This document shows, one piece after another, positions 1-64,000 of a stretch of DNA of 64,000 nucleotides. Position numbers and translations under genes: made by a program. Positions within the stretch are counted from its first letter, which is position 1; each line of letters opens with the position of its first letter. This stretch comes from Chthoniobacterales bacterium. GTDB lineage: Bacteria; Verrucomicrobiota; Verrucomicrobiia; Chthoniobacterales; DYNR01. The stretch spans positions 59,306-123,305 of the forward strand of contig JAOAAX010000004.1 in NCBI GenBank assembly GCA_026418675.1. Direction: 5' to 3'. A model generated the notes under the pieces. It saw nothing but the letters and a program-made list of their open reading frames with translations, did no database searches and was not told the DNA's origin.

Positions 1-669
1 CTCATTGACTACATCAACACCAACTTCGCCCGCCACATCGTTACCATCGAAGAACCCATTGAGTTCGTCCATCGCAACAAACGTTCCATTATCACCCAGC
101 GCGAAGTCCCCGAGCATACTCCAACCTTTCCCATTGGCCTCAAAGCCGCACTCCGCGAAGATGCCGACATCATCCTCGTTGGCGAAATGCGTGATCTCGA
201 AACCATTTCCCTCGCCCTTACAGCCGCTGAAACAGGCCTCCTCGTCTTCGGCACCCTCCACACCAACAACGCCCGAAAAACCGTTGACCGTCTCATCGAC
301 GTCTTCCCTGCCGACCAACAATCCCAGGTCCGCACCATGCTCGCAGCTTCCCTCCGCGGCGTCGTCGCTCAGCTCCTCATGAAAAAAGCCGATGGTTCCG
401 GCCGTGTCGCAGTCAATGAAATCCTCATTGCCAACAATGCCGTTAGTGCCATCATCCGCGAAGGCGCAACCCAAAAACTCCAGGACGTCATAACAGGTGG
501 CAAAGCCGAAGGCATGCAATTTATGGACGACGCCATCTGGGAAAAACTCGTCCAAGGAATTGTCAGCCCCCACGAAGCCTTTATGAAAGCTATTGACAAA
601 AACCGATTCCGCCCATTCCTCCCGCCCGAAGAGGAAGCTCTCGGCAACTCCGCTGGCGCTGCCGCTTAA
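1..669 (+). CDS. pilT: Type IV pilus twitching motility ATPase PilT (5' truncated by window edge)
   Basis: Frame 1 is open from base 1; translation IEEPIEFVHRNKRSIITQREV...ALREDADIILVGEMRDLETISLALTAAETGLLVFGTLHTNNA is typical PilT (Asp/His boxes, Walker B). Confidence 0.95.
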   Translation, partial: LIDYINTNFARHIVTIEEPIEFVHRNKRSIITQREVPEHTPTFPIGLKAALREDADIILVGEMRDLETISLALTAAETGLLVFGTLHTNNARKTVDRLIDVFPADQQSQVRTMLAASLRGVVAQLLMKKADGSGRVAVNEILIANNAVSAIIREGATQKLQDVITGGKAEGMQFMDDAIWEKLVQGIVSPHEAFMKAIDKNRFRPFLPPEEEALGNSAGAAA

Positions 670-1045
670 TTATTGATAAACGTGTATAATTTTTATATTT
701 GTAGATGATTTTGTCATTTTTTAAACAAACCACATCATTATTTATGGATAAATAAGTCCTATTTATAAAAATTCACACATTTTTTACTCCGAAATAAAAT
801 TTCAGTTTTTTTCAAAAAAACTCATTGCATTTGCTCAAAAAAACGGTAGGCTTTTCCTCCCGCCCCATGCAGGGGAAGTAAGTCCTGCGCGATCAAATCT
901 CTCGCAGCGCGGTTCTTTCATCCCATTGCTGGGGAATTGGCCGTGCTGACAATTGCCGGTTTTCCAACGGGGCCTGCGCCCGCTCTCTTGCGCATTCACA
1001 ACCTACACAAACCACACCCGACACAAATTCTGCTAATTTCATCCG

Positions 1046-1477
1046 ATGCCTACAATCAACCAACTTGTCCGAAAAGGACGCCAGAAAGTCGCTTCCAAAT
1101 CGAAATCTCCAGCCCTTTCTGGCTGCCCACAACGCCGCGGTGTTTGTGTCCAAGTCATGACACGCACCCCCAAAAAGCCTAATTCCGCCCTCCGGAAAGT
1201 TGCAAAAGTCCGCCTCACAAATGGCCAAGAGGTCATAGCCTACATACCGGGGGAAGGACACAACCTCCAGGAACACAGCATCGTCCTTGTCCGTGGCGGT
1301 CGTGTCAAAGACCTTCCCGGTGTCCGTTACCACATCATTCGGGGCACGCTCGACAGCCTCGGTGTCGAAGGCCGCAAGCGCGGTCGTTCTAAATATGGCG
1401 CCAAACGTCCCAAACCAGGCCAAGAGGCCACCGCAAAAGGGGCCAAAGGTGCAGCCCCAACTAAAGGCAAAAAATAA
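1046..1477 (+). CDS. rpsL: 30S ribosomal protein S12
   Basis: [14 protein letters not shown]...[33 protein letters not shown]... Confidence 0.98.
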
Positions 1478-1607
1478 CCGATCAAACCCACCTATCTCCA
1501 TCAACTCAGAAAACTTCCATAAACCCAACCAAAACAATAAACAATCTTGAGTTATTAGCTGACCGCGATTCTCAGTCCCACAGAAAACCCACATCCAACG
1601 CAAACTT

Positions 1608-2081
1608 ATGGCACGTCGAAGAAGAGCCATCAAAAAGAAGCCCGTAGCCGATGCGCGTTACGCCAGCCCGCTTGTCGAAAAGCTCATCAACACTGTTATG
1701 CGCCGTGGCAAGAAAACCCTCGCCCAAAAAATCGTCTATACAGCCATAGACCGAACCCGCGAAGGCACCGACTCCGTTGACCCCCTCGACATCCTCCACA
1801 GAGCTGTCGAAAACGTCCGCCCCAAACTCGAAGTCAAATCAAGGCGTGTCGGCGGTGCTACCTATCAAGTTCCCGTCGAAGTCCCGCCCGAACGCCAAAT
1901 CACCCTTGCCCTTCGTTGGATCGTTAATTTCGCGAAAAACCGAAAAGGAATTCCCATGATCCGAGCCCTTGCTCAAGAGCTTAAAGATGCTGCAGCAGGC
2001 CAAGGCAACGCCATAAAAAAACGCGACGACCTTCACAAAATGGCCCAAGCCAACCGCGCCTTTGCTCACTTCCGCTGGTAA
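1608..2081 (+). CDS. rpsG: 30S ribosomal protein S7
   Basis: MARRRRAIKKKPVADARYASPLVEKLINTVMRRGKKTLAQ...; position after rpsL. Confidence 0.98.
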   Translation: MARRRRAIKKKPVADARYASPLVEKLINTVMRRGKKTLAQKIVYTAIDRTREGTDSVDPLDILHRAVENVRPKLEVKSRRVGGATYQVPVEVPPERQITLALRWIVNFAKNRKGIPMIRALAQELKDAAAGQGNAIKKRDDLHKMAQANRAFAHFRW

Positions 2082-2319
2082 CGAAACAATCCATTCCAAC
2101 TCAAATTCCAAACCCAAACACTCCGCTATAACTGATCCAAAGTTTCAAAAAGCTAATCGAAGACAAAACATAGAAACCAACCCAAACTAAACTAAACAAC
2201 CAAAACAAATACCATAAACAAACACCAAATAACCTCGCCTCATCCTACATAAAACAACGAACTATCCATCATAACAAGCCAAGCCCAAAAATCACGCCTG
2301 ATTCCGACGATTCCTACCT

Positions 2320-4470
2320 ATGCCTGAAACACCAGCCAATCCGAATTCACCTAACCGCGCTTATCCCCTCCAACACACGCGAAACATCGGTATCTGCGCC
2401 CACATTGACGCAGGCAAAACAACCCTCACCGAGCGCATCCTTTTCTATACCGGAATGATCCACAAAATCGGTGAAGTCCACGAAGGCACCACCGTAACAG
2501 ACTGGATGGAACAGGAACGCGAACGTGGGATCACCATCACTTCCGCCGCAACCACCTGCTTCTGGTGGCAGCGCAAAGAAACCGATGTATTCAAGCTCTT
2601 CGAAGGCACCAAAATGCGCATCAATATCATTGACACCCCAGGACACGTCGATTTCACAGCCGAGGTCGAGCGTTCCCTCCGCGTCCTCGATGGTGCAATC
2701 GCCGTCTTCTGTGGTGTTGCCGGTGTCCAACCGCAGTCCGAAACCGTCTGGCGCCAAGCGACAAAATATAACGTTCCCCGAATCGCATTTGTCAATAAAA
2801 TGGACCGCACAGGCGCAAACTTCGAAGCTGCAATCGAAAGCATGCGCCAAAAGCTCGGTGCTAACGCTTGGCCAATCCTTCTCCCACTCGGTTCTGAGGA
2901 TAACCTGCGTGGTCAAATTGATGTTATCAACAAAAAAGCAATTATTTACAGCGACAACGATACTCTTGGTTCCACCTACGAAGTCGCAGAAATCCCTCCC
3001 GAATACAAAGAGAAAGCAGCCAAGGCATACGAAGACCTCGTTAACCAGATGACCGACCTCGACGACGAAATCGGCACACTCTTTCTTGAAGAAAAACCAA
3101 TCACAAAAGCTGACCTCAAGGCCGCAATTCGCCGTCAGACCATCGCCAACCGTTTTGTTCCAGTCATCGGCGGCTCTGCTTTCAAAAATAAAGGCGTCCA
3201 ATACCTCCTCGACGCAATTATTGATTACTTACCAAGTCCACTTGACATACCTCCCGCTAAAGGCCAAGACCCCGAAACGGGTGAACCCCGTTACGCAGAA
3301 GCTAACGACAATTCCCCCTTTTGCTCCCTAGCCTTCAAACTTTGGTCCGACCCCTACGTCGGTAAACTTATCTTCTTCCGCGTCTATAGAGGCAAGCTCA
3401 GCAAAGGCGATATCGTTTATAACCCCCGCACCCGCAAACGTGAACGCATCAGCAGAATTGTTCAGATGCAAGCTGATAAACGCGACGAAATTGATTGCTG
3501 CTATTCCGGCGACATCGCCGCAATCGTCGGAATTAAAAATGTCACTACGGGCGATACCCTCTGTTCTGAAGACGCTCCCATCCTTCTCGAACCCCCATCC
3601 TTCCCAGATCCGGTCATCTCCATGGCCATCGAACCCAAAACTAAGCAAGATCAGGAAAAGATGGCCAATGCCCTCCAACGCCTTTCAGAAGAAGACCCGA
3701 CCTTCCGCGTCTATACTCACGAAGAAACCGGCCAAACCATCATTGCAGGTATGGGCGAGCTTCACCTCGAAATTATTCGCGATCGTATGCAGCGCGAATT
3801 TAAAGTTGAAGCAAACGCCGGCAAACCCCAAATCGCTTACAAAGAAACTATCCTCATTCCTGCCGACGGCGAGGGTAAATTCATTAAACAAACTGGCGGC
3901 CGCGGCCAATACGGCCACGTTATCCTCAAAATTTCCCCCAATCAGCGCGGCAAAGGCTTCACTTACGAAAACAAAATCGTCGGTGGCACCATCCCGAAAG
4001 AATACATCCCCGCAGTTATCAAAGGCCTTGAAGAAGCCCTCCTCAATGGCGTTGTCGGCGGTTATCCAGTTATTGACGTCCACGTGGACATTGTTGACGG
4101 TTCCTACCACGAAGTGGACTCCAGCGAAATTGCCTTCAAAATGGCCGCTATTTTCGCTTTCAAAGACGCGCTCAAAAAGGCAAAGCCTATCCTCCTCGAG
4201 CCGATCATGAAAGTCGAAAACATCACACCCGAGGAATTCCAAGGCGACATCTTGGGCGACCTCAACCGTCGCCGTGCCCGCATAAACGGCATGGAAACCA
4301 GAAACGGCCTATGCACAATAACTGCAGAAGTTCCTCTGGCTGAAATGTTCGGATACGCAACCGCTATCCGCTCCCTCTCAAAAGGCCGTTCCTCTTATTC
4401 CATGGAACCTTCTCACTTTGAACAAGTCCCTCAACAAATCCTCGCTGCCATACTCGAAAACAAAAACTAA
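2320..4470 (+). CDS. fusA: Elongation factor G
   Basis: [61 protein letters not shown]; 716 aa. Confidence 0.98.
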
Positions 4471-4484
4471 CCCACTTTCCTCCT

Positions 4485-4796
4485 ATGATGACTGGACAAC
4501 GCATCCGCATCCGCCTCAAAGCCTTCGACCATCGAATCCTCGACGCTTCCGCTGCCCAGATCGTCGAAACTGCCAAGCGCACAGGCTCCAAAGTTGCAGG
4601 GCCGATCCCCTTACCCACCCGCATCGAACGTTTTACTGTTAATCGCTCCCCGCACGTGGACAAAAAGTCCATGGAACAGTTCGAAATCCGCACCCACAAG
4701 CGGCTCATTGACATCGTTGAGCCCACTTCCAAAACTGTGGACGAACTCCGCAAACTTACCCTTCCTGCTGGCGTTGACATCAACATCAAAATTTAG
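4485..4796 (+). CDS. rpsJ: 30S ribosomal protein S10
   Basis: [50 protein letters not shown]. Confidence 0.98.
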
Positions 4797-4805
4797 CATC
4801 TTTCT

Positions 4806-5471
4806 ATGAGCCTCCCTACCCTTAGCATTGGCCTCCTCGGAAAAAAACTCGGAATGACTCGTATCTACGACGAGAAAGGCCGTGTCATTCCAGTTACTGT
4901 CATTGAAGCCGCCGGCAATCGCATCCTTCAAATTAAAACTCCTGCCACCGATGGTTATTGGGCTGCTCAGGTCGGCTTCGACTCCCAGAAACCTTCCCGC
5001 ACCTCAAAGCCCCTCCTCGGTCACTTCAAAAAATCTAATTCCGAACCAAAACGCTTTATCCGAGAATTTCGCTTAACAGAAAACGAAGCTAAGAACCTCC
5101 AACTTGGCGACCTCCCCCTTGCAACCTTCTCCGTCGGCCAATTCGTTGATGTTATTGGCACCTCAAAGGGAAAAGGCTTCGCAGGTGTTATGAAGAAACA
5201 TGGTTTTGCCGGACAGCCTGCCTCCCACGGCCACATGATGCATCGCAGAACGGGGGCCATCGGCAATCGTTCCACTCCTGGCCGAGTCTGGAAAAATCAG
5301 GGCATGCCCGGCCACCTTGGCTGTGATCGCGTCACGGTCCAAAACCTCCGTATCCTTCAAATTCGCGAGGAAGACGGCGCAATCGTTGTTAGTGGTGCAG
5401 TTCCAGGCTCGAAAGGCTCTTATGTCATCATTCGTCCTGCCAAGAAGAAACCCTTGCCGGCAAAATCATAA
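4806..5471 (+). CDS. rplC: 50S ribosomal protein L3
   Basis: LLGKKLGMTRIYDEKGRVIPVTVIEA...GKGFAGVMKKHGFAGQPASHGHMMHRRTGAIG. Confidence 0.98.
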   Translation: MSLPTLSIGLLGKKLGMTRIYDEKGRVIPVTVIEAAGNRILQIKTPATDGYWAAQVGFDSQKPSRTSKPLLGHFKKSNSEPKRFIREFRLTENEAKNLQLGDLPLATFSVGQFVDVIGTSKGKGFAGVMKKHGFAGQPASHGHMMHRRTGAIGNRSTPGRVWKNQGMPGHLGCDRVTVQNLRILQIREEDGAIVVSGAVPGSKGSYVIIRPAKKKPLPAKS

Positions 5472-5491
5472 ACCTCTAATTACCGCATTCC

Positions 5492-6106
5492 ATGAGTGCT
5501 ACGACCCTTACTCCTCAAGCCGCAAAAAACGCTAATATCCCCATCATCCAAAACGGCAAAGGCACACAAGCAGTCCACGATGTCGTTGTCGCTTACCGTG
5601 CAAACCGCCGTTCGGGCACAGCCTGCACCAAAACCAAAGGCGAAGTTGCACTCAGCGGTGCGAAACCTTGGCGCCAGAAAGGAACAGGGCGTGCTCGAGC
5701 CGGCTACAAATCTTCTCCCATTTGGCGTGGAGGGGGCGTCGTTTTCGGCCCAAAGCCACGAGATTACTCAAAAAACATTCCCAAGAAAGTTAAAAAGCTC
5801 GCTTTCCGCAAGGCCCTCAGCGAGCGTATTCTCGCAGGCGATGTCCTCCTCGTTGACCAAGTCTCCGTTCCACAGCCAAAAACGAAACTCTTCGTGGCTT
5901 TCCTCCGTGAGAATTCTCTCATTTCGCACAAAGCCCTTATTATCGCTAATTCCTTCGATAGCAATACCTTCCTTGCAGCCCGAAACTATCCTTATGCTAC
6001 TCTCGCTCGGGCTGCCGATGTCAATACGGAACAACTTCTTGCTTTCGACAAAATTCTCGTCACAAAAGACGCTCTCGAAACACTCTCAAAAAGGGCCAAC
6101 CCATGA
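5492..6106 (+). CDS. rplD: 50S ribosomal protein L4
   Basis: [44 protein letters not shown]. Confidence 0.97.
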
Positions 6107-6387
6107 CCGACCAATTCGACATCGTCCAAAATATCCTCATCTCCGAAAAAGCTACCATTCTTTCGGAGAAGCACAACCAATATGTTTTCTGTGTAAATCC
6201 GAAAGCGAACAAAATCCAGATTAAAAAAGCTATCGAGCGAATCTTCAAAAAAACCGTCATAGCAGTCAATACCGCCAACTTCCTCGGTAAGAAGAAACGC
6301 GAACGCCGTCCCGACTTCGGTAGAACGGCTCATTGGAAAAAAGCCATCGTCACCCTAAAAGAAGGTGAAAAGATTGATATAGCCTAA
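6103..6387 (+). CDS. rplW: 50S ribosomal protein L23
   Basis: Overlaps the rplD stop (ATGA); [45 protein letters not shown]. Confidence 0.97.
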
Positions 6388-6422
6388 CATCTCTAACAAA
6401 AATTCAACCCACTCTTTTCCGT

Positions 6423-7259
6423 ATGGCCCTAAAAACTTTCCGTCCACTAACTCCCTCGATGCGGTTCAAAATCCTCCCAACCTTCGAGGAAATCACAAAA
6501 ACCAAACCAGAAAAATCTTTAACCGAGCCCCTGAAAAAAACAGGGGGACGTAATAACCAAGGTCGCTTGACTTGCCGTCATATGGGGGGCGGCCACAAGC
6601 GCAGATACCGCATCATTGACTTTAAACGGGCCCGCCGTGATGCCCCGGCAGAAGTAATTGCAATCGAGTATGATCCCAATCGTTCTGCCCGTATTGCACT
6701 CATTCAGTATCCCGATGGGGAAAAAGCTTACATCCTCGCTCCTGTCGGCCTTTCAGTCGGAATGAAAGTTGCCGCTGGGGAAAACGTCGAACCAGCTGTT
6801 GGCAACGCAATGCCACTTCGCTGCATTCCCCTTGGCTCACAAATTCACAATGTCGAACTCGTTCCCGGGAGAGGCGGCCAGTTAGCTCGTTCCGCAGGAA
6901 CTTCTGCAATCCTCAACGCCCGCGAAGGGGGGTATGCCCTCGTTAAACTAGCTTCTGGAGAAATCCGCCGCATCCATGAAAATTGTTATGCAACCATTGG
7001 CCAGGTTGGCAATGTGGACCACATGAATATCTCCAGCGGTAAGGCTGGACGCTCCCGCTGGCTCGGTATCCGTCCAACCGTCCGCGGAATGGCAATGAAC
7101 CCTATTGATCACCCGAATGGTGGTGGCCAAGGCAAATCAAAAGGTGGCGGTGGTCGTCAGCACCTTACTTCCCCGTGGGGGCAGCTCGCAAAAGGTTTAA
7201 AAACACGTAAGAAAAACAAACCTTCCAATCGTTTCATCGTTCAACGCAGGAAAAAATAA
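6423..7259 (+). CDS. rplB: 50S ribosomal protein L2
   Basis: [26 protein letters not shown]. Confidence 0.98.
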
Positions 7260-7281
7260 CAACAACCTTAACGAATCGCCT

Positions 7282-7560
7282 ATGGGTCGCTCGCTTAAAA
7301 AAGGTCCCTTTGTAGATTGGAAACTCCTCGATAAAATTGACAAACTTAACGAGTCGGGAATCAAGAAACCAATTAAAACCTGGTCCCGTCGCTCCACGAT
7401 CACTCCGGACTTTGTCGGACATACCTTCAATGTCCACAACGGAAAAACTTTCATCCCAGTTTTCGTTACAGAAAACATGGTCGGGCATAAACTTGGCGAA
7501 TTCGCCCCAACTCGCATTTTCAAAAAACACGGCTCCCATACCGCGAAAGTTACCAAATAA
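7282..7560 (+). CDS. rpsS: 30S ribosomal protein S19
   Basis: [19 protein letters not shown]...[18 protein letters not shown]. Confidence 0.98.
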
Positions 7561-7669
7561 TTTCTCTCGCAGGTGGGTTTGGCAATTTATTGCCATTTTC
7601 ATCTGCTCCCTCCTCCCTGCTGCTCCAAGCGCAGCTCAGGGAAATCGCTCTTTGACAAGCTCCATAACG

Positions 7670-8485
7670 ATGGCCCATCAGCTTCCGCCAGAGGCCTACA
7701 TACCTTACCCCAACTTGCAGGCCAATTTCACTTTGGCGCCACCTCCTCTCCAATTTCCTCGATTTTACTCAACCTTACGTCCCATTATTGAAAAAACTCC
7801 AAATCTTAAATTCAATTTGCCTGTTGGCCCAACGCTCGAGGAATACCAGATGCGCCAAACCATCCTTGACCTCCGAAATACCATCCGCGAACTCTCCCAA
7901 AGCCTCGCAAACGCAAACGCTGAAGCAGAAGCTCTCCGCCGCCATAACCGAGATCTCCTAACTCAACTCGAATCCCTCGGCATCGCCAAGTTGGATACCT
8001 CATCAAAGAGCTTGGAGAATAAGCTCTTGAATTATGCACGCGACCTCCGCGATGAGCAGGAACGCTCCATCCAACTCGAATCCGCTCTGCTTGCCCTTTC
8101 TGAATCCGTAATCGCTCTCCTCCAAGAGGCAACAAATGTGCCTCCTGACCTGCGCCTTGACCTCGAGGCTCAGTTACGCCAAATCCAAGAGCTGCTCGGA
8201 GCGCCTGCAATAGGTATCGAAGAGGCTCTACCCGTTGAAGCATCCCTTACCAACGCCCTTGTCCTTGAAGTAAAACCAGAGCTTTCTCTCCTCATCGTAA
8301 ATATCGGTTCGCGTCACGGGGTTCGCATCGCAACACCATTCCGCATTCTTCGGGGATCAGAATTCATTGGGACTGCCCTTACCGTAGATGTCCGTGAAAG
8401 AATCTGCGGCGCCATCGTTCAGAGCTTGTCCCGCGAAACAAATCTTCCACGACCCGGCGACCGAATAATGGTCATCACTCAATAA
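7670..8485 (+). CDS. Predicted exported coiled-coil protein inserted in the S10 operon; true start uncertain (frame stays open upstream to 7337, overlapping rpsS)
   Basis: Same frame as track ORF 7337..8485; 7670 is the first ATG after rpsS. A signal-peptide-like stretch (RRWVWQFIAIFICSLLPAAPSAAQ) lies just upstream in frame, so initiation at a non-ATG codon upstream is plausible. Central coiled coil; C-terminal small beta-rich domain (ALVLEVKPELSLLIVNIGSRHGVRIATPFRILRGSEFIG...RPGDRIMVI). Confidence 0.75.
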   Translation: MAHQLPPEAYIPYPNLQANFTLAPPPLQFPRFYSTLRPIIEKTPNLKFNLPVGPTLEEYQMRQTILDLRNTIRELSQSLANANAEAEALRRHNRDLLTQLESLGIAKLDTSSKSLENKLLNYARDLRDEQERSIQLESALLALSESVIALLQEATNVPPDLRLDLEAQLRQIQELLGAPAIGIEEALPVEASLTNALVLEVKPELSLLIVNIGSRHGVRIATPFRILRGSEFIGTALTVDVRERICGAIVQSLSRETNLPRPGDRIMVITQ

Positions 8486-8579
8486 CTGGAACAAATTAAT
8501 TAAAAAAAACACCAAACGATTAAAACATCAACCCAACAACTTTCGCTAGAAACCAACAACTACAGCTAGAAAATAAGAC

Positions 8580-8608
8580 TTGACAGAAAAACTCCTATTA
8601 GCTATCCT
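8580..8608 (+). promoter_or_regulatory. Candidate sigma70-type promoter upstream of rplV
   Basis: TTGACA (8580-8585), exactly 17 nt spacer, TATCCT (8603-8608); ATG of rplV at 8618. Confidence 0.55.
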
Positions 8609-8617
8609 GTTCCGCTT

Positions 8618-9259
8618 ATGATTGTTCAATCAACTTACAAATATGCTCGTATTTCTCCCTCGAAAGTGCACGATGTTGCCCGTGCAATCCGCCGTCTTCC
8701 AGTAAAAAATGCCATTAACCTTCTCCGCTTTACTCCCAAAAAAGCTGCACGTTTACTTCTCAAAACCCTTAATTCCGCTATTGCAAATGCTGAAAACAAT
8801 CATAATCTTCGAGCAGAACAACTCATCGTCCTCGAAGCTATAGCCAACGATGGACCTGCCTTCAAACGTTACATTCCGCGTGCTCGAGGCAGCGCAAGCC
8901 CAATCCGCAAACGCACTGCGCACATCCGTATCACCCTTACAGACGATTTGAACCTCACGCATCCCCGCCAAATCCAAAAGGCTCGTCCGCAAAAAGCGGA
9001 ACAGCCTTCCAACTCTACACCTTCTGTCCAAGGCGCCTCCGCGAAACTCCCACAAACTGAAAACCTACTTTCGTCCTCTGAACCAATTCAAACAGAATCG
9101 AAAACTGAAATACCATCACAACCAAGTCCACAACCCCCTCAAAAATCCGATTCCCCTTCAGCTTCTCAATCATCTCTTGAATCAACTTCCGAATCAGCAT
9201 CAGAGTCAACATCAGAGTCAACTCCTCAACTTTCTGGGAATCAAAAAACCATTGCTTAA
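8618..9259 (+). CDS. rplV: 50S ribosomal protein L22 with long Ser/Pro/Glu-rich C-terminal extension
   Basis: YKYARISPSKVHDVARAIRRLPVKNAINLLRFTPKKAARLLLKTLNSAIANAENN...PRARGSASPIRKRTAHIRITL, then about 90 aa of low complexity. Confidence 0.95.
   Translation: MIVQSTYKYARISPSKVHDVARAIRRLPVKNAINLLRFTPKKAARLLLKTLNSAIANAENNHNLRAEQLIVLEAIANDGPAFKRYIPRARGSASPIRKRTAHIRITLTDDLNLTHPRQIQKARPQKAEQPSNSTPSVQGASAKLPQTENLLSSSEPIQTESKTEIPSQPSPQPPQKSDSPSASQSSLESTSESASESTSESTPQLSGNQKTIA
9200..9223 (+). repeat. 12-bp tandem repeat (TCAGAGTCAAC[A/T]) in the rplV tail
   Basis: tcagagtcaaca/tcagagtcaact read directly; encodes SESTSEST. Confidence 0.8.
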
Positions 9260-9282
9260 ACCTCTAACTTAACCAACTTCCT

Positions 9283-9936
9283 ATGGGCCAAAAAGTAAAT
9301 CCGATTGGTTTTCGGCTTGCTGTCAACCGTGATTGGCGATCCCGTTGGTATGCTCCTAAAAAGGATTTCGCCAACTTTGTTATTGCCGATTACAAAATTC
9401 GCGAGCTTCTTAAAAATAAACTTAAACAAGCCGCGGTTTCCAAAATCATTATAGAACGCGCTTGGAATAGTATTCGCGCTACTATCTACACAGCTCGCCC
9501 AGGAACAGTAATCGGCCGCCAAGGCAAAGAAATCGAATCCCTCACGAAAGAAATTTCCGAAATTGCCGGAAGCAAACAAGTCAAAATTGACATCGTAGAA
9601 ATCAAACGTCCCGACCTCGATGCCCAGCTCGTCGCAGAAAACGTCGCTGCTCAGCTCGAACGCCGTATTTCCTTCCGCCGCGCTATGAAGCGATCCGTTC
9701 AGCTTGCCATGGAGGCTGGCGCGCTCGGTATCAAAATTCGCTGCTCCGGGCGTTTGGGGGGAGCGGAAATTGCTCGCTCTGAGTGGTATCTCGAAGGAAA
9801 AGTTCCACTCCATACCCTTCGTATCCCAATTGATTACGGTTTTGCAGAAGCGAATACCGTCGCTGGTAAAATTGGCGTCAAATGCTGGATTTGCAAACCA
9901 GAAGAAAAAGAGGGTTCGCAGAGCGAAAATAAGTAA
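9283..9936 (+). CDS. rpsC: 30S ribosomal protein S3
   Basis: [24 protein letters not shown]...[14 protein letters not shown]...[14 protein letters not shown]. Confidence 0.98.
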
Positions 9937-9988
9937 TCACACCTATTAGTTTTCTGAAATTACCAAGCTCAAGTAGGAGGTCACGACT

Positions 9989-10408
9989 ATGCCCTTAATG
10001 CCGAAACGCGTCAAATACCGCAAAACTCAACGCGGAAGCCGCGCGGGAACTGCTTCCCGTGGCAACAAAATTGATTTCGGTGCTTACGCCCTTCAATCCC
10101 TCGAGCGTGCTTGGGTAACAAATACCCAAATAGAAGCTGCACGTGTCGCACTCACTCGAAACATGAAGCGGAAAGGCAAACTATGGATCCGAATTTTTCC
10201 CGATAAGTCAGTTACTGCTCGTCCCCCAGAAACCCGCATGGGCAAGGGGAAAGGGAATCCCGAATATTGGGTGGCTGTCGTCCGACCCGGAAATATTCTC
10301 TTCGAATTGGATGGTATCCCCGAATCTCTAGCCCGAGAATCCCTGCGGTTGGCTGCTAACAAGCTTCCCGTTCGCACACGTTTCCTCGTTCGTCATCACG
10401 CCGTCTAA
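9989..10408 (+). CDS. rplP: 50S ribosomal protein L16
   Basis: [32 protein letters not shown]...[20 protein letters not shown]; preceded by a canonical SD (taggaggt). Confidence 0.98.
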
Positions 10409-10432
10409 CCCTTTTCCCCGAGCCTCATCACT

Positions 10433-10690
10433 ATGAAGATGTCTGAAATTCGTGACCTTACCCCGAAAGAGCTAGCTACCCGCCGCTATGAATTACGGCA
10501 AGAGCTTTTTAACCTGCGGGTTCAGCAAGCCAGCGGTCAACTCGAGCGACCGCATCTCCTTCGCCAAATCCGTCGCGACCTAGCTCGGATCGAAACTGCT
10601 CTCTCACTCAAACGCCTTCAAGCTCCCTCCACTACCCAATCCAGCAATTCCATTCCTGAACAAAAGAAATCAAAAAAAGCCAATAAGTAA
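10433..10690 (+). CDS. rpmC: 50S ribosomal protein L29
   Basis: MSEIRDLTPKELATRRYELRQELFNLRVQQASGQLERPHLLRQIRRDLARIETAL. Confidence 0.95.
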   Translation: MKMSEIRDLTPKELATRRYELRQELFNLRVQQASGQLERPHLLRQIRRDLARIETALSLKRLQAPSTTQSSNSIPEQKKSKKANK

Positions 10691-10715
10691 AGAAAGAACC
10701 TATTCTTAATTTTCT

Positions 10716-11066
10716 ATGAGCGAAATTCCTCCTGAATCAGTTTCTAAAGAAGAGCCTACGGATTCTACTTCTGCCCACACCTTATCAAGCCAGCGAAAAT
10801 CTGCGGATCAACCAACCCGTAAAAAAAATCTGCGAAAAACACGTGTTGGCGAGGTGGTTTCGGACAAGATGAACAAAACTATCGTCGTAAAAGTTGTTAC
10901 TCGCGTCCCGCACCCTCGTTTCCGCAAAATCGTTAAACGAATTTCTAAATTTCTTGCTCACGATGAAAAAAATGAAGCCAAAATCGGCGATCGCGTCTTA
11001 ATCGCTGAAACTCGCCCCCTGAGTAAACTAAAGCGTTGGCGCCTCGTCGAAATTTTAAAACACTAA
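10716..11066 (+). CDS. rpsQ: 30S ribosomal protein S17 with N-terminal extension
   Basis: [71 protein letters not shown], preceded by about 40 aa of low complexity. Confidence 0.95.
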
Positions 11067-11093
11067 ACCAAATTTACAACTGCCAATCCTGCC

Positions 11094-11459
11094 ATGATCC
11101 AGGTTCGCTCTTTACTCCAAGTTGCTGATAACACGGGTGCACGTGTCGCTTCGATGATTGGTGTTATTGGCAAGCCAACTCTCTTTGCTAGCGTTGGCGA
11201 CATCATTACCTGTAACATCAAAGAAGCCGCCCACGGCGGAACTGTGAAAAAAGGCGACGTGGTCCGTGCTGTCGTCGTGCGCACAAAACATCCGATTCGC
11301 CGTCCCGACGGTTCCTACCTCCGTTTCGATAACAACGCAATTGTTATAATTGACAAAGACAAAAATCCACGGGGAACTCGAATTTTTGGCCCTGTTGCGC
11401 GTGAGCTTCGCGACTTAAACTTTATGAAAATTATTTCCCTTGCTCCGGAGGTGCTTTAA
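11094..11459 (+). CDS. rplN: 50S ribosomal protein L14
   Basis: [24 protein letters not shown]...[29 protein letters not shown]. Confidence 0.98.
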
Positions 11460-11474
11460 GCTTAAAATGCGACT

Positions 11475-11750
11475 ATGAATAAACCCAAATTCCATGTTCG
11501 GCGGGGTGACATTGTTCAAGTAATCTCTGGCAATCACCGAGGGGAAAGGGGGAAAGTTCTTCAAGTGATTCCTGAAAAGCAGCAGGTGATTGTGGAAGGG
11601 GTGCACATGATTAAAAAACATTTGCGCAAATCCCAAGAACATCCCAATGGGATTATCGTGCAGCGGGAAGGTCCCATTCACATTTCGAACGTAAAGTTGA
11701 TAGAACGTTCCGATAAACATCATCACGCTCAAAAACAGAACGAAGAATAA
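11475..11750 (+). CDS. rplX: 50S ribosomal protein L24
   Basis: VRRGDIVQVISGNHRGERGKVLQVIPEKQQVIVEGVHMIKKHLRKSQEHPNG. Confidence 0.97.
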   Translation: MNKPKFHVRRGDIVQVISGNHRGERGKVLQVIPEKQQVIVEGVHMIKKHLRKSQEHPNGIIVQREGPIHISNVKLIERSDKHHHAQKQNEE

Positions 11751-11829
11751 CAAAGCAATAACAGACTAACCTCTTGAAGGCAAAGGAAAGTTGGCATGAA
11801 AGAACTTTCCCGCCTTCAACGAAGAAACT

Positions 11830-12552
11830 ATGCAAAAATCCGAACTGCAAATACGCTACAAAGAGCAAATTGTGCCACGTTTGATCGAGAAGCACAATTA
11901 TAAAAATATCCACCAAGTTCCGAAGGTGGAAAAGGTGGTTATCAACACTTCGATTGGTTCGGCTCCCGACCCAAAGGAAGCCCTCGAAATAGCTCGCGAG
12001 GACTTAGCTATGATTTCAGGCCAGCGTCCCATCAGCACCTTGGCTAAGAAAAGCATTTCTAATTTCAAACTTCGGAAGGGACAAGCTATTGGAGCTAAAG
12101 TTACACTGCGTGGAAGGAGGATGTATGAATTTTTAGAGAGGTTTATCTATACTGCCCTGCCACGCATTCGGGATTTCCGCGGAGTCCCTACCAAATCATT
12201 TGATGGGCGAGGTAATTACACGCTCGGGATTAAAGACCAGGCGATTTTCCCTGAGATTGACCTTGATCGAGTCAAGCGAACAATCGGTTTCGACATTACA
12301 ATTGTAACGACAGCCAGATCGGACGCAGAAGCCAAGAGTCTTTTGGAAGAAATGGGAATGCCGTTTGCAGATCGTGTTGCTGCCCTTCGTAAACAGCACC
12401 AAACCCACCAAAATCAAGAAGAGCAACAAAATCATCAAGATCAACCAGAGTCTTCCTCAGCTCCTACTCAGGAGCAGATTTCAAATCTTTCTTCCGCTTC
12501 CCCTGCTCCTCCCGATTCGCAACCCAAGCAAAAAAAATCAAAACGTAAATAG
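11830..12552 (+). CDS. rplE: 50S ribosomal protein L5 with Gln/Ser/Pro-rich C-terminal extension
   Basis: [14 protein letters not shown]...[43 protein letters not shown]...; tail [24 protein letters not shown]...[10 protein letters not shown]. Confidence 0.96.
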
Positions 12553-12561
12553 GAATCCCGT

Positions 12562-12960
12562 ATGAGTGCTCTTGCCGATCCGATCGCTGACTTCTTAACT
12601 CGTCTCCGTAACGCAGGTGCTGCTAGAAAAGAGGAATTCAGTGTTCCGTTCTCAAAAATGAAGCGCGAAATTGCTCGCATTCTTAAAGCTGAAGGGTATA
12701 TCGAAGATTTCTCTATTCAGACCGACGGGCCACGCCTCTCCCTCAAAATTCGGCTTAAGTATGTCAATAAAGTTCCCGCGTTTGCTGGCGTGCGTAGAAT
12801 AAGTAAACCAGGTCTCCGACAATATGTAGGTGCACGGGATATTCCCCGTGTTCTCGGAGGTTTGGGTATAGCAATTCTCTCAACCCCAAAAGGGATACTC
12901 ACAGGCCATGAAGCTCGTCGCAGAAATGTTGGTGGGGAACTTTTGGCTTATGTCTGGTAA
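12562..12960 (+). CDS. rpsH: 30S ribosomal protein S8
   Basis: DPIADFLTRLRNAGAARKEEFSVPFSKMKREIARILKAEGYI. Confidence 0.98.
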   Translation: MSALADPIADFLTRLRNAGAARKEEFSVPFSKMKREIARILKAEGYIEDFSIQTDGPRLSLKIRLKYVNKVPAFAGVRRISKPGLRQYVGARDIPRVLGGLGIAILSTPKGILTGHEARRRNVGGELLAYVW

Positions 12961-13025
12961 AAATTTTCTAAATAATCACTTGCAAAAAAATAAATTTAAG
13001 AAAAATTAGAAAGAATTTTTGGCTT

Positions 13026-13565
13026 ATGTCACGTTTAGGAAAACGCCCAATTCCAATACCTGACAAGGTTAAGGTAACTTCTTCCGCGGAGGGACATGTG
13101 ACTGTCGAGGGGCCAAAAGGCAAACTTGAGTGGGATTTGCCGCCCGGGATCTCTCTTGCGTTAGAGAAAGACTCTGTATGTGTTACTCGGTCTAATGATT
13201 CTCGCCAATCAAAAGCATTTCACGGGCTTTCACGCGCTCTCCTTGCAAATATGATTGTTGGCGTTTCTAACGGGTATCGGAAAGAGTTGGAGATTCATGG
13301 AGTGGGCTTCCGTGCTGCGGTCCAGGGTAAAACGCTCAATTTGAGTCTCGGGAAATCCCATCCCATTCTCTACCCAATCCCCGAAAATGTTAAGATTTCT
13401 ATAGCCGAAAACACAAAAATCACGGTTGAAGGGATAGATAAACAAGTTGTTGGTCAGGTAGCAGCGAATATTCGGAATTTCTATCCACCTGAGCCATATA
13501 AAGGCAAGGGTATTCGCTACGTAGGGGAGCAAATCCGCCGTAAATCTGGCAAAACTGTCCAATAA
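13026..13565 (+). CDS. rplF: 50S ribosomal protein L6
   Basis: MSRLGKRPIPIPDKVKV...PPEPYKGKGIRYVGEQIRRKSGKT. Confidence 0.98.
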   Translation: MSRLGKRPIPIPDKVKVTSSAEGHVTVEGPKGKLEWDLPPGISLALEKDSVCVTRSNDSRQSKAFHGLSRALLANMIVGVSNGYRKELEIHGVGFRAAVQGKTLNLSLGKSHPILYPIPENVKISIAENTKITVEGIDKQVVGQVAANIRNFYPPEPYKGKGIRYVGEQIRRKSGKTVQ

Positions 13566-13568
13566 GCC

Positions 13569-13928
13569 ATGAGCACACGAATTGAAAAAATCCAAATTCG
13601 CCATCGTCGTATCCGCAAGAAAGTTCAAGGCACAGCTGAGCGGCCTCGCTTAAGTGTCCATTTTTCCGGACGCAATATCTCTGTCCAAGTTATCGATGAC
13701 CTTGCAGGTCATACACTTGCTGCGGCTAGCACCCTAGAGCCTGAGTTCCGTTCGTTTCCTAAACGGGGAGCAAATATTCCAACGGCAGAGCGGATCGGTA
13801 AGATAATAGCGGACCGCTCCCTCGCAAAAAATATCCGCAAGGTCGTCTTTGACCGTGGCGGCTTTCTCTATCATGGTAAAGTAAAAGCTTTGGCAGATGC
13901 AGCCCGAGCTGCTGGCCTGGAATTTTAA
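13569..13928 (+). CDS. rplR: 50S ribosomal protein L18
   Basis: [34 protein letters not shown]...[28 protein letters not shown]. Confidence 0.98.
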
Positions 13929-13945
13929 AATTATTTCGAAAGATT

Positions 13946-14569
13946 ATGAGCAATCCTATCGAACGAATCGCTGCTCGGAACAATCGCACAACATCGCGAG
14001 AGCGCAACCGCGAAAATCCACAGGTTCCAAATCAGGTAGTTACAACGGAATCTCCCCAATTTCATGACAAAGTGGTCTATATCAATCGCTGTGCGAAGGT
14101 TGTAAAAGGAGGACGCCGTTTCAGCTTTTCTGCTCTCATAGTTTCAGGAGACCAAAAAGGTCGAGTTGGAATAGGTTTTGGGAAGGCGAATGAAGTAAGC
14201 GATGCAATTCGTAAAGCCACTGACGCAGCACATAAGAGAATGGTTGAAATCAAGATTGCAAACAATACCATCCCGCATGAGGTGATTGGAAACTTTGGTG
14301 GTGGTTGTGTTTTGCTTAAGCCTGCAAGCCCTGGAACAGGTGTTATTGCTGGGGGCGGTGTTCGTGCTGTTGTCGAAGCCGCAGGTATTCGGGATGTCCT
14401 CGCGAAGTCCCTCGGTTCAAAAAATCCTGCAAATGTTGTCAAAGCGACCCTCGACGCATTGCTCAAACTTCGCCATCGTAACGAGATATTTCAAATTCGC
14501 GGTAAAAAGATTCGTTCCAAATCGCCAAATGAATCCTCCAACCCAGCCACAAATAAACAATCGGAGTAA
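13946..14569 (+). CDS. rpsE: 30S ribosomal protein S5 (N- and C-terminal extensions)
   Basis: [58 protein letters not shown]. Confidence 0.97.
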
Positions 14570-14619
14570 ACTTAACTTTGGAAGATTAATCCCTCAATTG
14601 ATAAAATTACTGCTAAGTT

Positions 14620-15132
14620 ATGTCAACAACTAAATCGCCGCTGCGCTTACATAATCTTAAACCACGTCCTGGAGCGAAGCATCGAACGAAACGTTTGGGG
14701 TGCGGAGAAAGCTCTGGTCATGGAAAAACATGTGGTCGCGGCCACAAGGGCCAAAAAGCGCGTTCTGGTGGGACAATTCGACCCTCCTTCGAGGGTGGTC
14801 AAATGCCGCTCTTCCGCCGTCTTCCCAAACGTGGTTTTAGCAACTATCGCTTTCAGAAGGAAATTGCGATTGTAAATTTGGACGACTTAGAGCGCTGTTT
14901 TGAAACCGGAGCTACCATCAACGAAGCTGCACTTCGTGAAGCAGGTTTGGTTCGGGGCCAATTTGATGCAATCAAACTCCTTGGACGCGGAAATGTAACC
15001 AAAAAATTTTCTGTTCATGTCCATTTTGCCTCCGGTTCTGCGAAACAAAAACTTGAACAAGCCGGAGGAGAACTAGTTTTAATACCCATACCCCCTCCTC
15101 CAGGGAAACGGAACCAGAAAAAAGAAGGTTAA
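14620..15132 (+). CDS. rplO: 50S ribosomal protein L15
   Basis: LHNLKPRPGAKHRTKRLGCGESSGHGKTCGRGHKGQKARSGG...GFEGGQMPLFRRLPKRGF-like core. Confidence 0.97.
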   Translation: MSTTKSPLRLHNLKPRPGAKHRTKRLGCGESSGHGKTCGRGHKGQKARSGGTIRPSFEGGQMPLFRRLPKRGFSNYRFQKEIAIVNLDDLERCFETGATINEAALREAGLVRGQFDAIKLLGRGNVTKKFSVHVHFASGSAKQKLEQAGGELVLIPIPPPPGKRNQKKEG

Positions 15133-15198
15133 CATTATTAAACTTTGTCTGATAAAATCCGATAATAATTAATATAAAAAAAATTTCCCTCCCGCTGT

Positions 15199-15238
15199 GC
15201 CCGCCTCGATACCCCTCGACGGCGGGCTAGTTTTTTTT
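15199..15238 (+). terminator. Rho-independent terminator after rplO
   Basis: gcccgcctcga...tcgacggcgggc stem followed by an 8-T run. Confidence 0.8.
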
Positions 15239-15330
15239 ACTCTAGTAATTTTGTGTATTTGACTTTTGTAAAAAATTCGTGGCATTTGACATTTATTTCG
15301 ATGGGAGGGGAAACGGAGGTGGGGGAGCAA

Positions 15331-15353
15331 GTAAGTCAATTCGTAAGTAATTC
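15331..15353. repeat. Imperfect tandem repeat GTAAGTCAATTC/GTAAGTAATTC flanked by inverted GGGAGC/GCTCCC
   Basis: Read directly: gggagcaa gtaagtcaattc gtaagtaattc gctccc (flanking hexamers 15323-15328 and 15354-15359). Confidence 0.6.
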
Positions 15354-15367
15354 GCTCCCGACAAGAG

Positions 15368-15443
15368 ATTTCTGAACAAAGGTGAGATCATTTATTGCAT
15401 GGGAAGGTTTTATCCGGATTGGATGTTGAAGTTGTTCAGAAAT
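15368..15443. repeat. 12-bp perfect inverted repeat ATTTCTGAACAA...TTGTTCAGAAAT
   Basis: Arms 15368-15379 and 15432-15443, 52-nt spacer, in the intergenic region upstream of the kinase. Confidence 0.7.
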
Positions 15444-15486
15444 TGTTACGGAATTTTTGCTTGAATAACGGAGGGGTCAGTGCTTT

Positions 15487-16893
15487 TTGACGATTTGTAT
15501 GCAAGCGGAGAAAGATTTACGTTTGGCTCAACGCTATACGATCGAACGCAGTTTAGGATCTGGAGGGCTAGGAGAGGTATTTTTGGCCTACGATACTTGT
15601 CTCGACCGATGGGTAGCTCTAAAGAGATTACGAGCAGATTTGACAGGGACTGTTTCAGCTGCGGAGCAAATGATCCGCGAAGCACGAGCTTTGGCTGCTT
15701 TGCAACATGGAAACGTGGTAACGGTATATGATTGCTTCTTGGAGGATGACCAACCATGGCTTGTGATGGAGTTTGTTCCAGGACAGACGTTAGATAAAAT
15801 TTTGATGGAATCGCCTTTGAGTTATGATGATTTTTTAGATGTTGCTAAGCAGTGTTTGGAGGGGCTTGCTGCTGCTCACGCACGAGGACTCTTGCATCGG
15901 GATTTAAAACCTTCGAACATCATTGTAGCAAAGGATTCGCACGGGCGCAAAGTTGTCAAAATTCTTGATTTTGGGCTCGCGAAACTATGCCCGAGGCCAA
16001 TGGAACAAAGCACGGACCAGTCAGGGGCGCTTTTTGGTTCTATCCACACTATGGCACCGGAGCAATTTGAACAGCACGAATTAGACGCCCGCACAGACCT
16101 CTATGCGTTGGGGTGTGTGCTCTACGAGTGTCTAGCAGGTCGTCCGCCCTTTGATGGTCAGTCGCCGGCGGAGGTAATGGCAGCGCATTTGCAACACAAT
16201 TACCAGCCACTTGCTCAATTGAGACCCGATATACCCCAGCCAATTTGCACATGGGTGGAGCGTTTGTTTGCTCGCTTACCAAGTGAGCGTCCAGCAAATA
16301 GTCGGCAAGCTTTGGGAATTCTGCAGGCGATTATGCGAAGTTCCACTTCAGCAGTTTATCCGTCCAAGGGACAGAAAAACGGAATTGGGAAGAGTGTTTG
16401 GCACATTGGAGCAGTAGGTGTGGGTTTGCTGGTTATTGCAGCAATCGGATTGGGCTACGCTTTCCTTCAACGTCCAAATGTTGAAGGATCAAAAAAAAGC
16501 CAATTATTTGATCAGAAGGGAAGTAGCGAGGTGTTTTCAGGAAAAAGTGTCCCAAATGCTTCGGAAGTTGACTTGGAAACTTCAAAATTTATGCCTAACG
16601 AGACAAAGAGATTGCTGGAAATGGTCGGGAGACGTGTGGTGGTTGAAGGGAAAATCGTCAACATTGGCCAAAGTAGATCGGGAAATGTGCTTTACGCAAA
16701 CTTTGATGGTAACCAAAGAGGAGATTTGGCTTTGGTCCTCTTTACTACTGCCGAGGAGAAAGAAAAAGAATTAGAAAAATTGGGGAATCTTGTTGGGAAA
16801 ATAGTGCGTGTAGAGGGGATAGTGGAAACATTTCGAGGTGCACCGCAAATTCGTCTCTCTCCACCTACGAATCTGCGGGTTGTCTCAAATTAG
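15487..16893 (+). CDS. Membrane-anchored Ser/Thr protein kinase (PknB/Hanks type) with C-terminal OB-fold-like extracytoplasmic domain
   Basis: Gly loop GSGGLGEVF, HRDLKPSN, DFG; one TM (GAVGVGLLVIAAIGLGYAF); C-term RRVVVEGKIVNIGQSRSGNVLYANFDG...GKIVRVEGIVETFRGAPQIRLSPPTNLRV. Confidence 0.9.
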   Translation: MTICMQAEKDLRLAQRYTIERSLGSGGLGEVFLAYDTCLDRWVALKRLRADLTGTVSAAEQMIREARALAALQHGNVVTVYDCFLEDDQPWLVMEFVPGQTLDKILMESPLSYDDFLDVAKQCLEGLAAAHARGLLHRDLKPSNIIVAKDSHGRKVVKILDFGLAKLCPRPMEQSTDQSGALFGSIHTMAPEQFEQHELDARTDLYALGCVLYECLAGRPPFDGQSPAEVMAAHLQHNYQPLAQLRPDIPQPICTWVERLFARLPSERPANSRQALGILQAIMRSSTSAVYPSKGQKNGIGKSVWHIGAVGVGLLVIAAIGLGYAFLQRPNVEGSKKSQLFDQKGSSEVFSGKSVPNASEVDLETSKFMPNETKRLLEMVGRRVVVEGKIVNIGQSRSGNVLYANFDGNQRGDLALVLFTTAEEKEKELEKLGNLVGKIVRVEGIVETFRGAPQIRLSPPTNLRVVSN

Positions 16894-17088
16894 AGTTTGG
16901 CTTAAAGGTGATTTGTAATAATCCAAGGAGCTTGAGTCTCTTTTTATACTACCTTGGACAAAGTTCACCTAAAATTAATTCCGATTGTTCTGCTGAGACT
17001 CATTCAGTCTAATAAGAAAGAAGGTGTTGTTTCCTTTAGCTCGAAATCGAGGATTGACGGAGATTGGTTTTTAAGTATTCTTTTCGAC

Positions 17089-17667
17089 ATGGACGAATCG
17101 CTTAATTTCGAGAAAGTTTGGATGCTGATGCAGCAGACCTTCCTGGAGACTCGACAAATGTTCCAGGAAACGGACAAAAAATTCCAGGAGACCGGGAAGC
17201 AGATCCAGGAATTGAAGCAGACGGTGGAGGGTTTGTCGAAGCGATTTGGGGACTTAGGCAATCGGCTTGGGGAGTTTGTCGAGGAGATGGTTAAGCCGGC
17301 GTTAATAAAACTTTTTCAAGAACGGGGACTTGAAGTGCACGAAGTTTGTGAGCGGGTGCGAGCAAAGCGTAAGGGAGAAGGGGTTGAAGTGGACATGATT
17401 GTTATTAACGAAAAGGAAGCGGTTGCTGTTGAATGTAAAAGTCGTGTTACGGTGGAGGATGTGAAACAGCACATGGAAGGAATGGTAAAAGTGAGACGTC
17501 TGGTTTCCTTGGTTTCTGACCGGGTTTTGTATGGTGCTATTGCAGGGATGGTTGTTGATGAAGATGCACGCACGCTTGCAGATAATGAAGGATTATATGT
17601 TCTCATGCAGAGCGGTGACTTTGTTAAGATTGTCAACACTCCCAATTTTTCTCCAAGAAGTTTTTAG
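17089..17667 (+). CDS. DUF3782-like protein: coiled coil plus PD-(D/E)XK nuclease-like domain
   Basis: Heptad FxETxxx repeats then VEVDMIVINEKEAVAVECKSRVTVEDVKQHMEG (D...ExK motif). Start set to the internal ATG. Confidence 0.75.
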   Translation: MDESLNFEKVWMLMQQTFLETRQMFQETDKKFQETGKQIQELKQTVEGLSKRFGDLGNRLGEFVEEMVKPALIKLFQERGLEVHEVCERVRAKRKGEGVEVDMIVINEKEAVAVECKSRVTVEDVKQHMEGMVKVRRLVSLVSDRVLYGAIAGMVVDEDARTLADNEGLYVLMQSGDFVKIVNTPNFSPRSF

Positions 17668-17712
17668 GTTGTATAGATTTGCGAATTTTATTGAGATTGT
17701 AATACGAGATGG

Positions 17713-18504
17713 TTAGAGATTAAGTGCATGGGAGTGGAGGCGAATGGCGGCTTCAAGTATCGCTGAAATTGCGGCTGTATGGGCAGAAATTTGGAGGTTT
17801 AAGCTGAATTTTGCAGAAGTTTCGAAGACGATTTCAAAAGGCTTAGGAAATTGGGATGGTGAGGCAGTAAGGATACCATTAAAACATTGTTCGATAATTG
17901 CGTTAGTTGCCTTCCAACCGTCAATCAAAGGGGATTGGGAACGGGGAATGAAAGCGGATGCGGATTGGAGGGCGGGCTCGAGAAGGTGACGGGTAAGAAG
18001 GTCGCCGCCGACGTAACCGTAAATCCCGTCTGCTGTATCGTCGGAGTGGAGTGCGAGTATTCCGTCGAAATGGTAGCTTTTAAGTTCGTTTTCCAGGGAA
18101 CGAACCTCTGGTTGCTGTGAATTTGTCCAGAAGATACGGTTCAAGTCGAGACCGTTTGGGAGGGTGCGTTGGGAAAGAGAGAGTCCGGCGGGATTGCAGA
18201 TGGGATAGATGAGGAGTCTGCAATTTTGAGCGAGGGTTGGGTTGAAAATTAATTTTTGTATAAAATCTAAACAAGCGTAGGGACCCGCTGGCTCGTCACC
18301 ATGAATTCCAGCGAAGATACCAATTGTGAGCCAGGGGTCTTGATGAGGTGTAAAGGTGAATTTATGGAGGGGGAACTGTTGAGCTTGGTAGTAGAAGGTT
18401 GTTAGTTGATAGTAAGTTAAGTGAGGGTGAGAAGAAATGGAAACAATAAGTTCTTGGATTTGAGTTTCGAGGATCTTGTAGTGCGAAGATGGGGAAAGTT
18501 GCAA
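17713..18504 (-). CDS. M14-family zinc carboxypeptidase / succinylglutamate desuccinylase-aspartoacylase-like protein
   Basis: GIFAGIHGDEPAGPYA (HxxE), NGLDLNR, LALHSDDTADG, FEIVFET. Confidence 0.8.
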   Translation of the reverse strand: MQLSPSSHYKILETQIQELIVSISSHPHLTYYQLTTFYYQAQQFPLHKFTFTPHQDPWLTIGIFAGIHGDEPAGPYACLDFIQKLIFNPTLAQNCRLLIYPICNPAGLSLSQRTLPNGLDLNRIFWTNSQQPEVRSLENELKSYHFDGILALHSDDTADGIYGYVGGDLLTRHLLEPALQSASAFIPRSQSPLIDGWKATNAIIEQCFNGILTASPSQFPKPFEIVFETSAKFSLNLQISAHTAAISAILEAAIRLHSHALNL

Positions 18505-18518
18505 AGGTAGGGGAGTAG

Positions 18519-19334
18519 CTACGAGGATTGTTGTTCGGCGATTTGGAAGTTTTCTCTGAAAGTATGGAGGAGAGAGAGGATAAGGCCAATACCTTCCTCG
18601 GCTTGTTGTTCTGCAAGCAGTTGGCCAGGGAGGAGGAGGAGGATTTCTGAAGGTTGAGCGGAAGTTTGAGGGATTGGGGTGAGGCGACCATCATTGGGAG
18701 TGTTGAAATCTTCGATTTTCCATTCGAAGCCGGGACTGGTAGTTTGGTATTTTTGGAGTGCGTTAAGAAGGATTCGGTGGTGGTTGGGAGATGCTGGCCA
18801 TACTAATGCGGAAAATTCTTCGGCCTTGGTATCTTCTTCGAGGCGGAAGACAATGTCGTAGGTATTGCGAAGAAGTTCTTTCTCGATGACTTGGATATGC
18901 CGGAGGAGAGAGTTGTGCCAAAGAGAGAGTTCATTTTGGCGTTGTTCAGGGGTTAGAACGACCATTGCTTCGCGGGCATCTAAATTTACGATTGGGTAAA
19001 CCGTTGCTTCGATGCCGTCCACGAGTTGAAATTTTTCTTCGAGTGCGGCAACCAAACGGAAAAGAGTATAGGAGGCGCTTTCTTCATTGCCAAACCAACC
19101 TGCGGTTAAGAGTGCGCGCATGGAACGAGTAGGGCCTGGCTTGCCAAGGACATGGTAGTAAGGGATAAGATCCTCCCCTCGATTCCATCCAGTGTGCGGA
19201 GCAGCATATCCAACGACCAAGTGTTCAGATTCTTCGCTGAGGTCGAGGAGAGGTTGCATGAGGTGGCGGTGGTCTGCGCGAGCTGATTGGAAGATGCGTC
19301 GGAGTTGTTCAGCAGCAAGAGAAGCGTCGCTCAT
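18519..19334 (-). CDS. Divergent M14-like protein lacking the Zn-ligand His positions (paralogue of the downstream gene)
   Basis: LTAGWFGNEESASYTLF aligns with IFAGIHGDEPAGPYACL; YPIVNLDAR with YPICNPAGL; YDIVFRLEEDTKAEEFSALV with FDGILALHSDDTADGIYGYV. Confidence 0.6.
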   Translation of the reverse strand: MSDASLAAEQLRRIFQSARADHRHLMQPLLDLSEESEHLVVGYAAPHTGWNRGEDLIPYYHVLGKPGPTRSMRALLTAGWFGNEESASYTLFRLVAALEEKFQLVDGIEATVYPIVNLDAREAMVVLTPEQRQNELSLWHNSLLRHIQVIEKELLRNTYDIVFRLEEDTKAEEFSALVWPASPNHHRILLNALQKYQTTSPGFEWKIEDFNTPNDGRLTPIPQTSAQPSEILLLLPGQLLAEQQAEEGIGLILSLLHTFRENFQIAEQQSS

Positions 19335-19339
19335 GGGTG

Positions 19340-19969
19340 CTAGAGAAGATTGCTGGGAAGTTCGTTGTCTTGAAAAGCAGAGTTTGAATTTTGTGCAGTT
19401 TTGGAGTTTTGAGAGGATAAAGAGGAGTGTTTTTTGGGATTGTTTGTGGGGCGGTTTGAGTTTGGAGTAAAATTGTCGGGAATAAGCTGATCGAGCGTAG
19501 CTTGGGAAAAGAAATTGCGTGAAAGATTAAGATATTTGCCGATTAAGTCGTGGACTTTTGCGATGGTATTCTGAAGTGATGAAAGAGAGGGCGGAGAGGG
19601 TGGAGATTCCGGCAAGGAAGAAGAGTTAGGAGAAAGGGAATCAATTTGATTCTCATTTATTGAATCACTATTTGATGAGTTTTCTTTTGAGGTTAAGGAG
19701 AAAGTGTTGGGTTCGAGGGCTTCAATAACTTCCGCGAGGTTAATTTGGTGAGGTGGCCTGGCCAACCAATATCCGCCTAATTTTCCACGTTTTGCTTGGA
19801 TAATGGAATTTTTACGTAAGCGGAAGAGGATTTGCTCGAGGAAGGGAATTGGGATTGGGTCGTGGGAAGTGATTTGATGGATGGAGATAGGGGGTTCGAC
19901 TTTTCCGTGATAAGCAGCGAGGATTGCTAATGCCCGGATTCCGTATTCTGTTGATTTTGTGAGTTTCAT
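19340..19969 (-). CDS. Rrf2-family transcriptional regulator (no Cys residues)
   Basis: MKLTKSTEYGIRALAILAAYHG...FLEQILFRLRKNSIIQAKRGKLGGYWLARPPHQINLAEVIEALE. Confidence 0.88.
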   Translation of the reverse strand: MKLTKSTEYGIRALAILAAYHGKVEPPISIHQITSHDPIPIPFLEQILFRLRKNSIIQAKRGKLGGYWLARPPHQINLAEVIEALEPNTFSLTSKENSSNSDSINENQIDSLSPNSSSLPESPPSPPSLSSLQNTIAKVHDLIGKYLNLSRNFFSQATLDQLIPDNFTPNSNRPTNNPKKHSSLSSQNSKTAQNSNSAFQDNELPSNLL

Positions 19970-20104
19970 AGTGATAACTTTATAAGCTTAGGCTGGATGT
20001 GAAAAAAAAGCAAGTTTTTTCGTTAGCATTTTTGTTAAGAAAGAAAAAAGTTTTTTTATAATAATAAAAAGAGAGGATTTAGGGTTAATGAATCGAAATT
20101 GGAT

Positions 20105-20923
20105 ATGAGAGAGAAATATCGAGGACGACTTGCACCATCCCCAACGGGTTATTTGCACATTGGGCATATAAGGACATTTGAAGTGGCAATGAAACGAGCG
20201 AGGGAGGAGAATGGAATTTTGGTATTGAGGATTGAAGATTTGGATCGGGAGCGATGTCGGGATGAGTATGAAAGAGCGATATACGAGGATTTGAAGTATT
20301 TTGGTTTTGTGTGGCAGGAGGGCCCGGATGTTGGTGGTGAATTTGGGCCTTATCGGCAAAGTGAGCGGATGGAGCTTTACCGCAAGGTTTGGAGGGAATT
20401 GAAGAAAGGAGGCTTTTTGTTTCCGTGTTGGCGAAGTCGTCGGGATATGGAAGAAGCGCCACGAGGGCCGCATGGAAACGAAGTAGTTTATCCTGTTGAG
20501 TGGAGACCAGCAGAGGAAGCAGCGCTGTTCTATGATGAAGCGGCTGGGATGAATTGGAGGTTTCGCGTGCCGATTGGGCGGAGGGTAGAATTTGTAGATG
20601 GGAGGGTCGGCAATTATTCTGCTTTAGCTGGGAAGGATTTTGGGGATTTCCCTGTTTGGCGTAAGGATGATGTTCCTGCGTATGAGTTGGCGGTAGTTGT
20701 AGATGACTGGGCGATGAGGATAACGGAGGTTGTTCGTGGAGAGGATTTGCTGCTTTCGACATGTCGGCAACTTTTGATCTATGAAGCAATGGGCTGGGAA
20801 CCACCGGCTTTCTATCATGTCCCTTTGGTTTTAGGGACGGACGGAAGGAAGCTTTCGAAACGGGATGGTGCTTCGCGGGCTGCTTATCAAGCGCGTATGA
20901 TTCTGGAGAAGAGTGAAAATTGA
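20105..20923 (+). CDS. gluQ: Glutamyl-Q tRNA(Asp) synthetase (GluQRS)
   Basis: GRLAPSPTGYLHIGHIRTFEVA...LRIEDLDRERCRDEY...VVRGEDLLLSTCRQLLIYEAMG...DGRKLSKRDGA; lacks the aaRS anticodon-binding domain. Confidence 0.88.
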   Translation: MREKYRGRLAPSPTGYLHIGHIRTFEVAMKRAREENGILVLRIEDLDRERCRDEYERAIYEDLKYFGFVWQEGPDVGGEFGPYRQSERMELYRKVWRELKKGGFLFPCWRSRRDMEEAPRGPHGNEVVYPVEWRPAEEAALFYDEAAGMNWRFRVPIGRRVEFVDGRVGNYSALAGKDFGDFPVWRKDDVPAYELAVVVDDWAMRITEVVRGEDLLLSTCRQLLIYEAMGWEPPAFYHVPLVLGTDGRKLSKRDGASRAAYQARMILEKSEN

Positions 20924-20991
20924 TTTAATTTGTAGATTCTTTTTTTGATTTGTTTGTTGAGTTGTAGGGAAAGAAGAGGAAACGCGGGCTG

Positions 20992-23577
20992 CTAATTTTC
21001 GACTTCTTCATCCTCTTTTTCAACTTTATCATCTCTGACGACTGGAGCGATGGCTTGGAGTTTTTCGCCTTCGGGGAGGTTAATGAGGCGGACGCCCATG
21101 GTATTTCTACCTGCTTCGCGGATTTCTGCGACGCGAGTGCGGATCATTTTTCCGCGGTTGGTGATGAGCATGATTTCGTCTTCGTCTCGGACACTGAGGG
21201 CACCGACGACGTAACCGGTTTTTTCGCCAGTTTTCATGGTGATGATGCCTTTTCCTCCGCGGGCTTGGGAGCGGTATTCATCGAAGGAGGTGCGTTTGCC
21301 GATACCGTTTTCGCCTGCGACGAGGAGGGTTGCGTCTTGTTGAACGGTGGAGATAGCGACGACGCTATCGTCTGGATCAGGACGGATTCCCCAGACGCCA
21401 ACAGTATCGCGGCCTTGATCGCGGAGTTCTTCTTCGTTGAAGCGAATGGACATGCCGTTGCGGGTTACGAGGACGACGTCGTTTTTGCCGGAGGTGAGGA
21501 CGGCGTCAATGAGTTCGTCGTCTGATTCGATGCGGATGGCGATGATGCCCCCTTTTCGGATGTTTGCGAATTCGCCGAGGTTAGTTTTTTTGACGATTCC
21601 CTTGCGTGTGGCGAAGAGGATGAAGAGGTTGGGGTCCCAGGATTGGTCCTCGTAACCTGGGAGTGAAGACCTTTTTGAAGGGATGGGGATTGTGGAAGCG
21701 ATTTTTTCGCCTGGTTGGAGTTGAAGGATGTTGGCGATGCTGCGGCCGCGGGAGGTGCGGCTCATTTCTGGGATTTCGTAAACGCGTTCGACGTAGGCGC
21801 GGCCTTGTTTGGTGAAGAAGAGGAGGAAATCGTGTGTGGAGGCGGTGAAGAGGTGCTCGACAAAGTCGGAATCTTGACCTTCGGTGGGAGATTCGCGAGT
21901 GGTCATGCCAATGACTCCTCGGCCGCCGCGGCGCTGGGAACGGTAGGCGCTGATGGCGGTGCGTTTGATATAACCGGCATGAGTGATTGTGATGATACAG
22001 CCTTCGTTGGCAATGAGGTCTTCGATTGCCATTTCGCCTTCGTCTGGTAGGATTTCGGTTCTACGCGGGGAAGCGAATTTGTCACGGATAGAGCGGAGTT
22101 CTTTTTTGATGATTGTGAAGACGCGTTCTTCACGGGCGAGGATGTCGAGGAGGTCTGCAATGGTTTTGAGGAGCTCGGAATATTCTTTGCGGACGGCTTG
22201 GATTTCCATGCCTGTGAGTTGGTAGAGACGGAGGTCGAGGATGGCATCAGCTTGCGCTTCAGAGATGAGATAGAGGCCGTTGGAGAGACGGGATTCGTTT
22301 CGGATTTGAATTCCAAATTTTTCGATAGATTTTCGGGAGTATTCGTGAGCGAGGATTTTGGTTTTAGCTTCTTCGCGGTTAGCGGAGTTACGGATGATGC
22401 GGATGAATTCGTCGAGGTTGGAGAGTGCGATGAGGAAGCCTTCGAGGCGCTCTGCGCGATCTTCGGATTGGCGGAGGAGGAAGCGGGTGCGGCGGAGGAC
22501 GACTTCGCGGCGGTGCTCGATATAGCAGTTGATTGCTTCTTTGAGGGAGAGGAGCTTGGGTTTGCCGTGGTCAATGGCGAGGAGGTTGACGGCGAAGGTG
22601 GATTCGAGGGCGGTGTGTTTGTAAAGGTTGTTGATAACGACGCGGGCGTTGGCTTCGCGCTTGAGTTCGATGACGACGCGGGTATTTTCGTCGGACTGGT
22701 CGCTGACGTTGGTGATGTCGGTGAGGATTTTTTCGTTTACGAGTTCAGCGATGCGAGCGACGAGGGCTGCGCGGTTGACGCCGTAGGGGATTTCTGTGAT
22801 GACGATTTGCTCGCGGTTGCCTTTTATTTCCTCGATTGCGACGCGGCCGCGGACGCGGAGGGAGCCGCGGCCGGTCTCGAAGTATTGGCGGATGCCGGAG
22901 ATTCCGCAGATGACGCAGCCAGTTGGGAAGTCTGGGCCGCGGACGTAGCGGAGGAGTTCGTCTGTTGAGATTGAGGGTTTGTCAATTTGAGCACAAATGG
23001 CGTCAATAATTTCTGCGAGGTTATGAGGGGGGATATTTGTGGCCATACCGACGGCGATGCCTGTGCCGCCGTTAACGAGGAGGTTTGGGAAGGCGGCTGG
23101 GAAGACAGTTGGTTCTGTGAGGCGTTCGTCGTAGTTTGGGACGAAGTCCACGGTGTCTTTATCCATGTCCTCCATAAGGGCGGCGCCGAGATGGGTGAGG
23201 CGAGCTTCTGTGTAACGCATTGCGGCTGGTGGGTCGCCTTCGATGGAGCCGAAGTTCCCTTTACCGTCTACGAGGGGTTCGCGCATCGCCCAAGGTTGAG
23301 CCATGTGGACGAGGGTTGGATAGATGACAGCTTCGCCGTGGGGGTGGTAGTTACCCGAAGTGTCGCCGCAGATTTTGGCGCATTTGATGTGTTTGCGGCC
23401 AGGGAAGAGGGAAAGGTTCTCCATGGCGTAAAGGATGCGGCGTTGGGAGGGCTTGAGGCCGTCGCGGGCGTCAGGAAGTGCGCGGGAGATGATGACGGAC
23501 ATGGAGTAATCGAGGAAGGAACGGGAAAGTTCTTCAGCGACGTCAACGGGCTCGATTTTTTCGTGGGCGACGTTCAT
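20992..23577 (-). CDS. gyrA: DNA gyrase subunit A
   Basis: SFLDYSMSVIISRALPDARDGLKPSQRRILYAM...; 861 aa. Confidence 0.98.
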   Translation of the reverse strand: MNVAHEKIEPVDVAEELSRSFLDYSMSVIISRALPDARDGLKPSQRRILYAMENLSLFPGRKHIKCAKICGDTSGNYHPHGEAVIYPTLVHMAQPWAMREPLVDGKGNFGSIEGDPPAAMRYTEARLTHLGAALMEDMDKDTVDFVPNYDERLTEPTVFPAAFPNLLVNGGTGIAVGMATNIPPHNLAEIIDAICAQIDKPSISTDELLRYVRGPDFPTGCVICGISGIRQYFETGRGSLRVRGRVAIEEIKGNREQIVITEIPYGVNRAALVARIAELVNEKILTDITNVSDQSDENTRVVIELKREANARVVINNLYKHTALESTFAVNLLAIDHGKPKLLSLKEAINCYIEHRREVVLRRTRFLLRQSEDRAERLEGFLIALSNLDEFIRIIRNSANREEAKTKILAHEYSRKSIEKFGIQIRNESRLSNGLYLISEAQADAILDLRLYQLTGMEIQAVRKEYSELLKTIADLLDILAREERVFTIIKKELRSIRDKFASPRRTEILPDEGEMAIEDLIANEGCIITITHAGYIKRTAISAYRSQRRGGRGVIGMTTRESPTEGQDSDFVEHLFTASTHDFLLFFTKQGRAYVERVYEIPEMSRTSRGRSIANILQLQPGEKIASTIPIPSKRSSLPGYEDQSWDPNLFILFATRKGIVKKTNLGEFANIRKGGIIAIRIESDDELIDAVLTSGKNDVVLVTRNGMSIRFNEEELRDQGRDTVGVWGIRPDPDDSVVAISTVQQDATLLVAGENGIGKRTSFDEYRSQARGGKGIITMKTGEKTGYVVGALSVRDEDEIMLITNRGKMIRTRVAEIREAGRNTMGVRLINLPEGEKLQAIAPVVRDDKVEKEDEEVEN

Positions 23578-23653
23578 AGTTGGCCGTGTGGTGGGTGGAA
23601 AATTAGGGTTTCTGGAGTGAGATGCTAAGGGATGTGTTTAATGGGTGGCGTGA

Positions 23654-26359
<2,706 letters not shown>

Positions 26360-26371
26360 TTAAAATTTGGA

Positions 26372-27037
26372 TTATTTGGTATTTTTTTGTGGGTAAGGGC
26401 AGAGGTGTGCGAGTTGGCAGAGGTTGCAGCGGGGTTTGCGTGCGGAGCAGATGGCTCTGCCGTGGCTTATGAGGAGGTGGCTGAGGTCAGTCCATGTGTG
26501 AGGTGGGAAGATTAGCATGAGGTCGCGTTCGATTTTTTCCGGATGAGAGTGGGAGGTGAAGCCGAGTCGGTTGGAGAGTCGGGCGATGTGAGTATCAACG
26601 ACCATACCTTCGTTGATGCCGAATGCGTTGCCGAGGATGACGTTTGCAGTTTTGCGGCCGACGCCTGGGAGGGAGGTGAGGTCTTTGATGGTTCGCGGGA
26701 CTTGGCCTGCGAAATTTTTAAGGATAGCTTCTGCGCAGGCGCGGAGATTTTTAGCTTTGTTTCGGAAAAAGCCGGTTGGGCGGATGAGGGATTCGAGTTC
26801 TTGCTGTGAGACGGTGGCGAATGATTCGATGGTAGGGAGGCGTTGGAAGAGGGTAGGGGTGACTTCGTTGACACGCTTATCCGTGCATTGTGCTGAGAGG
26901 ACGGTAGCGACGAGAAGCTCCCACGGAGTGCGAAACGTAAGAGCGCACTTTGCGTTTGGATAAAGGTAACGCAAAGTTTCGAGGACAAGGGATGCTCGGT
27001 TAATTTTGGACTTTGAGGATTCTTTTATTGTTGACAA
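26372..27037 (-). CDS. nth: Endonuclease III
   Basis: TPWELLVATVLSAQCTDKRVNEVTPTLF...LPGVGRKTANVILGNAFG...C-X6-C-X2-C-X5-C cluster region (CSARKPRCNLCQLAHLC). Confidence 0.95.
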   Translation of the reverse strand: MSTIKESSKSKINRASLVLETLRYLYPNAKCALTFRTPWELLVATVLSAQCTDKRVNEVTPTLFQRLPTIESFATVSQQELESLIRPTGFFRNKAKNLRACAEAILKNFAGQVPRTIKDLTSLPGVGRKTANVILGNAFGINEGMVVDTHIARLSNRLGFTSHSHPEKIERDLMLIFPPHTWTDLSHLLISHGRAICSARKPRCNLCQLAHLCPYPQKNTK

Positions 27038-27062
27038 TTTTATCTAAATAATGAATACAGGG

Positions 27063-27599
27063 TTATGTTTGAGGTGAGTGGCTAGGGGTGTTGGAGGTTT
27101 TTTTAGATTTTGGTTTCTGGAGGTTGGGTTTGGAGATGACTGGGATTTCGCGGAGGACTTCTAATTTTACGGGGACGATGCCTGCGGATATCATTTCGAT
27201 TCTGCGTGCGGCTTCGAGGCTGAGGTCGATGATACGTCCTTTTACAAATGGGCCGCGGTTGTTGATGCGGACGATGACGGATTTGCCGTTCCGGAGGTTG
27301 GTTACTCTGGCGATGGTTCCGAAGGGGAGTGATTTATGGGCTGCAGTGATGTCGGTTGCTCGGTAGATTTCGCCGCTAGCGGTTTTACGGCCGATCCAGC
27401 GGCCGGAGTAAAAGGAGGCGATTCCACGTTCGGTGCGAATGGTTTCGTAGATTTTTTCTTTTGGTGGTTGACCTACGGGTATGATTTTTTTGGGCGCTGT
27501 TGAGCAAGAAGAGAGAATGAGGAGAGAAGCGTGGGCTAGTAATAAAAGGACAAATAGGTTGAAATAGGAGTTGAGCTTTCTGGGGGGTGATGGAGGCAT
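27063..27599 (-). CDS. rlpA: RlpA-like lipoprotein with double-psi beta-barrel
   Basis: Lipobox LILSSC; RGIASFYSGRWIGRKTASGEIYRATDITAAHKSLPFGTIARVTNLRNGKSVIVRINNRGPFVKGRIIDLS. Confidence 0.9.
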   Translation of the reverse strand: MPPSPPRKLNSYFNLFVLLLLAHASLLILSSCSTAPKKIIPVGQPPKEKIYETIRTERGIASFYSGRWIGRKTASGEIYRATDITAAHKSLPFGTIARVTNLRNGKSVIVRINNRGPFVKGRIIDLSLEAARRIEMISAGIVPVKLEVLREIPVISKPNLQKPKSKKTSNTPSHSPQT

Positions 27600-29011
27600 T
27601 AGTTGATGTCTGCGGATTCTGCGATGGCGACGAGGTCGTAGCTATTTGCGGAAATGATTTTGACGTTATGAAATTGGCCTGGTTGGAGAGGTTTTTTGAG
27701 GATGACTTTTGTGTCTATATCTGGGGCATCGTGTTGGGAACGGGCGGAGTATTGGGAATCGGCGAGGATGCGGATGGTTTTGCCGACCTGTTTGAGGGCT
27801 AATTGTTGAGCGATGCGTTTTTGAGTTTGCATGGCGATGTGGAAGCGCTGGCGTTTGACGGATTGAGGGACTTGGTGGGGGAGCTTTGCTGCTCGGGAGC
27901 CTTCCTCTTGGGAGTAAGTAAAGATGCCGAGGCGTTCGAAGCGGTGGGTTTGGATGAAATCGAGGAGGTCGTGGAAGTGGGCATCGGATTCGCCGGGGAA
28001 GCCGACGATGAAGGTTGTGCGGATGGCGAGGTTGGGGATGTTAGCGCGAAGTTTTGCGACGAGTTCTTCGATATGTTGGCGGGAGGTTTGGCGTTGCATG
28101 GAGTTGAGGATGTCTGGGTGGCTATGTTGGAGAGGAATGTCCACATAGGGGACGACTTTTGGGTTTTTGGCGATGGAGGCGATGAGTGCGTCGCTCCAAT
28201 GGGCTGGGTGAGTGTAGAGGATGCGTATCCAGAAATCGCCTTCGATTTGGGCGAGTTCATCAAGGAGGTGGATGAGGGTTGGGCCGCGGGAGGGGTCGAG
28301 GGGTTGGGAGGGTTGGGGTTTGGTTGGCCAGAGGTCTATGCCGTAGTAGGTTGTGTCTTGGCTGATGAGGTTGATTTCTTTGACACCTTGCTGGACGAGT
28401 AGGCGGACTTCGTTGACGATGGAGTGGATTTGGCGGCTACGGTGGCGGCCGCGCATTTGTGGGATGACGCAGAAGGAGCAGGGGTGGTTGCAGCCTTCCG
28501 CGATTTTGACGTAGGCGTAATGGGGTGGGGTGAGGCGGAAGCGCGGGGTATCCCAGTCTGGGAGGAAGCGGGAGTGGCGTTGAACGAGGATGAGTGGGTC
28601 GTCGGTGGGGTTGGGGTGGTCTGAGAGGAGTGATAGGAAGATTTGGCCTGCTTGGGCGACCTGGTCGAGTCCGAGGAATGCATCTACTTCGTTGCGGAGT
28701 TCGCGGGCAAGTTCTGTTGAGAAGCGTTGGGAGAGGCAGCCAGCGACGACGAGTTTTTGTCCGGTGCGTTTGCGCATTCCGCGCTCTTGGTGTGCTTCGA
28801 GGATGGCTTCGATGGATTCTTCTTTCGCTGAGTCTATGAAGCCGCAGGTATTGACGACAAGGATGTCTGCATCTTGAGGGGAGGAGGTGAACTCGAAGCC
28901 AGCGGAGGCTGCGCTGCCGAGGAGGATTTCGGAGTCAACAAGGTTTTTTGCGCATCCGAGGCTTATGAGTGCGATTTTGGGTGGTGAATGCAGGGGATTG
29001 TGGAGGTGCAT
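27599..29011 (-). CDS. rimO: Ribosomal protein S12 methylthiotransferase RimO
   Basis: ISLGCAKNLVDSEILLG; KIAEGCNHPCSFCVIPQMRGRHRSR; 470 aa. Confidence 0.95.
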   Translation of the reverse strand: MHLHNPLHSPPKIALISLGCAKNLVDSEILLGSAASAGFEFTSSPQDADILVVNTCGFIDSAKEESIEAILEAHQERGMRKRTGQKLVVAGCLSQRFSTELARELRNEVDAFLGLDQVAQAGQIFLSLLSDHPNPTDDPLILVQRHSRFLPDWDTPRFRLTPPHYAYVKIAEGCNHPCSFCVIPQMRGRHRSRQIHSIVNEVRLLVQQGVKEINLISQDTTYYGIDLWPTKPQPSQPLDPSRGPTLIHLLDELAQIEGDFWIRILYTHPAHWSDALIASIAKNPKVVPYVDIPLQHSHPDILNSMQRQTSRQHIEELVAKLRANIPNLAIRTTFIVGFPGESDAHFHDLLDFIQTHRFERLGIFTYSQEEGSRAAKLPHQVPQSVKRQRFHIAMQTQKRIAQQLALKQVGKTIRILADSQYSARSQHDAPDIDTKVILKKPLQPGQFHNVKIISANSYDLVAIAESADIN

Positions 29012-29050
29012 CTAGAGGGAGAGAGTGGGAAGTATTTTAGTTTGGAGTAT

Positions 29051-29887
29051 TCAGCGGGTAGTGGGCTGAGGAGAGGAAGGTGGAGGAGGGGTGGAGGTCC
29101 CTGGGGATGGGGTGATATGGTTGCGTTGTGAGGTGGGTGGTGTTGGTGAAGGTGAGATGGAAGGGGTAGGAGTGGGGTTGGGGGAAGGTTGTGGGGTTGG
29201 GGAGGTGCTTTGAGTTGGTTTGGTGGTTGGAGTAGTTTCGTTTGAGAAGTGTAGGGATTGGGCTTCTTGATATTGGACATTAAGGTCGATAGGATTCGTA
29301 TTAATTTGGATGGATTGGTATTGGAATTGATTTTGTTCTAACTCTAATTCTTGGGATGGCTGGGTTGTAGAGTTTTGTTGGTTTTGTGGAGCGGAATGGG
29401 GAAGGTTGGAGGATTTTGGGGTGAGTCTGTTGAGGTTGTTCCAGAGCAAGGCACCATAAGCGGCGAGGACGATAAGGATGAGGAGGCCGGTGATGATGAT
29501 AGCAGTTTGTGGCCACTTTTTCTTTTGCGGTGCTGGTGAGTAGATGTCTTCGGGGGTTATTGGCTCTGGTTCGGAGAGGTGTTCCATGTATTGGTAATTG
29601 GAAGAGGAGATGCTGCCTGGTTCGGGAAGCCAGGGGAGGATTTCTGCGTCCGGGATACCGAGGAAGCGGGAGTAGCTGAGGATGGTGAGTCGGGCGTAAC
29701 TTGGGTGGTCGAAGCTGCGGAGGTCGTCTTGTTCGATTTCGCGGATGAGGTTCGCGCGGAGGCGGAGCGTGCGAGCGACATCTTCGATAGAGAGGTGACG
29801 TGCTTGCCGCTGTGAGGAGAGGCGTTTACCGAGAGTGAGGGAGGGGATTTGATGATCAGGGGTTGAAGGGTCAGGCGATTTGCTCAT
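29051..29887 (-). CDS. RodZ-like HTH / single-TM protein with Pro/Thr/Ser-rich C-terminus
   Basis: LGKRLSSQRQARHLSIEDVARTLRLRANLIREIEQDDLRSFDHPSYARLTILSYSRFLGI; TM TAIIITGLLILIVLAAYGALLW. Confidence 0.75.
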   Translation of the reverse strand: MSKSPDPSTPDHQIPSLTLGKRLSSQRQARHLSIEDVARTLRLRANLIREIEQDDLRSFDHPSYARLTILSYSRFLGIPDAEILPWLPEPGSISSSNYQYMEHLSEPEPITPEDIYSPAPQKKKWPQTAIIITGLLILIVLAAYGALLWNNLNRLTPKSSNLPHSAPQNQQNSTTQPSQELELEQNQFQYQSIQINTNPIDLNVQYQEAQSLHFSNETTPTTKPTQSTSPTPQPSPNPTPTPSISPSPTPPTSQRNHITPSPGTSTPPPPSSPQPTTR

Positions 29888-29961
29888 TGTTGGGAAAGGG
29901 AAGGGTGATGTGATTATGGCAGAATGGTTTTGGATATATGGATAAAAAGGAAGTTTGGGGT

Positions 29962-31308
29962 TTAATTTTTTGCAAGGCCGGTTTGATTATTCTTAACCCA
30001 TTGGAGGGCTTCTTCGCGGGAGGTAAGTTTGCCTTCGAGGTGGAGGTTATGGACTTCTTCGAGGATATGTTTGAAGAGTGGGCCTGGTTTGAGGCCGAGG
30101 GAAATGAGGTCGTGGCCGTTGATGAGTGGCTTAGGGTTGGGGGGCTGGTTCGCGAATTCCTGTATTTTTTGGACTAGGAAATCGTAAATTTGGAGGTTTT
30201 TGTGGCTTGCCAGGCAATCGGCGCGGTGAAGTTGGAGTTCCATGAGGAAGTTAGGGCGGGCGAGGAAGCGGCGGAGTTTAGCGATGCGCATGTGAGGGGT
30301 GTCTTTGAAGGACATGTGGTAGCGGACAGCTTCTGAGACTTGTTCGATGATGGGGTTAGGGAAACGGAGACGGCGGAGGATGCTTTCGGCGATTTGGGCG
30401 CCGATTTGCTCGTGGTGGTTGAAGCGGATGCGGCCGGTGTTGTCAATGGAGAGCGTTTGAGGTTTGCCGATATCGTGGAAGAGAGCGGAGAGGACGAGTG
30501 GCAATGGGGCGTCGGGAGGGAGGTGGTGGAGTGTGAGGCGTGTGTGAGTGAAGACATCGCCTTCTGGATGGAAGTCTGGAGGTTGAGGGACGTTTTGGAG
30601 GGCGGTGACTTCCGGGAGGATGGCGTTAAGGAGGCTGGACTGGTCGAGGAGGTCAAGTGCTTGGACGCGGTTGTGAGAGAGGAGCATTTTTTGGAGTTCG
30701 TCGCGGATACGTTCTGGACTAACACTGTGGATGAGGTGGGTGGAGGAACGGATGGCGTTCCAAGTAGAAATTTCGATATTGAAGTCGAGAGTTGAGGCGA
30801 AGCGGATGGCGCGGAGGAGGCGGAGGTGGTCTTCTGCGAAGCGGAGGTTTGGGTTACCGATGGTGCGGATGATTTTGTTTTTGAGGTCGTGTTGGCCGCC
30901 GACGAAATCGAGGAGCTTGTGAGCGATGGGGTCGTAGAAGAGGCCGTTGATGGTGAAGTCGCGGCGGAGGGCATCGCTTTGTGGGTCAGAAAAATGGACG
31001 GTGGAGGGGTGGCGCCCATCAAGGTAGGAACCGTCGGAACGGAAAGTAGCGACTTGTGTTTGGATTCCGTTTTGGACGACGATGACGACGCCGAATTGGA
31101 GACCGACATGGACCGTGTTTGGAAAGGAATGGAGTATGACGTGTGGAGGGGCGGAGGTGGCGACGTCGAAGTCGTGTGGGGTGCGGTTGAGGAGGAGATC
31201 GCGGACGCAACCTCCAGCCAGGAGAGCCTGGAAACCATCATTTTGGAGTTTTTGAATGATGGAGATGGCAGCGAGGCAAGGTGGAGTGGAAGGGAGGTTA
31301 AGTGTCAA
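29962..31308 (-). CDS. cca: CCA tRNA nucleotidyltransferase / poly(A) polymerase family, with HD domain
   Basis: ALLAGGCVRDLLLNRTPHDFDVATSA...RRDFTINGLFYDP...ALFHDIGKP. Confidence 0.92.
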   Translation of the reverse strand: MTLNLPSTPPCLAAISIIQKLQNDGFQALLAGGCVRDLLLNRTPHDFDVATSAPPHVILHSFPNTVHVGLQFGVVIVVQNGIQTQVATFRSDGSYLDGRHPSTVHFSDPQSDALRRDFTINGLFYDPIAHKLLDFVGGQHDLKNKIIRTIGNPNLRFAEDHLRLLRAIRFASTLDFNIEISTWNAIRSSTHLIHSVSPERIRDELQKMLLSHNRVQALDLLDQSSLLNAILPEVTALQNVPQPPDFHPEGDVFTHTRLTLHHLPPDAPLPLVLSALFHDIGKPQTLSIDNTGRIRFNHHEQIGAQIAESILRRLRFPNPIIEQVSEAVRYHMSFKDTPHMRIAKLRRFLARPNFLMELQLHRADCLASHKNLQIYDFLVQKIQEFANQPPNPKPLINGHDLISLGLKPGPLFKHILEEVHNLHLEGKLTSREEALQWVKNNQTGLAKN

Positions 31309-32483
31309 ATTCGGGAGATGACGAGAGTTGAAGGGTTTTCTGATCGGATTTTTCGGATGATGCGTGTGAGTGTTGAGGCGGCGAGGATGGCATCATCTGG
31401 CTGGTTCGCTTTGCCGAAGGAGAAGCGGAGGCTTGAGCGGGCGCGTTCTGGAGGGATACCCATAGCGGTGAGGACGTGGGAAGGGGCGATTGAGCCGGAG
31501 GTGCAAGCGGACCCTGCGGAGCAGTAAATGCCTTCTTTGTCGAGGAGGAGGAGGGCTGTTTCTGCTTGGATGCCCTCGAAGGAGATGTTGGAGGTGTTTG
31601 GCAGGCGTTGATTGCGGGCACCGTTAATGTGAATGCCGTCGAGATTTTGGAGTAAGTAGTCTTCAAACTGGTCGCGCAGTTTGCGGATATGAGCGGAGGT
31701 GGACTCAAGATTTTGGAGTGAGATATCTGCTGCTTTACCGAAAGCGACGATGGAAGCGACGTTTTCGGTTCCGCCGCGACGGGAATTTTCTTGGGAGCCG
31801 AAGAGGAGAGGGGAAAAGCGGGAGCGACGGTTGATATAGAGGGCTGCGACTCCTTTTGGTGCATGGATTTTGTGGCCGGAGAGGGAGAGGTAGGAGATGC
31901 CTGGGAGGGAATGGAGGGGGAGGGGTGGGAGTTTGCCGATAGCTTGGACGGCGTCGATGTGGAGGAGGACGTCATGTTGGTGACAGAGAGCGGCGATTTC
32001 TTCGACGGGGAAGAGGACGCCGGTTTCGTTATTTGCCCAGAGGAGGGAGACGATGGCTGTTTCGTTGTCGAGAGAATCAGCGAGCTGGTTGAGGGGAAGG
32101 AGGCCGTGGTTATCTACTGGGAGGCGGACGATTTGGTAGCCTTTACGGGCGAGGTTATTGCAGAGTTTGAGGGTGGCGCTGTGTTCGACGGAGGAAGTGA
32201 TGATGCGATGACGGTCGGGGTGGAGAGAGAGGGCGGAGAGGATGGCGGAGTGGATGGATTCGGTTCCGCAGCTTGTGAAGATGATTTCTTCTGGGGAAGC
32301 GCCAATGAGAGTAGCTACGGAGAGGCGAGCAGCCTCGATAGCGTTGCGTGCGGCTTTGCCGAGGCTGTAGGAGCTAGATGGATTGCCGAAGCCGGAAGGA
32401 GAGAGCCAAGGGAGCATGGCATCGAGGACTTCGGGTAGGATGGGCGTTGTGGCGTTATGGTCGAGGTAGATTTGGCGTTGCAT
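31305..32483 (-). CDS. Cysteine desulfurase (NifS/IscS family)
   Basis: IYLDHNATTPILPEVLDAMLPW...SLSGHKIHAPKGVAALYI...CSAGSACTSGSIAPSHVLTAMG. Confidence 0.93.
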   Translation of the reverse strand: MQRQIYLDHNATTPILPEVLDAMLPWLSPSGFGNPSSSYSLGKAARNAIEAARLSVATLIGASPEEIIFTSCGTESIHSAILSALSLHPDRHRIITSSVEHSATLKLCNNLARKGYQIVRLPVDNHGLLPLNQLADSLDNETAIVSLLWANNETGVLFPVEEIAALCHQHDVLLHIDAVQAIGKLPPLPLHSLPGISYLSLSGHKIHAPKGVAALYINRRSRFSPLLFGSQENSRRGGTENVASIVAFGKAADISLQNLESTSAHIRKLRDQFEDYLLQNLDGIHINGARNQRLPNTSNISFEGIQAETALLLLDKEGIYCSAGSACTSGSIAPSHVLTAMGIPPERARSSLRFSFGKANQPDDAILAASTLTRIIRKIRSENPSTLVISRI

Positions 32484-32707
32484 TTTTTTGGGGTTTTAAG
32501 GAAGTTAGGGAATCAGAGAAAGGAGAGGGTAGGGTTGAGAGAGGAGGAAGGCAAATGAGAATAAAAAGGATATGTTGGTAGATTAACGAGCAGGAGTGGT
32601 GAGCTTTTTCGTTTGCAATTTATGATGTGTTGAGATGGTAAATGAGGCAGTGATAGTGATAGAGGCGAAGATAGAGAATGAAGTGAAGAGCAGAGAGAGG
32701 AAAGAAT

Positions 32708-34507
32708 ATGGGAAAGACGATATTGCGGACGCGGAACTTCTGTATTATTGCGCATATTGATCACGGGAAGACGACGCTATCGGATCGGCTTTTGGAATTT
32801 ACAGGGACAATTAGTGAGCGGGAGAAGCAGGATCAACTGCTTGATTCGATGGAATTGGAGCGTGAGCGAGGGATCACGATAAAGGCGCATCCTGTGACGA
32901 TGTGGTATCGGGCGGCGGATGGGTTGGAATATCGGCTGAATTTGTTGGATACGCCAGGGCATGTGGATTTTTCGTATGAGGTTTCGCGGAGCTTAGCGGC
33001 GTGTGAGGGGGCGATTTTGGTAGTGGATGCAGCGCAGGGAGTGGAGGCACAGACTGTTGCGAATGTGCATTTGGCCCACAAGCACAAGTTGGTGATAATA
33101 CCTGTTATCAACAAGATTGATTTGCCGAATGCGGATGTAGAGGGAGTGAAGAAGCAACTGGAGGATATATTGGCGATTCCCGGGGAGGAGTCGATACTTT
33201 GTAGTGCAAAGCAAGGGATAGGGATTGGGGAAGTTTTAGAGGCGGTTGTTCAGCGGATACCGCCTCCTGTGGAGGAGGATGAGATTTTGCGGGGTTTGGT
33301 GTTTGACAGTGTTTTCGATGGATATCGGGGGGTTGTGGGTTATGTAAGGATTTTTAGTGGGAGTGTGGAGCGAGGGCAAGAAGTGACTTTGATGTCCACT
33401 GGGCGTCATTATGAAGTGAAGGAGGTTGGGATATTTACGCCGAAGCCGCAGGTTCAAGAGAAATTAGTGGCTGGCGATGTTGGCTATTTTATAGCGAACA
33501 TCAAGACGACTGCTGAGGTGAAGGTTGGGGATACGCTAACGGATGGGAAACGACCTGCGGAGGAGCCATTGCCTGGTTTTCAGGAGGTTCGGCCGATGGT
33601 TTTCAGTGGGATTTATCCAATAAACACGGCGGATTTTGAGCATTTGAAGGCAGCGATGAGTAAGTTGCAGTTAAATGATGCGGCGTTTGTGTTTACGCCG
33701 GAGAGTTCGGTAGCATTGGGTTTTGGATTTCGGTGTGGATTTTTGGGTTTGTTGCATATGGAGATAATCCAAGAGCGGCTGCGGCGTGAATATAACATGG
33801 ACATAATAGCGACGTATCCGAGTGTGGTGTATCAAGTGGAGAAAACGAATGGTGAGGTTGTGGAAGTGGACAATCCGGCGCATTTGCCGGATATGAGTGT
33901 TGTGCGGGAGATTCGGGAGCCAATCGTGCGGTGTTATGTGCTTGTTCCGAACGAGAATATAGGGGATATTATGCAAATAATGATGGAGAAGAGGGGGACG
34001 GTGGAGCATACGGAGTCGTTGGATACACGGCGTGTGATGATTACAGGGATATTGCCTCTGAATGAAATCTTGGTGGATTTTCACGATAAGATTAAATCCG
34101 TGACGCGTGGATATGGTTCGATGGATTATGAACCTGCCGGGTATCGAGCTGCGGATTTGGTGAAGTTGGAGATGTTGGTGAATGGGGAGGTGGTGGATGC
34201 GTTTTCTTCCATCGTGCATCGGGACAAGGCCGAGGCACGAGGGCGTGCTTTGGCGCAGAAGTTGAAGGAAGTGATACCGCGACAGCTTTACCAAGTGGCA
34301 ATTCAGGCTGCGATTGGAGGGAAGATCATAGCGCGGGAGAATGTAAGTGCTTTGAGGAAGAATGTGACGGCGAAGTGCTACGGTGGGGACATTACGCGGA
34401 AGAGGAAGTTGTTAGAGAAACAAAAGGAGGGGAAGAAGCGCATGAAGGCGATAGGGACGGTGCATATTCCCCAGGAGGCTTTTATTGAGGTGTTGAAGGC
34501 GAATTGA
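32708..34507 (+). CDS. lepA: Elongation factor 4
   Basis: [25 protein letters not shown]...; 599 aa. Confidence 0.98.
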
Positions 34508-34552
34508 AGAGGGGAAAAGGAGATTTGCCGGGGTAATGAATTGTTTAGTTGA

Positions 34553-36010
34553 ATGAAGGGGTGTGGGAATAGGGGAGGAGGTGTGAGGGCAGGAGGAGAA
34601 GGGACGAGGAAAGGTATTTGGAATTGGGAGGAAAGCTGGGCTTTGAAAGTGAAGAGGAAGGGGGTGTTGTTTGGGGTAGGTTTGTTGGTTGTTTGTTTTG
34701 TGTGTTGTTTTGAGGTGGTTGGGATGGTTTATGGACAGGAGGAAGGGAATAGGGACTTGGAGAGAGATGAGATTGTGGAGTCATTGAAGTTGTTAGCAAA
34801 TTCGATGGAGCTAATTCGGCAAGACTATGTTGAGGAAGAGCGGACCAGTTATAAGAGGCTGGTTCATAGTGCCTTGCGTGGGATGCTTTCGGAGCTTGAT
34901 CCGCACAGTCAGTTTTTGGATGAAGAGTCGTTTCGGAGTTTGCAGGAGGAAGCGAAGGGAGAGTATGGTGGAGTTGGGATTCAGGTTGGGATGAAGGATG
35001 GGGTTTTGGTGGTGGTTGTGCCGATTGAGGGGATGCCTGCGTTCGAGGCTGGTTTGATGCCAGGGGATCGGATACTGAAGATAGATGGGAAGACGACAGA
35101 GCGGATGAGTTTGCCAGAAGCTGTGGATTTGTTGCGTGGAGAGGTTGGGCAGAAGGTGAAGCTTACGATCCAGCGACAAGTTTCTGGCGAGGTGGTGGAG
35201 GTGACTTTGCAAAGGGTTTTAATAAAGACGCCGAGTATTCGAGAGGTGCGGTTGATGCCTCTAAGTTTAACGGGGGGGAAGAGGATAGGGTATGTTCGGC
35301 TGGTTCAATTTTCTGAAAATACAGGGAAGGAGTTGAATGATGCGTTGGACCGACTTGAGGGGGAAGGGATGGAGGGCTTAGTTCTTGATTTGCGTTACAA
35401 CCCGGGTGGGTTGCTTTCGAGTGCGGTGGAAGTTTGTGGACAGTTTTTGCCTGCCGCGACGGAAGTGGTAGTGACTGCCGGCCGAGGGGAGAATCAATCT
35501 TATGTGACGGGGAATTCGAGTCGAGGTCGTAAGTTTCCATTGGTTGTTTTGATCAACAATGCGAGTGCGAGTGGATCGGAAATTGTGGCTGGGGCATTGA
35601 AGGACTTGTCACGAGCACTAGTTGTGGGGGAGACATCGTTTGGGAAGGGGTCGGTGCAGAGTGTGAGCTCGATGGGGGATGGAACGGCGCTTCGACTGAC
35701 AACGGCGTATTACATGACGCCGAGTCGGCAAATTATCCATGAGCGTGGAGTCAAGCCGCATGTGATTGCTCCGATGGATGTGGAGCGGGAAAAGGAATTG
35801 TTGCGGTTGCGGGCACAGGGGAGGATGGGAGAAAAAGCTGAGGAATGGAAGCGGGTGTATTCGATAGATGAGCAGCTTTCAAGGGCGACACAGATATTGC
35901 GTGGATTGTTAATATTCAAGGAAAGGCATAATAGCGTGGGGACAATGCAAGGCAAGGGAATAGAAGAAGAGGGGAAAGGAGTTGAACTTGGGGCAGAACG
36001 TAGTGGATGA
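34553..36010 (+). CDS. ctpA: S41 family C-terminal processing peptidase
   Basis: PDZ (GVGIQVGMKDGVLVVVVPIEGMPAFEAGLMPGDRILKIDG), NNASASGSEIVAGALKD, GETSFGKGSVQS. Start uncertain. Confidence 0.93.
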   Translation: MKGCGNRGGGVRAGGEGTRKGIWNWEESWALKVKRKGVLFGVGLLVVCFVCCFEVVGMVYGQEEGNRDLERDEIVESLKLLANSMELIRQDYVEEERTSYKRLVHSALRGMLSELDPHSQFLDEESFRSLQEEAKGEYGGVGIQVGMKDGVLVVVVPIEGMPAFEAGLMPGDRILKIDGKTTERMSLPEAVDLLRGEVGQKVKLTIQRQVSGEVVEVTLQRVLIKTPSIREVRLMPLSLTGGKRIGYVRLVQFSENTGKELNDALDRLEGEGMEGLVLDLRYNPGGLLSSAVEVCGQFLPAATEVVVTAGRGENQSYVTGNSSRGRKFPLVVLINNASASGSEIVAGALKDLSRALVVGETSFGKGSVQSVSSMGDGTALRLTTAYYMTPSRQIIHERGVKPHVIAPMDVEREKELLRLRAQGRMGEKAEEWKRVYSIDEQLSRATQILRGLLIFKERHNSVGTMQGKGIEEEGKGVELGAERSG

Positions 36011-36025
36011 AGGGAGCCTAGTTTT

Positions 36026-36100
36026 TGGAGCCGGCTGTGGGATTCGAACCCACGACCGCCCGATTACAAATCGGAAGCTCTACCACTGAGCTAAGCCGGC
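36026..36100 (-). tRNA. tRNA-Thr (UGU), 3' CCA encoded
   Basis: Reverse complement GCCGGCTTAGCTCAGTGGTAGAGCTTCCGATTTGTAATCGGGCGGTCGTGGGTTCGAATCCCACAGCCGGCTCCA folds as a cloverleaf; anticodon TGT. Confidence 0.97.
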
Positions 36101-36255
36101 TGTGAGTGTAATCCAGAGAGGTGAAAAGTGAAGATTAGTTTGGATGTGGGGATAGTGGCAAGATTGAACTTGAGGCGGGTTCTGAGGTATGTTTTGATTT
36201 TTGTTGAAAGATTTTCAGGATTTCAAAAATAAAAAAATTAGGAGTGAGATAAAAA

Positions 36256-37563
36256 TTGCCAAGAGAGTCTATTATTCGAGACAGTAACTGGAAATGTGTA
36301 GTTGTCGTTGGTGCGCAGTGGGGGGATGAGGGGAAGGGGAAGGTGGTGGATTTGTTGACGGACAGGGTGGATGTGGTGGTGCGGGCTCAAGGTGGTAGCA
36401 ATGCTGGACATACGATTGAGGTTGGAGGGGAGAAATTTGTTTTGCATCTGCTTCCGTCCGGGATTTTGCGGAAGGGCGTTGTGAATGTGATAGGGAATGG
36501 TGCTGTTGTGGATTTAGCGGGTTTGGCTGAGGAGATAGAGTGTTTGAGGAAGCGAGGGGTGGAGGTAGGGAGGGAGAATTTGTTGCTAAGTGAGTCGGCG
36601 CATTTGGTTTTGCCGTGGCATCGTAAGCGGGACAGCCTGCGGGAGGAGGCTCAGGGGAGTAATAAGATAGGGACAACAAGGCGAGGTATAGGGCCGACAT
36701 ATTCGGATAAAGCTATCCGTTGTGGTTTACGGGTGGGGGATTTGCTCGATTGGGGTAGCTTTGTGAGCAAACTTCGGCCGTTAGCGGAGGAGAACGCCCG
36801 GATATTGGGTTTGCGGACGGAGGAATTGTTTGAGGAAGTTAAAGGAGAGTGTGAGGCTGGACGGGAAATCATTTTGCCATTTGTGGCGGACACAGTTGTG
36901 TGGCTGCATGGGGTGATTAAAGAGGGCAAACGCATCTTGTTTGAAGGTGCCCAAGGGACATATCTTGACATTGATCATGGGACGTATCCGTATGTGACGA
37001 GTTCGAATACGACGTCTGGCGGGGCGTGCACAGGTTCGGGGGTTCCTCCTACTGCGATTGATAGGGTTTTGGGAGTGATGAAGGCCTATACGACGCGAGT
37101 GGGAGGAGGGCCATTTCCAACGGAATCAACGGAGTTGGGCGAGCATTTGCATGGGCTCGGCCGCGAATTTGGGGCTACGACTGGACGTGCTCGGAGGTGT
37201 GGGTGGGTGGACTGTGTAATGTTGCGGCAAGCAGTGCAAATCAATGGTTTTGAGGAGTTTGCTGTAACGAATTTGGATGGGCTTGATTGTTTTGAGGAGA
37301 TACCAGTTTGTGTTAGTTATGAATTGGGCGGGGAGCGAAGGGAATGGCCACCGAAGCGTGTGGAGGAGTGGTTTGCCTGTCGACCCGTTTATCGGTTTGT
37401 TCGTGGCTGGAAATGCGACACGAGTGGCGCCAAGAGTTGGGAGGAATTGCCGAAGGGGGCGAGGGAATATATTCACGTTTTGGAAGAGGAGATAGGGGCG
37501 CGTTGTGTTATGGTGAGTGTTGGGCCGGGGCGGGAGCAGACGATACAGGTAGAAAGGAGTTAA
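36256..37563 (+). CDS. purA: Adenylosuccinate synthetase (TTG start likely)
   Basis: VVVVGAQWGDEGKGKVVDLLTDRVDVVVRAQGGSNAGHTI... Confidence 0.97.
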   Translation: MPRESIIRDSNWKCVVVVGAQWGDEGKGKVVDLLTDRVDVVVRAQGGSNAGHTIEVGGEKFVLHLLPSGILRKGVVNVIGNGAVVDLAGLAEEIECLRKRGVEVGRENLLLSESAHLVLPWHRKRDSLREEAQGSNKIGTTRRGIGPTYSDKAIRCGLRVGDLLDWGSFVSKLRPLAEENARILGLRTEELFEEVKGECEAGREIILPFVADTVVWLHGVIKEGKRILFEGAQGTYLDIDHGTYPYVTSSNTTSGGACTGSGVPPTAIDRVLGVMKAYTTRVGGGPFPTESTELGEHLHGLGREFGATTGRARRCGWVDCVMLRQAVQINGFEEFAVTNLDGLDCFEEIPVCVSYELGGERREWPPKRVEEWFACRPVYRFVRGWKCDTSGAKSWEELPKGAREYIHVLEEEIGARCVMVSVGPGREQTIQVERS

Positions 37564-37566
37564 AAG

Positions 37567-38316
37567 ATGCAATTAGCAGGTGCAGCGCTTAATGCTGGCT
37601 TGGTGGAGAGTGCAACGATGAGAGTGCCAAGGCATGTAGCAGTGATCATGGATGGGAATGGAAGGTGGGCTGCGCAAAGGTCGTTGCCGCGGGTGGCTGG
37701 GCATGAGGCTGGTTCGCGAGCAGTCGGGGAAGTTGTGCATGCGGCAATAGAAGCTGGAGTGGAGTTTTTGACGTTGTATGCTTTTTCTGCAGAAAATTGG
37801 AAGCGGCCGCGAGCAGAGGTAGATTCGCTGATGCGGTTATTGGCGAGGTTTTTAGATGAACGGACGGGGGAAATATTGGAGAAGAATGTCTGTTTGAAAG
37901 CGATTGGGCGGGTATGGGAGCTGCCCGAGCAACCGCGTGAGCGGCTTGAGCGGGCGATAAGGATGAGTGCTGGGAACAATGGGCTTACGGTGATTTTGGC
38001 ATTAAATTATAGCGGGAGGAATGAGATAACGGATGCGGTTCGGGAAATTGCTCGGAAGGTTCGGGATAGGGAGATGGAGCCTGAGGAGATTACGCCTGAT
38101 GTGATTGCGGCGCATTTGGATACGCGGGAGTGGCCTGATCCAGACTTGCTAATTCGGACGTCAGGGGAGATGCGGGTATCGAATTTTCTGCTTTGGCAGT
38201 TGAGTTACACGGAGCTTTACATTTCGCCGAAATTGTGGCCGGACTTTACGAGGGAAGATTTTCTGGATGCGTTGCGGGATTATGCAAGGAGAGAGAGACG
38301 GTTTGGTGGAGTATAA
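37567..38316 (+). CDS. uppS: Isoprenyl transferase (undecaprenyl diphosphate synthase)
   Basis: RHVAVIMDGNGRWAAQRSLPRVAGHEAG...SFLLWQLSYTELYISPKLWPDF-like; start may be 37621. Confidence 0.95.
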   Translation: MQLAGAALNAGLVESATMRVPRHVAVIMDGNGRWAAQRSLPRVAGHEAGSRAVGEVVHAAIEAGVEFLTLYAFSAENWKRPRAEVDSLMRLLARFLDERTGEILEKNVCLKAIGRVWELPEQPRERLERAIRMSAGNNGLTVILALNYSGRNEITDAVREIARKVRDREMEPEEITPDVIAAHLDTREWPDPDLLIRTSGEMRVSNFLLWQLSYTELYISPKLWPDFTREDFLDALRDYARRERRFGGV

Positions 38317-38351
38317 TTTCCTTGAAAAAAGATATGGAATTATCTTTTTAG

Positions 38352-39752
38352 ATGAAGCCTGACGGAGAGAGAAGTTTGAAAGTTTTGATAGTGGATGGGG
38401 AGAGTGATTTTTTGGAATGGGCTGTGAATCAGGTTCGTGGTTTAGGGGTTGAAGTTTATGCGGAAGGGACAGCGGACCGGGCGTATCGAGTTTTTTGTGA
38501 GGTTCAACCGGATTTAGTTTTAACGGAGTTGAATTTGACGCCTTTTAGTGGGCAGGAGCTGTTAGTGAAGATACGGACGCATACTCCGAATGCGTTGGTG
38601 ATTGTGTATAGTGCATTTGGGACGACGCAGTCTGTTATAGAAACGATGAAGCTTGGGGCGTTTGACTTTGTGCGGAAGGAGCAGTTGCCGTTTAATTTGA
38701 AGGTGGTGGTGGAAGCAGCCTTGAAGGTGAGGATGGATTTGATGAAGGCGAGTGCGCCGCGGCCACAGTTGACGGTGGAGCAGCACAGCGATGAGATGGT
38801 TGGGAGGTCGGATGCGATGCAGCAGGTGTTTAAGCTTGTTGGGCGTGTGGCTGCGAGCGATGTGCCGGTTTTGATTACCGGAGAGAGTGGGACTGGGAAG
38901 GAGCTAGTTGCGCGTGCGATTCATCGTTATAGCCAACGGAGCAATAAGGCATTTTTGGCGATAAACTGTGCTGCGATTCCTGAGCAGCTTTTGGAGAGCG
39001 AGCTATTTGGGCATGAGAAGGGAGCGTTTACTGGTGCGCATTCGCAGCGGATTGGGCGTTTTGAGCAGTGTGATGAGGGGACGTTGTTTCTGGATGAGAT
39101 TGGGGAGATGCCGTTGGCGCTGCAGAGCAAGCTTTTGCGGGTTTTGCAGCATGGAGAATTTTCGCGTGTGGGGGGTAGTCAGACGATCCGGGTGGATGTG
39201 CGGATTGTAGCAGCGACGAATAAGCAGCTTGAGCAGGAGGTTGCGGAGAAGAGGTTTCGGGAGGATTTGTTTTATCGGCTGAACGTGGTTCGGATTCATC
39301 TTCCGCCGCTGCGTCAGCGGGTGGAGGATATACCGTTGCTTGCGGAATATTTTTTGCAGAGGATTTCTGCGCGTCGTCTTCAGCCGCCATTGAAGCTTTC
39401 TGAGGAAGCGGTGCGGATGTTGGAGGGTTATAGCTGGCCTGGGAATGTGCGTGAGCTGGAGAATACGCTGGAGAGGGCTGTCGTGCTTGCGACTTCAGAT
39501 GTGCTTTTGGCGAAGGACATTCCTCTTGGCGAATTAGGAGGGGAGGGGGTGGCGATGCGGCGGCGGCTAGAGGAGATAGCGGAGCAGATTCTGCGTGTTA
39601 TTCCGGAGGAGTCTGCGGTTATGCCGGTATTGGAGGCTGTGCTTTCTGCGCGGGTTTTGCAGATAACGAGTGGGGATGAGGGGAAGGCTGCGCAGCGATT
39701 GGGGATAGAGAAGTCGGCTTTGAGGGCAGCTTTACGGCGGGAGAGGGTATGA
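38352..39752 (+). CDS. Sigma54-dependent transcriptional activator, NtrC family (REC-AAA-Fis) with degenerate REC domain
   Basis: AAA: ITGESGTGKELVARAIHRYS, GAFTGA, GTLFLDEIGEMPLALQSKLLRVLQ; REC: VLIVDGESDF...PDLVLTELNLTPFSGQ. Confidence 0.92.
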   Translation: MKPDGERSLKVLIVDGESDFLEWAVNQVRGLGVEVYAEGTADRAYRVFCEVQPDLVLTELNLTPFSGQELLVKIRTHTPNALVIVYSAFGTTQSVIETMKLGAFDFVRKEQLPFNLKVVVEAALKVRMDLMKASAPRPQLTVEQHSDEMVGRSDAMQQVFKLVGRVAASDVPVLITGESGTGKELVARAIHRYSQRSNKAFLAINCAAIPEQLLESELFGHEKGAFTGAHSQRIGRFEQCDEGTLFLDEIGEMPLALQSKLLRVLQHGEFSRVGGSQTIRVDVRIVAATNKQLEQEVAEKRFREDLFYRLNVVRIHLPPLRQRVEDIPLLAEYFLQRISARRLQPPLKLSEEAVRMLEGYSWPGNVRELENTLERAVVLATSDVLLAKDIPLGELGGEGVAMRRRLEEIAEQILRVIPEESAVMPVLEAVLSARVLQITSGDEGKAAQRLGIEKSALRAALRRERV

Positions 39753-39762
39753 GGTTTTAAGT

Positions 39763-40605
39763 ATGGTTAGTGGAGTGCCGGCGTGTTCATCATTTCGGGT
39801 GGAGGGTGGAGAACTTAAGCCTGCTGGTGGGGTGCCTGTGAGTGATCGTGGTTTTCGGTATGGGCAGCATTTTTTTGAGACGATTGCAGTGAAGGGTGGG
39901 CGATGGGGCTTTTACCAGGAGCATTTGCAGATATTGCAGAGATCGGGCGGGGCGGCTGGTTTCGTTGTTCGGGAGGAGGATTGGGCTGTTGTAGAAAAAG
40001 CACCTGAGCATCCGTTATTTCGGGGTAATCCACAGGAGGGAGTAGTGAGGTTGTTTTGGACGGCAGGGGATGGAGGGCCTGCGGATCCGCCTGGGATTGG
40101 GAGGATTTATTTTACTGTGGAGCACGGTGAAGTGGGTAGTGTGGGAGGGAAATTAAAATTGGGTGTAAAGGAATGCCTGAGGGAAGTATGGTGGAATGGA
40201 TGGAAGACAGGGAACTACTGGGCTCGGTTGGAGATTTTACGGGCTGGGAGGAAAGAGGGTATGGATGAGATGATTTTGGTTTCGCCAAGGGGCGAGGTTG
40301 TGAGTGTGTGTTTGGCGAATGTATTTGTGCGTGTCAATGGGGAGTGGCTCACGCCTCCTATTGATGATGGTGCAAGGCCTGGGGTTGTGAGGGGGTTCCT
40401 TTTGCGGGAGGGAATTGGGCGTGAGGCGAAAGTAGCGGCTAGAGATTTGGAGCAAGTGGAAGCGATTCTGGTGTGTAACAGTCGGCTTGGGCCCGTGCGT
40501 GGGGTTCTTCTAAAGGATGGGAAGCAAATTGGTGGGGAGGAAAGCGAGGCGGAGTTTTTCGAAGAATTGTGGCAAAAATTTTGCCAAGCTGCGTGGGGGG
40601 TATGA
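39763..40605 (+). CDS. Class IV aminotransferase (branched-chain aminotransferase / ADC lyase-like)
   Basis: VSDRGFRYGQHFFETIAVKGGRWGFYQEHL...WKTGNYWARLEILRAGRKEGMDEMILVSPRGEVV. Confidence 0.8.
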   Translation: MVSGVPACSSFRVEGGELKPAGGVPVSDRGFRYGQHFFETIAVKGGRWGFYQEHLQILQRSGGAAGFVVREEDWAVVEKAPEHPLFRGNPQEGVVRLFWTAGDGGPADPPGIGRIYFTVEHGEVGSVGGKLKLGVKECLREVWWNGWKTGNYWARLEILRAGRKEGMDEMILVSPRGEVVSVCLANVFVRVNGEWLTPPIDDGARPGVVRGFLLREGIGREAKVAARDLEQVEAILVCNSRLGPVRGVLLKDGKQIGGEESEAEFFEELWQKFCQAAWGV

Positions 40606-40699
40606 GGAAATTGGGGGGATGTGAGGTAGAGGCGGCAGATATTTGATATAGCTGAAAATATATAAAGGACGAGTGTATCCTTAATTCGATAGGAATGAT

Positions 40700-41992
40700 T
40701 TATTGGTGGGTATGGAGAGCGTTGATGTTTTGGGATTGGTGATTTTGTTGGAGACGGAAATCGAAAGTGGGTCTGCGGTGACCTGGGTTAGTGTAAGCGG
40801 GGTCGTCGAAGGTTCCGAGTTCTTTGGCGAGTTTTGCGAAGACATCGAGGACGAAGTCGAGGTCTTCGTCTGTGTGTGTGGCCATGTAACTGGTGCGGAC
40901 GATGGCTTCGCCGTAACGGACGGCTGGATAGATAGCCGGGGTTGCGAAGACCCCTTCTTCGAAGAGGCGTTGAGCGAAGCGGAAGGCGTTTTTTTCGCTT
41001 CCGATGAGGATGGGGACGATGGGGGATTGGGTGTTGCCGATTTTAAAGCCGAGGGAGGTGAAGCCGTTGTGCATTTTGCGCGTGTTTCGCCAGAGAGCTT
41101 CGATGCGCTCTGGTTCTGCGCGGAGGATTTGGAGGGCTTTGAGGACGCCTGCGGTGACGGCTGGGGCGAGGGAGGCGGTGAAAATGAGGCAGCGGGCGCG
41201 GTGGCGGAGGTATTCGATGAGTTCAGCGGAGCCTGCGATGAACCCGCCCATGGAACCGAGGGATTTGGAGAAGGTGCCCATGATGATTTCGACTTTCTCG
41301 TTGAGGTCGAAGTGGTGGACGACGCCGCGGCCTTGTGGGCCGATGACACCGAGGGAGTGGGCTTCGTCAACGTAAGTGACACAGGAAAACTCTTTTGCGA
41401 CGGCGAGGATTTCTGGGAGGTTGACCATTTCACCGGACATGCTGAAGACGCCGTCCACGACGACGAGACGGCCAGCGGATGGTTCGACACGTTTGAGGCG
41501 GTTTCGTAGGGATTCTGCGGAGTTGTGGCGGAAGGGGATGAGTTTTGCTGGAGAGAAAGTGCAGCCGTCAATGATGCTTGCGTGATTTTCGCGGTCGCAA
41601 AGGATGACGTCGCCTTCTTCTGTTAGAGAGGAGAGAGCGCCTTGGTTGGCGAAGAAGCCCGTGGAGAAGAGGAGGACGTCTTCGCGTTGGAGGAAATCAG
41701 CGAGTTCTTCTTCGAGCTGGCGATGGATGCGGAGGCTTCCGTTGAGGAGGCGGGAGCCGGTGCAACCGGAGCCGTATTTTCGAGCGGCATCACAAGCGGC
41801 TTCGATGACACGTGGGTCGTGAGCGAGGCCGAGGTAGTTGTTGGAGCCGACCATGATTTTTTCTTTTCCGTCGCAGATGACGCGACCGCCTTTGGTTGCT
41901 TCGATTGTGCGGAAGTAGGGGTAGAAGCCTTGGGCGCGTGCATCAGCGGAATCGCGGAATTCGCGGCATTTTTGAAAGAGGTCTCTAGGCAT
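40700..41992 (-). CDS. Alpha-oxoamine synthase-family PLP enzyme (AONS/KBL/serine palmitoyltransferase-like)
   Basis: GSNNYLGLAHDPRVIEAA...GSGCTGSRLLNGSLRIHRQLEEELADFL...YVDEAHSLGVIGPQGRGV...GTFSKSLGSMGGFIAG. Confidence 0.88.
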   Translation of the reverse strand: MPRDLFQKCREFRDSADARAQGFYPYFRTIEATKGGRVICDGKEKIMVGSNNYLGLAHDPRVIEAACDAARKYGSGCTGSRLLNGSLRIHRQLEEELADFLQREDVLLFSTGFFANQGALSSLTEEGDVILCDRENHASIIDGCTFSPAKLIPFRHNSAESLRNRLKRVEPSAGRLVVVDGVFSMSGEMVNLPEILAVAKEFSCVTYVDEAHSLGVIGPQGRGVVHHFDLNEKVEIIMGTFSKSLGSMGGFIAGSAELIEYLRHRARCLIFTASLAPAVTAGVLKALQILRAEPERIEALWRNTRKMHNGFTSLGFKIGNTQSPIVPILIGSEKNAFRFAQRLFEEGVFATPAIYPAVRYGEAIVRTSYMATHTDEDLDFVLDVFAKLAKELGTFDDPAYTNPGHRRPTFDFRLQQNHQSQNINALHTHQ

Positions 41993-42173
41993 GATAGGAT
42001 TTGGTCAGGAAAGAAGATTTACTGAGCTGTTACAAAATTTTTAAAGATTGCACTTTAGATAGAAAGAGTAAAAACTTTTTTCGACAAGAAATTACAGATT
42101 TGAGTTGGTTGTTAGAGGGATTGCCGGAGGGGAGATAGAATGGAGGAAGAGTATTTGTGGATGAAGAGGAGGA

Positions 42174-43199
42174 TTAGTGGAGGCGTGGGAGGAGGAAACG
42201 AGCAAAAATGAGGTAAATAATGAGTGCGATACCAGAGGAGCCTGGGAGTGTTAGGATCCAAGTGAGGATCATATGGCGCCACGTGGAGAAATCGATAATG
42301 CCTTTGTTGGAGATGGCACCTGAACCGGTGATACTCCCAACGACAACATGGGTCGTGCTAATGGGTATGCCTAATCGAGAACATAAGAGGTTAACGAATG
42401 CAGCAGCAAGGTTAGCGGATAAGCCACTTTCATTTTCAAGTTTTGTAATTTTTTCACTGGCAGTGACAATGATTTTTTTGCCACCGGCGAGGGTGCCTAG
42501 CCCCATTGTTACGGCGCAGAGAAGGATTACCCACCAAGGAATTTGATTGCCCTGTTCTGGTATTAATTTTGCGCTGATGAGGGAAAGAGTAATAATACCC
42601 ATAGTTTTCTGTGCGTCGTTTGAGCCGTGGGAGAAAGCCATGAGCGCGCCAGAGAATATTTGGAGACGTGTAAGGAGATGATGCCTGAAATTTTTTTTAA
42701 GTTTTTTCAAAGCTTTATTAATGACGATCATAATAAGAGCGGAGACGACTAAGCCGAGGAGAGGGGAGGCGATCATCGGGATAATTACTTTTTCGTAAAC
42801 ATTGATCCAAATGATTTCGGATCTGCCGTGATAAGCGACACCTGCGCCGACGAGGCCGCCGACGATTGCATGGGATGAGCTGCTTGGCATACCGAACCAC
42901 CAGGTAAGGACGTTCCATGCGATAGCCCCAAGGAGGGCTGAGAGCACGATTAGTTGAGAGTTGATGGGGTCTTCGACATTGCGAATGATGCCTTTCTGAA
43001 TGGTTTCTGCGACTGCGGTGGCGAAAAAGGCACCGAGGATATTGAGGATTGCCGACATGACGAGAGCTTGTTTTAAGGTCATGGCTTTGGTTGCTACGAT
43101 TGTCGCGATGGCGTTGGCGGCATCGTGAAAACCGTTTGTGAAGTCAAATGTTAGAGCAATAAGGATTACGGCGATTACAATAAAAATAGGGACTTCCAT
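42174..43199 (-). CDS. PiT-family inorganic phosphate transporter
   Basis: FTNGFHDAANAIATIVATKAMT...FSHGSNDAQKTMGII; 341 aa polytopic. Confidence 0.93.
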   Translation of the reverse strand: MEVPIFIVIAVILIALTFDFTNGFHDAANAIATIVATKAMTLKQALVMSAILNILGAFFATAVAETIQKGIIRNVEDPINSQLIVLSALLGAIAWNVLTWWFGMPSSSSHAIVGGLVGAGVAYHGRSEIIWINVYEKVIIPMIASPLLGLVVSALIMIVINKALKKLKKNFRHHLLTRLQIFSGALMAFSHGSNDAQKTMGIITLSLISAKLIPEQGNQIPWWVILLCAVTMGLGTLAGGKKIIVTASEKITKLENESGLSANLAAAFVNLLCSRLGIPISTTHVVVGSITGSGAISNKGIIDFSTWRHMILTWILTLPGSSGIALIIYLIFARFLLPRLH

Positions 43200-43299
43200 A
43201 CGTTTGGATAAGAGAGAGTGAAGTTGTTTGTGGTAATCTTGATGGTTGATCAGATTTTGGGAACTACTTTTTTGGAGAAAACTGAAGAAGATAAGGTTC

Positions 43300-43674
43300 C
43301 TAATTTTGTGTTTTTGAGAGGAGCAGGTGGAAACCAGTTAGGATGAGAAGGATAGCGAAAATGCGGGTGAGGGTGGTGTTGCTGAGGTGTTTGAGGAGGT
43401 CTGCAGCGAAGAAAGAGGTGATGGCACCTGCAAGAGTGAGAGTAAGTGCTGCCGGCCAATGGATGAGGCCGTTGATGTGGTTGCGGAGAGAACCGGCGAT
43501 TGATATGAGGACAATGGCGGCGAGGGAAGTTGCGACGGCTTCTTTTTGCGGGAATCGGAAGAGCCAAACAAGGGCTGGAACCATGAGGATACCTCCGCCG
43601 ATGCCACAAATTGCTGCAATTGCGCCTGCGAGGATACCAACAAGAAAAATTAGGAGGAGCTGAGGAAGGGGCAT
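43300..43674 (-). CDS. Half-size TauE/SafE-family membrane protein
   Basis: LLIFLVGILAGAIAAICGIGGGILMVPALVWLFRFPQKEAVATSLAAIVLISIAG; 124 aa, one repeat unit only. Confidence 0.85.
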   Translation of the reverse strand: MPLPQLLLIFLVGILAGAIAAICGIGGGILMVPALVWLFRFPQKEAVATSLAAIVLISIAGSLRNHINGLIHWPAALTLTLAGAITSFFAADLLKHLSNTTLTRIFAILLILTGFHLLLSKTQN

Positions 43675-43695
43675 TAGGGGAATGGTAGGAAGGTT

Positions 43696-44241
43696 TTAAA
43701 TGAGACCGAGTTTCATCCTCCCCTCCTCGCTAATCATGGATTGGTTCCAAGGGGGATCCCAAACGAGTTCGACTTCGGCCTCTTCGACTCCTTCGATGGA
43801 GAGGATTTTGTTTTTTGCGTCGGCGGCGATAGTTGGGCCCATGCCGCAACCTGGAGCGGTGAGTGTCATTTTGACGTGGACGGAGGCGCCGCCGGACTCT
43901 TTATTTTGGACAATGCAATCGTAAATTAAGCCGAGGTCGACGACGTTGACTGGGATTTCTGGGTCATAGACGGTCCGCAACTGGTCCCAAACGGCTTCTT
44001 CGAGTGAGCCTTGAGGGGAGATTTTGGGAGGGAGGTTGAGGTCTTCCTCTGAGAGGCCGAGGGCGTCGGCGTTTTCAGCATCAATTCTAGCCAAGCCTGC
44101 TTGTGTTGCGACGGTGAAACTGCCACCGAGGCGTTGGGTGATAATGACTTTGGTGCCTTTTGGGAGTTCGATGAGGAAGCCGCTAGGGATTTCGATTGCG
44201 TTGCAATCGCGAAGGAGTTCGATTTCTTCGTGGAGGTGCAT
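43696..44241 (-). CDS. sufT: SufT-type Fe-S assembly protein (DUF59/MIP18 family)
   Basis: IPSGFLIELPKGTKVIITQRLGGSFTV...VWDQLRTVYDPEIPVNVVDLGLIYD...TLTAPGCGMGPTIAADAKNKI. Confidence 0.9.
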   Translation of the reverse strand: MHLHEEIELLRDCNAIEIPSGFLIELPKGTKVIITQRLGGSFTVATQAGLARIDAENADALGLSEEDLNLPPKISPQGSLEEAVWDQLRTVYDPEIPVNVVDLGLIYDCIVQNKESGGASVHVKMTLTAPGCGMGPTIAADAKNKILSIEGVEEAEVELVWDPPWNQSMISEEGRMKLGLI

Positions 44242-44411
44242 AGGTGAAGGATTTGAATAAAAATTAATTCAGTTTTTTTGAAAAAGACAAATTTCGATTT
44301 TAGAGGTTGAGAGGGTATGGGGGTGGAAGGGGAAAGGTGATAGGATAGTCGTTTATGGGATTGGGGATTAGTTTGGATGTGGGGCAGGAATTTGGTAGTG
44401 ATTTTCTTGTT

Positions 44412-45698
44412 TTATTGTGAATGGAGGTGCTGGCGTAAGGTTTTTGCGAGTTGGAGGGCGGACCAGCAGGCGTCTTCGTGGAAGCCATAGCGGAAATAAC
44501 TGCCGCAGAAGTAAATTTTTTGATTTGGGGAGATGGAGTTAAGTTGGTGAAGGCGTGGTTGGATAGTCTCGGTTTGTGAGGTGAAGGTTGGGTGTTCGTA
44601 TGTAGTTTCGTAGAGTATGGATTGTGGGGAAATGAAGTGATGGCTATTGAGGGAGACGATGTAATTTTTACGAGTGGGGAGGCGCTGGAGGGCATTCATC
44701 CAATAGTGGACTGTAGCCTCGATTTTTTGTGGTGGATGTGGGTTTTGGCGGACGAGGAAATTCCAAGATGCCCAGATGGAGCGGTGTTTAGGCAAGACGG
44801 AGGTATCGGTATGGAGGATGGCGTGATTTTTCTGGTAATGGAAGGGGGAGAGGAGTTCGATTTGGAGCTGGGAAGGGGATTCGAGGAGAGCGAGGGCTTG
44901 GTCGGCATGAGTGGCGAGGATGACTCGATCGAAGCGGAGAGGGGAGCCGGAAAGAGGGAGGACTTCGACGTTGTGGTCAGTTTGTCGGATTCGATGAATT
45001 GGGCAATGGATGGCATGGATTCCGGGCTGGTTGAGGATTTTTTGGACGTAGGAGTGAGCGCCGTTTTTGACTGTGAACCAACGGTGGTGGGTAAAGATGC
45101 CGAGGAAGCCGTGGTTGTGGAAGAATCGGAGGAGGGTTTGCGCTGGGAAGTCGTTGATTTGGGAGGGGGCTGTGGACCAGAGAGCGGAACTCATTGGGAG
45201 TAGATACCAATCGTAAAAATCCTGGCTGAGTTTGTTGGCTTGGACGAATTGGTGGAGTGTCTGATGGGCAGGGGGGGTTGAATGGGAGTTTTTTAGGGTG
45301 TGATGGGAGATGCGGAAGAACTTCAGGACTTCGCAGAGGAAGCGATAGAAGCGAGGGCGAAAGAGGTTTTGTAATTGGCCGAAGAGTTTGAGGAGGCTTG
45401 AGCCGTTGTATTCGAGGTTTGCGATGTCGTGACGGAGGGAAAAGGACATTTCGGCGGGCTGGTAATGGATGCCCAATTCTTGGAAAAGGCGCAGGAGGTT
45501 TGGGTAAGTGACTTTGTTGAAGACAATGAAGCCAGTATCTATTGGTAGCTTTATTCCGTTTTCCTCGATAATTCTTGTGTTGGTGTGGCCGCCGAAGTGG
45601 GTGTTTTTTTCGAGGATGGTAATCTGAGCGAAGGGGCGGAGATAATAGGCAGCCGTAAGGCCTGCAATGCCACTACCGATGATGGCAATGTGTTGCAT
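44412..45698 (-). CDS. FAD-dependent oxidoreductase / amine-oxidase-like (COG2907-like)
   Basis: IAIIGSGIAGLTAAYYLRPFAQITILEKNTHFGGHTNT...FCGSYFRYGFHEDACWSALQLA. Confidence 0.88.
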   Translation of the reverse strand: MQHIAIIGSGIAGLTAAYYLRPFAQITILEKNTHFGGHTNTRIIEENGIKLPIDTGFIVFNKVTYPNLLRLFQELGIHYQPAEMSFSLRHDIANLEYNGSSLLKLFGQLQNLFRPRFYRFLCEVLKFFRISHHTLKNSHSTPPAHQTLHQFVQANKLSQDFYDWYLLPMSSALWSTAPSQINDFPAQTLLRFFHNHGFLGIFTHHRWFTVKNGAHSYVQKILNQPGIHAIHCPIHRIRQTDHNVEVLPLSGSPLRFDRVILATHADQALALLESPSQLQIELLSPFHYQKNHAILHTDTSVLPKHRSIWASWNFLVRQNPHPPQKIEATVHYWMNALQRLPTRKNYIVSLNSHHFISPQSILYETTYEHPTFTSQTETIQPRLHQLNSISPNQKIYFCGSYFRYGFHEDACWSALQLAKTLRQHLHSQ

Positions 45699-45776
45699 GT
45701 GGTGTTAAAGAGGTGAGTAAAGAGGTGAGGATGGGTTGATGAAGAAAAGCTGGTGTTTGTTGAAAAGTTTTTGAGA

Positions 45777-48782
<3,006 letters not shown>

Positions 48783-49085
48783 GTGCGGAAGGGGATGTGA
48801 GATTAGTTGATTGTAAGAAGTTAGCAGGTTGCGAGAGAGGATGGGAGAGGTTAATTTTGAGGGTGGGGGTTGTATTGTTAAAGATGACTTATTTATCTAA
48901 AAAATAAGTTATGAATTTTTGGGATGTAGGAAGGTTTGTTATGGGAGGCAGGTTTGTTCGAGCTATGTGATGTTTTTTTTGGTATTGGGGGGAAGATGAA
49001 GGGTAGAGTGGTGTGTGGGTGTTGTGAATTTTTTGTTGGAAGGGAGAGAAGAGGGGTTCAAAATGTGAGAGAAAAGAAATTTGAC

Positions 49086-49772
49086 ATGCATTTGCGGATT
49101 GAGGAGTTGTTTGGACGGGTGACGAAGGAGAAAGCGGAGGAAATTATCCTTTTTTTACATCGGGAAGATCCAATGGGGTATCGTCGGATGATGGGCATGC
49201 TTGCTCAGCGGAGGAAGCTACGGCCGATTTTTATAGAGCGGAAGCCGAAGGTTGAGCGTCATGCTTGGATGATGGAGGAGTTGAGGCGGAGGAGAAACGC
49301 GGATTTGGCTTTGGAAGCGCTGCAGGCGTGGATTTTGAAGGACCGGAGTGGGATGGTTTTGGATTTTTTGGAGATTTTGGGTATTACCCACGATGGGAAG
49401 GGATTGGTGGATGAGTTACCCGAAGAGCCTGATGGGAAAAAAGTGGAGGAGGCTGTCGAGAAATTGTTAGCGAAGTATGAGGCGGAGGATGTGGCGTTGT
49501 ATTTGAATTTGTTTTTATGTGGAGGGGAGGGGAAGTGGGTGAATTTGGAAAGGATAGTAGAGAAGGACAGTAGGTTGTCATTAAGTAGAGGGGTGATTAG
49601 TGGTGGTGAGAAGGTAGAAGACGTTGAGGTTGGTGGGGGGCACGAGAGGGGAGTGGATGGGGATGGGGGGTCAAAAGATGGTTTGGAAATTGCAAAAGGA
49701 GCTGGGGATCAAGGGGAGGCGGGCGGAGGTTGTGGAAGGGAGGAGACAATAATTAACGAGAAGGACAAGTAA
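49086..49772 (+). CDS. Hypothetical charged protein (start inferred; frame open from 48936)
   Basis: MHLRIEELFGRVTKEKAEEIILFLHREDPMGYRRMMGMLAQRRKLRPIFIERKPKVERHAWM...; 2 nt before gmhA. Confidence 0.6.
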   Translation: MHLRIEELFGRVTKEKAEEIILFLHREDPMGYRRMMGMLAQRRKLRPIFIERKPKVERHAWMMEELRRRRNADLALEALQAWILKDRSGMVLDFLEILGITHDGKGLVDELPEEPDGKKVEEAVEKLLAKYEAEDVALYLNLFLCGGEGKWVNLERIVEKDSRLSLSRGVISGGEKVEDVEVGGGHERGVDGDGGSKDGLEIAKGAGDQGEAGGGCGREETIINEKDK

Positions 49773-49774
49773 GT

Positions 49775-50356
49775 ATGAATGCAGCGAAGAGTGTGTTTGA
49801 AACGTCTCTTGATGAATTGAAAGAGGTGTTGGAACTATTGCCGGCGATAGCGAAGCCAGTGCAACAAGGGGCGGATTTGCTCGAAGCGTGTTGGAAAGCC
49901 GGGAATAAAGTGATGCTTTGTGGGAATGGTGGGAGTGCTGCGGATGCGGCGCACTTTGCAACGGAGTTTACGTGTCGGTTTAAGGAGGACCGTCGGCCCT
50001 ATCCCGCGATGGCATTGGGAGTGGATGGGGGGTTGTTGACGGCGATTGGGAATGATTATGACTTTCGGGAAATTTTTTCACGGCAAGTGGAAGCATTTGG
50101 GAAGCCTGGGGATGTTTTGATTGGGATAACGACAAGTGGGAAGTCGAGGAATGTGTTGGATGCGATTGAGATGGCGCGGCGGAAACAAATGACTTCGATT
50201 TTGCTATGTGGAAAGGGTGGAGGATTTTCGCTTGGTGTGGCGGATTTGGAGATATTGGTTCCTGAGACGAAGACAACGGCGAGGATTCAGGAGGTGCATC
50301 AGTTTATCTTGCACGTATGGTGTGAGGAGATGGAGGCTCGATTGCCGAAGCAATGA
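49775..50356 (+). CDS. gmhA: Phosphoheptose isomerase / SIS-domain protein
   Basis: KVMLCGNGGSAADAAHFATEFTCRFKEDRRPYPAMAL...GITTSGKSRNVLDAIEMARRKQM. Confidence 0.9.
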   Translation: MNAAKSVFETSLDELKEVLELLPAIAKPVQQGADLLEACWKAGNKVMLCGNGGSAADAAHFATEFTCRFKEDRRPYPAMALGVDGGLLTAIGNDYDFREIFSRQVEAFGKPGDVLIGITTSGKSRNVLDAIEMARRKQMTSILLCGKGGGFSLGVADLEILVPETKTTARIQEVHQFILHVWCEEMEARLPKQ

Positions 50357-51453
50357 ATTGGTTTTGGGTGGTGGTGAGTGCGGTAGTTGGGGGAGTGATG
50401 GGATCTTTTGCGAATGCATGTATTTATCGGATGCCGCGAGGGATTCGGCTTTGGGAGCCGCGGCGTTCGTTTTGTCCGAGTTGTGAGCGGATGATTCCGT
50501 GGAGGGAGAATATTCCGATTTTGAGTTATTTGCTGTTGGGAGGGAAGTGTTCGGGGTGTGGGTGGAGGATTCCGGTGAGGTATTTGTTGGTGGAGGTTTT
50601 GATGGTTAGCTTGTTTGTGGGGATTTATTTGGTGCGAGGATTTCCGTTGTGCGTGGGGTATTGGGTTTTGGTGGTTCTGCTTGTGATTGGGGCGTTCGTG
50701 GATTGGGAATTTATGATATTGCCGGATGAGGTTACGGTTGGGGGAGTGATGTTGGGAGTTTTTGTTTCGGCTTTATTGGATGGTATGCATGTGGGTGGGG
50801 AATGGGTGGCAAGAGTGGGGAGTGCTCTGCTGGGAGCAATAGTGGGTTTTTTAGTTTTGTATGCTGTGGTGGAGTTAGGGAAACTGGCATTTGGGAGAAA
50901 GAAAGTGGTTTTTGATGGGAGCGTGGGGTTTCGTTTTTTTAAGGAAGGAGGGAAGTGGGTGGGCGAGTTTGATGGTGAGCGATTAGTCTTGGAGGAGGTT
51001 TTCAATCGTCCGAAGGATGAGCTTGAGATTGAGTGTGAAAAGGTTGAAGTGAATTGTAAGGAATTAGATGAGAGCAAATTGCGGATTCGATTTGACCGTA
51101 TTTTACTGAGGGATGGGGATGAGATTTTGCTTGAGGGGGTGGAGGAGATTCGGGGGCGTGCGAAAGGTGTTGTGATTCCGCGGGAAGCAATGGGTTTTGG
51201 GGATGTGAAATTGATGGCTGCGATTGGGGCTTTTTTGGGGTGGGAGGGTGTTTTATTTACGATATTTGTTGGCTCAGTTGTGGGGTGTTTGGTGGGTTTG
51301 ATTGGTGTTTTGATGGGAAAAGCTGAGAGGGGGACGCAACTTCCGTTTGGACCGTATTTGGCATTTGGGGCGTTGGTCTGGATGTTGGGTGGAGATTATT
51401 TGTGGTATATGTATTGGCAAGGGGTGATGGGTGGGCGGATTGGAGTTGGTTAA
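50353..51453 (+). CDS. pilD: Prepilin peptidase (type IV leader peptidase) with an extra approx. 90-aa insertion
   Basis: GSFANACIYRMPRG, CPSC...CSGCG, GAFVDWEFMILPDEVT, MGFGDVKLMAAIGAFLG. Confidence 0.92.
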   Translation: MNWFWVVVSAVVGGVMGSFANACIYRMPRGIRLWEPRRSFCPSCERMIPWRENIPILSYLLLGGKCSGCGWRIPVRYLLVEVLMVSLFVGIYLVRGFPLCVGYWVLVVLLVIGAFVDWEFMILPDEVTVGGVMLGVFVSALLDGMHVGGEWVARVGSALLGAIVGFLVLYAVVELGKLAFGRKKVVFDGSVGFRFFKEGGKWVGEFDGERLVLEEVFNRPKDELEIECEKVEVNCKELDESKLRIRFDRILLRDGDEILLEGVEEIRGRAKGVVIPREAMGFGDVKLMAAIGAFLGWEGVLFTIFVGSVVGCLVGLIGVLMGKAERGTQLPFGPYLAFGALVWMLGGDYLWYMYWQGVMGGRIGVG

Positions 51454-51460
51454 GTGACTT

Positions 51461-53359
51461 ATGGGGATGAAAGAGAAGGGAAATAAAGAGTGCGACAACA
51501 AGAAGGGAAAGGTAGGATGGAGCGAATTGATGCGGCTGGGTGTTGAGCCGTATCGTTGTTTACTGCGATACTTGCGGCCATATCGGCGTCGTTTTGTGCT
51601 GGGGTTGATGTGTGGGATAGGATTTGCAGTGGTGAATGGTTTATTCCCTGTGGTTGTGCTTGTTGTTGGACGGCAGGTATTTGGAGGGAGTGGGGAACAG
51701 TTTCGATTGCCGGGAGGTGTTGGGAGGTTGTTGGAGCAGTTGCCTCTTTTCCAAAGTCCGAGTCAAGCGGGATTTGCTGGTGTGATGATGGCTGTGGTTG
51801 TTGTGCCGATGGTGATGTTAATGCGGAGTATTTTTTCGTATTTGAATTCGTATTTGATGGCGTGGGTGAGTTATCGGATGCTCCAAGATTTGCGGCTGGA
51901 GCTTTTTTCGCATTTGCTGCGTCAGGGTATGGATTTTTTTGGGCGCGTGAAGGCGGGGAGCCTGATTTCGCGGGTTACAAATGATGTGCGGGTTGCTCAA
52001 ACTGCGTTTGTAACGATTGCCAGCGATGTATTCAAGAATCCGTTTTCGATTCTTATTGGAGCTGTTGTTTTGTTTGCATTGGATTGGAAGTTTTGCTTGG
52101 TGACGTTGCTGCTGTTTCCGACATGTCTTGTGCCTGTGATTGTATTTGGGAGGAAGGTTCGAAAGGCTGGGAAGGCAGAGGAAGAGGAGGCTGGAACGAT
52201 GTCTGTGATTCTGCAGGAGAGCTTTTTAGGGATTCGGGTTATCCAGTCTTTTTGCCGAGAAGAATACCAGGAGAGGCAGTTTGCGCGGAGTTGCGAGGAG
52301 CAATTTCGGAATTCGATGCGTGTGCGTAGGGCTACGGATATAGTGCAGCCGTTGATTGAAACAGTTTCTGCGTTTGGGGTGGCGCTAGCTTTGCTCTATG
52401 TGTATTTTAATAAGATGGCGCCGGAGAGGCTGCTTGCGCTGATGTCGGGGATTTTTTTGCTGTATGATCCGGCGAAGAAGCTTAGTCGGCTTCACATGCA
52501 GCTTCAGAAAGCGATTGCGGCGTCAGTGAACGTTCTTGAACTTTTGAGGAGAGAACCATCTGTTGGCGATCGATCTGATGCGATTGCGTTGTCGAGGTGT
52601 GAAGGGAGGATTGAATTTCGGGAAGTGACATTCGATTATGGGACGAAAGTGGCGGCGTTAGCGAATTTTTCCCTAGTTATTGAACCTGGGAAGAAGTATG
52701 CTTTGGTTGGGCCAAGTGGGGCTGGGAAGACGACGGTTTTATCGCTTTTGCAGCGGTTTTATGATCCGAAGGAGGGAGAGATTTTACTTGATGGGGTGGA
52801 TTTGCGACGTCTGAAGTTGCGGTGGTTGCGTGAACATATCGGAGTGGTGAGTCAAGAAACGTTTCTTTTCCATGATACGATTCTCGAGAATGTGCGTTTT
52901 GGGCGATTGGATGCTACGCGAGAGGAAATAGAGGAGGCCTGCAAGATAGCAAATGCGCACGAGTTTATTCTCAAGCAACCCAATGGGTATGAGACAGTGA
53001 TAGGGGATAAGGGGTGCATGCTATCCGGTGGGCAACAGCAGCGCCTTGCGATTGCACGAGCGATTTTGAAGGATGCGCCGATTCTTCTGCTTGATGAAGC
53101 GACGAGTGCCTTGGATTCGGAATCTGAGCGGATGATCCAAGCGGCATTAGAGCGGCTAGCTGCTGGCCGGACAGTTATTGCGATTGCGCACAGACTCTCG
53201 ACGGTCTTAAATGCTGATTGTATCGTTGTGATGGAAAAGGGGAGGATTGTTGGTCTGGGACGGCACGAGGAGTTGTTGAAAACTTCTAATTTGTATCGGC
53301 GTTTATACGAACTGCAATTTGTTGAAAATTCAATGGGTGCAGGGAAATTTTTTCAGTGA
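51461..53359 (+). CDS. ABC exporter (ATP-binding/permease fusion, MsbA-like)
   Basis: ALVGPSGAGKTTVLSLLQRFYDPKEGEILLDGVDL...LSGGQQQRLAIARAILKDAPILLLDEATSALDSESE. Confidence 0.95.
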   Translation: MGMKEKGNKECDNKKGKVGWSELMRLGVEPYRCLLRYLRPYRRRFVLGLMCGIGFAVVNGLFPVVVLVVGRQVFGGSGEQFRLPGGVGRLLEQLPLFQSPSQAGFAGVMMAVVVVPMVMLMRSIFSYLNSYLMAWVSYRMLQDLRLELFSHLLRQGMDFFGRVKAGSLISRVTNDVRVAQTAFVTIASDVFKNPFSILIGAVVLFALDWKFCLVTLLLFPTCLVPVIVFGRKVRKAGKAEEEEAGTMSVILQESFLGIRVIQSFCREEYQERQFARSCEEQFRNSMRVRRATDIVQPLIETVSAFGVALALLYVYFNKMAPERLLALMSGIFLLYDPAKKLSRLHMQLQKAIAASVNVLELLRREPSVGDRSDAIALSRCEGRIEFREVTFDYGTKVAALANFSLVIEPGKKYALVGPSGAGKTTVLSLLQRFYDPKEGEILLDGVDLRRLKLRWLREHIGVVSQETFLFHDTILENVRFGRLDATREEIEEACKIANAHEFILKQPNGYETVIGDKGCMLSGGQQQRLAIARAILKDAPILLLDEATSALDSESERMIQAALERLAAGRTVIAIAHRLSTVLNADCIVVMEKGRIVGLGRHEELLKTSNLYRRLYELQFVENSMGAGKFFQ

Positions 53360-53487
53360 GTTGTGAATTGAGATTAAAAAAAAGATGGATCTTTGGGCTG
53401 GATTTTGGCAAAGGGTAAGTTGTTTTGAGAGAAGGGCTGACAGAGAGTGGGTTAGTGAGGAAAAGAATTTTACCAAGTGAAGTCGAG

Positions 53488-53525
53488 CAAAAAAAAAGCC
53501 GAGCTCATAAGAAGCTCGGCTTTCA
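53488..53525. terminator. Likely bidirectional intrinsic terminator between the ABC exporter and the glutaredoxin-like gene
   Basis: AAAAAAAAAGCCGAGCT-cataaga-AGCTCGGCTTT: 9-bp perfect stem. Confidence 0.85.
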
Positions 53526-53546
53526 GCACGAAAGGGATATACGTGC

Positions 53547-53885
53547 TTAATTGGAGCAAGTTAGCTGCTGGATGGGCTGTGAATGGTGGAGGCAGCCGGA
53601 GTTTGTTGGGAAGTCAGTGGAAGCGTTTGAAGGCTCCACTAGATGTTGTTGAATGAGGTATTGTTCCAATTCCTCGCCACTAATGTCGGCCAGCATGACG
53701 CCATTGACTATAACGCATGGGGAGAGGGGCTGACCGCTTAATTCCTCCATTTCTACTCTGTATTGAGGATTTTGAATTATATCTTTTTCCTCGTATTCCA
53801 AATTGTATTTTGCGAGGACGGCTCGGACGCCTTTGCTCCAGCCACAATGGGTTTTGAGGTAAGCTGTGATGGTAGGTTTTGTCAT
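53547..53885 (-). CDS. Glutaredoxin-like protein with CGWS active-site motif
   Basis: TITAYLKTHCGWSKGVRAVLAKYNLEYEEKDIIQNPQYRVEMEELSGQPLSPCVIVNGVMLADISGEELEQYL; ATG chosen over the upstream TTG. Confidence 0.8.
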   Translation of the reverse strand: MTKPTITAYLKTHCGWSKGVRAVLAKYNLEYEEKDIIQNPQYRVEMEELSGQPLSPCVIVNGVMLADISGEELEQYLIQQHLVEPSNASTDFPTNSGCLHHSQPIQQLTCSN

Positions 53886-53923
53886 AGCGTAGAAGAATTT
53901 TGCCAAGGTTGCGTTGGATGCAA

Positions 53924-55606
53924 TTAATTTTTGCGATTTTCTCCTGGGCGATATTCTTCTTGGGCGGCGAGGAAAGCTTGTTCGAGGCCGACCATATCTT
54001 CTCCTGGTCGGAGCATATCGAGGGCTTCTGATTCGCGGCGTAATTGTTCTTCGCTGTAATTAGCGGCTTTGATGGAGAGGCCGATACGGCGGTCCACGCG
54101 GTCCACTTTGATAACTCTGGCTTCGACTTGTTGGCCGACTTTGAGGACGTCTTTGACTCTCGCGACGTGTTCTTCGCTGATTTGGGAGATATGGACGAGC
54201 CCATCGATATCACCTGGAAGAGCGACGAAGGCACCGAAATTGGTAATTTTGGTGACTTTTCCTGTGACGAGGTCACCGATTTTGAAGCGTTGTTCGATGG
54301 TTTTCCAGGGGTCTTCTTCGAGTTGTTTAATGCCGAGGCTGATGCGCTGGTTTGCTTTGTCAATATCGAGGACGACGGCTTCGATTTCGTCGCCTTTTTT
54401 GAGCATTTCGCTTGGATGGTTAATTTTGCGGGTCCAGCTCAAATCTGAGACGTGGATCATGCCATCGATTCCTTCTTCGAGCTCGATGAAGGCGCCATAG
54501 GCGGTCATGTTGCGGACTTTTCCGCGGACTTGTTTGCCGATGACGTAACGCTGTTCAATTTCGTCCCATGGGTTGGGCTCGAGTTGGCGAATACCGAGAG
54601 AAATTTTCAATTCGTCCTTATTGATACCGAGGACCATAGCTTCGACTTCCTGGCCGAGTTGGAGGACGTCGGAGGGGCGGGCGATGCGCTTAGTCCAGGA
54701 GAGTTCGGAGACGTGGATGAGACCCTCGACACCTTCCTCGATTTGGACGAAGGCTCCGTAGGGCATGAGACTTGTGACTTTGCCTTTTACGCGGGAACCG
54801 ATGGGGTAACGTTCGGCGATATTTTCCCAAGGATTTGGTTGGCCTTGTTTGAGGCCGAGGGAGACTCTTTCTTTTTCGCGGTTTATATCCAGAACGACGA
54901 CCTCGACTTCTTGGCCGATGCTGAGGACTTCGGCTGGGTGGTTGATGCGGGACCATGAAATGTCTGTAACGTGAATGAGGCCGTCTATACCGTTGAGGTC
55001 AATGAAAGCGCCAAACTCCGTGATGTTTTTAATGATACCTTTGACTTTGTCGCCGACTTTGACTGTGTTTAAGAATTGCTGTCTGCGCTCGGCTCTTTCT
55101 TGTTCGATTAGCTCGCGACGGCTGAGGACGACGTTTTTTCGTTCTTCGCTAATTTTGACGATTTTGAAATCGTAGGTATTGCCAACGAACTGATTGAGGT
55201 CTTTGGGAGGGATAATGTCCACCTGGGATGCAGGCAAGAAAGCTTCGACGCCGATGTTAACGGAGAGACCTCCTTTGACGACGGCGCGGACGCGGCCGCG
55301 GATGATACCCCCTTCCTGATAAACTCGGACGATTTTTTCCCAGTTTTGGCGTTGGGCAGCTTTTTGCTTAGAGAGGACGACCATGCCATCGTCGTTTTCG
55401 AGGCGTTCGAGGAGGACCTCGATTTCATCGCCGACTTCAACTTCGGAGGGGTCGTCAAATTCAATGGCGGGGATGATTCCTTCAGATTTGTAACCGATAT
55501 CAACCAAAAATTCGTTTGGGCGTTTTTCGAGGATATGGCCTTTTACGATGCTGCCTTCTCGGTAGTTTTTAGTGGATTTTTCGATCAGTTCTTGAATTTT
55601 CGACAT
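53924..55606 (-). CDS. rpsA: 30S ribosomal protein S1
   Basis: Repeated S1 domains (VKGIIKNITEFGAFIDLNGIDGLIHVTDISW...VRGKVRNMTAYGAFIELEEGIDGMIHVSDLSW). Confidence 0.96.
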   Translation of the reverse strand: MSKIQELIEKSTKNYREGSIVKGHILEKRPNEFLVDIGYKSEGIIPAIEFDDPSEVEVGDEIEVLLERLENDDGMVVLSKQKAAQRQNWEKIVRVYQEGGIIRGRVRAVVKGGLSVNIGVEAFLPASQVDIIPPKDLNQFVGNTYDFKIVKISEERKNVVLSRRELIEQERAERRQQFLNTVKVGDKVKGIIKNITEFGAFIDLNGIDGLIHVTDISWSRINHPAEVLSIGQEVEVVVLDINREKERVSLGLKQGQPNPWENIAERYPIGSRVKGKVTSLMPYGAFVQIEEGVEGLIHVSELSWTKRIARPSDVLQLGQEVEAMVLGINKDELKISLGIRQLEPNPWDEIEQRYVIGKQVRGKVRNMTAYGAFIELEEGIDGMIHVSDLSWTRKINHPSEMLKKGDEIEAVVLDIDKANQRISLGIKQLEEDPWKTIEQRFKIGDLVTGKVTKITNFGAFVALPGDIDGLVHISQISEEHVARVKDVLKVGQQVEARVIKVDRVDRRIGLSIKAANYSEEQLRRESEALDMLRPGEDMVGLEQAFLAAQEEYRPGENRKN

Positions 55607-55847
55607 AGGGTTAGGTTTAGTGTGAGTAAGAGGACGACGCATCCGCACTTACGGAGTGCCGTGGGGCTGAGAAAAAAACAGCCAAAGGGTTTAATACTGA
55701 AACTTTATTCGGTGAGAAAGTCAACTTTTTAATGAAAAAAATTAGCAACGATGCATGGGAAAAAGAGATAAAGTGATCTTGAATTGAAATTTCAACTTGG
55801 ATGGTAAGATTGGGTAAAGTAAAAAGGGATTAGAAAGAGGAGAAACT

Positions 55848-58733
55848 GTGATACCCTCTCAGAAGATTCAGGAGATTGCAAATTCGATTGCCTATAAAGC
55901 GATTTTCCCTGTGGTTATTACGGATAGCAAGAGGCGGACGGTATGGGTTAATCCAGTATTTATTCGGCTTACTGGATATACGTTGGAGGAAATGAGAGGG
56001 AAGACTCCTGGTTCTGTGCTGCAATGTGAGAAGACGGACATTGAGGTTGTGCGCTATATGCGTCGGATGCTTGACAGTGGCAAGCCATGCACCGTTGAGA
56101 TACTAAACCGCTCAAAATTAGGGAAAGAATATTGGGTTGAGTTGAACATTCAGCCGGTTTTTGACCAAGATGGGAATCTTGAAGCATTTTTTGCGATTCA
56201 GCGCGACATCACGCGTACTGTTCTTGCAGAAAGAAAGTTGAAAGAAAAGGAGCAGCTTCTCCAGAAATTAACTGCTCAGGTTCCAGGGGTTCTGTATCAG
56301 TATCGGTTAGGTCCGGATGGGCATGTCTCTGTTCCGTATTGTTCGGAGGCAATTCATGAGGTGTATGAATTGACCCCGGAAGAAGTCCGAGAGGATGCTT
56401 CAAAAGCTTTTGAACGAATATTGACGGAGGACTTACCGGCTCTTTTAGAGAGTGTGGAGATATCAAAAAATGAACTTACGGACTGGAAAAAAGACTTTCG
56501 AGTCCTTTTGCCGAAGAAGGGCATGCGGTGGTTACGCGGATTTGCCCGTCCTCAGCGCCAGCCGGACGGTTCGACGCTTTGGCATGGATTTATTACGGAC
56601 ATAACGGAGGAAAAAGAAAAGGAGCAATATATCGAGAATAGTCGGCAAATTCTTTTATTTCTTTTTAATGAGGTTCTTGCCGGGTATTGGGACTGGGATC
56701 TTTCGAAGCCAGAAGAAATTTACAGTCAGAGAATCAAAAGTTTCCTTGGATATTCTGAGGCGGAATTTCCGAATACGGTGACATTCTGGAAAAATCTTGT
56801 TTATCCAGAGGATTTGGAATTGCTTTTGAGGTCTTTTGATAAACATGTGGCTTCAGGTGGGAAGGAGCCATTTAGTGCTGAGGTGCGATTTCGGCATAAA
56901 GAGGGGCATTATGTTTGGTTAATGAGTTGTGGCAAGGTGTTGGAGTGGACGGATGATGGGCGAGCGAAGCGGGCAATTGGATGTTTTGTGGATATTGGAG
57001 ACCGGAAAATGGCGGAGAAAAAGTTGGAGGAAGCGAACAAGGAATTGGAGATGCTTATCCAGAAAGAGCGCGAGCTTGCTGCACGAGCCGAGGATGCCAA
57101 CAGAGCGAAGAGTGAATTTTTAGCGAACATGAGCCATGAGATACGGACGCCGATGAATGGGATACTTGGGATGGCTTCGTTGCTGCTAGAGACGGATTTA
57201 ACGGACGAGCAAAGGCGTTTTGCAGAAGTGATCCAATCATCCGGCGAGTCATTGTTGACGTTGTTGAATGACATATTGGATTTTTCGAAGATTGAGGCTC
57301 GGCGTTTGGAGCTTGAGGAGATTGTTTTTGATTTGCCCCATTTGCTTGAGGATTTTGCTGATGCAGTGGCGGTTCGTGCCCATGCCCGGAATTTGGAATT
57401 TTTCCTGTTGGCGTCGCCGAATCTCCCGCGATGGGTTAGTGGTGATCCTGGGCGATTGCGGCAAATACTCAACAATCTTGCCGGGAATGCGATAAAGTTT
57501 ACGGAACACGGGCATGTAATTGTTCGGGCTTTAGCGGAGGGAGGGGTGCGCGGGTTGGAAAATGGTAATGAAAACGATGTAGTTGTCCGTTTTGAAGTTG
57601 AAGATACAGGGATAGGGATACCCGAGGAAAAGCAGGAAAAGCTTTTTCAACGTTTTACGCAGGCGGATTCCTCGATAACGCGTCAGTATGGGGGGACGGG
57701 GCTTGGGCTAGCGATAGCGAAGCAATTAGTGGAGATGATGGGAGGGAGTATCGGTTTTGCGAGCAAAGTGGGGGAAGGGACGAAGTTTTGGGTGACCATT
57801 CGATTCAAGCCAGCAGATCCTCCAGCGGATTTTGGCCCTGAGCCGAATGCGCGCCATCTCCATGGCAAACGCGCGTTAGTTCTTGATGATAATCCAATCA
57901 ATCGGGAGATTCTATGCCTGCAAATGAGTCGGTGGGGTATAGAGGTGGTGGAGGCGAGGGAAGGGGAGACAGCAATCGATTTGCTAAAGGCAGCGTTTGA
58001 GGAGGGGCGGCCATTTTTTTATTTGATTCTAGATTTGCAATTGTCTGGGATGTCTGGGATAGAATTAGCGAGGCGAATTCGGAGCCTGCCGGAATTTGAT
58101 CCGGTTTGGATAATTCTTTTGACTTCGTTGGGGCAGCCTGGGGATGCTGTGCGAAGTGTGGAGGCTGGGATTGATGCGTATTTGAATAAACCAGTGCGGG
58201 CATCGGAGCTTCGGGACATGCTGTTACGGTTATCGTTACAACCACGTCCTCCGAAGTATAAGCAAGAGAAGGGGAGGCGGCTGATAACTCGCCATACGCT
58301 TCGGGAATCTATGCCGGCAAGGGATGGACGGCCCTTGAGGATATTGCTTGTGGAGGATAATCCTGTGAATCAGACAGTTGGGCAGGCGATGTTGCGCAAG
58401 TTGGGATGCACCGTGGATATTGCAGGGAATGGATATGAAGCGATTCGTGCGCTGGAACTGTTTCCTTATGATTTGGTTTTGATGGATGTGCAGATGCCTG
58501 AGCTGGATGGTGTTGCTGCGACGATGAGGATAAGGAGTGGTGATTCAGAGGTATTGAATCGAGAGGTTCCAATAATTGCGATGACAGCGCATGCCATGGC
58601 AGGGGATCGGGAGAGATTTCTGGATGCAGGAATGGATGATTACATTTCAAAACCTGTGACAGCTAAGGCACTTATTGAAATGCTGCAGAAATGGTTTCCG
58701 GATTTTAATCCACGATTCCAGGATAGAAGGTGA
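55848..58733 (+). CDS. Hybrid sensor histidine kinase (three PAS-like domains, HisKA, HATPase, two REC)
   Basis: [32 protein letters not shown]; RECs VLDDNPINREIL...LILDLQLSGMSG and [14 protein letters not shown]...LVLMDVQMPELDG. Confidence 0.95.
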   Translation: MIPSQKIQEIANSIAYKAIFPVVITDSKRRTVWVNPVFIRLTGYTLEEMRGKTPGSVLQCEKTDIEVVRYMRRMLDSGKPCTVEILNRSKLGKEYWVELNIQPVFDQDGNLEAFFAIQRDITRTVLAERKLKEKEQLLQKLTAQVPGVLYQYRLGPDGHVSVPYCSEAIHEVYELTPEEVREDASKAFERILTEDLPALLESVEISKNELTDWKKDFRVLLPKKGMRWLRGFARPQRQPDGSTLWHGFITDITEEKEKEQYIENSRQILLFLFNEVLAGYWDWDLSKPEEIYSQRIKSFLGYSEAEFPNTVTFWKNLVYPEDLELLLRSFDKHVASGGKEPFSAEVRFRHKEGHYVWLMSCGKVLEWTDDGRAKRAIGCFVDIGDRKMAEKKLEEANKELEMLIQKERELAARAEDANRAKSEFLANMSHEIRTPMNGILGMASLLLETDLTDEQRRFAEVIQSSGESLLTLLNDILDFSKIEARRLELEEIVFDLPHLLEDFADAVAVRAHARNLEFFLLASPNLPRWVSGDPGRLRQILNNLAGNAIKFTEHGHVIVRALAEGGVRGLENGNENDVVVRFEVEDTGIGIPEEKQEKLFQRFTQADSSITRQYGGTGLGLAIAKQLVEMMGGSIGFASKVGEGTKFWVTIRFKPADPPADFGPEPNARHLHGKRALVLDDNPINREILCLQMSRWGIEVVEAREGETAIDLLKAAFEEGRPFFYLILDLQLSGMSGIELARRIRSLPEFDPVWIILLTSLGQPGDAVRSVEAGIDAYLNKPVRASELRDMLLRLSLQPRPPKYKQEKGRRLITRHTLRESMPARDGRPLRILLVEDNPVNQTVGQAMLRKLGCTVDIAGNGYEAIRALELFPYDLVLMDVQMPELDGVAATMRIRSGDSEVLNREVPIIAMTAHAMAGDRERFLDAGMDDYISKPVTAKALIEMLQKWFPDFNPRFQDRR

Positions 58734-58736
58734 GCT

Positions 58737-61700
58737 ATGCCTATTTCTAAGGGGTTTGTTGCCTGCCTTTTGATTGCTATTCTTTCCCTTGTGGGGGGGG
58801 CTTTTCTTGTAGTGCAAGAGGTTCATTTTCAGGATGCCAGGTTACGGGAGAGGGCTCTTTACAAAGTTTTTGGGACTGCACAGACAGTAGATACGAATCT
58901 GATTGCACGCTTAGAGGGGACAATTAGAGACATAAAAAAGCCGGAATATTGGATACTCAAAAGCCAATTAAAATCGATACAGAAGAGCTTAGAAGATGTT
59001 CGATTTGTGTTTCTGCTTGGGCGCAGGCCTGATGGGATGCTATATACGATGCTTGATGGAGAGCCGGAAGATTCTCCTGATATTTCTCAACCTGGTGAGG
59101 AATATCCTGAAGCTTCTGAAGGAGAAAAGAGAGTTTTCAGGGAGGGGACTCCGGTAGTTGAAGGACCTATTGAGAATAGGTGGGGGACATGGGTTTCGGC
59201 GCAAGTTCCTCTTTATGGTTATGGAGAATTGGGTCAAGAGAGAGCGGTTCCGATAGCTTCGTTTGGTATGGATATTGCAGCTAATTTTTGGAGGCGGGAG
59301 GTTTTTTTGCGGTGTTTGCCGACAATTTTTTTTGTGATTTACATTTTGATCGTTTTTTTGGTTGCGGCGTGGTTATTTTACCTACGAGCAAAGGGAGCAC
59401 TTAGTAGGTGGCAGTTACTACAATATTGGGAGGTTTTTATTCTGTTTTTCGCTGGGCTTGGTTTTACGATTTTTGCTTCGTATAAGAGCTATGAGATTCA
59501 AAACGAGAATCGAGTATTATATTTTCGGAGAGGTGCGAATTCCCAGCTATCGGCGGTTTGGGTTCAACTGAGGGAGATAGGAAAGTCGGACTTAGTTGCC
59601 ATGCAAAAGTCTTTGGAGGGAGATTCGTTGCATTTTCAGGATATTTTTCGTTCGCTAAGTAGTAGTTTTCTGTTTAAGCCTGTATACGCTGTAATTTCGC
59701 TTGTGAGTGAAAATAGGGGTGGGTATCGGGTTTTGGAACATATTTTGAATTCTCAGGTTGAAGTGAAGGAGAAGCTTTTAGGGGGCAGTGAATGGGAGGC
59801 TGGATCGAAGTTTGCGGAACTTGCGAGGAGGTGTCATGAAGTTGGGTATCCTTTAATTGGGGAGGAACCTATCCAGATATTTATTCGTGGCGAACCAGTT
59901 CCTGGGCTTCTTGTTTTTGTGCCTTTGTTTTTTCAATCATCTAATTCAAAGGGAATTGATCGTGGGACGATTGTGGTGGCACTGCGAGGGGACCAGATTT
60001 TACCAAACGTGGGAAAGGAGTGGCCAACAGGGCAAGGACGATTTTATAATTCGTTGATTTCTTATGTTCGAGAGGACGGTGAGCGGATTGTTCTTAATAA
60101 AAGAGGTGGGGAGGCTTTGGAAGAGGGCGGTATTTTCAAGGTAAGATTTCCAATTTGTTTCCTTGGGAATGTCCTTGAACTTGAGGTTCAAGCTGCTTCA
60201 GCTTTTTTCCGAACGAATCCGGTGAATGGATGGAAAGTTATATTGGGCAGTGGTTTTGTAACGACAATTGGATTGTGCATCGCACTTGGATCAGTCTTAA
60301 ACCAACGAGCGAAGCTTGAACGTGGCGTTAATCGTCGCACGCGGGCGTTGCTTGAAGCAAGGCAGAGATATGAGATGCTCGCACGAAGTAGCCGGACATT
60401 TGTTTGGGAGGTTTCACCGAGTGGGGTGATTACGTTTGCATCTGGAGCAGTTGAAGAGATTACGGGATTTTCTCCGGAGGAGTTGGTTGGGAAGGTTAAG
60501 CTTGCAGAGTTGGTGGTTGAGTGTGGTGAAAGTGGTGGTTCAAAATTGCAAACTCCTGGACTACTCAGTGGGGAGGGAGGTATTTGGCGTGAGTTTATAA
60601 AAAATATTGAAGTCAAGATTAAGAATAGAGAGGGAAAGGAGATTTGGGTTGTAGTTAGCGGGTATCCTTTATTGGATAACAGGGGGGATTATCGTGGATA
60701 CAGTGGAAGTTTTACAGACGTCAATGCCTTGAAGGAAGCGCAGGGGGCACTTGAGAGGCAAACTCGATTGCAGGAAATGCTAATTGAGATATGCTCGCGC
60801 TATATCAATCTTTCCCTGGAGGAGTTTGATTCAGCAGTAGAGGAGTCGCTTGGTAGGCTTGGAAGGTTTGTGGGAGCGGATCGGTCCTATATTTTCGAGT
60901 ATCATTTTAAGGAGGACATTTGCACAAATACGCACGAGTGGTGTGCAGAGGGAGTTGAGCCTCAGATAAACGATTTGCAGGCGGTTCCTTTGAGTATGAT
61001 TCCGGATTGGGTGGGGAGGCATTTGAAAGGGGAGACGATTTTCGTAGCGGATGTTCAGGGATTGCCAGGGGATAGCAATTTGCGTCTGGTTTTAGAACCA
61101 CAGGGGATTCTAAGCTTAATTACAGTTCCACTGATGGATGGTGAGCAGTGTCTTGGATTTGTGGGGTTTGATTTCGTGCGGCAACGTCATGTTTGCCAAA
61201 AAGCCGAGGAGGATTTGCTGAGATTATTTGCCCAGATGCTGGTTTTGTTGCGGAAGCGACAAGCCAATGAGGACATGTTGCGGCGTGCTCGGGAGGAAGC
61301 GGAGAGGGCCAGTCGAGCGAAGAGCGAATTTCTGGCAAACATGAGCCATGAGATTCGAACGCCGATGAATGGAATAATGGGGACGCTTGCCCTTTTGCTT
61401 GATACGCCGTTGGATGAGAATCAACAACGGTATGCGCGGACGGCGTTGAATAGTGCGGAAGCTTTGCTTGGTTTGCTGAATGACATTTTGGATTTTTCGA
61501 AGATGGAGGCGGGGAAGTTTGAGCTGGACAAGAGGGAATTTGTGTTACTGCAGACGCTGGAGGAGGCGGTTGCGCCGTTTGCTTTGCGAGCGCAGAATAA
61601 GGGTTTGGAGTTTATTTGCAATATTCGGCCGGAGGTTCCGCAGCGGTTGGTTGGCGATCCGTTACGGTTACGGCAAGTGATAGCAAATTTGGCAGGGAAT

Positions 61701-63047
61701 GCTGTAAAGTTTACGGAGAAGGGAGAGATTTCCGTTATGGTGATGCTTGAGGGGCCCAAAAAAGAAGAGGGGTTTAAAAGTGGTGAAATCGTTGCCCTTC
61801 GGTTTGAAGTTCGGGATACGGGGATTGGAATACCTGCGGAGGATAAAATAAAACTATTTCAGAAGTTTTCGCAGGTTGATTCATCTTCGACTCGTCGTTA
61901 TGGGGGGAGTGGGCTTGGGCTTGCGATTGCTAAACAGATTGCGGAACTAATGGGTGGGGAGATAGGGGTTGAATCGGAGCCTGGGAAGGGGTCGTGTTTT
62001 TGGTTTACGGCGAAGTTTCCAGTAGGGCAGCAGAAAGCTGAAGATTTCAAAGAATACACTTCTGAAAACCCATTGTGTTGTAAGAGGTTTTTGGTAGTTG
62101 ATGATAACGAAACGAATCGGAATCTTCTGACCCAACAGTTGGAGGCTTGGGGAGGGTATGCTAAGGCTGTTGGGGATGGGCCGAGTGCGCTTGCGGAGCT
62201 TCGGGCTTCGCGGATGGATGGCAATCCTTACCATGTCGCGCTCTTGGATATGCAAATGCCAGGGATGGATGGAGTTGCTCTTGCGAGGGTGATTGAGGAT
62301 GATCCGACGTTTCATGGAATCTCCGTGATCTTGCTAACTTCGCTTGACCAGCAAATGAAGACGGAGGAGCTTGAGCGAGCCGGAATAGATGCGTGGTTAA
62401 ATAAGCCTGTGCGTCAGATTGAACTTTATGAGACAATTTCAAATGTTTTGACTCGCAAAGGTTTAGCTACTTCACGTTTGCCGGAAGTTACCTTCACAAT
62501 TCCCAAGGAGTGTATGCGAAGAGAGGAAGGTGGAGCTGAAGGGGTTGGTTCCGTTTGTGAGCCGGAAGGGGCTGATGAAGGGAGAGATGGAAATAAGGAA
62601 GTAGCAACTGTTTCTAAAGCTGAGAAAACGAGGGCTAATACAACGAAGAGGGTTCTTCTTGTAGAGGACAACCCAGTCAATCAAACTGTGGCGTTAGGTT
62701 TGCTGCAGAAGCTAGGATTTGAAGCGGATTTGGCTAAGGATGGATATGAAGCGTTGGAGATTTTAGCTCAAAGAGAGTATGGTTTGGTTCTTTTGGATCT
62801 TCAAATGCCGGGTTTGGATGGATTTGAGGTAGCGAGGCAAATTCGGGCTGGATGGGGTGGCAAGATTCGAAACACAGAGATTCCGATAGCTGCGATGACA
62901 GCCCATGCAATGCAGCGAGATCGGGACGAATCCATGAGGGCAGGGATGAATGATTTTCTGACGAAACCGGTGAGTCCTCGTGCTCTACAGGAGGTAGTTC
63001 GGAAATGGCTGCCGGCCGAAGAGCTGGCAAAACGGGGAGGAAGTTAA
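58737..63047 (+). CDS. Membrane hybrid sensor histidine kinase (two predicted extracytoplasmic sensor regions, PAS, GAF, HisKA, HATPase, two REC), 1436 aa
   Basis: Four hydrophobic TM-like segments; [32 protein letters not shown]; RECs [13 protein letters not shown]...[13 protein letters not shown] and [15 protein letters not shown]...[13 protein letters not shown]. Confidence 0.95.
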
Positions 63048-63080
63048 GGGAGAGTAAGGATAGTGGGAAAAATGGTAAGA

Positions 63081-63096
63081 TAGACCTAGAGGTCTA
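63081..63096. promoter_or_regulatory. Short perfect palindrome TAGACCT-AG-AGGTCTA (operator-like)
   Basis: 7-bp inverted repeat with 2-nt centre between the hybrid kinase stop and the rfbD-like start. Confidence 0.4.
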
Positions 63097-63131
63097 AAAT
63101 GTAGCCAGTAGTGTCAGAGGGAATCACGACG

Positions 63132-64000
63132 ATGATGAGCGATTGCAGTGCAAGTGATAGCGGGAAAAAAACGCTAAAAGCGGTAGCGATTATTGGTTCT
63201 GGGGGTCGGCTGGGGGGTAGCTTAGCAATGCGATGGGGAGGGAGGTTTCGGCTGGAGCTTTATCCGAAGAGCCTGTTGGACTTAAAGGATTTGGATGCCG
63301 TTGTCCGATGTGTAGAAAAGTCGGAGGCCAGTTGGGTTGTGAACTGTGCTGCGATGACGCGGCTAGAGGTTTGTGAGCGGGAGCCGGAGTTGGCTTTTGC
63401 TGTGAATGCGCGTGCACCGGCGGTTCTAGGGAAGGTGTGCGAGCGGCTTGGGAAGCGGCTTGTGCATTTCAGCACGGATTATGTTTTCGATGGGAGGAAG
63501 GCTTCGCCTTATTCCGAGGAGGATGCACCCAATCCGCTGAGCACGTATGCGAAATCGAAACTAGAAGGGGAGAGGAATGTGCTTGAGGCGGATGGTGGGC
63601 ATTTTGTTTTCCGTGTTTCGTGGGTATTTGGGCCCGGGAGGACTGCTTTTCCTGATGAAATTATCCAAAAATCTTTGCGTGGTGAGACCTTACGGGTGGC
63701 GTTTGACAAATGGTCTTCGCCGACGAGTGCGTTTGATGTGGGGGACTTTTTGGGAATGTTGATTGAAAGGGATGAGCAAGTTGGGGGACTTTACCATGTA
63801 TGTAATTCCGGCGGATGTTCGTGGGTGGAGTATGCCGAAGCGACGCTGGAGATAGCGAGTGAGCTTCTTCTGCCGCTTAAAACGCGACAAGTTTATCCAG
63901 TTTCTTTGGAAGAGTTGGGTTTTCTGAGTGCACCGAGGCCTCCGTATTCGGTATTGAGTACGTCGAAGGTGGAGCGGTTGTTTGGTGTGCGGATGCGAGG
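63132..64000 (+). CDS. rfbD: dTDP-4-dehydrorhamnose reductase-like SDR (3' truncated by window edge)
   Basis: AIIGSGGRLGGSLAMRWG...VVNCAAMTRLEVCEREPELAFAVNARAPAVLGKVCERLGKRLVHFSTDYVFDGRKASPYSEEDAPNPLSTYAKSKLEGE; open to the window end, so absent from the ORF track. Confidence 0.88.
   Translation, partial: MMSDCSASDSGKKTLKAVAIIGSGGRLGGSLAMRWGGRFRLELYPKSLLDLKDLDAVVRCVEKSEASWVVNCAAMTRLEVCEREPELAFAVNARAPAVLGKVCERLGKRLVHFSTDYVFDGRKASPYSEEDAPNPLSTYAKSKLEGERNVLEADGGHFVFRVSWVFGPGRTAFPDEIIQKSLRGETLRVAFDKWSSPTSAFDVGDFLGMLIERDEQVGGLYHVCNSGGCSWVEYAEATLEIASELLLPLKTRQVYPVSLEELGFLSAPRPPYSVLSTSKVERLFGVRMR

Follow-up and report, generated by a model that had tools for sequence, protein, structure and literature searches.

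A live M14-type hydrolase and its dead paralogue in a bacterial locus with a proposed link to the sulfate-assimilation operons of Verrucomicrobiota

Why would a bacterium keep, in one tight cluster, a zinc hydrolase of the M14 fold and a paralogue of it whose catalytic site is gone? The question is raised by a 64,000-nt stretch of a Chthoniobacterales genome (GenBank assembly GCA_026418675.1, contig JAOAAX010000004.1, positions 59,306 to 123,305; hereafter the window). An earlier note on this DNA had described three minus-strand genes packed with gaps of 5 and 14 nt, and we found the open reading frames at positions 17713-19969 arranged in that way, with 5 nt between the regulator and the dead paralogue (PSE) and 14 nt between PSE and the intact hydrolase (M14). 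The features are as follows.

17713..18504, minus strand: M14, intact AstE/AspA-type zinc hydrolase by profile match (PF24827, 43.7 bits, cut-off 25), 263 aa, tentative TTG start
18519..19334, minus strand: PSE, M14-fold protein of 271 aa with both zinc His, DLNR and the catalytic Glu replaced, assigned from residues, profile match and fold
19340..19969, minus strand: Rrf2-family regulator, 209 aa (PF02082, 81.9 bits, cut-off 30; alignment with 26 Rrf2s associated with cys operons)
19970..20098, minus strand: intergenic stretch upstream of rrf2, by its position a likely promoter/operator region

A divergent plus-strand gene starts at 20099. The start codons, that of M14 above all, are predicted, and rrf2, PSE and M14 are presumed to be co-transcribed; a promoter and terminator scan returned only promoter-like matches near shuffle level upstream of rrf2. 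Both PSE and the M14 of this subfamily are single-copy genes in the 2.34 Mb window genome, and in a genome with one copy of each their adjacency is unlikely to be due to chance. Outside the operon, a convergent plus-strand ORF at positions 16954-17667 of the window has a DUF3782 match and weak nuclease-like hits, and at 13026-16893 the ribosomal protein genes close with an L15-like gene followed by a Ser/Thr kinase-like ORF instead of the usual secY.

In the distal protein, all of the M14 signatures that had been reported earlier (HGDE, DLNR, LHSDD, and FET) are present, and the alignment places the HxxE and distal His zinc ligands, the NR pair, and the catalytic Glu where they are expected. 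The protein clears the cut-off of the Pfam AstE_AspA_cat profile; among named equivalogs it comes nearest to N-acetylornithine deacetylase, scoring 45 bits where 400 are required. It also falls below the equivalog cut-offs of AstE, aspartoacylase, and MpaA, with scores (given here without assignment to the individual families) of 28 vs 306, 20 vs 157, and 18 vs 180 bits. Its AlphaFold model (pLDDT 78.3, pTM 0.84) has the M14 fold, the top Foldseek match being the Shewanella metallopeptidase 2qvp (E 3e-11), with other M14 proteins next. As far as sequence can tell, M14 is thus an intact AstE/AspA-type hydrolase.

The middle protein had been described as alignable to the distal one with both zinc-binding His replaced, and the alignment bears this out. 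PSE can be aligned to M14 over nearly its full length, PSE-family sequences pick up M14 proteins by phmmer, and an hhalign comparison of the two profiles gives 99.4% probability (E 4.7e-21, 244 columns), a level at which the homology inferred from the sequences lies far beyond chance. Where M14 has HGDE, the PSE family has W-x-G-x-E, so that only the Glu is left from HxxE, and nothing remains of the second His, of DLNR, or of the catalytic Glu in FETP; every aligned relative of the window PSE shares its loss of the zinc ligands and the catalytic Glu. PSE reaches no family cut-off. Its AlphaFold model (pLDDT 84.8, pTM 0.88) has the M14 fold, again with 2qvp as the top Foldseek match (E 3e-10), followed by other M14 proteins, and with a Foldseek probability of 1.00 to M14 structures. 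Both models were built from thin alignments of 9 rows, in which PSE sequences and the window M14 stood together, and they are therefore only partly independent of each other. Taken together with hhalign, the fold check that the earlier note had proposed came out as it foresaw, with an M14 fold for both proteins and a metal site only in M14.

Among 213 genomes of the order, PSE was found in 10, spread over three families (E below 1e-15), and sampling 384 genomes from the class yielded no further copy; those of its relatives in GTDB genomes that have a name come from records of Spartobacteria, Chthoniobacterales, and Terrimicrobiaceae. Within one genus its dN/dS is 0.03-0.05, which indicates purifying selection; more distant pairs give 0.17-0.51 with dS near saturation. 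PSE belongs to a selectively maintained clade of dead paralogues. An M14 orthologue accompanies it in 9 of the 10 PSE genomes, compared with 54 of the 203 others (p 9e-5, kinship ignored). Direct adjacency of PSE and M14 is found in the window genome alone among the 213, the two being unlinked elsewhere, which rules out a conserved adjacent pair within the order; outside the window, no PSE neighbour is conserved beyond the genus.

Orthologues of M14 occur in 63 of the 213 genomes (E below 1e-30), and cysT is found in 49 of these 63 as compared with 12 of the 150 others (Fisher p 4e-24, kinship ignored), lying no more than 8 kb from M14 in 35 of the 49 genomes that have both; the other 14 M14 genomes have no cysT match. 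The typical order is rrf2-sbp-M14-cysT-cysW-cysA, or alternatively M14 stands beside cysK. NCBIfam matches or sequence comparison identified the neighbours as an Rrf2 regulator, sulfate-binding protein, CysT, CysW, CysA, serine acetyltransferase, cysteine synthase, and SulP permease. The window's family is represented by just one other genome (G001), in which cysK directly follows M14 (L035), and the same M14-bearing sulfate operon recurs in other families of the class. Genus g28 has a second M14 copy, in a SulP permease-cysK-sbp-M14 cluster away from the ABC transporter operon (L028 5254-9891, L029 5318-9951). Murein-peptide recycling of the MpaA type had been considered as the context of M14 and was dropped, the conserved neighbours being sulfate and cysteine genes.

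In the window genome neither PSE nor M14 lies beside any cys gene. M14 there stands apart from the sulfur operon, because sbp-cysT-cysW-cysA is found without M14 on contig C64 (L104) and cysK on C46. From the neighbourhoods of its orthologues we take M14 to be, by descent, a sulfur-assimilation gene, and we infer that it may still serve sulfur assimilation in the window organism.

The dead copy next to M14 in the window has counterparts elsewhere. In another family of the same class (f24), the sulfate operon contains, next to M14, a further M14-like gene that is dead, a common order being sbp-dead-[sbp2]-M14-cysT-cysW-cysA. The dead gene was found in 45 of 200 genomes of the family, with M14 on the same strand and within 2.5 kb in 33 of them. 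All 30 dead copies inspected have other residues in place of the two zinc His and the catalytic Glu and have lost the Asn from the NR pair, with the Arg kept in some; the M14s next to them keep every catalytic residue within the stretches covered. Ten of the 45 genomes, some of them incomplete assemblies, have no M14 orthologue above 100 bits, and in three of these ten the dead gene stands between sbp and cysT (L161, L177, L181). A further dead copy lies between M14 and sbp in a genome of family f46 (G195). Dead M14 paralogues are a recurring companion of the live enzyme in Verrucomicrobiota. The earlier note had held that its reading would fail if the pair were kept together in no relative; for this kind of pair the objection does not apply, because the analogous dead and live genes adjoin in 33 of 45 f24 genomes. 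The neighbourhood survey it called for thus has a divided outcome: a live/dead pair does recur, but the exact PSE-M14 adjacency is confined to the window genome, and the sulfate and cysteine context, which shows only in relatives, had been missed. Separately, a degenerate M14-like protein without zinc ligands is encoded in another family of the order (G091, L036 9461-10318), unlinked and not within a sulfate operon.

On the tree, single branches set off the M14s (support 77/49), the f24 dead clade (98/98), and PSE (100/100), and the f46 dead copy groups with the f24 dead clade (99/97). The best tree has all dead copies together on one side of the 77/49 branch, which fits a common origin for them but supports it weakly. 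Independent origins were not rejected: in AU tests, nesting PSE with the M14s of the order gave p 0.139 and placing the f24 dead clade with the f24 M14s gave p 0.145.

The regulator heading the operon differs from those of the relatives. It has, as noted before, no Cys and a long Ser/Pro/Asn-rich linker, and this insert stands where the cys-operon Rrf2s of the relatives have a Cys loop; its scores lie under the equivalog cut-offs of IscR (53 vs 208 bits) and CymR (51 vs 195 bits). By comparison, all 26 Rrf2s compared that lie with or near M14 in relatives have at least 3 Cys and the conserved loop, which in verrucomicrobial sulfate operons reads CxSxTAYxKCxCPDExHCGLR or CVSVTDYKRCSQExxCRFR (L034, L097, L137-L153, and other cys-operon loci). 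Judged by this motif, the Cys-loop proteins are likely Fe-S or thiol sensors of sulfur status. Orthology of the window Rrf2 to them is unsupported, as it falls outside their group in the alignment with the 26. Of the proteins compared, it comes closest (36.7%) to a second Rrf2 without Cys from its own genome, which is encoded on contig C56 (L121 1492-1899), downstream of a glycerol-3-phosphate dehydrogenase-like gene.

Having these observations, we propose, with about an even chance of being right, that the locus is a displaced piece of a Verrucomicrobiota sulfur-assimilation toolkit, composed of a cytosolic amide hydrolase and a ligand-binding or regulatory dead paralogue. The cytosolic substrate of M14 would be an amide, N-acyl or peptide-like, of some metabolite of the cysteine pathway, and its hydrolysis would give the amino acid back to the pathway. 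Candidate substrates are N-acetylcysteine and N-acetylserine, the dead-end isomer of O-acetylserine; that it is one of these two is a guess, and on balance an improbable one. Precedent for the former comes from the N-acetylcysteine deacetylases in cysteine salvage of Bacillus subtilis (PMC12757645). As for the latter, an O-to-N acyl shift turns O-acetylserine into N-acetylserine (PMC6277577), and since it is formed by acyl migration, an M14 acting on it would be a metabolite-repair enzyme. PSE, in turn, may bind either M14 or a ligand identical or similar to that of M14, and this binding could tune hydrolysis or sulfate uptake. The adjoining Rrf2, having no Cys, would regulate the operon by some means other than an Fe-S or thiol switch within the protein. 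The sulfate and cysteine neighbourhoods of the M14 orthologues, the dead paralogues beside M14 in f24 and f46, and the selection on PSE speak for this proposal. Against it count the distance of the window locus from any cys gene, the M14 genomes with no cysT match, the low equivalog scores, the place of the window Rrf2 outside the cys-operon group, and the lack of linkage between PSE and M14 in relatives.

Binding of PSE to M14 has a stricter form, in which PSE and the other dead paralogues would be structural or activating subunits of M14 in an obligate heteromer; a heteromeric module had been the suggestion of the earlier note. The dead gene beside M14 in the window and in most f24 dead-gene genomes, the enrichment of M14 in genomes having PSE, and the strong selection on PSE all speak for such a subunit. 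They have to be set against the ten f24 genomes (some incomplete assemblies) with a dead gene and no M14 orthologue above 100 bits, three of which have the sbp-dead-cysT arrangement, and against the absence of PSE from most M14 genomes of the order. That each gene occurs without the other makes an obligate complex less likely, and we hold the obligate heteromer to be improbable. The same three loci, where the dead gene sits between sbp and cysT without M14, lend themselves to another reading, that the dead paralogues primarily regulate the sulfate ABC transporter, or Sbp/CysT function, with the pairing with M14 as a by-product of the shared operon. The dead gene does adjoin sbp in most of the 30 loci inspected, but no transporter genes lie beside it in the window or in the other PSE genomes, and we consider a primary role of this kind rather doubtful.

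The link to sulfur could itself be incidental, M14 being a general N-acyl amino acid or peptide hydrolase with unrelated neighbours and an unrelated function of PSE. Such enzymes exist within the fold family, M14 weakly matches MpaA, AstE, and N-acetylornithine deacetylase, and PSE is unlinked in relatives. Given the strong and repeated sulfate and cysteine linkage across several families, however, we see little room for a general hydrolase of this kind. A bolder reading than the displaced toolkit is that sulfate assimilation in Verrucomicrobiota includes an undescribed step, in which a zinc amide hydrolase works with a dead paralogue dedicated to it; the latter would sense the substrate or product and set hydrolysis or sulfate uptake, and the two would form an enzyme-plus-pseudoenzyme repair or feedback module. 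We put this forward tentatively, as a possibility somewhat short of even.

In the textbooks, the route from sulfate import to cysteine looks complete. That several families keep a hydrolase within its operon, in many cases together with a dead version of the enzyme, signals a further step or form of control that the textbooks lack. The natural series of genomes with the live gene alone, live plus dead, and dead alone makes the role of a bacterial pseudoenzyme directly testable. A search of open-access PMC papers found none that describes either the live/dead pair or the M14 gene present in these operons; fold and operon are known, and their combination, with the recurring dead paralogue, appears to be undescribed.

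Among known systems, the AstE/AspA branch of the M14 fold (succinylglutamate desuccinylase, aspartoacylase; PF24827) is the nearest to the window M14, which likewise has HxxE...H, DLNR, and the catalytic Glu and shares the fold by Foldseek, the nearest solved structures being 2qvp, 3b2y, and 3ieh from Shewanella. The window M14 differs from that branch in lying far under every named equivalog, in having orthologues in cys operons, and in having beside it a PSE with a lost site. The Bacillus subtilis enzymes ScmP, YhaA, and YtnL are M20-type, a family other than M14. They are N-acetylcysteine deacetylases, metal-dependent deacylases in cysteine salvage, which is the role proposed here for M14 (PMC12757645). 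With CymR and IscR, the Cys-loop Rrf2 regulators of sulfur metabolism, the window regulator has the Rrf2 fold in common, and Cys-bearing Rrf2s head many M14-containing sulfate operons; the window protein, in contrast, has a linker instead of Cys and misses both cut-offs. The bacterial sulfate ABC transporter operon (sbp/cysP-cysT-cysW-cysA) has neither M14 nor a dead gene in its textbook form, and the window locus lies away from its own genome's copy, whereas the operons of the relatives contain M14 and, in f24, the dead paralogue as well.
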